The position numbers were made by a program, and so were the translations under genes. A model generated the notes under the pieces. That model searched no databases and had not been told where the DNA came from. It was given only the letters and a program-made list of their open reading frames with translations. Positions 1 through 35,917 of a DNA stretch of 35,917 nucleotides are shown in pieces. Numbering within the stretch: position 1 is the first letter of the stretch; every line of letters starts with the position of its first letter. This stretch comes from Planctomycetes bacterium GWF2_42_9. Its GTDB lineage: Bacteria; Planctomycetota; Phycisphaerae; Sedimentisphaerales; UBA12454. The stretch is from assembly GCA_001825675.1 (NCBI GenBank), contig MHYA01000143.1, forward strand, positions 1,129 to 37,045. The letters are read 5' to 3'.

Positions 1-332
1 TAAATACTCTGTTGCACACTTTTACCCAAACAGAGCAAATCATATATCTTTTCATTCGTGCGGATTAATCCATCCAGTGGCTCATCTTTGAGCGAGGCAA
101 TTGCGGAAGCGATATTTGCCTCACTGAATTCATGCTGTTCACCTTTAAAATATATTTTGTTTATTTTACGAAGCTGATTTTCTAGTACTCCATCCAGCAG
201 CACTGCTGATAGCTTGCCACCTCGGAGTTTTATTGCTTCGTCTGGCGGGATATATTCGTATCCTAATTTCATTAACAACTGCAACGCCGGTATCTGCGAT
301 ATATGGTCTTCTCTCATTTGTGGAGTAGTCAT
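1..332 (-). CDS. hsdR: Type I restriction enzyme R subunit HsdR, N-terminal part (runs off the left edge)
   Basis: HsdR is the ATP-dependent translocase and nuclease subunit of type I restriction enzymes. Only about 110 residues are visible, from ATG at 332. They match the family N-terminus: a start like MTTPQMREDHISQIPALQLL, then the segment with KINKIYFKGEQHEFSEANI, and LDGLIRTNEKIYDLLCLGKS just before the edge. This region precedes the PD-(D/E)xK nuclease domain, which is outside the window along with the helicase motifs. It is the last visible gene of the operon, 17 bases after the stop of the 501-residue gene. Whether HsdR is intact cannot be judged here. Confidence 0.9.
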   Translation of the reverse strand, partial: MTTPQMREDHISQIPALQLLMKLGYEYIPPDEAIKLRGGKLSAVLLDGVLENQLRKINKIYFKGEQHEFSEANIASAIASLKDEPLDGLIRTNEKIYDLLCLGKSVQQSI

Positions 333-349
333 AAATATTCTCTTACATT

Positions 350-1855
350 TTAAGTTAAATAGTCTCGTACAGTACAATCTATTCCATTTAATATTAGCAC
401 CTCTGCAAAGGCCTCCGCACCAGCCTTTGCTTTGTCACGAGATTGTGTTTTAGAGTTTATAAAAATCGCAAACCCCGATGAATATTCTGTTTCTCCAAAC
501 TTGTTCTTTTTCAACCATCGAGCAAAACTGCTCCTTGCATCTGGTAAAAGCACATACGCTCCGCCACATAAACCATCAGAAATAGTTTCTTGCTCCACAA
601 TCATCGGGGTTGGAACACAAATTGATATGGCTCTATTTGATAGGTCGATAGCCAAATCATATATCTTTTGCCATCTCTCGAATTTAGGTAACCTATCATC
701 TATAATCGGAGGTACAATTGGTTTTGAAAGGTTCGCCTTGTTATCGGAATCAGGCATTGCACTTGTTAATTTGATTTTTTCATTTTGAACTAACCAGCAC
801 ACTTTAACGGATTTGATTTTTTTGTTTCTGCCAATCACCGGTAAATACATTTCATATCTTATCCCATATTCGTCTATTTTGTCGATTTTCCGAGCGACAC
901 TATTTTTTATTCCGTAATAAAATTGAGCCAGCAAGAACCGCCAATCATCTTTATAGATGCCAAGTTGCTCATTAAAAAAGTTTGCTTTTCCGCCACCTTT
1001 CCGGTGCTTTTCATTTAGGAGATATTCAACAAATTTCTTTTTATCCAATATGAATGTATGAATGCCTTCTGACAAAGGTGCTACAAGATTTAAATCAATA
1101 TTTCTCTTACTGCCACGTAGCAGCTCTAATACGTTTTGATGTTCGGTCAACGTTCCTTTCGCCTCATATACCTTCAATGTTTTTTTGCCAGACAATGATT
1201 GCTGGTGGCACTTCGACACATCAGGAATATTTTTCCGGTAATCTTCAGTTGGTAGGATAATTATATTATCAGGATATTGTTTCTTAAAATCAGCTAACCA
1301 AAAACTATTATTCCCAACTCCCTCTGTATTTTCAAAATACACTGTCCTATTTTTAAAATAGCAGAATTCAGGCAGTGAACGTAAACACTTGTCATATTGA
1401 ACTATATTGCCTAAATCAATTTCCAGTACGCCATAATATGCAAGATTAGCTTTTAATCTGTTATCAATTTTAATAGCTGTCGCTCTATCCAAAGTCGGGA
1501 AAGTTATACAACAAGTGTTATGTTTAAGGAGGCCATCCAAAATTATTTTTGTATCAATAGAGCTCCATTGTTGGCCTATCTCTTCAGCAAATCGAACTAC
1601 TAAAGACATGTGCATGTGTTTGTCAAATTTATATGTGCTATTATTTTTAAATTTTGAAATATTGATTTCTGAAATCTTGTGACTGTCTCCGGGAAGAAAT
1701 ATATCTCCCCAGTGAATGCGAGAGCGCACTTTAGACTCAGCATCAGATTCAAATAATGACAAGAAAACCTGATTCAGAATCGGATAGCCATAGATGCTTC
1801 TTAAGCATTTATGGTCTGCATTGAATATAAATGCGTATGGGCTAAGTGCTGTCAT
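350..1855 (-). CDS. Unknown protein with a central DUF6883-like domain, inside the restriction operon
   Basis: This is a 501-residue soluble protein with no signal peptide or membrane segment. Residues about 268-367 resemble DUF6883: a leader of the form LLNEKHRKGGGKANFF, a WRFLLAQF helix, then GIRYEMYLPV and a KVCWLVQNEKIKLTSAMP strand. That family is known mainly from uncharacterised and toxin-like proteins, and its activity is not settled. I recognise neither the first ~230 residues nor the last ~120 (residues 385-501, with LCGGAYVLLPDARSSFARWL), so this is probably a three-part protein. The start ATG lies one base after the hsdS stop (TGAAATG), which implies co-translation. Sitting between hsdS and hsdR, it may be an accessory effector or regulator of the restriction system; that role is inference from position only. 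Confidence 0.7.
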   Translation of the reverse strand: MTALSPYAFIFNADHKCLRSIYGYPILNQVFLSLFESDAESKVRSRIHWGDIFLPGDSHKISEINISKFKNNSTYKFDKHMHMSLVVRFAEEIGQQWSSIDTKIILDGLLKHNTCCITFPTLDRATAIKIDNRLKANLAYYGVLEIDLGNIVQYDKCLRSLPEFCYFKNRTVYFENTEGVGNNSFWLADFKKQYPDNIIILPTEDYRKNIPDVSKCHQQSLSGKKTLKVYEAKGTLTEHQNVLELLRGSKRNIDLNLVAPLSEGIHTFILDKKKFVEYLLNEKHRKGGGKANFFNEQLGIYKDDWRFLLAQFYYGIKNSVARKIDKIDEYGIRYEMYLPVIGRNKKIKSVKVCWLVQNEKIKLTSAMPDSDNKANLSKPIVPPIIDDRLPKFERWQKIYDLAIDLSNRAISICVPTPMIVEQETISDGLCGGAYVLLPDARSSFARWLKKNKFGETEYSSGFAIFINSKTQSRDKAKAGAEAFAEVLILNGIDCTVRDYLT

Positions 1856-1856
1856 T

Positions 1857-3029
1857 TCAGATTTTCACTCTAATTTCGCCAGTTAGTAACTTTTGCATTA
1901 AGCCTTTTTTTTGCTGCTTGAGAAGTTCGAGTTTTTCTTTTAGCTGATATATTTCCTTATCCGCTGTATTTAAAACAGATGCGATTTTTTGTTGTTCTTC
2001 TATGTTTGGAATGTTTAGTTGTATATTGAGAAAATCACTCTTATTTAAAACTCTGTTTCTGCCGGCGCCGCCCGGGGAAACCAAACCCAAATCAAACACA
2101 AAACGTTTTTGCTGTATAACATGTTTCATATAGGCGGGCAGCATCTTGTCTAATTTGAACATATAGGTTGGAAAACGATGAGAAACCAAGCCACCATCAT
2201 CATTGCTTGAGGCAATTGCAACAGCGCCTTCCCACGCAAAAGTGATATTAACTATGAGGTCGTTTTCCTTTACCTCATAAAGTTCATCTAATGCAATGTC
2301 TTCTGGCTCAAAATCACATTTATGAAAAATACCCTTACCATGACTTCTAATGCCTAAAGATAAGAAAGCTTCATTAGGCTTGCTTGTAGCACGAATAGTT
2401 GGGATGAGAAATATTTTGAGTTTTGTCAATTTCCATCGGTGATTTTTGAATTTCTTAAATCTTTTCTTTCCAGTAAGAAGTTGCTGTGCCATGCCTTTTT
2501 TGAGCTTTTCTTTAGCGGTTATCAGCTTACCAAGTGTCTCAATCGTCTCATCACATTGGCTTAAAACTCTCTCTATCTTTGTTTGCTCTGCCAGAGAGGG
2601 TAAGGCGGTGTCGATTGATAAAATAGTAGAAGAAGATAAACTTGGCACACCCGATGCCTCGTTATACCGTCGCCAATTAATTGCACTAAAAACATAGTAA
2701 AAAAACTTCGCAGAATTTCCGTTTTTAAGTGCGGTATAAAACAAAGTGTCAACAGTCCAAAACGGAGAAGCCATGTACTGAGGTTTATCTATAGTGCCTT
2801 TTCTTCCAATCAAAACAGAAGGTTTGTCAAATAGAAAAGAATTTGTCCTACCAATGATGCCTCCAGACCCAAGTATAGGGTAAGCACCATCACGAACTTC
2901 AATGGTTTTCCGAGGTTTACCATGCTTAATGGTCAAGCATTGTTTAAGAGGCACACACGCCCAATCATTTGGAATCCATCCGACTTTAGTATGTTTATAT
3001 CCGAGGCGATTTTTATTTCGGTCTATCAT
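1857..3029 (-). CDS. hsdS: Type I restriction-modification specificity subunit HsdS (two target-recognition domains)
   Basis: HsdS gives the HsdM/HsdR complex its DNA target. The 390-residue product has the usual layout: a first target-recognition domain opening with GWIPNDWACVPL, a first conserved helical region ending KKGMAQQLLTGKKRF, a second recognition domain, and a second conserved helix ending KKGLMQKLLTGEIRVKI. The paired QQLLTGK/QKLLTGE endings are typical of full-length HsdS. The start is ATG at 3029, which overlaps the upstream stop as ATGA and has GGGGAAGG five bases before it. A longer reading from TTG at 3044 is less likely. A second, half-size S-like protein is encoded upstream of hsdM. 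Confidence 0.93.
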   Translation of the reverse strand: MIDRNKNRLGYKHTKVGWIPNDWACVPLKQCLTIKHGKPRKTIEVRDGAYPILGSGGIIGRTNSFLFDKPSVLIGRKGTIDKPQYMASPFWTVDTLFYTALKNGNSAKFFYYVFSAINWRRYNEASGVPSLSSSTILSIDTALPSLAEQTKIERVLSQCDETIETLGKLITAKEKLKKGMAQQLLTGKKRFKKFKNHRWKLTKLKIFLIPTIRATSKPNEAFLSLGIRSHGKGIFHKCDFEPEDIALDELYEVKENDLIVNITFAWEGAVAIASSNDDGGLVSHRFPTYMFKLDKMLPAYMKHVIQQKRFVFDLGLVSPGGAGRNRVLNKSDFLNIQLNIPNIEEQQKIASVLNTADKEIYQLKEKLELLKQQKKGLMQKLLTGEIRVKI

Positions 3030-4114
3030 AGTTGCCTTCCCCAAGGATTGACCTGTCTTGCATCATAAAGATAAACCTGTGTTTTGTTTCGCTTCTTTGG
3101 ATGGTTATTGTTATATAATTTGATGTCATCACTAAGAGAAGATAGAGATTTCGCATCATCTTCACCAAATACCCCTGCATATATATTGCTAAAACTACCT
3201 TCGATAATAGCCTTCCTGATATGTTCGTCATTACTTTTTAAGGCCGTACCGAAAATTACCAAATCGCCCCCTTGTTTTGTTAATGATTTATAACAATGAT
3301 TCAAATAATAGTTATGTCGTATCTTTTCCAGTTTATCTTTACTGTGACCTTCGGATATAAAAATTGGATAAATCCCTCTCACCAGATTTTCGAAAATCTG
3401 TTTTTTTAATATTTTATCTGTTCTGCAAAAAGTCAGTTTAATCGCTTCTGTATTATGGTCATATAGATGCAACCCGCCGTGCAAAAACATTAAATCGTGA
3501 GTTGTGTCTTTGTAAACGACAAATTCATCAAGATAAGATTCATAATCGCAATCTGGGTTTTCAGGATCATAGCCGTTATCTTCCGCATTATCACCAAATC
3601 CATCAGAATAGCTCAAACCTCTGTTTTGCATAATGACCCAATAAGCTAGCAAATCATAATTTAAGGAGTATATCTTGTGAAAGTTGCGTAGAAAACTGGC
3701 ACAGGCTTTAGATTCCTCGTTTGTTATAGTTTTGCTGCTTTCGGGGTGATTATTTGTTATGGTATTAACGAGATGCTTTTTTAGATTTTTAATATCTCTC
3801 TCAAGCTGTTTTTTATCAAAATCAGGCTGGTATATTTTTATTAAATTTTTAAGACCATCCATATATCGAATTACTTTTTCAAAATCAGCAGTATTTAATT
3901 TTTGAAAGACCTTGTGAATATTAGAATTTCTGCTGATTATATTTTCATTCAATGCGGTTTCTAGAAGGTTTGTGTATGAAAATCGCTTGGCGTTATAAGC
4001 TACACTAAATCCATTACCCAATAAAAGGCATTTTTTAACTGCGGTTCTGTTGTTAGTTTGATGAGTGTTAATCTGTTTCAAAACATCATCAAATGCCAAT
4101 AATTCTAAGCTCAT
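3026..4114 (-). CDS. DUF4917 family protein (SIR2-like fold)
   Basis: The 362-residue product matches the DUF4917 family by several spaced motifs: CLLLGNGFSVAYN near the N-terminus (a Rossmann-like nucleotide-binding turn), TADFEKVIRYMDGL, IYSLNYDLLAYWVIMQ, FLHGGLHLYD, and GDLVIFGTALKSNDEHI. The GNGFS, NYDLL and LHG pattern is shared with SIR2-like NAD-consuming domains seen in defence systems. NAD hydrolysis here is inference and has not been shown for this gene. ATG at 4114 overlaps the hsdM stop as ATGA, with AAGGA nine bases upstream; an in-frame ATG at 4135 is less likely. It lies between hsdM and hsdS and overlaps both, so it is an integral member of this operon. Confidence 0.85.
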   Translation of the reverse strand: MSLELLAFDDVLKQINTHQTNNRTAVKKCLLLGNGFSVAYNAKRFSYTNLLETALNENIISRNSNIHKVFQKLNTADFEKVIRYMDGLKNLIKIYQPDFDKKQLERDIKNLKKHLVNTITNNHPESSKTITNEESKACASFLRNFHKIYSLNYDLLAYWVIMQNRGLSYSDGFGDNAEDNGYDPENPDCDYESYLDEFVVYKDTTHDLMFLHGGLHLYDHNTEAIKLTFCRTDKILKKQIFENLVRGIYPIFISEGHSKDKLEKIRHNYYLNHCYKSLTKQGGDLVIFGTALKSNDEHIRKAIIEGSFSNIYAGVFGEDDAKSLSSLSDDIKLYNNNHPKKRNKTQVYLYDARQVNPWGRQL

Positions 4115-5646
4115 AAACCCAGTTCCTTCATACATGCAGCCATTTTTTTATGCGTGTCAGCAAGTTGCTTTTCAAGCGTCTCAATTTCTTTCTGTATGGC
4201 CGAAATGTTAATTTCTTCTTCTGGCTCGAAGGTATCAACATATCTGGGAATATTCAGATTATAATCATTTTCAGCGATTTCTTTGTAACTCGCTCGATAC
4301 GAATATTTATTAATAGCTTTAAATTGTTTGAAAGTCTTGACGATTTTTCCAATGTCTTCGTCACGAAGTTTATTTTGCTTTTTGGCATCTCCATAATCTT
4401 TGCTTGCATCAATGAAGAGAACATCTTTCGTTTTCTTGCCTTTATTGAAAATAATAATTGCCGCGGGAATACCAGTACCAAAGAAGAGATTTGCGGGCAA
4501 GCCGACCACCAGCTCGATAAGATTTTCTTCAATAAGTCTTTTTCTTATTTTACCTTCACTACCGCCCCTGAATAACACGCCATGAGGCACAATGACACCT
4601 ACTTTACCGTCATCTGCAACCGCAGTTTCAAGCATGTGTGTAATAAAAGCATAATCGCCTTTGCTTTTCGGTGGCACTCCTCTATAAAAACGATTGAACA
4701 CATCATGCTCGGCAGTATCAGCACCCCATTTATCTAATGAGAAAGGAGGGTTAGCGGCGACTTTTTTAAATTTAAGAAGTGTCTGGCTGTCTTCAAGCAG
4801 TTTAGGATTTCTAATAGTGTCGCACCATTCTATGCGTGCGCTGTCCATGCCATGCAAGAACATATTCATTTTACACAATGCCCATGTTGAGCCATTAAGC
4901 TCTTGTCCAAATAGAGAAAAGTTACTTGAGCCAATTTCTTTGGCAATCTGAATAAGCAATGAACCTGAGCCACAAGCAGGGTCACATATAGTATCCCCTT
5001 CTTTAGGGTCGAGTAATTTGGCAAGAAGCGTTGCTACCTCTTTCGGAGTGTAAAACTCTCCACCCTTTTTGCCAGCATCACTTGCAAAATGCGCAATAAG
5101 ATATTCATAAGCATCACCAATTACATCTGTGTTTTCCAGATGCGAAGGTCGGAGGTTTAACAGTTTGTCATTAAAATCATCAAGGAGCGTTTGAAGCCTG
5201 CGATTACGTTCTTTGGTCTGACCAAGATTTGCTTCACTATTGAAATCGATATTACGAAAAACACCTTCGAGTTTTTCTTTATTTGCATCCTCAATACCTT
5301 CAAGAGCAACGTTAATTATTTCACCAAGATTAGGCCGCTCTCTGCGTTCATAAATACTATCAAAATCAGCAGAGAAGGATTCAATTATATCACCCTTGCT
5401 ATTTCTAAGATGAACTTCTGGTATTCTAAAACGCTCTCGCTCCAACTTCCTTCTAATAAGCTCTGGATTATTCCTATTTTTATTTGTTATTTCCTCTTTC
5501 TTGTCCTTCCATATATCGCTCATATATTTAACAAAGAGCATCACAAGGATATAGTCTTTATACTGAGAAGGGTCAATAGTTCCACGAAATGTATCGCAAG
5601 CCCGCCATACAATATTATTAATTTCTTCTTTATTAACCTTGGCCAT
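4111..5646 (-). CDS. hsdM: Type I restriction-modification DNA methyltransferase subunit HsdM
   Basis: HsdM transfers a methyl group from S-adenosylmethionine to adenine in the target site and forms the core complex with HsdS. The 511-residue protein has the HsdM N-terminal helical domain, the linker motif GGEFYTPKEV near residue 195, the SAM-binding motif I DPACGSGSLL near residue 222, and the catalytic motif IV NPPFS near residue 299. Length is normal for the family. ATG at 5646 gives the usual MAKVNKEEINN start; a longer reading from 5679 would overlap the upstream gene. The stop of the half-size S gene is seven bases upstream, and the downstream DUF4917 gene overlaps as ATGA. All key motifs are intact. 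Confidence 0.97.
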   Translation of the reverse strand: MAKVNKEEINNIVWRACDTFRGTIDPSQYKDYILVMLFVKYMSDIWKDKKEEITNKNRNNPELIRRKLERERFRIPEVHLRNSKGDIIESFSADFDSIYERRERPNLGEIINVALEGIEDANKEKLEGVFRNIDFNSEANLGQTKERNRRLQTLLDDFNDKLLNLRPSHLENTDVIGDAYEYLIAHFASDAGKKGGEFYTPKEVATLLAKLLDPKEGDTICDPACGSGSLLIQIAKEIGSSNFSLFGQELNGSTWALCKMNMFLHGMDSARIEWCDTIRNPKLLEDSQTLLKFKKVAANPPFSLDKWGADTAEHDVFNRFYRGVPPKSKGDYAFITHMLETAVADDGKVGVIVPHGVLFRGGSEGKIRKRLIEENLIELVVGLPANLFFGTGIPAAIIIFNKGKKTKDVLFIDASKDYGDAKKQNKLRDEDIGKIVKTFKQFKAINKYSYRASYKEIAENDYNLNIPRYVDTFEPEEEINISAIQKEIETLEKQLADTHKKMAACMKELGL

Positions 5647-5653
5647 ATTACTT

Positions 5654-6232
5654 TTACTCCAGTTTCGAGTTAATTGCATTTAATGAAATTGCATTTATAA
5701 GTTTTTTACGTTTATCTTGAATCAGATTGTTTAGTCGTGAATCTTGGTCAGCCAGTTTTGCCAACTCTATAACTTTTCTTTGTATATCAGTTGAGGGAAC
5801 TGATACTGTAAGCTCCTGAAAATCTGATTTTAGAATCAGAGGAATATGTGAACCTTTGATGTATGAACTCAAATCATTCTGAAACTTATCACTATTGAGA
5901 TACCATGCCAAATACTCAGGAAGTATGCCCTTTGTCTTTAACCGCAGAATAAAAAAATAACCTGAGGCGATGGTATTCTTAAGATTAATCTGTATAGCTG
6001 TCGCGGTTAGCTTTTGACCTCTTGAAAGAAATAGCACATCGCCCGCAATGACTTGATACAGTTCAGGAGTTCTCTCTGGTGTTATTCTTTCAAGATTTGT
6101 AAAATCAGCGGGGTCTTTCTTAAAATCCTTTATTTGGATAATTGCATAGGGACCGTCCGGTTCAGGTTGCACCCGGCCAGCAATCTGATAACCATTCCGT
6201 ATTTCGAGAATGTCTTTCAATTTAGCTATCAT
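5654..6232 (-). CDS. Half-size HsdS-like protein (single target-recognition domain)
   Basis: This 192-residue protein looks like one half of HsdS: a single recognition domain (LKDILEIRNGYQIAGRVQ, then ISGDVLF-like IAGDVLFLSRG and SGYFFILRLK) and one helical region near the C-terminus (STDIQRKVIELAKLADQ, then a lysine-rich helix). It has no second domain or second conserved region, yet the reading frame is clean with its own AAAGG ribosome site seven bases before ATG, so it is not obviously a truncated relic. Single-domain S proteins are found just upstream of hsdM in other type I operons. It may form a homodimer giving a second specificity, or modulate assembly. Which of these applies cannot be read from sequence. 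Confidence 0.85.
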   Translation of the reverse strand: MIAKLKDILEIRNGYQIAGRVQPEPDGPYAIIQIKDFKKDPADFTNLERITPERTPELYQVIAGDVLFLSRGQKLTATAIQINLKNTIASGYFFILRLKTKGILPEYLAWYLNSDKFQNDLSSYIKGSHIPLILKSDFQELTVSVPSTDIQRKVIELAKLADQDSRLNNLIQDKRKKLINAISLNAINSKLE

Positions 6233-6249
6233 GCTTTACCTTTATTTAA

Positions 6250-6281
6250 ATTATGGGGGACGCTATGTGCGCCCCCATAAT
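6250..6281 (-). terminator. Strong hairpin between the GIY-YIG-like gene and the hsd genes
   Basis: A perfect 10-bp stem (ATTATGGGGG at 6250-6259 with CCCCCATAAT at 6272-6281) encloses a 12-base loop that can itself pair CGC with GCG. On the minus strand it is followed by TTTAAATAAA, a weak U-rich tail. It lies in the 60-base gap between the small leading gene and the half-size hsdS. It could be a partial terminator or attenuator that separates expression of the first gene from the restriction genes. Confidence 0.5.
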
Positions 6282-6292
6282 CACTGAAGCAA

Positions 6293-6568
6293 CTACTCTC
6301 TTGTGTGGTTGCCAACCTTATAGACATAGACAAATCTGGTAGTTGAATCACCACCACCGTCGTCACCTTTACAGCCTTTTGCAAGGAAGTGTTTTTCAAC
6401 CTGCCTTGCAACTGTATCGGTGCCAAAATCTTTATATTTCCACCAATCTGTTTTCTCATTTACTCCGTGGCCATTAAATAATCGGTCACGTGGGTTTGAA
6501 GCTATACCGCAATAAAATTCGGAATAGTAACCGGCATGTTGCCCAATAAAGTTATCAATGTCCTGCAT
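6293..6568 (-). CDS. Small protein with GIY-YIG-like pattern, first gene of the restriction operon
   Basis: The 91-residue product contains YYSEFYCGIASNPRDRLFN followed by GHG, and later VARQVEKHFLAKG. This resembles the GIY-YIG nuclease core, in which an aromatic-G-I-x-x-NP-x-x-RL-x-x-H segment precedes a helix with a catalytic glutamate (here E of VEKHF). The protein is shorter than a typical GIY-YIG nuclease and the first half of the GIY signature is poor, so the assignment is tentative and it may be a nuclease-like binding protein. ATG at 6568 has AGGA seven bases upstream. It is separated from the next gene by 60 bases containing a strong hairpin, so it may be expressed at a different level. 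Confidence 0.6.
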   Translation of the reverse strand: MQDIDNFIGQHAGYYSEFYCGIASNPRDRLFNGHGVNEKTDWWKYKDFGTDTVARQVEKHFLAKGCKGDDGGGDSTTRFVYVYKVGNHTRE

Positions 6569-6592
6569 AAAATTTTCCTTTCAGAATTCACT

Positions 6593-6682
6593 AGATTGTC
6601 AACTGTTACACAAAAAACTCAAAAATCTACACGTTTAAGCCATAATGAGCCTCCTTTCTCAACATGGCTGCCTTGACAATCT
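6593..6682. promoter_or_regulatory. Inverted 10-mers flanking a minimal reading frame
   Basis: AGATTGTCAA at 6593-6602 is the exact reverse complement of TTGACAATCT at 6673-6682. The arms are 70 bases apart, and each contains TTGACA reading away from the operon start or into it. They could be a pair of operator half-sites or -35 elements of opposing promoters. I could not find a good -10 for either. Between them on the minus strand is AAAGGAGG followed seven bases later by ATG GCT TAA. The regulatory role is a guess from layout. Confidence 0.3.
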
Positions 6683-6758
6683 GTAATTTTCTGGGACAAT
6701 AACTTCAGAGAGGTTTTGTCTCATCAGGTTGTTAAAAGCGACCTCGTTGGCATTACTG

Positions 6759-6790
6759 GGCCTTGTGTTACAGCACAAGGCCATTTTTGT
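6759..6790 (+). terminator. Rho-independent-type hairpin, plus strand
   Basis: GGCCTTGTG (6759-6767) pairs perfectly with CACAAGGCC (6774-6782) around a six-base loop, followed by ATTTTTGT. The T-run is only on the plus-strand side. No annotated plus-strand gene lies upstream, so it may end a short untranslated RNA starting near 6700 or protect against readthrough toward the genes at 7007 onward. Confidence 0.55.
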
Positions 6791-7006
6791 ATAATTGATA
6801 CTTACATCAGAAGTGAATAATATCACGAAACCAAAATATGGCAAGCGATATTTTTTAATATGTATCGGCTATACTTGTATTGTTTTGCTGATAATGGCTC
6901 CTGTTTTTGCGTAAGCTCATGGAAAATAGGTACTTATGATAAATGTCGATTCCACGGAAAATTTTGGGAATTTTGCTTTTTCTTGGGGTTTTTAAAAGGA
7001 GGCAGT

Positions 7007-7612
7007 ATGGAACCGACAAATTTTGAAGAAGAATTGCCACTTCTTTTGCCCTCGGATAGCAACTTTCCGATGTATCCTTTCAAGGCGGGGACTTTGTCAA
7101 TATGGCATCAATCGCATAATGACTACCAAAGATACCATCTAACTGAGAGCGACCAAAAAATTATACAAGAAACAATTGGCTCTCCCTTCACGCTGCCAGA
7201 CCTGAGGGCATATCTGCTCAAAGAATGTAATGTTCAAGACCCGACAAATTACAGTATTCCTGATATCATAGCAGCTTTAAAGTCGGTAAAACCAAGAGAA
7301 AAGCGGCATGGGATTAGCAATAACCATTCTCAGGACTTTACTTCTGTGTTTTGGAATGGCATAAAATATCAATTTAGCAAAGGACACCAGGCAGAATCTG
7401 TTAAACTCCTTTGGGAAGAATGGGAAAAAGGCGGCCATACTTTAAGCGAAAAAACAATCGGGGAACAGATAGGTTCAAGTGCCAATAATTTCCGGTTGCT
7501 ACATGTTTTCCGCAATCATAATGGCCAAGGTACACACCCGGCTTGGGGCAAAATGATTATTTCATCCGGTCAGGGTGTTTTTCGCCTGAGTGATAATTCT
7601 GAAAAAGATTAA
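7007..7612 (+). CDS. Hypothetical protein of the integrative element
   Basis: I do not recognise this 201-residue protein. Translation should start at ATG 7007, which has AAAAGGAGG directly upstream; the longer open frame from 6860 is cysteine- and phenylalanine-rich noncoding sequence. The N-terminal part contains LPLLLPSDSNFPMYPFKAG and a helix-rich stretch FTLPDLRAYLLKECNV. The C-terminal 75 residues (FWNGIKYQFSKGHQAESVKLLWEEWEKGG, in pieces, then EKTIGEQIGSS and FRLLHVFRNHNG) have the helix spacing of a winged-helix domain. It could be a DNA-binding protein of the element. It is followed by a 255-base gap and then the sliding-clamp-like gene on the same strand. Confidence 0.7.
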   Translation: MEPTNFEEELPLLLPSDSNFPMYPFKAGTLSIWHQSHNDYQRYHLTESDQKIIQETIGSPFTLPDLRAYLLKECNVQDPTNYSIPDIIAALKSVKPREKRHGISNNHSQDFTSVFWNGIKYQFSKGHQAESVKLLWEEWEKGGHTLSEKTIGEQIGSSANNFRLLHVFRNHNGQGTHPAWGKMIISSGQGVFRLSDNSEKD

Positions 7613-7653
7613 CATCACAAAAAAATCACACTTTGCGCACCAGTTCCTACACA

Positions 7654-7682
7654 CATACTGCTGATATACTGACAGCAGTATG
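7654..7682. repeat. Perfect 10-bp inverted repeat
   Basis: CATACTGCTG (7654-7663) and CAGCAGTATG (7673-7682) pair perfectly around a nine-base spacer ATATACTGA. Neither side has a T-run, so it is unlikely to be a terminator. It lies 42 bases after the stop of the preceding gene and 185 bases before the sliding-clamp-like gene. A dyad operator or recombinase-accessory site is possible. The rest of the gap (7613-7867) shows nothing I can name. Confidence 0.5.
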
Positions 7683-7867
7683 CAATCAGAAAAATATATT
7701 TCTATCGAGCTATCGTTGCGAGGACATGGATTCCAACAAGCAATTACAAAGAATCCCATAGCTCTGAACAAAAATCCTTTCCCTTATTTTCATTCACCAT
7801 CACATGGGATAAAGGTTCAGGTCTATTTATATGATTCAAATTAACATACTTCTTGAAAGGGAACATT

Positions 7868-8902
7868 ATGCAGAAAATGAACAGAAGTGAATTATTGAAA
7901 CAGATGGAGAGTGTATTGCCGGGACTTTCACAACGAGAGGTGATTGAACAGTCCTCTTGTTTTGTCTTTTGCAAGGGCAAAGTAATAACATATAACGATG
8001 AGGTCATGTGTACGCAGAAGTGCGACCTCAAAATTGACTGTGCTGTATTTGCAAAACCATTTATCTCAATTCTTCGTAAGCTAACTGATGATGAAATTTC
8101 AGTATCAACGAATAAAACTGAATTGGTGATAGGTAGCATAGGGACAAATGCTAGTGTTCACTTGGAGAAAGAAATTTTATTGCCAGTAGCCGATGTTGAA
8201 AAACCGCAAAGCTGGAAATTGTTGCCGAAAGATTTTTGTAATGCTATTGCTGACGCAAGAAGTTGTGCCAGTACCGATGCGTCACACTTTGTCCTCACCT
8301 GCATTCACATACATCCCAAATGGGTTGAGGCATGTGACGGTGTACAGGCAATCCGTTACACGATCAAGACAAACTTTAATTCGCCTGCACTGATAACACG
8401 TAGTGCGATTAAGCACGTTCTTAAATCAGAAGTTTCTGAATTCAGTGAAACAAAAAATTGGATACATTTCAGGAACGAATCAGGCATAGTGTATAGTTGC
8501 AGACGATATACCGAAGAATATCCAGACCTGACAGGAGAACTGAAATGTGAAGGCGCTGAAGTTACACTGCCCAAAGAACTTTTGCGAGCAGTTGGACAGG
8601 CGGAGGTTTTCGCATCCAAATTTTTTTTTGGTAGTTATGTCACAGTTAAATTGCAATCTGGCAGGGCAGTGGTAATGTCGTATAGTGCGTCCGGACATTT
8701 CAGTGGGGCAAAAACAATAGCATATAAAGGCAAGACTATTCAATTCACAATCGAACCCACAGTTCTCAAAAATATACTCCGCAAATACAGTCGATTCGAA
8801 GTAGCATCATCAAGATTGAAGGTAGATGGTGGCAAGTTTGTATATGTGACATGTTCAGGTACTGCATCTGACATGCTAAAGCACCATAAAATTACAAACT
8901 GA
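7868..8902 (+). CDS. Sliding-clamp-like protein (DNA polymerase III beta fold), element-encoded
   Basis: This 344-residue protein has the layout of a beta sliding clamp, the ring that tethers DNA polymerase to DNA. The evidence is an N-terminal domain with SCFVFCKGKVITYNDEVMC and FAKPFISILRKL, a middle domain with KLLPKDFCNAIADARSCAS and WVEACDGVQAIRY, and a C-terminal domain with VTLPKELLRAVGQAEVFAS. Repeated blocks pair a strand with a helix-strand, as in the clamp fold. Similarity to housekeeping DnaN is low, so it is probably a divergent clamp paralogue like those carried by phages and plasmids. ATG at 7868 has GAAAGGGA seven bases upstream; TTG at 7853 is less likely. Its target could be an element- or host-encoded polymerase or repair protein. 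Confidence 0.6.
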   Translation: MQKMNRSELLKQMESVLPGLSQREVIEQSSCFVFCKGKVITYNDEVMCTQKCDLKIDCAVFAKPFISILRKLTDDEISVSTNKTELVIGSIGTNASVHLEKEILLPVADVEKPQSWKLLPKDFCNAIADARSCASTDASHFVLTCIHIHPKWVEACDGVQAIRYTIKTNFNSPALITRSAIKHVLKSEVSEFSETKNWIHFRNESGIVYSCRRYTEEYPDLTGELKCEGAEVTLPKELLRAVGQAEVFASKFFFGSYVTVKLQSGRAVVMSYSASGHFSGAKTIAYKGKTIQFTIEPTVLKNILRKYSRFEVASSRLKVDGGKFVYVTCSGTASDMLKHHKITN

Positions 8903-9010
8903 GCCGCCCGACAATTGGCGAGCAAAAGAAATTGGTACATTGATAAGAAAATCTGTACGGTCGGGTAACTCAAGCCGTGCTGCGTAGTAATTGAGGGTTT
9001 ATAAAACCGC

Positions 9011-9127
9011 AAAAGGGGTTGTAGTCTCGCCCGCAAGGATCGTATATTTTTGTGCGGGCGGTACGAATTTTGGGTAGCTCCCAGAAGACAGACTGTTCTG
9101 CTTGACGACAGTCGCGCCGCCCCTTTT
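9011..9127 (+). ncRNA. Candidate structured RNA upstream of the serine recombinase
   Basis: AAAAGGGG (9011-9018) can pair with CCCCTTTT (9120-9127), closing a junction with three local hairpins: CGCCCGCA (9028-9035) with TGCGGGCG (9053-9060), TGGG (9071-9074) with CCCA (9080-9083), and GACTGT (9091-9096) with ACAGTC (9108-9113). GGGCGG at 9056-9061 can instead pair with CCGCCC at 9117-9122, which would break both the closing stem and the first hairpin. It ends 34 bases before the recombinase start. It could be a leader switch, a small RNA or folded DNA at a recombination site. No known family is recognised, and chance pairing is not excluded from one copy. Confidence 0.4.
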
Positions 9128-9161
9128 ATAATTTTCGGTCAAGCTGAAAGGTCAAGCAATC

Positions 9162-10814
9162 ATGTCAGAAGCAAAACTTCGTTTTGCGGCATTATGTCGT
9201 GTGAGTACGGAACAGCAAGAGAAAGAGGGCGAGTCTCTTCGCTTACAAAAAACAGAAATCGAAAATGCTGTCAAACATCTTGGTGGCATTATCGTTGCAG
9301 AGTATGGGGGACAGGAACATGCTACGCCGGGATATGAAAAGAAAGAAATTGATCGACTTGTTCGTGATGCCCAGAAGATGCCAAAGTTATTTGATGCTGT
9401 AATGGTTACTAATGCCGACAGGTGGAGCAGAGACAACCAGAAATCAAGAGAGGGACTTGATGTTTTTAAGGAATATAATATTCAGTTTTTTACAGGAACG
9501 ACACGACATGACTTAATCAAACCTGAAACACGTTTGATTCTGGGTATGTTTGCTGAAATGGGGCAGTTTTATGCAGCTAACCAGAAACAGAAATCAATCA
9601 ATGCCCGCATACATCGAGCAAAACGAGGAATACCAACAGGAGGAAAAGTACCATATGGAAGAATACTCGATAAAAACACAAAGCAATTGGTTGTGGATAT
9701 AGAAAAACAAGCCATCGTAGAACAAATTGCTAACCGATATTTGGCGGGCGAAAAAATGCCAGAGTTGGCAGAAGAATTTGGAATGAATCATTCAAATTTG
9801 CATAAAATATTAACAAAACGCTGTGGCGATACATGGGAGATGAAATTTAACGTCAACGATTTGAGAATACATGAAACTGTACCAATGAAGATGCCTCGCT
9901 TGCTTCCAGAGCCAATAATTCAAGCTATACTCAAAAAAGTACAAGCTAATAAAACTTATGAACACGGGAAAACAAAATATTTATATCTTCTCTCAAGGAT
10001 GATTTTTTGTAAACACTGTGGCTACGCAATGTTTGGACAAAGAAATCACAATGGACACCAGTATTACCGTCATGCCCACACAAAACGTACTAGGAAATGT
10101 GAGAGCTTCAAAACCTTCGTTAGAGCAGACGTACTAGAAGATATGGTGATGCGTCATTTGTTTGAGTGTTTTGGTAATCCTAGAGCCGTCCAAAAAGCGA
10201 TAGAAACTGCTACACCTAACCTTCAAAAATTAGAGGAGTATCGAAAGCGTATCGAGGAAATAGACAAGTTGCTTATCAAAAATAAAGTCAGCAAAGACCG
10301 CATACTGCGTTTCATTGCAAAAGATACTATCAGTGACAGCGATGCCGAAACACAGCTTTTGGAACTGAAAGAAAAAGATATTAAACTACAGACAGAAAAG
10401 CAACAATTGCAGGATAATATTGGAAATAGCCCAAGCCCTGATAAGATTAAAACTGTTTCAAAAACCATCGCCGTTCAATTCAGAACATCGCAACTGCAAA
10501 TGAACACACGAAAGCGATTGGCCGCAGAGCAACCATTTGAAGAAATGACGTATGAAGAAAAGCAAGCATTAGTGAAAATGGTCTTTAGTGGTAAAAGACC
10601 TGACGGAAAACGAATGGGTGTAGATATTGAATGGGATAGCAATGGATGGAAGTTTGATATACACGGTCATCTTATTGACAAAGAGGGTTTATTTGTTTTG
10701 AGTGATGCTCGAAAAGAAATCTTTTTTGGTGAGGGTGGTGGTTATAGCATATCGAGGGACAGAGAGTTATGTACTAAATCCACATGGCATTCACAAGGCA
10801 AAGCCCCTCTTTAA
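9162..10814 (+). CDS. Large serine recombinase (integrase)
   Basis: This 550-residue site-specific recombinase should cut and rejoin attachment sites to integrate and excise the element. The catalytic domain has the nucleophile Ser15 in LCRVSTEQQ, DRWSR at residues 86-90, and the hinge helix near RLILGMFAEMGQFYA. A recombinase domain follows (ARIHRAKRGIPTGGKVPYG), then a zinc-ribbon with CKHC at 283-286 and a later Cys313, then a long coiled coil about 352-415. ATG at 9162 has GAAAGG upstream. The last eight or so codons lie in the antisense of the yjbQ fragment, so the extreme C-terminus was set by the integration site and would differ in the excised form. All catalytic features appear intact. 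Confidence 0.95.
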   Translation: MSEAKLRFAALCRVSTEQQEKEGESLRLQKTEIENAVKHLGGIIVAEYGGQEHATPGYEKKEIDRLVRDAQKMPKLFDAVMVTNADRWSRDNQKSREGLDVFKEYNIQFFTGTTRHDLIKPETRLILGMFAEMGQFYAANQKQKSINARIHRAKRGIPTGGKVPYGRILDKNTKQLVVDIEKQAIVEQIANRYLAGEKMPELAEEFGMNHSNLHKILTKRCGDTWEMKFNVNDLRIHETVPMKMPRLLPEPIIQAILKKVQANKTYEHGKTKYLYLLSRMIFCKHCGYAMFGQRNHNGHQYYRHAHTKRTRKCESFKTFVRADVLEDMVMRHLFECFGNPRAVQKAIETATPNLQKLEEYRKRIEEIDKLLIKNKVSKDRILRFIAKDTISDSDAETQLLELKEKDIKLQTEKQQLQDNIGNSPSPDKIKTVSKTIAVQFRTSQLQMNTRKRLAAEQPFEEMTYEEKQALVKMVFSGKRPDGKRMGVDIEWDSNGWKFDIHGHLIDKEGLFVLSDARKEIFFGEGGGYSISRDRELCTKSTWHSQGKAPL

Positions 10815-10914
10815 CTCCCGACTGCTTCACAAGTCTCTCAACCTCACCATGTATCGAAACGATCTCCCGCCTCTGCCCAACTTCAACCCACAACTCTTTC
10901 GTAAGCGCCTTCAT
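10774..10914 (-). pseudogene. yjbQ: yjbQ, 5' fragment, interrupted by the element
   Basis: Reading from ATG at 10914 (GAGG four bases upstream) gives 46 residues that match the N-terminus of the YjbQ/UPF0047 family: MKALTKELWVEVGQRREIV, then EVERLVKQSGVKEGLCLVNAM. In the family NAM is followed by HITASVF and the conserved C-terminal half. Here it is followed by Trp-Ile and a stop codon, so about two-thirds of the protein is missing. The break coincides with the serine recombinase 3' end. The gene sits 43 bases upstream of the DUF819 gene on the same strand and was probably in that operon. The 3' part should lie at the other end of the element. Confidence 0.85.
10775..10795. other. Attachment-site junction between element and chromosome
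   Basis: Similarity to YjbQ holds through the codons for Asn-Ala-Met (10783-10791 on the minus strand) and stops at 10782. The crossover therefore lies at or just inside CATGGCATT (10783-10791), the reverse complement of the conserved codons AAT GCC ATG. Serine integrases leave only a very short identical core, often two bases, so the exact point cannot be fixed from one junction. Confidence 0.65.
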
Positions 10915-10957
10915 ATTACCTCGCCTTAATTTTTAACAATTTCTTCTCACTGCTCAC

Positions 10958-12172
10958 TTACATTGCTATCCTTTTACACATTTGGCTAACCAGCAGTCCC
11001 AAAAAAGTCCCGCTGATATTTCCCAGCACCGCAAGCAAAAGTCCAACCGGCGCAAGCTGGGCATGATAAACCCCAGCTACTACCGGCGCACTGGCGGGGC
11101 CTCCTATGCACGCCTGGCTCGCAGCTGCTGCCAAAGCAATCGGCGCCCTGAGCACCCTCGCTGCCCCAAGTACGATAATCGCATGTATCGCTATCCATGT
11201 AAACCCAGCGGTAAGCAGAATCGGTGCATTTGCGAAATTCGCCAAACTCGCCTTGGCCCCTATCGACGCAAGCACAAGATAAAGAAGCGCAAAACCGATC
11301 CCCGATGAACCATTCGCCTCCAGATTCCTGGCGCGCGTAAACGAAAGCCCGATCCCGATAAACGTCGCAATTACTATCGACCACGCCGGGGCATTCAAAA
11401 CGCCCGCAGCTTTTTTAAGATAGCCTGCCATTCCCACTGGAATCGGCCCCGCCCCTGCTCTTTCCAGCACACCTGCAAGTACCACCGAAACTACAGCCGC
11501 CGCCGCACATAAAACCACAATTGCCAAAAATCCATACTTCCTGCTCAGCGCGCCCACATTTACTTTTACCTTCGCCCGCGCGACAAGATCGTCAATTAGC
11601 GTCCGCCTGGCGCAAAGCATCTTATCAAGCCTGCCCTCATACGCCGCCGCTGCGATCAATATCGCCATCCATGTATAAGGCACGATCGTATCCACGATCA
11701 CCATCGGCAGAAAAACCGCGTCCGGCGTATTTATCGCCTCCTTCACCGCGATCATATTCGCGCTGCCTCCGATCCATGAAGCGCTCAGCGACCCTATCCC
11801 CTTCCACATCTCCCCCGGAAGATAAGTTTTATAAATCCCCATCACCCCCGCCGCACCAGCCATCACACCCACGACACTGGCACCCATCATCGCAAGCGCC
11901 ACAGGCCCAAGCTTGAGTATCGCCTTTATATCAACCGACAACAAGAGCAGCGCCAAACTAGCAGGCAGACAATATTTCGCTATCCATATATAAACCTCGC
12001 TCTTGTTCGGCAATATCCCCGCAGTACTCGCCAGCATGGGCAAAAGATAAATCCAGAACATCGAAGGTAGATACTTAAAAAATCCCTTCGTCCTCTCATG
12101 CCTGCTCAGCAGCAAAATCGCCGCCTCTATCGCGACCAGCACACACGCGATATATGCCATCCCCCAGTTCAT
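10958..12172 (-). CDS. DUF819 family membrane protein (putative permease)
   Basis: This 404-residue protein has about ten hydrophobic segments and two glycine-rich re-entrant-like motifs in the two halves, SASWIGGSANMIAVKEA and SQACIGGPASAPVVAG, which are hallmarks of DUF819 (YjcL-type). The family is thought to be a transporter but its substrate is not established. ATG at 12172 overlaps the stop of the dipeptide epimerase gene as ATGA, so the two are made together. That pairing suggests transport of dipeptides or murein peptides for the epimerase, which is an inference. The interrupted yjbQ begins on the same strand a short distance before the stop codon side of this gene's end. Confidence 0.88.
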   Translation of the reverse strand: MNWGMAYIACVLVAIEAAILLLSRHERTKGFFKYLPSMFWIYLLPMLASTAGILPNKSEVYIWIAKYCLPASLALLLLSVDIKAILKLGPVALAMMGASVVGVMAGAAGVMGIYKTYLPGEMWKGIGSLSASWIGGSANMIAVKEAINTPDAVFLPMVIVDTIVPYTWMAILIAAAAYEGRLDKMLCARRTLIDDLVARAKVKVNVGALSRKYGFLAIVVLCAAAAVVSVVLAGVLERAGAGPIPVGMAGYLKKAAGVLNAPAWSIVIATFIGIGLSFTRARNLEANGSSGIGFALLYLVLASIGAKASLANFANAPILLTAGFTWIAIHAIIVLGAARVLRAPIALAAAASQACIGGPASAPVVAGVYHAQLAPVGLLLAVLGNISGTFLGLLVSQMCKRIAM

Positions 12173-13224
12173 CGCCCGCCCACTTCAAATTCGTTCGAGC
12201 GAATTGTGATATTCCCATATCTTCGACCGTGGGCAAAAAAGTGCACCGAATCGAGGTCGATATAATCAAACCCGCCCCTGCCCGCCGCGAAATTTATCGC
12301 CGCTGATAACCCAACCATCGTCTCGGTCATGCACCCGATCATAAGCTTTAGCCTTGCCCGTTTCGCCGCTGAATAAATCTTAGCAGACTCCGCGATGCCG
12401 CTTTTAGCTATTTTAATATTGATACCATCAGCAAGTTCATTATCGATCACCCGCCTGCAGTCTGCGTAATCAAAAACCGTCTCATCAACGATTACAGGGA
12501 TTTGCGTTTTGCCGTGTATCGCCGCAAGGCCTTTGTAATCGCCTCGCATCAAAGGCTGTTCAAACAACTCTATATCTATGCCGCTCTTTGCGCAACGTTT
12601 TAGCATCTCCAAACAGCTCTTGGCCGTATATCCCTGGTTGCCGTCAAGCCTGATTATCGCCCCCTCCACCCTCGGCTCAACAAACCCCCACACCATCTTC
12701 AAAAACGAAATATCCTCCTCAACCCGCCCGCTCACCTTAACCTTGTAAACCCGAAAATTATTTTCAACCGCACGATTAAGCCAATCATCCAGCTTGCCCC
12801 TGCCAGGTACAAACGGTATCGTTATATCCGTCTCGATCCTGTTCTTCTTCGCCCCCCAATACTCAAACTCATTTTTCCCTTCACTAGCCAGCCGCGCCCG
12901 AAACAGCGCCACCTCCAGCCCCGAACAAGTCATGTGAAATTGGGCATTCTCTTTTTTTGCCTTTTTGACGATATCCTGGTATTCACCAATTTCCATCCCA
13001 AGTGCATATCTTTTTACCCCGCCCAATATTTGCTTTATCTTCTCCGCCGTCTCATCAGGAAACACAAAACTCGTCGGCACCTCTCCAAGCCCAACCGCCC
13101 CATCGTCAAGCGTGACCTTTACGATCACACTCGTCGCCCGCGTCTTCGACCCCAGCGAAGTCGCAAACGTCGTTCGCATCTCCTTAACCATCACCCCAAC
13201 CTGCATCCGTGCGATCTTACTCAT
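12169..13224 (-). CDS. Dipeptide epimerase (enolase superfamily, L-Ala-D/L-Glu epimerase type)
   Basis: This enzyme likely epimerises the second residue of a dipeptide such as L-Ala-D-Glu from peptidoglycan turnover, in the cytoplasm. The 351-residue protein has the enolase-superfamily active site: KVK at 161-163 (catalytic lysine), metal ligands in RLDGN (Asp194), ELFEQPL (Glu222) and VIVDET (Asp247), and the second catalytic lysine in INIKIAKSG (Lys271). Near the C-terminus the GCMTET and DLDS motifs are those of dipeptide epimerases rather than muconate cycloisomerases. Substrate preference cannot be fixed from sequence. It is coupled by ATGA to the DUF819 permease. No strong ribosome site is seen before ATG 13224. 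Confidence 0.88.
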   Translation of the reverse strand: MSKIARMQVGVMVKEMRTTFATSLGSKTRATSVIVKVTLDDGAVGLGEVPTSFVFPDETAEKIKQILGGVKRYALGMEIGEYQDIVKKAKKENAQFHMTCSGLEVALFRARLASEGKNEFEYWGAKKNRIETDITIPFVPGRGKLDDWLNRAVENNFRVYKVKVSGRVEEDISFLKMVWGFVEPRVEGAIIRLDGNQGYTAKSCLEMLKRCAKSGIDIELFEQPLMRGDYKGLAAIHGKTQIPVIVDETVFDYADCRRVIDNELADGINIKIAKSGIAESAKIYSAAKRARLKLMIGCMTETMVGLSAAINFAAGRGGFDYIDLDSVHFFAHGRRYGNITIRSNEFEVGGR

Positions 13225-13248
13225 CTTGAATTTCTTATCTTCGCCTTT

Positions 13249-13310
13249 GTTTTGAATTTGCTTTTATTTTCTATTTTTAATTTGTTTCGTGCTTCGTATT
13301 TAGTGCTTTT
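13249..13310. repeat. AT-rich dispersed intergenic repeat, copy 1
   Basis: The segment contains TTTTGAATTTGC, AATTTGTTTCGTGCTTCG and a following AT-rich run. The same words recur at 14581-14661, 21721-21793 and 24411-24476. All copies are intergenic. It is followed by GTAACTCG repeats near 13352-13383 that form the last codons of the GT4 gene. Confidence 0.5.
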
Positions 13311-13350
13311 GCTGCTCTATTCGATGTTGAACGTTCGATGTTCATTTGTT

Positions 13351-14547
13351 TTAACGCGTAACTCGCAACCCGTAACTCGTAACTTTCCTATAAACTTCTT
13401 CAATCACATCCACCATCGTCTGGGGCGCAAATTGTTTCCTCACACTCTCCCGCCCAGCTGTGCCGAGCTTTTCTCGCAATTCTTTATTCTCTATCAGTTC
13501 GGCGCATGCCGCCGTAAGCGTCTTGATATCTTTCGGGGAAATCAGCCTACCTGTATTATCATTAACAACTTCCCTCGCGCCATCGACATCAAAGCTTATC
13601 GCAGGCGTCCCGCAAAGCAGCGCCTGCGGCAGCGCCCTGGCAAGCCCTTCCCGCAGGGAACAATGTACCAGCACATCTGAAGACTGTATCGCAAGCGGAA
13701 CCGCCCCCGGCTCTAATAACCCCGTAAACTTGAATCTCTCTTCCAGCCCAAGCCGCCGTATCTGTTCCTTGTATTGTTCGGTTAGCGCCCCATCACCAAC
13801 AAACAACCACACGGCCTTGGGAAATCGCCCCGCAAGCTCCCTGGCAGATTCGATTATATAATCATGCCCCTTCAATTCCGCGATCCTTGAAACAGTCACA
13901 AGCACCACCGCGTCAGAAGCGATCCCGTATTTCTTCCTGAACCCCTCCCGCTCATCTTCGCTTATAGCCCGCAAAAAGCTCTCTTCCTCTATCGCCGAAT
14001 ACGCTGTCGTATACATATCCGCCGTTCCCATCCCAGCCGCAAGCGCCTGCCTGGTCATCGCATCCGCAACAGTTATAAACGCATCCGTCCTCTTGGCGGC
14101 AAATCGCTCAATAGCAATATAAAGCTTATTCACGATTGCATTCTGATATGGATGAAACGCAAGCCCGTGTATCGTATGCACAACCGCAGGCCGCCGGGCC
14201 ACACCAAATTTTCCCTTGAGATTATAACCGGCAACTCGCCCCAGTATCCCCGCCTTAGCCGAATGCGTATGCACCACATCAGGCTTTAGCTGGGCTATCA
14301 TCCCCTTAAGCTTTTTATATGTCACAACATCATGCCAAGGCAGTATCGCCCGTCGCATCTCCTCACAAACCCGCACCTCATATCCCTGCCCCTTAGTCGC
14401 CTCAAACATAGCTCCCTCAGGCCCTATCGCCGGCCCCGTTATCAGCACAACCTCATGCCCCCTCGCAGCAAGCTCCTTGCAGGTAATAAGCGTATTCTCC
14501 TGCGCCCCCCCCAATATCAACCTTGTTATAATATGAACGATCTTCAT
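13351..14547 (-). CDS. Glycosyltransferase family 4 (GT-B fold)
   Basis: It should transfer a sugar from a nucleotide-sugar donor to a lipid-linked or polysaccharide acceptor. The 398-residue protein has the N-terminal acceptor domain starting MKIVHIITRLILGGAQENT, the central VVHTHSAKAGILGR and VVHTIHGLAFHPYQN, and the donor domain with VTVSRIAELKGHDYIIESA, WLFVGDGALT, and the nucleotide-sugar motif REGLARALPQALLCGTPAI. The final residues SYGLRVTR are encoded by a short GTAACTCG-type repeat, so the native end may have been replaced or extended. The acceptor cannot be named. It stands alone, 126 bases before the epimerase gene, with repeats on both sides. Confidence 0.92.
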   Translation of the reverse strand: MKIVHIITRLILGGAQENTLITCKELAARGHEVVLITGPAIGPEGAMFEATKGQGYEVRVCEEMRRAILPWHDVVTYKKLKGMIAQLKPDVVHTHSAKAGILGRVAGYNLKGKFGVARRPAVVHTIHGLAFHPYQNAIVNKLYIAIERFAAKRTDAFITVADAMTRQALAAGMGTADMYTTAYSAIEEESFLRAISEDEREGFRKKYGIASDAVVLVTVSRIAELKGHDYIIESARELAGRFPKAVWLFVGDGALTEQYKEQIRRLGLEERFKFTGLLEPGAVPLAIQSSDVLVHCSLREGLARALPQALLCGTPAISFDVDGAREVVNDNTGRLISPKDIKTLTAACAELIENKELREKLGTAGRESVRKQFAPQTMVDVIEEVYRKVTSYGLRVTR

Positions 14548-14580
14548 TCGGCTTCTATTCTGAATCCAGAATCCTCGTCG

Positions 14581-14661
14581 TTTCCTGATTTTGTTTCGAA
14601 TTTTTTCTTTTTTAAATTTTCGAATTTGTTTCGGATTTCGGGTTTCGTGCTTCGGTTTTCC
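14581..14661. repeat. AT-rich dispersed intergenic repeat, copy 2
   Basis: This is the fullest copy: TTTTGTTTCGAA, AATTTTCGAATTTG, TTTCGGATTTCGGG and TTTCGTGCTTCGG follow one another. It fills the gap between truA and the GT4 gene. Confidence 0.5.
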
Positions 14662-14667
14662 TTCCGC

Positions 14668-15417
14668 CTAATATTTTATCCACATCAAACAAAGCCCTTC
14701 CGGCGGAGCAGTCGGCCCAGCCGCCGTGCGAGTCTTCGCCTCGATGATCTCTTTCATCTTTTCCGGCTTCCATCTCCCGCGACCTACCTCAACCAGCGTC
14801 CCAACAATGTTCCTAACCATATTATAAAGGAACCTGTCCGCCTCTATCTCAATATACACCCACTTATCTTCCCCCCAGACCCTGCACGCCATCACATTGC
14901 GCACACTGTTTTCACGCCTATCCGCCGCTGCCGCGAAAGATTTGAAATCATGCTCCCCCAAAAGCATCTTCGCCGCCTCATCCATTTTAGCCGCGTCCAG
15001 CTCCCCAGGCCGATGCCAGCAATTGCGCGCCTGCAGCGCATTTGGATTCTTGCCTGTAAATATGCTATAGCGATATTGTTTATACTTCGCGCTGCTCGAT
15101 GAATCAAAATCCGGCCCCACTTCTTCCGCGCTTAAAACCTTGATATCCCTTGGCAGCCTGTGATTGAGTGCCTTTACAAAATTATCCGTCGGCACCGGCG
15201 ACTCGTTCAAAAAATTCACCACCTGCCCCAGCGCACTCACCCCTGCATCCGTCCTGCTAGCCCCGTTTATCTTAGTATAAAACCCCGTAAGATCCCCCAT
15301 GGCCCGTTCCAGCTCCCCCTGTATCGTCCGCTTACCCGGCTGCGCCTGCCAACCGCTATACCCCCGCCCGTCATAAGAAACAACAAGCTTCACGTTTTTC
15401 GCAATTCTTTTAGCCAC
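14668..15417 (-). CDS. truA: tRNA pseudouridine(38-40) synthase TruA
   Basis: TruA converts uridines 38, 39 and 40 of the tRNA anticodon stem to pseudouridine. The 249-residue protein has the N-terminal LVVSYDGRGYSGWQAQP, the catalytic motif ASRTDAGVSALGQVVNF with Asp57, and later FYNMVRNIVG-like RFLYNMVRNIVGTLVEVG. It ends APPEGLCLMWIKY, the usual TruA ending. The start is GTG at 15417 with GGTGG just upstream, since no ATG precedes the conserved region. It follows asd after an intrinsic terminator. Family length and motifs are complete. Confidence 0.96.
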   Translation of the reverse strand: MAKRIAKNVKLVVSYDGRGYSGWQAQPGKRTIQGELERAMGDLTGFYTKINGASRTDAGVSALGQVVNFLNESPVPTDNFVKALNHRLPRDIKVLSAEEVGPDFDSSSSAKYKQYRYSIFTGKNPNALQARNCWHRPGELDAAKMDEAAKMLLGEHDFKSFAAAADRRENSVRNVMACRVWGEDKWVYIEIEADRFLYNMVRNIVGTLVEVGRGRWKPEKMKEIIEAKTRTAAGPTAPPEGLCLMWIKY

Positions 15418-15427
15418 GGACCACCTT

Positions 15428-15464
15428 AATCAAAAAGCCAGAAACCACTGCTGGCTTCTGGCTT
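15428..15464 (-). terminator. Rho-independent terminator after asd
   Basis: AAGCCAGAA (15435-15443) pairs with TTCTGGCTT (15456-15464). On the minus strand the stem runs into TTTTTGATT, a U-rich tail. It lies between the asd stop at 15499 and the truA start at 15417, so it should end the asd transcript. Confidence 0.75.
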
Positions 15465-15498
15465 CAATAGTTTACCAAAGACTTTGCTGATGTAAATT

Positions 15499-16497
15499 TT
15501 AAAGCAGCTCGGCGATTTGGATCGCGTTCAGGGCCGCACCCTTGCGCAACTGATCTCCAGCTACCCACAAATTAATTCCACGATTATCCGGTATCGATTC
15601 ATCCTGGCGAATACGACCAACCAGCACGTTATCTTTACCAGAAGCGTCAATAGGCATAGGGAAGCGGTTATTCGCAACGTCGTCCATAATCGTCACGCCA
15701 GGCGCTGTACTAAGCAATTTCCGCACCTGGTCCGGCGTAATGGGGTCGCGGAACTCAAGGTTAATGCTTTCGCAATGCGCCCTGAGCACCCCAACACGAA
15801 TGCATGTCGCCGTGATCGCAATTTCCGGGCAGTGGAATATCTTGCGGGTCTCTTTAACCATCTTTATTTCTTCTTCATTGTAGCCATTTGGCAGCAGGGC
15901 CGAATTATGGCTGAACACATTGAATGCAAGCTGATACTTAAGCGCCTTGCAAGTCACGGGCTTGCCCGCCAGCACCTCGCGAGTCTGCTCTTCAAGTTCC
16001 AGCATCGCAGCCTGACCAGCACCGCTAGCAGCCTGATATGTGCTCACAACCATGCGCTTAACAGGATTAACCTTGTGCAACGGCCAAATCGGCACGATAG
16101 CTATGATCGTCGAGCAGTTTGGATTTGCGATTATCCCCTTGTGCTTCTTGATATCTTCCGGGTTGATTTCCGGTATAACCAGCGGCACATCCTCAGTCAT
16201 GCGAAATGCCGACGAATTATCCACAACCACCGCACCAGCCGCCACCGCAGCCGAAGCAAACTCTTTGCTCCTGCCCGCACCAGCCGAAAACAGCGCAATG
16301 TCGATGCCCTTAAAGCTATCCTTAGTCAATTCCTCAACCGGGTACTGCTTGCCTTGAAACGTGATCGATTTACCCGCCGACCTCGCCGACGCCAGCATCT
16401 TCAGTGACGAAAACGCGAACTTCCTCTCGTCGATGATCGACATGAACTCCTGCCCGACCGCACCGGTCGCGCCCACGATAGCTACATTACGGCCCAT
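15499..16497 (-). CDS. asd: Aspartate-semialdehyde dehydrogenase
   Basis: It reduces aspartyl phosphate to aspartate semialdehyde with NADPH, feeding lysine, diaminopimelate, threonine and methionine synthesis. The 332-residue protein has the nucleotide-binding GATGAVG at residues 9-15, the catalytic cysteine in ANPNCSTI (Cys128), and the substrate-binding RVGVLRAHCESI with His241. ATG at 16497 is chosen because AGGA lies five bases upstream and the resulting start MGRNVAIVGATG is that of the family; a TTG at 16542 would add 15 unrelated residues. An intrinsic terminator follows. Nothing is unusual in length or motifs. Confidence 0.96.
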   Translation of the reverse strand: MGRNVAIVGATGAVGQEFMSIIDERKFAFSSLKMLASARSAGKSITFQGKQYPVEELTKDSFKGIDIALFSAGAGRSKEFASAAVAAGAVVVDNSSAFRMTEDVPLVIPEINPEDIKKHKGIIANPNCSTIIAIVPIWPLHKVNPVKRMVVSTYQAASGAGQAAMLELEEQTREVLAGKPVTCKALKYQLAFNVFSHNSALLPNGYNEEEIKMVKETRKIFHCPEIAITATCIRVGVLRAHCESINLEFRDPITPDQVRKLLSTAPGVTIMDDVANNRFPMPIDASGKDNVLVGRIRQDESIPDNRGINLWVAGDQLRKGAALNAIQIAELL

Positions 16498-16680
16498 AAA
16501 AATCCTACTCCTGATATAAGGATTAACTTCTTTTACGCACAAAAAACAACATATAATACAAACCGCCCCCTAAGTATGCAAGCCCATAAATCCCGACCAA
16601 CTACTACCAAATTAAAACCACCCCCAAATCCCAAATTTTCCTCCATTTTTTAATTTTTATCTTTGATTTTTGATCTTTTT

Positions 16681-16697
16681 ACCCCCCTGACACCCCC
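16681..16697 (-). repeat. C-rich tract, copy of a G-rich repeat at 24956
   Basis: ACCCCCCTGACACCCCC here is, on the minus strand, nearly the same as the plus-strand tract at 24956-24974 (six G, TATCA, seven G). Both are followed by an A-rich run in the G-rich orientation. The rest of the gap 16543-16702 shows only AT-rich sequence. Confidence 0.5.
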
Positions 16698-16702
16698 AAA
16701 AA

Positions 16703-17617
16703 TCACCATTTTTTATTCCACCAGAAGAATATGACCGTCGCCGCCGAAAAGCCAGCCAGGGATGTTATAAGCGCAAACATCCATTCTGCGTGCTGGTGCG
16801 GTATAGGCACATTCATTGAAAACAAACTCACAACAAACGTCGGCAGCATGATCGATATAGTCACCAGCGTCAGCGTCTTCATTCGAACGTTCAAATTGTT
16901 GCTGACGATCGATGCCCTTGCGTCCATAAGTCCTGCTAGCACCTGGGAATATATCGATGCCTGCTCACGGCACTGATTGTTCTCAATTATAACATCGTCC
17001 AGAAATTCCAGGTTGTCAGCCGTAAGCCTGAATTTGGCGGCGCTGTTTTTTATCTTCTCGATGAGCATAGCATTGGAATTTATTGCGTTTAAATAGTACA
17101 CAAGGCTCTTTTCCAGCGTGAAAAGGTTAAGGAGCAGCTTGTTTTCCATCGCCTGGTTTATCTGGTGCTCAAGCGAATCGCTCATCATGTTGATGCCGCG
17201 CAAGTGCTCCACAAAATGCACTATAGCCCTGTAAATCAGCTTTAGCATCACATCCTGTATCGAGGCCACCTTCAAAAACGGCTTGCCCTCAAACAGCGGC
17301 GTATCTTCAGTAACCACTATTATCAGCTTGTCCTGAAAAATAAAGATACCGGTGGAGGCTATCTTGAAAAGGAAATTGTCTTCGGCGCTGTAGTGCTTTG
17401 GACGCTTGAAGATCATTGCCGCGTGGTCAGGCTCAAATTCAAGTCGGCTCTGTTCTTCCGGGTCAAGAGAGGAATTGAGTGTGTGCTCATCCATCTTGAG
17501 TACATCAACAAGATACCGTCGCTCCGATTCATCCGGCGCGATATATACATAGACCACCGCCTCGTCGTTTTCCACCTCGACAAGCCGGCCGTTGGTAATC
17601 GCCAGTTTCTTCAGCAT
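16703..17617 (-). CDS. CorA-family divalent cation transporter, with SMN in place of GMN
   Basis: CorA proteins form a pentameric Mg2+ or Co2+ channel in the inner membrane. The 304-residue protein has the cytoplasmic alpha/beta domain, the long helical stalk (LLLNLFTLEKSLVYYLNAI), and two membrane segments near residues 248-266 and 278-299. The ion-filter signature after the first segment is normally GMN; here residues 267-269 are Ser-Met-Asn (LFSMNVPIP). The C-terminus NKKW is positively charged as usual. ATG at 17617 has AGGTGG six bases upstream. The family is clear, but the changed filter makes the transported ion and direction uncertain. Confidence 0.88.
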   Translation of the reverse strand: MLKKLAITNGRLVEVENDEAVVYVYIAPDESERRYLVDVLKMDEHTLNSSLDPEEQSRLEFEPDHAAMIFKRPKHYSAEDNFLFKIASTGIFIFQDKLIIVVTEDTPLFEGKPFLKVASIQDVMLKLIYRAIVHFVEHLRGINMMSDSLEHQINQAMENKLLLNLFTLEKSLVYYLNAINSNAMLIEKIKNSAAKFRLTADNLEFLDDVIIENNQCREQASIYSQVLAGLMDARASIVSNNLNVRMKTLTLVTISIMLPTFVVSLFSMNVPIPHQHAEWMFALITSLAGFSAATVIFFWWNKKW

Positions 17618-17778
17618 TTTTGACCACCTGACTACCCCATTACGTTATCTATGCACGATATCATCGTAGAAATAAACAATTTGGACGATACTACCTTTGT
17701 GGTATTCACTAGTCAAGCCCTGGGTTCATTAAATTCCGGAAAATGGCCTAAAATAGTCTTATTTACAAGCTTGACGCC

Positions 17779-18432
17779 TTATTTCCAGTTCAGCACCTCG
17801 GCTGGCAAGTGGGCCAGGCTCTTAACTATCCAGTCCGCCTCGCCAAGCTTATCCGCTCCAAAACTCGTCGTTACAGCAAGGCACTTTGCACCAGCCTTTT
17901 TCGCCGCAGCAATGCCGTTTACGGCATCCTCTACTACCAGGCACTGACCCGGCTCAAGTCCGAGTTTATTTGCCGCAAGCAAAAATATATCCGGCCAAGG
18001 CTTCTTCCTCTCCACATCCTCACCCGTCACCACCGCGTCAAACGTATCAATTGCCAGACCTATCGCCTCAAGGTTCGATCTCACCTTTCGACGATCCGCA
18101 CTCGATGCCACTGCAACCTTCTTACCCATCTCCTTGCACCTGGCGATCATTTCCAGTGCCCCCGCAAGCGGCTTGAGTTTACCTTTGATCATTTCATCAT
18201 AGATATCGTAGGTCCTGCCCTTGTCTCTCTTAGGATCAAATTCCAGCCCGTACTTCTCGGCCACCCCGCCCACATACCTGTCCTCGCCCGCCCCCACAAA
18301 CGGCAGAAAATCTTCCGCTTTCACCGCTACCCCCCTCTGGGCAAACATCTCCATCGCAGCCGCACATATAAAAGGCTCCGAATCCACCAAAACACCATCC
18401 ATATCAAATATCACACCCAAAGGAAGACCCAT
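17779..18432 (-). CDS. HAD-family phosphatase, beta-phosphoglucomutase-like
   Basis: This 217-residue enzyme has all HAD motifs: motif I FDMDGVLVDSE with the nucleophile aspartate and the general acid two residues on, motif II VAVASSA, motif III lysine in ERKKPWPDIF, and motif IV VVEDAVNGI with the metal-binding aspartate. A helical cap domain lies between motifs I and II (residues about 20-85). The DGVLVDSEP sequence and cap type place it with beta-phosphoglucomutase and sugar-phosphate phosphatases. The exact substrate is unknown. ATG at 18432 has AGGAG five bases upstream. No neighbour clarifies the role. Confidence 0.88.
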   Translation of the reverse strand: MGLPLGVIFDMDGVLVDSEPFICAAAMEMFAQRGVAVKAEDFLPFVGAGEDRYVGGVAEKYGLEFDPKRDKGRTYDIYDEMIKGKLKPLAGALEMIARCKEMGKKVAVASSADRRKVRSNLEAIGLAIDTFDAVVTGEDVERKKPWPDIFLLAANKLGLEPGQCLVVEDAVNGIAAAKKAGAKCLAVTTSFGADKLGEADWIVKSLAHLPAEVLNWK

Positions 18433-18504
18433 CTCATCTCCTGTATTTTGCCGTTAATAGACCAATCACTTTATGAGGCCCAGAAATAGTAAATCGTAAA
18501 TAAA

Positions 18505-18542
18505 AAATAGTAAACAAAAAAGGGCGACTCTTCATCGCCCTT
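18505..18542 (-). terminator. Rho-independent terminator after hsp20
   Basis: AAGGGCGA (18520-18527) pairs with TCGCCCTT (18535-18542) around a seven-base loop. On the minus strand the stem continues into TTTTTTGTTTACTATTTTTT. It lies 49 bases after the hsp20 stop. Confidence 0.85.
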
Positions 18543-18590
18543 GTTGGTGGGGCATAAATGCCACTCAACCATTTACTTTAACTAGATCGA

Positions 18591-19028
18591 TTACTCGATC
18601 TCGATTCTCTTGGGCCTTTCGGCCTCTTTCTTTTCCAGCACGACGTGTAAAACGCCGTCTTTCATCGTCGCCTTGACCTTGTTCTCATCGACATGCGACG
18701 GCAACGTCAGGCTCCGATACATCCTGCCGTAGTACCTCTCCCTGAGATCCTCCTCGCCTTCCTTTTTTTCGATTTTCTTCTCTCCGCTTATCGTCAAAAT
18801 ACCATTCTCAACAGTTACCTCCAACTCATTTTTGCTCATGCCAGGCAATTCCGCATCCACATAAACATGCTTATCATCTTCTTTAACATCAACCGGACAC
18901 GACCCAACAACTTGCATTGGGCTTTCACCGAAAAAGTTCATGAAAAGCCTGTCCATTTCCTCATGAAGCTTGCCCAGATTACCAGGCCAAGCCAAGCCTT
19001 CCCTTTTCCTTTTTGTTAATTCCTTCAT
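18591..19028 (-). CDS. Small heat-shock protein, Hsp20/alpha-crystallin family
   Basis: It is an ATP-independent chaperone that binds unfolding proteins in large oligomers. The 145-residue product has the alpha-crystallin domain from about residue 42 (CPVDVKEDDKHVYVDAELPG), with the consensus AELPGMSKNELEV, LTISGEKK, and the C-terminal LHVVLEKKE. A short charged N-terminal arm precedes it. ATG at 19028 has AAAGGGGG eight bases upstream and is preferred to GTG 19037, which would overlap the ribosome site. A terminator follows and a perfect TATAAT precedes it. I do not see a CIRCE element upstream, so HrcA control is not indicated. Confidence 0.96.
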   Translation of the reverse strand: MKELTKRKREGLAWPGNLGKLHEEMDRLFMNFFGESPMQVVGSCPVDVKEDDKHVYVDAELPGMSKNELEVTVENGILTISGEKKIEKKEGEEDLRERYYGRMYRSLTLPSHVDENKVKATMKDGVLHVVLEKKEAERPKRIEIE

Positions 19029-19050
19029 TTTAAACACCCCCTTTCAACTA

Positions 19051-19056
19051 ATTATA
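19051..19056 (-). promoter_or_regulatory. Probable -10 element of hsp20
   Basis: The minus strand reads TATAAT here, 22 bases before the hsp20 ATG, leaving a leader of about 16 bases that contains GAAAGGGGG. The -35 region is weak (CTGAAA with a 19-base spacer), which might reflect an alternative or activated promoter. Confidence 0.4.
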
Positions 19057-19141
19057 CGCCCCTTGGTATGGCAAGTTTCAGGCTCCAGTCGATATGACAT
19101 TGCTTTGGGTTATTAGATTAAAAAAATTACAAACATTACTA

Positions 19142-19170
19142 TTGATTTATACCATCTTACTCTGTAATAT
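19142..19170 (+). promoter_or_regulatory. Probable promoter of the histidine kinase gene
   Basis: TTGATT (19142-19147) and TAATAT (19165-19170) are separated by 17 bases, close to sigma-70 consensus. Transcription would begin near 19177, 55 bases before the kinase ATG. The spacing is ideal but both boxes deviate from consensus. Confidence 0.4.
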
Positions 19171-19231
19171 AGTAGTCTTACTGTGATTTTGAGCCTGAGA
19201 GTAGTACTGCCCTTATTCATAGAGGTACAGA

Positions 19232-20476
19232 ATGCTCGAAGAAAGCCTAATCAACAAGGACGTTGTCGCAACGCGGCAAAACGTGCTGCATGCTATTACG
19301 TATCTCCCGGAAATAATTAAGCTGCAAGTAGAAAACAACCGCCTTAAGGCTCAGATCGTTTCACTTAATGAAAGCATCCGTGCCAAAGATGATGCCCTGC
19401 TCAAATATAAACTTGTGGCTGAATATACCTGTGACTGGGAAACTTGGACAGATGCGCAATTGAAGCCGGTTTACGTCTCACGATCCTGTTACGAGCACAC
19501 AGGCTACTCAGTAGATGAATTTTATGCCGATCCCGACCTCATGGGCAAGATCATACATCCCGAAGACCTCGAAAGGTTCATGAAACACGTCAGCAAAGCC
19601 ATGGAACACCAGACCGGCGTTCTGGAAATTGAGTTTCGGATCGTATGCAAAAACGCAGCTATCAAGTGGATACAGCACATTTGCCTGCCGATCTTCGCCG
19701 AAGATGGCACTTGGCTCGGCAGACGCGCCAGTAACCGTGATGTTACTAAGCGAAAAACCATGGAACAAGATATAATCGGCTCCAGGCACGAACTGGAACT
19801 GCGGGTAAAAGAGCGTACCGCCAGGCTCAAGCAGCTTCTCGGCGAACTTTCGCGAACCGAGCAGAAGGAAAGACGCCAGCTTGCAATGGTGCTGCACGAC
19901 CATTTTCAACAGCTTTTCGCCGCCGCAAAATTGAAAGCCGAAATGGCAGCATCAAAAGCAGATTCTGCCCAGGTAAAACAACTGCTCGCCGAAATATCCG
20001 ACCTCATGAAAGACTGCATAAGTCAATCTCGCTCGCTCAGTGTCGAGCTTTGTCCGCCCGTCCTCTATAATTCAGGCCTGTGCTGCGCGCTCGAATGGCT
20101 TGGCAGCTGGATGGGCGAGAAACACGGCTTGGAAGTAAACGTCAATGTCAAACCAGAAATTGAACCTGCCGACCATGATATCAGGGCATTTCTCTTCCAG
20201 TCCGCAAAGGAACTGCTCTTTAACATAGCCAAACACTCCGGTACAAATAAAGCCTGGCTTGAACTGGCACCGGCTGGTAACTGTATTGAGCTGAAAATTT
20301 GGGACCAGGGCAAGGGTATCAGCGAAGAAAAGCTCAGTCGGCTCGGTCTGGCAAAAGAAGGCTACGGCCTTTTCAGCATCCAGCAAAGGACCGAATCATT
20401 CGGCGGCAAATTATCATTAATGGCATCAACTCCAACAGGCTTTAATGTCACACTCACCTTACCTCGACAAAACTGA
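19232..20476 (+). CDS. PAS-domain sensor histidine kinase (HisKA_3 type), cytoplasmic, orphan
   Basis: The 414-residue kinase should autophosphorylate on His222 and pass the phosphate to a response regulator, normally of the LuxR/NarL type. It has an N-terminal coiled coil (about 27-58), a PAS domain at about 60-180 (YVSRSCYEHTGYSVDEF, IHPEDLERF, RDVTKRKTMEQD), a second coil, the phosphoacceptor motif ERRQLAMVLHDHFQQLF, and an ATPase domain with N331, DQGKGIS (358-364) and GYGLFSIQQR. There are no membrane segments, so the signal is cytoplasmic or diffusible. No response regulator lies adjacent, so its partner is elsewhere. ATG at 19232 has AGAGG upstream and a plausible promoter. Confidence 0.93.
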   Translation: MLEESLINKDVVATRQNVLHAITYLPEIIKLQVENNRLKAQIVSLNESIRAKDDALLKYKLVAEYTCDWETWTDAQLKPVYVSRSCYEHTGYSVDEFYADPDLMGKIIHPEDLERFMKHVSKAMEHQTGVLEIEFRIVCKNAAIKWIQHICLPIFAEDGTWLGRRASNRDVTKRKTMEQDIIGSRHELELRVKERTARLKQLLGELSRTEQKERRQLAMVLHDHFQQLFAAAKLKAEMAASKADSAQVKQLLAEISDLMKDCISQSRSLSVELCPPVLYNSGLCCALEWLGSWMGEKHGLEVNVNVKPEIEPADHDIRAFLFQSAKELLFNIAKHSGTNKAWLELAPAGNCIELKIWDQGKGISEEKLSRLGLAKEGYGLFSIQQRTESFGGKLSLMASTPTGFNVTLTLPRQN

Positions 20477-20809
20477 AAAAAACTTATACCACCTGACCAA
20501 AAAATTTTGACCTTCGACTAAAAACCTCCCGCGCATATCAAATGATTCTAAATGAGCTTATAGCGATCAATTGAGCACAACAAGTGCGTTTTACGTTATT
20601 TTGTTCGTGCCGCCGCACTTAAGCAGTACAATATTATTTAAGGTATAAACATACTAGGGGAAATTTTCAAAGCGGCCTTGCTTGGTGGCCCATTTCAATT
20701 TGTAAACTTCAACTCACATACCTGATAAGCCGTTATGACCCGCGGATGGAACCTGCGAGCCAAACTGTTCAAGGAGGTTTTGTTTTCATGAACAGTGAAA
20801 GGGCGCGTC
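20477..20809 (+). other. Intergenic leader region before the pseudopilin gene
   Basis: No gene is supported. AAGTGCG (20582-20588) pairs with CGCACTT (20614-20620), a 7-bp stem with a 25-base loop and no T-run. TACAATATTA at 20626-20635 could be a -10 region. A strong AAGGAGG at 20771-20777 is well placed for ATG 20788, which opens a different frame from the pseudopilin. The remainder shows no recognised motif. Confidence 0.45.
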
Positions 20810-21514
20810 ATGAATCGTTCAGCGATTACGCTTACAGAGGTGCTGGTAGTAATGAGCATTATTGCCCTCCTCGCCGCCACCGCAATGGGCACATTTGGTT
20901 CCGTGCGAAATTACTGCCGCACCACAGCCTGCATTGCAAACACCAGGTCACTTGCTCAAGCAATGGCCGTTTATGAATCTTCAGCCGGCAGATTCGCCCC
21001 GATGTTCACGCTCAAGAAATGGCGCGACGCGAATCCCCGAAATAAAAATCTAAACCAGCAACCTCTCACCTCGAATTACTGGTATGAAACAATAGATGCA
21101 CAAGCATCTTGCCCCGCTCGAAAAATCGCGTCCCCCAAAAATTGCACCCCTGCCGATTACGGCCTCAACGCCTGCATCTCTGGGCAGTCGGATCGCCCAT
21201 TAAAAGCTGCCCAGCTTACAACCCCCGCCCGCACATTTTTACTCGCCGATGCAGGATTTGCCGGCATAGCCTGGCAAAACGCCTCCACCTTCGCCGATGC
21301 GCCCCCAGGCCTCGAACCTTCTTATGTGCCGGGTTTGAAAATCAATGCTAAAAAGCTGCTTCGTTCGGATGCAAAATTCGATGCGGTAAATGGAAGGCAC
21401 TGCAATTCAATGGTCGCCGCAGCATTCGCCGATTGCCACAGCGAATCTATAAGCGCCGCCAGCTTTGAGGTCAAAGCCTCGCAGCCTCTCACCTCGCTCT
21501 GGCGTGCGAACTAA
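20810..21514 (+). CDS. Pseudopilin-like exported protein with prepilin N-terminal motif
   Basis: Type II secretion pseudopilins and planctomycete prepilin-like proteins share a short basic leader, a prepilin peptidase cleavage site and a hydrophobic helix. Here MNRSA is followed by ITLTEVLVVMSIIALLAA, with the conserved Glu at position 5 after cleavage; the residue before the cut is Ala rather than Gly. The C-terminal region has RHCNSMVAAAFADCHSESI, resembling the HNGGANVAFADGHV motif of DUF1559-type planctomycete pseudopilins, though the glycines are lost. The 234-residue length is normal. The start is ATG 20810, because it places the basic leader correctly. GTG 20795 is possible, and a strong ribosome site points to an ATG in another frame. 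Confidence 0.8.
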   Translation: MNRSAITLTEVLVVMSIIALLAATAMGTFGSVRNYCRTTACIANTRSLAQAMAVYESSAGRFAPMFTLKKWRDANPRNKNLNQQPLTSNYWYETIDAQASCPARKIASPKNCTPADYGLNACISGQSDRPLKAAQLTTPARTFLLADAGFAGIAWQNASTFADAPPGLEPSYVPGLKINAKKLLRSDAKFDAVNGRHCNSMVAAAFADCHSESISAASFEVKASQPLTSLWRAN

Positions 21515-21552
21515 AACTTTAAATTTAGGTAACATTTTAGCCAACTGTGTGG

Positions 21553-21575
21553 CACGGGCATCTTGCCCGTGTTTT
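21553..21575 (+). terminator. Hairpin with T-run after the pseudopilin gene
   Basis: CACGGGCA (21553-21560) pairs with TGCCCGTG (21564-21571) around TCT, followed by TTTT. It can terminate the pseudopilin transcript 39 bases after its stop. The word GGCACGGGCATCTTGCCCGTG is also a form I associate with dispersed repeats in planctomycete-type genomes, so it may be a repeat copy used as a terminator. Confidence 0.55.
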
Positions 21576-21583
21576 CCCATTTT

Positions 21584-21690
21584 AGCCCCAGCGGGGCGTA
21601 ATATGATAGCCCAGGGTGGAGCGAAGCGCAGCCCTGGGTTAAGTTTACCAACAAAACCAAGCCCTGTAGGGGCGACACAAGCACTCGGCT
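21584..21690. repeat. GC-rich composite repeat with several small hairpins
   Basis: Three inverted repeats follow one another: GCCCC/GGGGC (21585-21597), CCCAGGG/CCCTGGG (21610-21638) and CCCT/AGGG near 21662-21671. The words AGCCCCAGCGGGGCG and AGCCCTGTAGGGGCGACAC have the look of a bacterial dispersed repeat family. The gap 21515-21862 holds nothing coding; the rest is this block, the preceding hairpin and AT-rich repeat copy 3. Confidence 0.5.
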
Positions 21691-21720
21691 AAAATGGCAC
21701 GAATTTTCCATTTTCTTGTA

Positions 21721-21793
21721 TTTGAATTTGTTTGTGATTTGGTACTTGTCATTTGTAATTTGTTTCGGAATTCGAGCTTAGTGCTTCGGGTTT
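21721..21793. repeat. AT-rich dispersed intergenic repeat, copy 3
   Basis: It contains TTTGAATTTGTTTG, TAATTTGTTTCGGAATTCG and GTGCTTCGGGTTT, matching the other copies. It is followed by GCGGCCACCGGCCGC, a small GC-rich inverted repeat, 50 bases beyond the ferritin-like gene's stop. Confidence 0.5.
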
Positions 21794-21862
21794 GGTTGCG
21801 GCCACCGGCCGCGCCAGGATAATCAGTGGTTAAAAATTTTCTTCTATGAACGGTTACTAAAT

Positions 21863-22309
21863 TTACTGCTCCTGTGAAAGGCGGTCTAATTCCATTTCAA
21901 AACGCGCCTTGTGCTTTGCTTCTTCCTCGGCCAGTTGAAGCAGCATCTCCCTCGCTAAAGGCTGGCGAACAGTCCACGAAAGATCGACATACAACCTGAA
22001 CGCCTCGCGCTCCTTTTGAATGCATATGTTAAGAACGTCGGTGTAATTTATTTCCTGGCTCAGTTTTACATTTTCTGCATAGGCCTGATCATCAGCAGTC
22101 GCATCCTGCTTCACCACAAGCCCAAGCTTCATTTCCTCAAGTTCCAGCTTAGCCTTATGCTCAAGTTCCTCCTCGGCCAGCTGCGTGAAAACAGATTTAA
22201 GCGCCGGGTCATCCACCTTGCTCGCCAGAGCCAAATATAGCGCGTTTGCCTGTACCTCTTTTGCGATCGCAAAATCGAAAATCTCTGTTTCGGCTTCGAA
22301 TGGTTTCAT
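21863..22309 (-). CDS. Ferritin-like diiron protein (rubrerythrin-type, no rubredoxin domain)
   Basis: This 148-residue protein is a four-helix bundle with two pairs of diiron-ligand motifs: a glutamate in AIAKEVQANALYL and EEELEHK in the first half, then CIQKEREAFRLYV and EEEAKHK in the second. Such proteins handle peroxide or iron in anaerobes and facultative organisms. It lacks the C-terminal rubredoxin Cys4 site of classical rubrerythrin, so electrons must come from another partner. ATG at 22309 has AGGA eight bases upstream. It stands apart from neighbouring genes in function. The exact reaction cannot be fixed. Confidence 0.88.
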   Translation of the reverse strand: MKPFEAETEIFDFAIAKEVQANALYLALASKVDDPALKSVFTQLAEEELEHKAKLELEEMKLGLVVKQDATADDQAYAENVKLSQEINYTDVLNICIQKEREAFRLYVDLSWTVRQPLAREMLLQLAEEEAKHKARFEMELDRLSQEQ

Positions 22310-22355
22310 GCTGTTGTCCTCTTTAACTGCATAATAACATTATAAGCCGCCATAT

Positions 22356-22838
22356 TCAAGCTATACTTTCCGCAATGAACGCCCGCACCCGCTGCGCAAC
22401 CCTCGCGCAATCGCTTTGCCTCGCGACTGGGCAAAATGCCCCCAAACACTCAAGCCTGTCGGCCACCTGCTGTGCATCATACGCCGCCAGCAATAAACCC
22501 ATCTTCTCAAACATCATCGCTATCGTAACCTGATGATCGTTTACCACCTCGCCGAATTTCTTGAGCCTGGGCATTACCAGTAAAGGCTTGTTGTGATCCA
22601 TCGCCGCCGTGATCGTCCCCATCCCGGCATGCCCGATCAGACCGCTTGAAGAATCAATGTAATTATCAAAATCGTATTTTGCCAGCACCCTCGAAAAATC
22701 AAAATTCCTCGGCCTGTATTCTGATTCGCCTATCTGTGCGAATATCTCCTGCTTGAATAAACCCGCGCCCACTGCGTCGTCCACCGCCCGAACAAGCCTG
22801 TCAAATGCGAACTGCGTTCCGACTGTTAGAAATATCAT
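22356..22838 (-). CDS. Glycosyltransferase catalytic subunit, PssE/Alg13-like
   Basis: With its partner it forms a two-part glycosyltransferase in polysaccharide synthesis, as in PssD/PssE or Cps14F/Cps14G. The 160-residue protein has the family start MIFLTVGTQFAFDRLVRAVD, the donor-site motif GLIGHAGMGTITAAMD, and LLVMPRLKKFGEVVNDHQ. It is the soluble catalytic half. ATG at 22838 overlaps the stop of the upstream partner gene as ATGA, giving equal amounts of both subunits. The donor sugar is likely a UDP-hexose by family precedent; the acceptor is unknown. Confidence 0.9.
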   Translation of the reverse strand: MIFLTVGTQFAFDRLVRAVDDAVGAGLFKQEIFAQIGESEYRPRNFDFSRVLAKYDFDNYIDSSSGLIGHAGMGTITAAMDHNKPLLVMPRLKKFGEVVNDHQVTIAMMFEKMGLLLAAYDAQQVADRLECLGAFCPVARQSDCARVAQRVRAFIAESIA

Positions 22839-23296
22839 ATAAGAGTCCCCGCGAATTCAACTTTTTTATACTTAGTAGCCAGTTCAGGCCACTGCACAAG
22901 AAACAGATCCGCTATATGTCTAACCATCCTCCCTGACAGTGAAAGCCTCTCGACATTCGTTATGCTGTCGATCCAGATAACCTTAGCTCCGATCAGTTTG
23001 CCCAAAAAGCATATCATGCATCCCGCCGCAGCACCGGTCGAAATCACCACCCGCGGCCGCTCGCGCAACACTATTCGCGCGCATTTTAAAAATACCGCCG
23101 CAGTTTTCATCAGCATCCTTCTGTTGCATTCGCCAACCACATAAGACCGCCCATGCTTGTCAAGCCCGCCAGTCACTGCCGCCGATGTAGTTACGAAAAA
23201 CACATCGCCGCCGCTCCAGCTCTGGGCTATTTTCAGCAGTTGTGTCAAATGTCCTCCCGCCGATGCCGCAAGGCATATCTTCACCGATTTACTCAT
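22835..23296 (-). CDS. Glycosyltransferase membrane-anchoring subunit, PssD/Alg14-like
   Basis: This 153-residue protein is the Alg14-type partner that recruits the catalytic subunit to the membrane and acceptor. It has the N-terminal ICLAASAGGHLTQLLKIAQ, the middle RPRVVISTGAAAGCMICFLG, and WIDSITNVERLSLSGRM and FLVQWPELATKYKKVEFAG toward the end. ATG at 23296 with a G-rich site six bases upstream is preferred to TTG at 23317. It is followed directly by pssE with an ATGA overlap and lies 27 bases after the GT2 gene, so the three form an operon for polysaccharide assembly. Confidence 0.9.
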   Translation of the reverse strand: MSKSVKICLAASAGGHLTQLLKIAQSWSGGDVFFVTTSAAVTGGLDKHGRSYVVGECNRRMLMKTAAVFLKCARIVLRERPRVVISTGAAAGCMICFLGKLIGAKVIWIDSITNVERLSLSGRMVRHIADLFLVQWPELATKYKKVEFAGTLI

Positions 23297-23323
23297 ACAA
23301 ACCCCATGTGTATCCAAGTGTTG

Positions 23324-24262
23324 TCAATTTGAAGCGGACCCGCCCAGGGCCCGCGATATTCCACTGGTGTACGCCTCAAGAAGAACCTGCGCCTGGCTTG
23401 AGCGGTGCTTGTCGAACACTTTAACCGCCCACCAGTATGGAAGCCTTGCCGCGAAAAATATTCCCACAAGTAAGCACGCCATCCAATATGAACCCCGCCC
23501 GTAATGCTTGCGAATAAAACGCAGTATGCTCAAACGAAGTTGGATCACCATCGGCCCGCGCACCTTCGCGCTGCTCTGGCCCCCAAGATGAATTATCTCG
23601 CCGTCAGGGCAGAATCGTATCTCCCACCGGGCCCGCGAAAAACGCCAGCAGTAATCCGTCTCCTCGGCATACATGAAAAACCCTTCATCCATCAGCCCCA
23701 CTTCCTGTATAGCCGCGCTGCGGATAAGCATAAACGCCCCGCAAACACAATCAACCAGCCGAGCCTCATTAAAATCCCACCACGTCATCCGCTCACGCCC
23801 GAAAAACCGGCTACGCCCAAACACCTTATATAAATAACTCGCCGAAAGAGACATATTCAAAATGGATGGGAATTTAAAACAGCTCCGCTGAAGCGACATG
23901 TCGACGTTGAGAATCCGACAACCCACAACACCCGCTCGCGGATTTGCCCGCGCATAGACAAGCGTTTTTTGCAGCGCATCTCCAAGCACAACCGTATCGC
24001 TGTTCAAAAGAAGTATCCACTCACCCCGCGCAATCGCGATACCCTGGTTGTTCCCCGCGGCAAAACCCTTGTTGTCGCGATTTGCGATAACTATTGCGTC
24101 TTTGAAATCTTCTCGAACCATCTCCGCCGACCTGTCCCCAGATGCGTTATCCACCACGATAACTTCCATTTCGAGATCGCCGCGGTTCTTATATATGGAA
24201 TCCAGGCAGTTGCGAAGTATTTCTCGCGTGTTCCAGCTTACGATAACAATTGAAATATCCAT
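23324..24262 (-). CDS. Glycosyltransferase family 2, rhamnosyltransferase-like
   Basis: This 312-residue GT-A enzyme starts MDISIVIVSWNTREILRNCL and has the nucleotide-binding VIVVDNASGDRSAEM, the DXD-equivalent LLLNSDTVV, the acceptor motif VCGAFMLIRSAAIQEVGLMDE and the catalytic-helix FFMYAEETDYCWRF. These are typical of WbbL-like rhamnosyltransferases. A hydrophobic, basic segment near residues 250-280 could associate with the membrane. It is the first gene of the cluster with pssD and pssE, so it likely adds a sugar to the same surface polysaccharide. The donor is not certain. Confidence 0.92.
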   Translation of the reverse strand: MDISIVIVSWNTREILRNCLDSIYKNRGDLEMEVIVVDNASGDRSAEMVREDFKDAIVIANRDNKGFAAGNNQGIAIARGEWILLLNSDTVVLGDALQKTLVYARANPRAGVVGCRILNVDMSLQRSCFKFPSILNMSLSASYLYKVFGRSRFFGRERMTWWDFNEARLVDCVCGAFMLIRSAAIQEVGLMDEGFFMYAEETDYCWRFSRARWEIRFCPDGEIIHLGGQSSAKVRGPMVIQLRLSILRFIRKHYGRGSYWMACLLVGIFFAARLPYWWAVKVFDKHRSSQAQVLLEAYTSGISRALGGSASN

Positions 24263-24410
24263 CCCGCCCCCTGAAAATCACAAAGCGGCCAGCCACTTTG
24301 CTTTACGGAATAGTATTTAAACTTCGCAGGTGTGAATTGTCAACTTGCAGAAATGCCGAAATGAAAATAAGGGAAAAATGATTAATTAAAAAGGTATAGC
24401 CGTCGTAGTT

Positions 24411-24476
24411 GTTTTGAATTTGCGTTTTTGCTATTTTAATTTGCTTCGGATTTCGGATTCGTGCTTCGGATTTGGG
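24411..24476. repeat. AT-rich dispersed intergenic repeat, copy 4
   Basis: It contains TTTTGAATTTGCG, TTAATTTGCTTCGGATTTCGG and GTGCTTCGGATTTGGG, matching copies 1 to 3 in word order. Confidence 0.5.
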
Positions 24477-24529
24477 TGCGGCTCCGCCGCGTCGTATTCC
24501 TATGCGCTATTCCTATCCCCTAGTTTCAT

Positions 24530-24688
24530 TTATTTGCGCCATGCAGGCTTACGAACCATCAACGGCGGCAAAAAATGCTGTCTTATCGGGCCTTTGTTCT
24601 TGAAAAAGTTCCGCCCGCTCGGGTATATCGCCACCTCAAACAGCTTTACCGTCAGTTGCAGGAGCTTATTTCGCTTTTTATCAAACAT
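24530..24688 (-). CDS. Possible small basic protein (52 residues), weak
   Basis: An ATG at 24688 with AAGGG seven bases upstream opens 52 codons for a very basic peptide (MFDKKRNKLLQLTVKLFEVA at the start, then KNKGPIRQHFLPPLMVRKP). I know no family for it. It lies in a repeat-rich noncoding region just after a hairpin, and it could be chance or a gene remnant. Confidence 0.2.
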   Translation of the reverse strand: MFDKKRNKLLQLTVKLFEVAIYPSGRNFFKNKGPIRQHFLPPLMVRKPAWRK

Positions 24689-24955
24689 GAGCAAGCCCTT
24701 AACAGGTTCCAATTACTCTATCGGAGTAATCACCCCCCGCCTTGAGAAATCATGGCTGGTAATTCTAATCGGCAAATAAGGTTTTTGAAAACTCGCGCGC
24801 AAGTTTGGGTTTTGGGGGGATAGGAAATGGGGGAGTTTTGAGTTTTGAAGTTTGAGTTTTGAGTTAAATGCAGGTTTTTGGGGAGCCAGTGCGGTTTTTT
24901 GGGGGATGGCTGGAATTTTGGGTCATGTAAAAAAGTGTGTCAAGTAAATTTTTTA

Positions 24956-24974
24956 GGGGGGTATCAGGGGGGGT
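24956..24974 (+). repeat. G-rich tract, copy of the repeat at 16681
   Basis: Six G, then TATCA, then seven G and TAAAAAA. The copy near 16681 on the minus strand has GGGGGTGTCAGGGGGGT and a similar A-rich follow-on. Confidence 0.5.
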
Positions 24975-25131
24975 AAAAAAGGCAATTATGAGTCAAAAAT
25001 CATGAGTCATTAGTCAAAAAATGATAAAAACTGGGTGGTTTGGGGGGTGCTGGGGGGTTATTTTAACAGGACTAAACAATTCGAAAATTGTTGGTTTAGT
25101 GATTAGTGGGTAGTGGGTGGTTTTAGAGATC

Positions 25132-25159
25132 GGTGGGCAAAATAGGAATTTTGCCCACC
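25132..25159 (-). terminator. Strong hairpin after the beta-helix gene
   Basis: GGTGGGCAAAAT (25132-25143) pairs perfectly over 12 bases with ATTTTGCCCACC (25148-25159) around AGGA. It lies 12 bases after the stop of the gene ending at 25171. There is no clear U-tail on the minus strand, so it may stabilise the 3' end or act with another factor. Confidence 0.6.
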
Positions 25160-25170
25160 CTAAAACCTGC

Positions 25171-28100
25171 TTACTGCGAGTTCCTTATCTCCTCAATGAA
25201 TTCATCTAATTCCTCTTCTGTCATACTTGCTCGTAATTCTGCGTCTTCAAGCCATATTTGCTCAAGCCACTCGATCGCCCCTTGGGCATCGAAGGCTTCC
25301 ACGCTTTCCATCGATTCCGCCTGCAAACCCGATTCCATCATCATTTCCCCGCCACCCGGCATCATCATTTGCTGCTCGCCGCCGAGAATTATCGAATTGG
25401 AATCAAAAGCAACGGGCTGACTATTGACATCCCCGCTGGAATTATCAATTACAGTAATCGTAACCGGGCCGCTGTTGTAATGGATAGTGAAGTACCCCAC
25501 ATCGCCCGTGCCCGAGCCAGATAGATTAACACCGCTGATATATGCCCATGTCCCATTGGGGTCAATATCGGGATCGCTTCCCCAGCTTGGATCCCAGCCG
25601 AACTGATTGCAATCCGCAATGCCCATAGCTCCGGTCACAGTCGCATTACCGTCAACAACGATCCCAAGCCCCATGCACAACAGCGATACATCCGACTGCA
25701 CATACACAGTAACATCGCTGTTCGGGTCAGGATAAAGATTTTCACACACCAGATGTAAAGCCGTTTGCGGCTCTACAGGTTCATTTGGCTCATTGGGTTC
25801 GTTTGGCTCATTAACATCATTTACATCAGCTAGAAAATCATTGAACTCGGCCATGCTTAAGAAACTGCCCGCCCCAAAACTCCGAGTAACCAACCACTCT
25901 TTCACGAATTCGCCCAAGTCATAGTTATTTATAGTGCCATCGCCATATAGGTCACAAGCCCCGTTATAACCTGTTTGACCCCATACGCCTGCAAGCATCG
26001 CGTAATCAATAAAGTTGACGGTATCATCATGATTGAAATCCGGCGTATTAGCAAATTCATCCGCACCGATATCGATACGAGTACCAACCTTCCTCGCCCC
26101 GCCATCAATATCAGTTTCACCGGCAGGCGGAGTAAATCCGGTTTCACCGGCATTGATGCACGATGAGCCGCTTGAAATGTGAAAATCATTTTGATCGGCA
26201 GCAAAGAAATTCGGGTTGCCGGATACATTGGTAGCTCCGGTATAGCCGCCCTGAACGCACGAATATGTAACAGTTGCGTCTGCACTGGAAATTTGTGTGT
26301 CGTTGCCCCAGAAAATCGAACTCTTGGCAACCGTTTTACTTTTACTGTAAGAGTCCCAAAATTGAAGGCCTGTGGAATTGTAGGCAACAGTGCAGTTACG
26401 AATAGTCGTAATAGCTGATCTACTTGTGGACACGGAAATCGCTCTATAATTTCGGCAAAGTACGTTGTTTGCCATCGTTACAGCATTATACGGTTCACTA
26501 ATAAAAATTCCTGACCTCAATTCATAATTGCCGAATCCGCAACCGCTGACAATATTATTGTAGAACTGACCGGCAGTTAAATTATATGCGATAACACCGT
26601 CATAAGCCCATCCTCTGATATGGCAGTTTATGACCGCAAGTGCTCCGCCGTTAGTGGTTATGCCCATAGTTCCAGTTGTTCTGCCGTCAATGACACAGTT
26701 TGTGAGATTGACATCGCCTGTATACGAAACGCTGACTCCGTTAGAGTATCTGCTGTATAGCTGGGATGACGTCACCCGAACTGTACTGTTTTCGGTGCTT
26801 ATGCAGGTTCCTCCGGTATTTGAGTCTATCACACAGTTTAATATTTTCGCAACCGTGCTCGCGCCGCCAATGCTTATGCCTGGTGAGCCGTCTAGGATTG
26901 TAAAGCCATTAATTGTTGCATTGGGGTCTGATGTATAAGTATTGCCGATAGTTATTGCCGCACCAGAAGCCGGCGCGATGATCGTGCCATCAATAAACGC
27001 GCGATTTTCAGGATTAACACTTCGTATCGTAAGCTGCTTCGCGCCGAGGGTTACATTCTCGCGATATGTCCCCGGATCAACAACGATTACATCGCCATCA
27101 CTTGCACCATTGACAGCAGTTTGGATTTTCCAATAGTCCGTCTCTTGTGTAATATTATGCACCGGCTTAGGCGGCCCGCCAAACACCGGCCCCGACCCGA
27201 ACATCACCGCCATCGTAATAGACTTCGTCTGGCCGGGCTCAAGAGTACCCAAATCCCAGCCCATTGCGCCAGCCGCCGCTGAGGCGCTATAAATGTTGGG
27301 GTCACCGTTTAGACTATTATTTTTTATATTATACGTTGTATAGTCCGCAGTGCTGTCACCGCCAGAGCCTGTATCATATATACCGTTATCGAAAGTGGAT
27401 GGTTGAATTGTGCTGGCAAAAGTTATCCAGTCAACATGGTCTTCTTCCGGGTCGCCCTCATTCCATTGGGTTATCGCAAACCTGAAATCATTTGTTGCGC
27501 TGGGATTACATGGGTCGTAACTACGCGGCAGCAGTCCGGGAACAACCGCATTGGAATAAGTGGAAGATTTGTAGCCAGAGACAGTTACTAACCCGTTGAG
27601 CATTTGATAAAATTTGAGACCTGTTATATTGCCGGTTGTTTTAATGTTTTTAATGTTATAGGTTTGAAGCAAAACATATCTTTCACTTTTCACATAGGCT
27701 GCCGCGGAGTAGCCCTCAAGGTAAAATGGCAAAGAGGCGTAGCCGTTGCTACCAAGGTCAACCATTTTGTAATCAATTGTTACCCTAACATCGCTTTTTC
27801 CAATTATACTTCGAGCAGTATCATAGGCTGTTTGATAGTCATGATAATTTGTTAGAAAGTTATAGAATGGCTCCAAAGGATTGCTTGGATTATCCCATGA
27901 ATTATTGTAGACCCAATCAAAATCACTATTCGTTGTCCACGGTGGATATAACCAGTGGTCACTAAGCCACATCGACTGGTTATTCGTGATGCCTGTATAA
28001 TAAATGGCTGCGCCATATTCGCCCGACAGCATTTCATGTGAGGGTTGATTTGCATCATTATGCAGGTGGCAAACAGAAGGTCCCCAATAAAAACAATCTG

Positions 28101-28230
28101 AATAGCCTCCGGCATCAAATTCCGCCTGCCAAGCGGGATTACCAAGCCATACAAACTGTTCTGAAGGAAGTGTTGCAAAAGTAAGAGTTGTAAATAGTAA
28201 CACACTTAAAAAAATGGCAACTTTATACAC
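25171..28230 (-). CDS. Large exported protein: parallel beta-helix, dockerin-type and cohesin-like domains
   Basis: The 1019-residue product starts with a signal peptide (VAIFLSVLLFTTLTFA) and is probably secreted. Residues about 20-350 are an unrecognised domain. Residues about 355-725 are a right-handed parallel beta-helix (DGDVIVVDPGTYRENVTL, INGFTILDGSPGISIGG, repeated turns such as NCVIDSNTGG), as in polysaccharide lyases and adhesins. Residues about 730-781 form a dockerin-like pair of calcium loops (DFNHDDTVNFIDYAMLAG and DLYGDGTINNYDLGEFV). An Asn-Glu-Pro repeat linker follows, then a cohesin-like domain (DVTVYVQSDVSLLCMGLGI) and an acidic, methionine-rich tail. The start is GTG 28230 with AAGGAG seven bases upstream. 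Substrate and catalytic residues cannot be named. Confidence 0.82.
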   Translation of the reverse strand: MYKVAIFLSVLLFTTLTFATLPSEQFVWLGNPAWQAEFDAGGYSDCFYWGPSVCHLHNDANQPSHEMLSGEYGAAIYYTGITNNQSMWLSDHWLYPPWTTNSDFDWVYNNSWDNPSNPLEPFYNFLTNYHDYQTAYDTARSIIGKSDVRVTIDYKMVDLGSNGYASLPFYLEGYSAAAYVKSERYVLLQTYNIKNIKTTGNITGLKFYQMLNGLVTVSGYKSSTYSNAVVPGLLPRSYDPCNPSATNDFRFAITQWNEGDPEEDHVDWITFASTIQPSTFDNGIYDTGSGGDSTADYTTYNIKNNSLNGDPNIYSASAAAGAMGWDLGTLEPGQTKSITMAVMFGSGPVFGGPPKPVHNITQETDYWKIQTAVNGASDGDVIVVDPGTYRENVTLGAKQLTIRSVNPENRAFIDGTIIAPASGAAITIGNTYTSDPNATINGFTILDGSPGISIGGASTVAKILNCVIDSNTGGTCISTENSTVRVTSSQLYSRYSNGVSVSYTGDVNLTNCVIDGRTTGTMGITTNGGALAVINCHIRGWAYDGVIAYNLTAGQFYNNIVSGCGFGNYELRSGIFISEPYNAVTMANNVLCRNYRAISVSTSRSAITTIRNCTVAYNSTGLQFWDSYSKSKTVAKSSIFWGNDTQISSADATVTYSCVQGGYTGATNVSGNPNFFAADQNDFHISSGSSCINAGETGFTPPAGETDIDGGARKVGTRIDIGADEFANTPDFNHDDTVNFIDYAMLAGVWGQTGYNGACDLYGDGTINNYDLGEFVKEWLVTRSFGAGSFLSMAEFNDFLADVNDVNEPNEPNEPNEPVEPQTALHLVCENLYPDPNSDVTVYVQSDVSLLCMGLGIVVDGNATVTGAMGIADCNQFGWDPSWGSDPDIDPNGTWAYISGVNLSGSGTGDVGYFTIHYNSGPVTITVIDNSSGDVNSQPVAFDSNSIILGGEQQMMMPGGGEMMMESGLQAESMESVEAFDAQGAIEWLEQIWLEDAELRASMTEEELDEFIEEIRNSQ

Positions 28231-28325
28231 AGTATTTCTCCTTATTAAATGTAGATATGCTAATTCAAGTCGATATGAGTATGTTCCATCGACCCCAACT
28301 ATTTCAATTTGGCGATCTATGCGGC

Positions 28326-28889
28326 TTAATGGTTTGGTTTGCGTTTGTAAAAAATTAAGCTCCCACCAAACGCCAAAAGCGTAGCGGTTAATGGTTCTGG
28401 AACAGTGTGTAGTGAAACGATGCTTGGCAGTCCGCTAGAACGCAAAAAGTAAAACTCAAAATCGGAATTATCAGCCCACTTTCCGGCCAGCCATGTGTTA
28501 CTCTGGTTTTGCCATACAACAAAATCCTTACCATAGATGTTTATAGCATTCGACGCATTTAAAAGGCCGTGAAAACCTATAGCGATATCTCCGCCGAATA
28601 AATTAACAGTAGCACTTTGCGAATCATACAAATAAAAGACATCTATGCTGCCTCCTGTAACATTTACCGTACTGTGATCGAAAGCAGAAATAGAACCGAC
28701 CATGCCACCCGTCATGGTTACTATAGCTGAGTCATGCAGTGTAACTCGGTCATAGATGTTGCCAGTATTGATAGTTCCAACAGGATTAACAGAATTAAAA
28801 TCAATACTTGTTATTGCCTGCGCCAGTCCACTCCAGCACAGCAAAAGCCCCAAGATCAAAATCCGCCTTACAACCCTTGTACTACTCAT
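28326..28889 (-). CDS. PEP-CTERM sorting-domain exported protein (autotransporter-like repeats)
   Basis: This 187-residue protein begins with a signal peptide (RRILILGLLLCWSGLAQA) and ends with a PEP-CTERM tail: VPEP, a hydrophobic segment LTATLLAFGGSLIFY, and basic KRKPNH. Such tails are recognised by exosortase, which should be encoded elsewhere. The mature part has short beta-type repeats (TVNVTGGSIDVFYL, ATVNLFGGDIAIGF). Its function is unknown; it probably becomes a surface or matrix protein. ATG at 28889 has AAAGGAGG six bases upstream and is preferred to the longer open frame, which covers an RNA leader. It has its own promoter at 29129-29157. Signal peptide and leader closely match the next gene. 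Confidence 0.88.
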   Translation of the reverse strand: MSSTRVVRRILILGLLLCWSGLAQAITSIDFNSVNPVGTINTGNIYDRVTLHDSAIVTMTGGMVGSISAFDHSTVNVTGGSIDVFYLYDSQSATVNLFGGDIAIGFHGLLNASNAINIYGKDFVVWQNQSNTWLAGKWADNSDFEFYFLRSSGLPSIVSLHTVPEPLTATLLAFGGSLIFYKRKPNH

Positions 28890-28925
28890 TGTTGCCTCCT
28901 TTGAAAAAGAGTTCCCCAAATATTT

Positions 28926-29070
28926 CCCCAATTCCGCCTGCGCAAAATTGTAGGGCATCACCAAAACGTGCCTCACTACCCCGCCAAGGGCAAGAACAAC
29001 ACGCAGGCAATGCCCCTTTCTGGGGCACTGACTTCTACGGTTGTTCTTTTTCCTTTTTTCAAAGGTGGCG
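28926..29070 (-). ncRNA. Structured 5' leader of the PEP-CTERM gene at 28889 (candidate cis-regulatory RNA)
   Basis: An outer stem pairs CGCCA (28982-28986) with TGGCG (29066-29070). A middle stem of nine pairs joins AAGAACAAC (28992-29000) to GTTGTTCTT (29040-29048). An inner hairpin pairs TGCCCC (29011-29016) with GGGGCA (29022-29027). A final hairpin at 28926-28955 (CCC, CAATT, twelve-base loop, AATTG, GGG) lies next to the ribosome site region. The leader at 30062-30197 has the same elements in the same order with different paired bases. Coordinates are on the plus strand; the RNA reads from 29070 to 28926. Confidence 0.6.
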
Positions 29071-29128
29071 TATTTGTGAGACCGCAACCAAGTCCAGTGG
29101 GACTATCATATTATTCAATTGTTAATAT

Positions 29129-29157
29129 ACTATATCTAATCAGGCCTTTTATGTCAA
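29129..29157 (-). promoter_or_regulatory. Promoter of the PEP-CTERM gene at 28889
   Basis: On the minus strand TTGACA (29157-29152) and TATAGT (29134-29129) are 17 bases apart. Transcription would begin near 29122, and the next 15 bases (CAATTGAATAATATG, 29121-29107) are identical to those after the other PEP-CTERM promoter. The -35 box overlaps the end of the upstream gene. The leader would be about 233 bases. Confidence 0.7.
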
Positions 29158-30027
29158 ATTATATCTATTAAACAACAATCCGCCGCTGGCAAGTAAAAGC
29201 ATGGTCGCAGGTTCAGGAATAGCGTAGATTAACCCGTGGGTATTTCCCGATGTGTCGTAATAATAACCAGTGATTTTATCACCATCTATGCCAGTAAAAA
29301 TCGTGCTGTGACCATTCGCTTCAGGCATGTCGAGAATTGCCCACGTTGTTCCGTCATATAAGAAACTGTGGGTTTGGTAATAGTAATAGTATGTTCCCAC
29401 AAGATTTTCCCCGCTGATACCCGTTACGGCAGAGCTGCCTGGCCCTGGGCCACTTAGGGATGTCCAAATTTGCGTTGCCATATTGTACGAAAAACCATAT
29501 GTATGCGTACTGCCAGTAAGAGTGTACCATCCAACGAGATTGTCGCCGTCCAAATCAACTATAAATGTTTCGTGGCTTCCCGGCTTATCAAGAGTGGCCC
29601 AATTTGATCCATCATAGAAAAAGCCATGTTTAAGCGTACCGCGACCCGTGTCGTAGTAACCAACCACATTGCGGCCATCGATACCTTCTATTCGCGTACT
29701 CGCAACATCAGATAAATCCAAAGTGGTTAAGTTTGTTCCATCATAGAGAAATCCGTGTTTATGATAGTAGTCTCCATAATCACCAACAAAATTGGTTCCA
29801 TCAATTCCCTTGATAATATCAGGGGTGTTTTGAATAGCCCAGGTATCAGTCGCCATGTTGTAAATAAAGTTACCAAGGCTGGACGAGCCGACAACATTGT
29901 TGCCGCTTATACCATAAATTTTGGTACCTGTGGCGTTTGGCATATCTAAAGTAAGCCATGTTCCAGCTTGTGCTAGCCCGCTCCAGCACAACAAAACCCC
30001 CAAGATCAAAATTCGTTGCACATTCAT
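29149..30027 (-). CDS. PEP-CTERM exported protein with HAF-type repeats
   Basis: This 292-residue protein has a signal peptide (QRILILGVLLCWSGLAQA) and a PEP-CTERM tail (IPEP, then ATMLLLASGGLLF, NRYNLT). The mature part consists of about six repeats of the type GIDGTNFVGDYGD followed by HGFLYDGTNLTTLDL, for example GIDGRNVVGYY with HGFFYDGSNWATLD and GISGENLVGTYY with HSFLYDGTTWAILD. These match extracellular HAF-type repeats and could form a small beta-propeller. Function is unknown. The start is ATG 30027 with GGGAGG eight bases upstream. It has its own promoter (30275-30304) and structured leader. Only the basic end of the tail is weak, with a single arginine. Confidence 0.87.
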   Translation of the reverse strand: MNVQRILILGVLLCWSGLAQAGTWLTLDMPNATGTKIYGISGNNVVGSSSLGNFIYNMATDTWAIQNTPDIIKGIDGTNFVGDYGDYYHKHGFLYDGTNLTTLDLSDVASTRIEGIDGRNVVGYYDTGRGTLKHGFFYDGSNWATLDKPGSHETFIVDLDGDNLVGWYTLTGSTHTYGFSYNMATQIWTSLSGPGPGSSAVTGISGENLVGTYYYYYQTHSFLYDGTTWAILDMPEANGHSTIFTGIDGDKITGYYYDTSGNTHGLIYAIPEPATMLLLASGGLLFNRYNLT

Positions 30028-30061
30028 TTTACAACCTCCCTTATGAAAGAATTTTTCAAAA

Positions 30062-30197
30062 CCTCCATCCGCACCGTGCAAATAAGAGGGCACTGCCACA
30101 TCGTGGTCGCTTCGGGCCGCCAGGCCCATGGAGAACACGAGCGCAGCGCCCAACTGGGCGCTGACACCTCTCGTTTCTCCAAATTCAAATCTGGCGG
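30062..30197 (-). ncRNA. Structured 5' leader of the PEP-CTERM gene at 30027 (candidate cis-regulatory RNA)
   Basis: An outer stem pairs CCGCCA (30117-30122) with TGGCGG (30192-30197). A middle stem joins GGAGAA (30130-30135) with TTCTCC (30175-30180) and ACGAG (30137-30141) with CTCGT (30170-30174). An inner hairpin pairs AGCGCCC (30145-30151) with GGGCGCT (30156-30162). A final hairpin at 30062-30089 has a 13-base loop nearly the same as its counterpart. A local GGGCC/GGCCC hairpin could compete with the outer stem. The RNA reads from 30197 to 30062. The remaining noncoding sequence here, 30305-30534, is C-rich and AT-rich with no other structure I can name. Confidence 0.6.
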
Positions 30198-30274
30198 ATT
30201 GAAGCGAAACGTTAAAAGCTCAGCATTTTTATGCTCCCCGCTTCCGCAGGGCATATTATTCAATTGCCAGCACT

Positions 30275-30304
30275 ATAATAGCAATAAAGGCCCAGTTTTG
30301 TCAA
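30275..30304 (-). promoter_or_regulatory. Promoter of the PEP-CTERM gene at 30027
   Basis: On the minus strand TTGACA (30304-30299) and TATTAT (30280-30275) are 18 bases apart. Transcription would begin near 30268. The following 15 bases (30266-30252) are CAATTGAATAATATG, as at the other PEP-CTERM gene. The leader would be about 241 bases. Confidence 0.7.
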
Positions 30305-30470
30305 TAATATTTTTTGTTGTAAAAACCATCTACTTAGTCCCATAAAATCAAGATAAAACCACCTGCTTTATCATTCATTCCCCCCGCCCCCGCTCTTTTA
30401 ATAGTAAATTTTAAATGGCAATCGTTACCCCTCAAACCCCCAACTTGCACCCCGCCAAGCCGTATTTTAC

Positions 30471-30499
30471 TTGACTGCCCGACCCCGGAAGAATATCTA
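30471..30499 (+). promoter_or_regulatory. Possible promoter of the TM1266-like gene
   Basis: TTGACT (30471-30476) and TATCTA (30494-30499) are 17 bases apart, 36 bases before the ATG at 30535. The -10 match is weak. Confidence 0.3.
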
Positions 30500-30534
30500 T
30501 GACTTAAACAAATAGGCTATTTTGAGGAACGAAC

Positions 30535-30813
30535 ATGGATAAACATATCATAATGGGTGTGCACATATTCAGCAGAGCTAAACACGTACCGACAGTCCAG
30601 AGCCTCTTCACCGAATACGGCTGCCACATCAAAACCCGCCTGGGCCTCCATGAAGTTAACGAAAAGTACTGTTCCCCCAACGGCATGATCCTGCTGGAAC
30701 TCCACGGCGACGAAACAAAATGCTACGAGCTTGAAGCCAAACTCAATGCCCTGGATGGCGTCGAAGCCAAAAAAATGGTCTTCGGCCACGAATCAGTCGG
30801 CGACGATCTTTAG
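30535..30813 (+). CDS. TM1266-like small ACT/NikR-fold protein (putative regulator)
   Basis: The 92-residue product fits the TM1266-type family, sometimes annotated as an iron-only hydrogenase system putative regulator: IIMGVHIFSRAKHVPTVQSL, then EYGCHIKTRLGLHE, GMILLELHGDE and LNALDGVEAKKMVFGHE. This is a ferredoxin-like ACT-type fold that may bind a small ligand or form oligomers. No hydrogenase genes are nearby, so the function is open. ATG at 30535 has GAGG seven bases upstream. The stop TAG at 30811-30813 lies inside the terminal repeat of an inserted element, so the last residue or two may have been changed by that insertion. Confidence 0.75.
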   Translation: MDKHIIMGVHIFSRAKHVPTVQSLFTEYGCHIKTRLGLHEVNEKYCSPNGMILLELHGDETKCYELEAKLNALDGVEAKKMVFGHESVGDDL

Positions 30814-30970
30814 AGCAGTTTAAGCTATCCTGCTCTGGTTCTGGCTACTGCAAACTCGCAATACGGCGTTCGGCTGCATCGAAAATGAAGGACATTTCCT
30901 GCTTCGCCGTCCTTGTCTTGCGAGTTTTCGCTACGCCATAACCAGATCATTATATCTTAAAATGCTCTAA
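30810..30970. mobile_element. MITE-like 161-bp element with terminal inverted repeats
   Basis: TTAGAGCAGTTTAAG (30810-30824) and CTTAAAATGCTCTAA (30956-30970) are inverted repeats matching at 14 of 15 bases. The interior folds back: TCTGGTT/AACCAGA (30834-30840, 30940-30946), TGGC/GCCA, AAACTCGCAA/TTGCGAGTTT (30852-30861, 30918-30927) and ACGGCG/CGCCGT (30863-30868, 30905-30910). There is no reading frame for a transposase. It supplies the stop codon of the plus-strand gene ending at 30813 and the last codons and stop of miaA on the minus strand. It may also act as a bidirectional terminator. Confidence 0.65.
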
Positions 30971-31858
30971 CGCCTTGGGCAAAACAGCCTCAGCCGTGTC
31001 GTCCGGCGCGACATCTATCCAGTTGACACTTCGGAACGTTTTAAACCACGTCCGCTGGGCCTTTGCCAGTTGTCGGCTGTTCTTTTTTATCAGCTCTATC
31101 GCTTCCTCAAGGCCGATCTTGCCCGCCAAATGATCTATTATTTCCGCATACCCGATCGCGCACGCAGCCTGGGGACTTAGCGGCTTTGCCTCACCAAGCA
31201 GCGATTTGACCTCCTCAACAAGCCCCTGCTCGATCATCCGCTTGACCCGCATATTTATGCGATGGCTGGCATCAGCTTTATCCCGCCGCAAACCTATTAT
31301 AGTCCAGCCATGCACATTTCCAGGCTCGTCGAACTGCTTCTGAAAAGACGAAATCGGCTTTCCGGTGAGCTTATAAACTTCCAAAGCGCGAATGATCCGC
31401 TTTGCATCATTCGCATGGATCCTGCTTGCCGCCTCGGGGTCTATTTTCGCAAGCTCCTTATGAAGTTCAAGAGAACCCTGGGCCTCTATGCTGGCCCTTA
31501 ACTTATTGCGGATCGCCTCATCCGTGCCCGGCCCCTCAAAAAGGCCGTGGAGCAGGGCTTTTATATACATAGCTGTGCCGCCGACGGCTATTACGGGCTT
31601 ATTTTTGGAAGTGATCTCCGCGACAGCCGCTTCGGTCATTTCCAAAAACCTGCTGACGCTAAAGGATTCGCTTGGTTCGACTACGTCAATAAGGTGGTGG
31701 GGGATAGCCGAGCGGTTTTGAGCTGAAGGCTTAGCCGTGCCTATATCCATCCGGCGGTAAACCTTCATGGAATCGATACTGATGATCTCGCCGCCGAGCT
31801 TTTTGGCCAGTTCAAAGCCAAGTTTGCCCTTTCCGGAGGCAGTTACACCCAAAATCAT
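30950..31858 (-). CDS. miaA: tRNA dimethylallyltransferase MiaA
   Basis: MiaA adds a dimethylallyl group to A37 of tRNAs reading UNN codons, using dimethylallyl diphosphate. The 302-residue reading has the P-loop GVTASGKG at residues 4-11, IISIDSMKVYRRMDIGTAKP, HHLIDVVEP, AVGGTAMYIKALLHG and KRIIRALEVYKLTGKPIS, all MiaA landmarks. ATG at 31858 starts unusually close to the P-loop and has no ribosome site. An AAGGAG site lies eight bases before an in-frame ATT at 31876, and starting there gives IKPQLIMILGVTASGKG, which fits the family better. The last residues are encoded in the MITE-like element. DSMKVY has Lys where Gln is usual. Confidence 0.94.
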   Translation of the reverse strand: MILGVTASGKGKLGFELAKKLGGEIISIDSMKVYRRMDIGTAKPSAQNRSAIPHHLIDVVEPSESFSVSRFLEMTEAAVAEITSKNKPVIAVGGTAMYIKALLHGLFEGPGTDEAIRNKLRASIEAQGSLELHKELAKIDPEAASRIHANDAKRIIRALEVYKLTGKPISSFQKQFDEPGNVHGWTIIGLRRDKADASHRINMRVKRMIEQGLVEEVKSLLGEAKPLSPQAACAIGYAEIIDHLAGKIGLEEAIELIKKNSRQLAKAQRTWFKTFRSVNWIDVAPDDTAEAVLPKALEHFKI

Positions 31859-31969
31859 GATCAGCTGAGGCTTAATAAAAAAAACTCCTTACAAAACCGC
31901 AAGTTAGGATATAATATTGAATTTACGCCAAAAGTGACACAGTGTAAAGAATTTGTATTTGGAGTCAAA

Positions 31970-32860
31970 TTGGATAAGGATTTTGGGGCCGATCTCAAGA
32001 ACAAGGCCGTCAGAATAGACAAAGTTCTGCCGCAGATACTCGCCCAGCACGCAGACATCCACCCCAGGATGCTTGAGGCAATGCGCTATACCCTTGAAGC
32101 CCCCGGCAAAAGGCTGCGGGCGGCCATGGTCATGATGTGCCAGGAGGCAGTTTCGGGAAGGCAGGCCGATAGCGTTTCCGAGATAGCGGCAGCGGCCATC
32201 GAGATGGTACATACATATTCGCTCATTCACGATGACCTTCCAGCAATGGATGACGACGATTTTCGCCGCGGCAGGCCAAGCTGCCACAAGCAGTTCGACG
32301 AGCCAACCGCGATACTCGCAGGAGACGCCCTGCTTACATTCGCTTTTGAAGTAATTGCATCGAAAATTCAAGACGGCACCCTCGCCGCCAAACTCATTTC
32401 AATACTTGCCTCTGCCGCCGGCCCAGCCGGAATGATCGCCGGCCAGATGGCCGATCTTGAAGCCCAGAATAAACAAGGCTCAAAAGAACACCTCGAATAC
32501 ATCCATCTTAACAAGACCGCAAAGATGTTCGAAGCCGCTTGCCTCATGGGAGGCGCATGCGGCGGCGCGGACAGCGATACAATGACCCTGCTAAGCCGTT
32601 TCGGTTTAAAAGTCGGCCTTGCCTTCCAGGTGGCCGATGATATCCTTGATGTGGAACAAAGCTCCGACGTACTCGGCAAAACCGCCGGAAAAGATCAGCA
32701 GCAGGGAAAACTTACATACCCTGCCCTGATGGGAATAGACAAAGCAAAACAGTTATTAACCGACTTGACAAACCAGGCAGTTGAACTGCTCGCACCAATG
32801 GGCAAGCGGGGCAAAATACTGGTAAGTCTTGCACAAATGCTTAATAATAGAGTTCGATGA
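31970..32860 (+). CDS. ispA: Polyprenyl (farnesyl/geranylgeranyl) diphosphate synthase
   Basis: It condenses isopentenyl diphosphate with allylic diphosphates to make C15 or C20 isoprenoid precursors. The 296-residue protein has the first aspartate-rich motif DDLPAMDDDDFRRGRP (about 88-103), GKRLRAAMVMM before it, and the second motif VADDILD (223-227). Spacing is that of the IspA family. TTG at 31970 with GGAG five bases upstream is preferred to GTG 31934, which adds 12 residues without a ribosome site. The stop overlaps dxs as ATGA. Chain length cannot be decided from sequence alone; farnesyl synthase is the usual form in this gene order. Confidence 0.92.
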   Translation: MDKDFGADLKNKAVRIDKVLPQILAQHADIHPRMLEAMRYTLEAPGKRLRAAMVMMCQEAVSGRQADSVSEIAAAAIEMVHTYSLIHDDLPAMDDDDFRRGRPSCHKQFDEPTAILAGDALLTFAFEVIASKIQDGTLAAKLISILASAAGPAGMIAGQMADLEAQNKQGSKEHLEYIHLNKTAKMFEAACLMGGACGGADSDTMTLLSRFGLKVGLAFQVADDILDVEQSSDVLGKTAGKDQQQGKLTYPALMGIDKAKQLLTDLTNQAVELLAPMGKRGKILVSLAQMLNNRVR

Positions 32861-34731
32861 TGTACAAAATTCTTGAAAAAATCAATTCACCTGCCGATCT
32901 TAAGGCTCTTGGCATAACGGAACTGACCGACCTGGCCCAGGAAGTTCGCCAATATATAATAGATTCGGTTAGTGCCACCGGCGGCCATCTCGCTTCCAAC
33001 CTCGGCGTGGTTGAACTTACCATAGCTATGCACTACGTTTTTGATCTCAAAGCCGACCGGCTCCTGTGGGACGTTGGCCACCAGTGCTATGCACACAAAA
33101 TTCTCACCGGCAGAAAAGAGCTGTTCAAAAAACTCCGCACGCGCGAAGGCATAAGCGGCTTTCCAAATCCCGATGAAAGTCCCTATGACCAGTTCGCCGT
33201 CGGCCACGCCGGTACAGCAATAGCTACCGCCCTGGGTCTTGCGATCGGTGAAAAGCACGTCGGCGCTGAAAATAAGATAATCGCCCTGGTCGGCGACGCC
33301 AGTATCGTAAACGGGCTTTCCTTTGAAGGCCTAAACAACATGGGTCTGATAAAACGTCAGATGCTCATCGTGCTCAACGATAATTCCATGGCGATAGACG
33401 CAACACAGGGTTCGTGGGCCGGGTATCTTTCCAAGGTACGGCTGAGCCATTCGTATGAGGATATGCGTAACACCGCCAAACATCTCCTCGAACACATGCC
33501 GCTGTTCGGTAAGAGCGTGGAAACGGCTTTTGAGAAGCTTAAAAAAACAGTAAGGATGTCTGCCGCTACCGGAAGCCAGCTTTTTGAAAGTCTTAATATT
33601 CCCTATTTCGGGCCGGTAGACGGCCACAATATGGCCGAGCTTGTCGAACTCTTCAAGGGTCTGGCTAAGCTGGAGCATCCTGCCGTACTCCACGTTTATA
33701 CAAAGAAGGGCAAAGGGTTTACGCCCGCCCACGAGCAGCCCAGCAGGTTCCATTCCACAGGGCCTTTCAAGATAAATGGCGAATCCGCCGCCGAGCCTAG
33801 TATTGCCAAAAGTTTTACAGATGCCTTCGGCGAGTCTATATGCCGCCTGGCGTCGAAAGACAAAAGAGTTCTGGCCATTACCGCCGCCATGTGCGACGGC
33901 ACGGGCCTTACAAAACTGAGGGATACTAACCCAACACAATATATTGATGTGGGAATTGCCGAAAGTGCCGCTGTAACAATGGCCGCCGGCATGGCAAAAG
34001 CCGGCGCACGGCCGTTTGTCTGCGTTTACAGCACCTTCATGCAGCGTGCCTTCGACCAGATCTTCCAGGAAGTCGCCATGCAGAACCTGCCCGTGGTGTT
34101 CTGCTTCGATCGCGCTGGGCTTGTCGGCGCAGATGGTGCTACCCATCACGGCCTGCTCGATATAGGCATGACCCGGATGATGCCAAACATGGTTGTACTT
34201 GCACCTGCTGATGAGGCCGAGATGCAAAAGGCCCTGGAATTCGCACTTACTTGCGATAAGCCCGTAGCCATCAGATACCCGCGCGACGTCATTCCCGCCG
34301 ATCTGTCCAACACCGACGAGCCTTGGATCATGGGCAAAAGCAGGTGGATAGCCAAATCGGACACCGACATTATAATTGTATCCTACGGTAATTTGCTCGG
34401 CGAAGCCGTAAAGGCAGCAGGTTTGCTGGAGAAGCAGAGCATAAAGGTCGATATAATTGATGGCAGGTTCGCAAAGCCGCTCGATACGCAGTTATGCCAG
34501 CTGCTCAAAGCCGGCAAAAAACTCGTTACGCTGGAAGAGCATAGCGTCATAGCCGGTTTCGGCTCAGCTCTGCTCGAACAGGCCGCCCAATGCGGTATCG
34601 ATACAAAAGGAAACGTTAAACTCCTTGCCGTACCTGATAGGTTTGTTTTGCAAGGATCACGAAATCAGCAGCTTGATGAATGCGGCCTTAGTGCCAAAAT
34701 GATTGCCCAGGCTGTTAAGGATCTTATGTAA
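32857..34731 (+). CDS. dxs: 1-deoxy-D-xylulose-5-phosphate synthase
   Basis: Dxs condenses pyruvate and glyceraldehyde 3-phosphate, the first step of the MEP isoprenoid pathway. The 624-residue protein has TGGHLASNLG with the catalytic histidine (His44), WDVGHQCYAHKILTGR, the thiamine-binding VGDASIVNGLSFEGLNN (146-161) with NDN at 174-176, the proton-relay glutamate in VGIAESAAV (Glu369), and the transketolase C-domain ending. The thiamine motif is GDA rather than GDG, a variant I believe occurs in planctomycetes. ATG at 32857 overlaps the ispA stop. It is followed by the NAD kinase with a one-base overlap. Confidence 0.97.
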   Translation: MMYKILEKINSPADLKALGITELTDLAQEVRQYIIDSVSATGGHLASNLGVVELTIAMHYVFDLKADRLLWDVGHQCYAHKILTGRKELFKKLRTREGISGFPNPDESPYDQFAVGHAGTAIATALGLAIGEKHVGAENKIIALVGDASIVNGLSFEGLNNMGLIKRQMLIVLNDNSMAIDATQGSWAGYLSKVRLSHSYEDMRNTAKHLLEHMPLFGKSVETAFEKLKKTVRMSAATGSQLFESLNIPYFGPVDGHNMAELVELFKGLAKLEHPAVLHVYTKKGKGFTPAHEQPSRFHSTGPFKINGESAAEPSIAKSFTDAFGESICRLASKDKRVLAITAAMCDGTGLTKLRDTNPTQYIDVGIAESAAVTMAAGMAKAGARPFVCVYSTFMQRAFDQIFQEVAMQNLPVVFCFDRAGLVGADGATHHGLLDIGMTRMMPNMVVLAPADEAEMQKALEFALTCDKPVAIRYPRDVIPADLSNTDEPWIMGKSRWIAKSDTDIIIVSYGNLLGEAVKAAGLLEKQSIKVDIIDGRFAKPLDTQLCQLLKAGKKLVTLEEHSVIAGFGSALLEQAAQCGIDTKGNVKLLAVPDRFVLQGSRNQQLDECGLSAKMIAQAVKDLM

Positions 34732-35591
34732 TGAAGAATTCCAGACCAAAACTCGTTATTTTCGGCGATACGCGAAAGCCTCGCGTCGCTGAAGCAATCG
34801 AAGAGTTTTTGGGGTTTTGCCAATGCCGCGCGCAAGTTATTGCCAATTGCGCCGTCACGGAATGTGCCGATATCGATTTGGGTCAGGCTAGTTTTGCCGT
34901 CGTATTTGGCGGAGACGGATCCATCCTCGCAGCCGCTCGCACACTCGTCGAGGCCGCGATACCTATTATCGGCATCAATGTCGGCAAACTCGGCTATCTT
35001 GCCGAATTCAACGTAGGCGAGGTCAAAAAACTTTGGGATCAGGTAATAAGCGACCAAACACTTATCGACCCGCGCATGATGCTCCAATGCGATATCCAGC
35101 GAAATTCCGCCACAATTTTCAGCGCAGCGGCTGTTAATGACGTCGTAATCAATGCCGGCCCTCCTTTTAGGATGATAGAGCTTAAAATGCGTATAGACGG
35201 CGCGCCGCTTGCGGGCTGCATCGGTGATGGACTCATCATTTCAACGCCAACAGGCTCGACAGCCTACAATATTTCAGCCGGCGGGCCCATACTTGCCGCT
35301 AATATCTCGGCGATGGTAATAACCCCCATCTGCCCCCATTCCCTCAGTTTCAGACCTATTGTGGTAGGTGCCGAGCGAAAAATTGAGGTCCAGGCAGTTC
35401 AATTGAACAAGGGCACCACAGTAACAATAGATGGACAGGTCTCGAAAACCCTGAACATGCAGGATGTTTTAAGAATAGAAAAACATGGAGGAATGCTTAA
35501 AGTTGTAAGCAATCCAGCCCGCACGCAGTGGGATACACTGGCGGGAAAATTGAACTGGGCGGGAAGACCCAATTATTCCGGAGGCAAATAG
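34731..35591 (+). CDS. nadK: NAD kinase (ATP-dependent)
   Basis: It phosphorylates NAD to NADP, which supports NADPH-using steps such as MEP-pathway reductions. The 286-residue protein has the catalytic GGDGSILAAAR at 60-70, GINVGKLGYLAEF, AVNDVVIN at 134-141, and GDGLIISTPTGSTAYNISAGG, all NAD kinase hallmarks. Its ATG overlaps the dxs TAA stop by one base (TAATG), so the three genes ispA, dxs and nadK are coupled. Length and motifs are complete. Confidence 0.95.
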   Translation: MKNSRPKLVIFGDTRKPRVAEAIEEFLGFCQCRAQVIANCAVTECADIDLGQASFAVVFGGDGSILAAARTLVEAAIPIIGINVGKLGYLAEFNVGEVKKLWDQVISDQTLIDPRMMLQCDIQRNSATIFSAAAVNDVVINAGPPFRMIELKMRIDGAPLAGCIGDGLIISTPTGSTAYNISAGGPILAANISAMVITPICPHSLSFRPIVVGAERKIEVQAVQLNKGTTVTIDGQVSKTLNMQDVLRIEKHGGMLKVVSNPARTQWDTLAGKLNWAGRPNYSGGK

Positions 35592-35595
35592 GCGG

Positions 35596-35917
35596 ATGAA
35601 CAAGGTTGTGATAATACTTGCGTTTGTGTTTCTTTTTGAGATTTCGGCTTTTGCCATCGATAATCCGATAGGGCCTGCTACTTCACCCCAAAGCTCGTAC
35701 GGCGCGGGCGGAAATACCCTCACTCCCAACCCTCGCGGCCGCGAGATCAATTCCGGCAACGACATCGTAACCGGCAACGTAAGCGGCGGCAAAGAATTCC
35801 GCGGCGTCGTGCCTTACGGCAGCAGTTACTATTTCCAGGGCACACAAGAGAATGCCAGCGTGCAAAATTTCCTGAGGCGTTCTTCCGGCAGCCCTTACGG
35901 CAATGATCGCCTCCCGC
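35596..35917 (+). CDS. Exported protein of unknown function, N-terminal part (runs off the right edge)
   Basis: From ATG 35596 the reading frame gives a signal peptide (NKVVIILAFVFLFEISAFA) and a Gly/Ser/Asn-rich mature part with NPIGPATSPQSSYGAGG, NDIVTGNVSGGKEFRGVVP and YYFQGTQENASVQNFLRR. I do not recognise the family. It starts four bases after the NAD kinase stop, with GGAGG 12 bases upstream, so it is probably the next gene of the same operon. The frame is open to the edge, 107 codons. Its role cannot be inferred. Confidence 0.8.
   Translation, partial: MNKVVIILAFVFLFEISAFAIDNPIGPATSPQSSYGAGGNTLTPNPRGREINSGNDIVTGNVSGGKEFRGVVPYGSSYYFQGTQENASVQNFLRRSSGSPYGNDRLP

Follow-up and report, generated by a model that had tools for sequence, protein, structure and literature searches.

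A candidate family of attenuator-type, riboswitch-like leader RNAs upstream of genes for secreted proteins in Planctomycetota

The window analyzed here is a stretch of 35,917 nucleotides from Planctomycetes bacterium GWF2_42_9 (assembly GCA_001825675.1, contig MHYA01000143.1, positions 1,129 to 37,045). Its minus strand encodes two secreted proteins. Each gene has a leader located between a σ70-like promoter and a strong Shine-Dalgarno site (Table 1). From promoter to start codon, the leaders measure about 240 nt, and the conserved RNA core comprises about 150 nt. Both fold far better than shuffled sequences (z = -4.6 and -3.9), and their position agrees with an earlier note on this DNA, which had described two minus-strand leaders upstream of the ribosome site.

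Gene 2 exceeds the PF07589 cut-off in the genome scan (22.4 bits; E = 0.0014 as a single protein). Gene 1 stays under it (17.4 bits) and, as a single protein, has no Pfam match; its C-terminus is of the same type as that of gene 2. The genome presents two exosortases (E = 1.8e-54 and 6e-50) and about 80 PEP-CTERM open reading frames above the PF07589 cut-off. Gene 1 is followed, after about 95 nt, by a gene (25171-28230, minus strand) whose 1019-aa product has matches of NosD-like and choice-of-anchor Q type. It is possibly in one operon with gene 1.

Table 1. Features of the two leaders and their genes (window positions; all on the minus strand).
Feature	Position	Strand	Remarks
Leader 1, predicted promoter	29129-29157	-	TTGACA (29152-29157), 17 nt, TATAGT (29129-29134)
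Leader 2, predicted promoter	30275-30304	-	TTGACA (30299-30304), 18 nt, TATTAT (30275-30280)
Leader 1, full extent	~29128 to start codon at 28889	-	
Leader 2, full extent	~30274 to start codon at 30027	-	
Leader 1, 5' end motif	29107-29121	-	CAATTGAATAATATG; family consensus GACAATTRAATA
Leader 2, 5' end motif	30252-30266	-	CAATTGAATAATATG
Leader 1, strand 1	29094-29099	-	CACTGG; pairs with strand 2 (TCAGTG), 6/6 including G-U
Leader 2, strand 1	30220-30225	-	TGCTGA; pairs with strand 2 (TCAGCG); compensatory change
Leader 1, conserved RNA core	28940-29086	-	R1 43.5 bits, E 2.9e-8; R2 64.7 bits
Leader 2, conserved RNA core	30076-30213	-	R1 82.9 bits, E 1.5e-17; R2 101.9 bits
Leader 1, P2	28972-29080	-	29074-29080 with 28972-28977
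Leader 2, P2	30107-30207	-	30201-30207 with 30107-30113; 7/7 pairs
Leader 1, P3 (CGCCA/TGGCG)	28981-29071	-	29065-29071 with 28981-28987; 3' strand is the loop of PX (28978-28991)
Leader 2, P3	30117-30197	-	30191-30197 with 30117-30123; 7/7 pairs
Leader 1, P4/P5	28992-29048	-	AAGAACAAC (29040-29048) with GTTGTTCTT (28992-29000)
Leader 2, P4/P5	30129-30182	-	30170-30182 with 30129-30141
Leader 1, strand 2	29022-29031	-	TCAGTGCCCC; 5' strand of P6
Leader 2, strand 2	30155-30164	-	TCAGCGCCCA; 5' strand of P6
Leader 1, strand 3	29007-29016	-	GGGGCATTGC; 3' strand of P6; partner is strand 2 or 4
Leader 2, strand 3	30143-30152	-	TGGGCGCTGC; 3' strand of P6
Leader 1, strand 4	28953-28961	-	GTGATGCCC; 9/9 pairs with strand 3
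Leader 2, strand 4	30088-30096	-	GCAGTGCCC; 9/9 pairs with strand 3
Leader 1, U-tract position	28945-28952	-	TACAATTT; weak, 4/8 T
Leader 2, U-tract	30080-30087	-	TCTTATTT; 6/8 T
Leader 1, Shine-Dalgarno site	28895-28901	-	AAGGAGG
Leader 2, Shine-Dalgarno site	30035-30042	-	AAGGGAGG
Gene 1	28326-28889	-	secreted protein, 187 aa, PEP-CTERM-like end VPEPLTATLLAFGGSLIFYKRK
Gene 2	29149-30027	-	secreted PEP-CTERM protein, 292 aa

The core consists of a helix P2 that encloses a pseudoknot, an arm P4-P5, and a hairpin P6. In the pseudoknot, the upstream strand of P3 (CCGGCAA type) pairs with the loop of a small hairpin, PX (GGC...GCC). Most of the stems that the earlier note had drawn are real. Its outer stem CGCCA/TGGCG corresponds to P3, its middle stem (AAGAACAAC/GTTGTTCTT against GGAGAA plus ACGAG) to P4/P5, and its inner hairpin (TGCCCC/GGGGCA against AGCGCCC/GGGCGCT) to P6. 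The leaders do lie where it had placed them (28926-29070 and 30062-30197). However, the cores have other limits, the full leaders are longer, and strand 1, a further conserved piece, falls 5' of those coordinates.

We searched for further copies with covariance models. BLAST with one leader gives homologues in relatives. Model R1 was built from 11 copies, with both window copies left out, and it still recovers them (Table 1). The claim of a cis-regulatory leader with compensatory changes is supported. R1 matches 86 of the 161 genomes of the order (E<=0.001, these E-values and those of R2 being rough), the order being Sedimentisphaerales by record names. Homologous leaders in related genomes had been set beforehand as the test. 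With model R2, the GWF2_42_9 genome itself shows 15 copies (E<4e-4), and the copies within one genome diverge widely in sequence. The 15-mer CAATTGAATAATATG occurs in this genome as four exact copies, all at the starts of such leaders, and a degenerate motif of this type precedes about half of the family copies.

In the wider phylum, R2 matches 17 of the 392 genomes drawn from it, and 13 of these 17 do not belong to the order. Matches in other classes are weaker than within the order, and most of the outside copies that we read out show by eye the same architecture. The named records with copies are nearly all Phycisphaerae/Sedimentisphaerales or other Planctomycetota MAGs. The genomes compared are mostly MAGs, and one of them (G000) has a contamination of 7%. 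Some MAGs that carry the labels of other phyla or classes (Odoribacter, WWE3, and Kuenenia) also contain strong copies; these bins are likely mislabelled or contaminated. Likewise, a 12.1-kb IMG/VR viral contig bears an intact copy (positions 2250-2399). It may reflect carriage by a phage, or the contig may be misclassified bacterial DNA.

We aligned 112 copies to evaluate the pairing. In this alignment, which was fitted to most of the core helices and favours them, 93.4% of the pair cells in P2, P3, P4, P5, P6, and PX are standard. Two-sided changes occur at all 36 of the 36 core pairs (977 cells, compared with 286 when shuffled). P2 is paired in 96.1% of cells with 355 two-sided changes, and P4 in 80.5% with 253; P3 and PX reach 98.3% and 97.6%. 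When the partner is shifted by one column, core pairing falls below 50%. Two tests consider the relatedness of the copies. With substitutions redistributed on the tree, pair by pair, the top 20 or so pairs are all within P2, P3, P4, P6, and PX. Under a second null that keeps the change counts of each column, every core helix exceeds the percentage paired in all 300 simulations. Moreover, G-U pairs occupy 473 cells and A-C mismatches 61, which indicates that what is selected is RNA of this strand rather than folded DNA. The leaders are almost certainly structured RNAs that act in cis.

An additional outer stem, P1, is present in about a dozen copies. It pairs GGCGUU with AACGCC, the latter some 12-16 nt past the end of the model and beyond the U-tract. 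We rejected P1 as a stem of the family since only these copies have it; it is a feature of a sub-group. The position of its 3' strand weighs against the attenuator model proposed below.

The 3' part of the element presents a second level of conserved pairing. Strands 2 and 3 are the two sides of P6. Strand 4 is a 9-nt strand of GCGGUGCCC type, followed by a U-tract (mean 6.0/8 T in the family). Strand 1 is a conserved YACUGA located 9-15 nt before the core, and its partner in strand 2 is UCRGUG. The pairing 2:3 (P6) on one side and the pairings 1:2 and 3:4 on the other exclude each other, and strand 4 runs into the U-tract. These possible pairings give the layout of a classical attenuator around a pseudoknotted core.

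The 3:4 complementarity holds in 98.0% of cells, with 66 two-sided changes, even though the alignment was fitted to a model with a competing local hairpin. Together with GUG:CAC, the values are 97.0% paired and 95 two-sided changes against 26. The tree-aware null never reaches the observed 3:4 pairing (0/300). Among 28 distant copies, most of which come from a single other family, the 3:4 complementarity again outperforms every swap (0/1000). None of the individual 3:4 pairs is significant in the pair-by-pair tree test. For 1:2, we found 5.70 of 6 positions paired versus 5.53 expected (0/3000 shuffles, a shuffling that ignores relatedness). The negative control, 1:4, shares this limit and falls exactly at the null level. 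Compensatory cases of 1:2 are UGCUGA/UCAGCG (the window copy at 30.2 kb), CGCUGA/UCGGCG, CACUAA/UUAGUG, and CACUGG/CCGGUG.

The earlier note had proposed a terminal hairpin with a nearly unchanged loop (CAATT/AATTG, CCTC/GAGG, TTGCGC...). This hairpin is not kept in the family. The region corresponds to strand 4, whose partner is the 3' strand of P6, and to the U-tract, after which comes TGCGC. There is some support for a local hairpin that also ends at strand 4 (86% paired; 7/300 in the tree-aware null). As the terminator, we discarded it: its 86% is near its own shuffled value, compared with the 98% of 3:4. The 3:4 stem is G+C-rich, has 9 pairs, and directly precedes the U-tract, as in intrinsic terminators, with a weak U-tract in leader 1. 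As in riboswitches, the 5' leader contains a conserved, structured, aptamer-like domain with covariation. Comparative sequence analysis couples to this core a set of exclusive helices (2:3 versus 3:4 and 1:2).

We examined the genes downstream. A hydrophobic, signal-like N-terminus is found in 72.5% of 102 distinct downstream genes and in 17.3% of 173 other open reading frames of the same loci. PEP-CTERM ends appear in 30 of the 77 complete downstream genes (39%), compared with 4 of the 173 background frames, and 8 further complete genes have a dockerin-like end; these three calls rest on simple patterns and not on a trained predictor. Some of the remaining genes encode restriction or defence-type DNA methyltransferases (EcoRI methylase family, N6_N4_Mtase, HSDR_N + N6_Mtase). 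The leader is present at only a minority of the approximately 80 PEP-CTERM genes of GWF2_42_9. A regulator of PEP-CTERM genes as such, the original suggestion, is too narrow, considering that other secreted proteins and DNA methyltransferases are also downstream. The downstream genes have no metabolic pathway in common. This would favor a signalling ligand or a protein over a metabolite of a single pathway. In several species, small conserved open reading frames directly follow the RNA (at three loci of 55-56 aa, at two of 69 aa, and at two of 53-54 aa), and several of them are membrane-like.

The conserved pairing pattern suggests an on/off switch for transcription. We propose that the two leaders probably belong to a family of cis-acting transcription attenuators that has not been described before and is riboswitch-like in organization. 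The attenuator logic itself is likewise probable. When the pseudoknotted core keeps P5/P6 (2:3), RNA polymerase would read through and the gene would be on. Otherwise, strand 4 would invade P6 by strand displacement and leave 1:2 plus 3:4. The 3:4 stem beside the U-tract would then end transcription. The choice between both folds would be made while the RNA is transcribed, and, by analogy with the ZTP switch, the core would decide between 2:3 and 3:4. What sets this choice is probably a ligand (or protein) that binds the core close to the P5/P6 internal loop, which is conserved (AAGUC / GCUUGCGUG). Between a small molecule and a protein in this role, we consider the chances to be even.

In favor of this model, promoter-like sites (at least 9 of 12 bases) are upstream of 42% of copies, compared with 8% in shuffles, and a start codon with a Shine-Dalgarno site is usually 15-110 nt downstream of the RNA. 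Nested folding predictions give no balanced switch. With 3:4 forced, the mean energy lies 11.5 kcal/mol above that of the P6 state. So, 3:4 could win only by kinetics, or if P2-P4 persist as a pseudoknot. Finally, the weak U-tracts of the window copies (4/8 and 6/8) mean that these two may be leaky or use another read-out, for example ribosome access.

Among the alternatives, the one that survives best is a leader bound by a protein, which we regard as unlikely. It would be a processive antitermination element (LoaP-linked or EAR/put-like) or a protein-controlled attenuator, and not a small-molecule riboswitch. Processive antitermination elements often serve surface and accessory operons. The targets observed here are surface and defence genes instead of one metabolic pathway, and they suggest no particular ligand. 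Nevertheless, the four-strand terminator logic is more easily reconciled with attenuation than with an antitermination element that is constitutive.

A stand-alone small RNA, acting in trans or by binding a protein as a 6S-like scaffold, is less probable still. The element has its own promoter and U-tract, and many different genes follow it, as such an RNA would allow. However, the genes at short distance on the same strand are strongly enriched for secreted and PEP-CTERM proteins, the copies of one genome differ widely in sequence, and there are tandem copies in front of one gene.

A DNA element would be an attC-like recombination site or a transposon end, folded as a single strand in a cassette-like tandem array. 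We consider it very improbable. Several copies, tandems, varied accessory genes including restriction-modification, and copies with large internal deletions are in its favor. Against it, the excess of G-U over A-C given above indicates selection on one RNA strand, a promoter and a U-tract flank the element, and the site is before the gene, not after. For these reasons (position 5' of genes with a promoter, and the G-U/A-C asymmetry of an RNA), an integron attC site was rejected. Last, a recent local duplication without function, which would account for the likeness of both leader and signal-peptide region between the two genes and had been raised in the earlier note, has practically no probability left: homologues with hundreds of compensatory changes in 86/161 genomes refute it, a pairwise alignment of the window copies has differences in about a quarter of its columns or more, and this genome alone has a family of 15 such diverged copies.

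We compared the proposed attenuator with known systems. At gathering and relaxed thresholds, we found no Rfam 15 family over the element, be it in the window, at 16 loci with canonical or diverged copies, or at 6 further loci; a match to a described family was the other outcome that the earlier note had named as refuting. The ZTP (pfl, RF01750) and fluoride (crcB, RF01734) riboswitches are similar in having a pseudoknotted core, as far as can be read from the sequence. They also share a hairpin whose 3' strand doubles as the 5' strand of the terminator, and a U-tract. The invader of the ZTP switch base-pairs to the 3' nucleotides of its stem P3, which the ligand prevents (PMC10085676). The leader family differs from both in its fold, its sequence, the lack of an Rfam match, and its target genes; it adds a strand 1 that captures strand 2. 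With attenuators of the trp type, it has in common the strand logic 1:2, 2:3, and 3:4 and the U-tract after strand 4, but its strands are separated by a large pseudoknotted core. In the four copies of this genome that we read by eye, there is no conserved leader peptide, only short or coincidental frames.

Other cis elements show a similar distribution. The c-di-GMP riboswitches (GEMM) and other orphan cis elements occur in several copies per genome before unrelated genes, many with surface functions. Such elements are not often upstream of homologous genes (PMC2864571). The leader family is likewise multi-copy before unrelated genes, although it has no Rfam match to these in sequence or structure. 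The Rhodopirellula-1 motif is described as probably cis-regulatory, with Proteobacteria and Planctomycetes as taxa and an ambiguous RNA status (Weinberg 2010; PMC2864571). Since it lists Planctomycetes and has no Rfam accession, the leader family may be the same motif. Our literature search gave no paper on this leader, and the only two that join PEP-CTERM and riboswitch are unrelated by title and abstract. The family is a new candidate for a cis-acting attenuator or orphan riboswitch.

The result is a large structured RNA family without an Rfam match (more than 110 copies aligned, in 86/161 genomes of one order), whose covariation extends into the expression platform. A 2026 study notes that expression platforms are so diverse that covariation there is difficult (PMC13273304). 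The proposal offers a concrete switch by which sediment Planctomycetota may turn exosortase-sorted surface proteins on or off, and the family ties these proteins to DNA methyltransferase and defence genes. At its widest, the reading is a new riboswitch class, distributed through the order and patchily through the phylum. It would sense a (probably signalling) ligand and switch surface and secreted proteins together with DNA-methyltransferase defence genes, via a four-strand attenuator wrapped around a pseudoknotted aptamer. We hold this full reading tentatively, at slightly less than even chances. Should a ligand be identified, the family would constitute a new riboswitch class, in a phylum on which our literature searches gave little RNA work.

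The arrangement of the copies varies. Large internal deletions are present in copies at seven loci, where the strand-4 region and the U-tract come almost immediately after a promoter-like region. For one gene (MNKKKCLKIFFAVFGF...), the leader is intact at one locus (L089) and deleted at another (L159). Decay, regulated loss, or errors of MAG assembly are possible. Tandem copies on the same strand, about 110-540 nt apart, appear at ten loci. In one genome (G028), the first and second copies resemble two separate sub-types; this recurs at three loci, all of them upstream of a PEP-CTERM gene. One tandem (L218) consists of two copies with identical aligned sequence, 303 nt apart.
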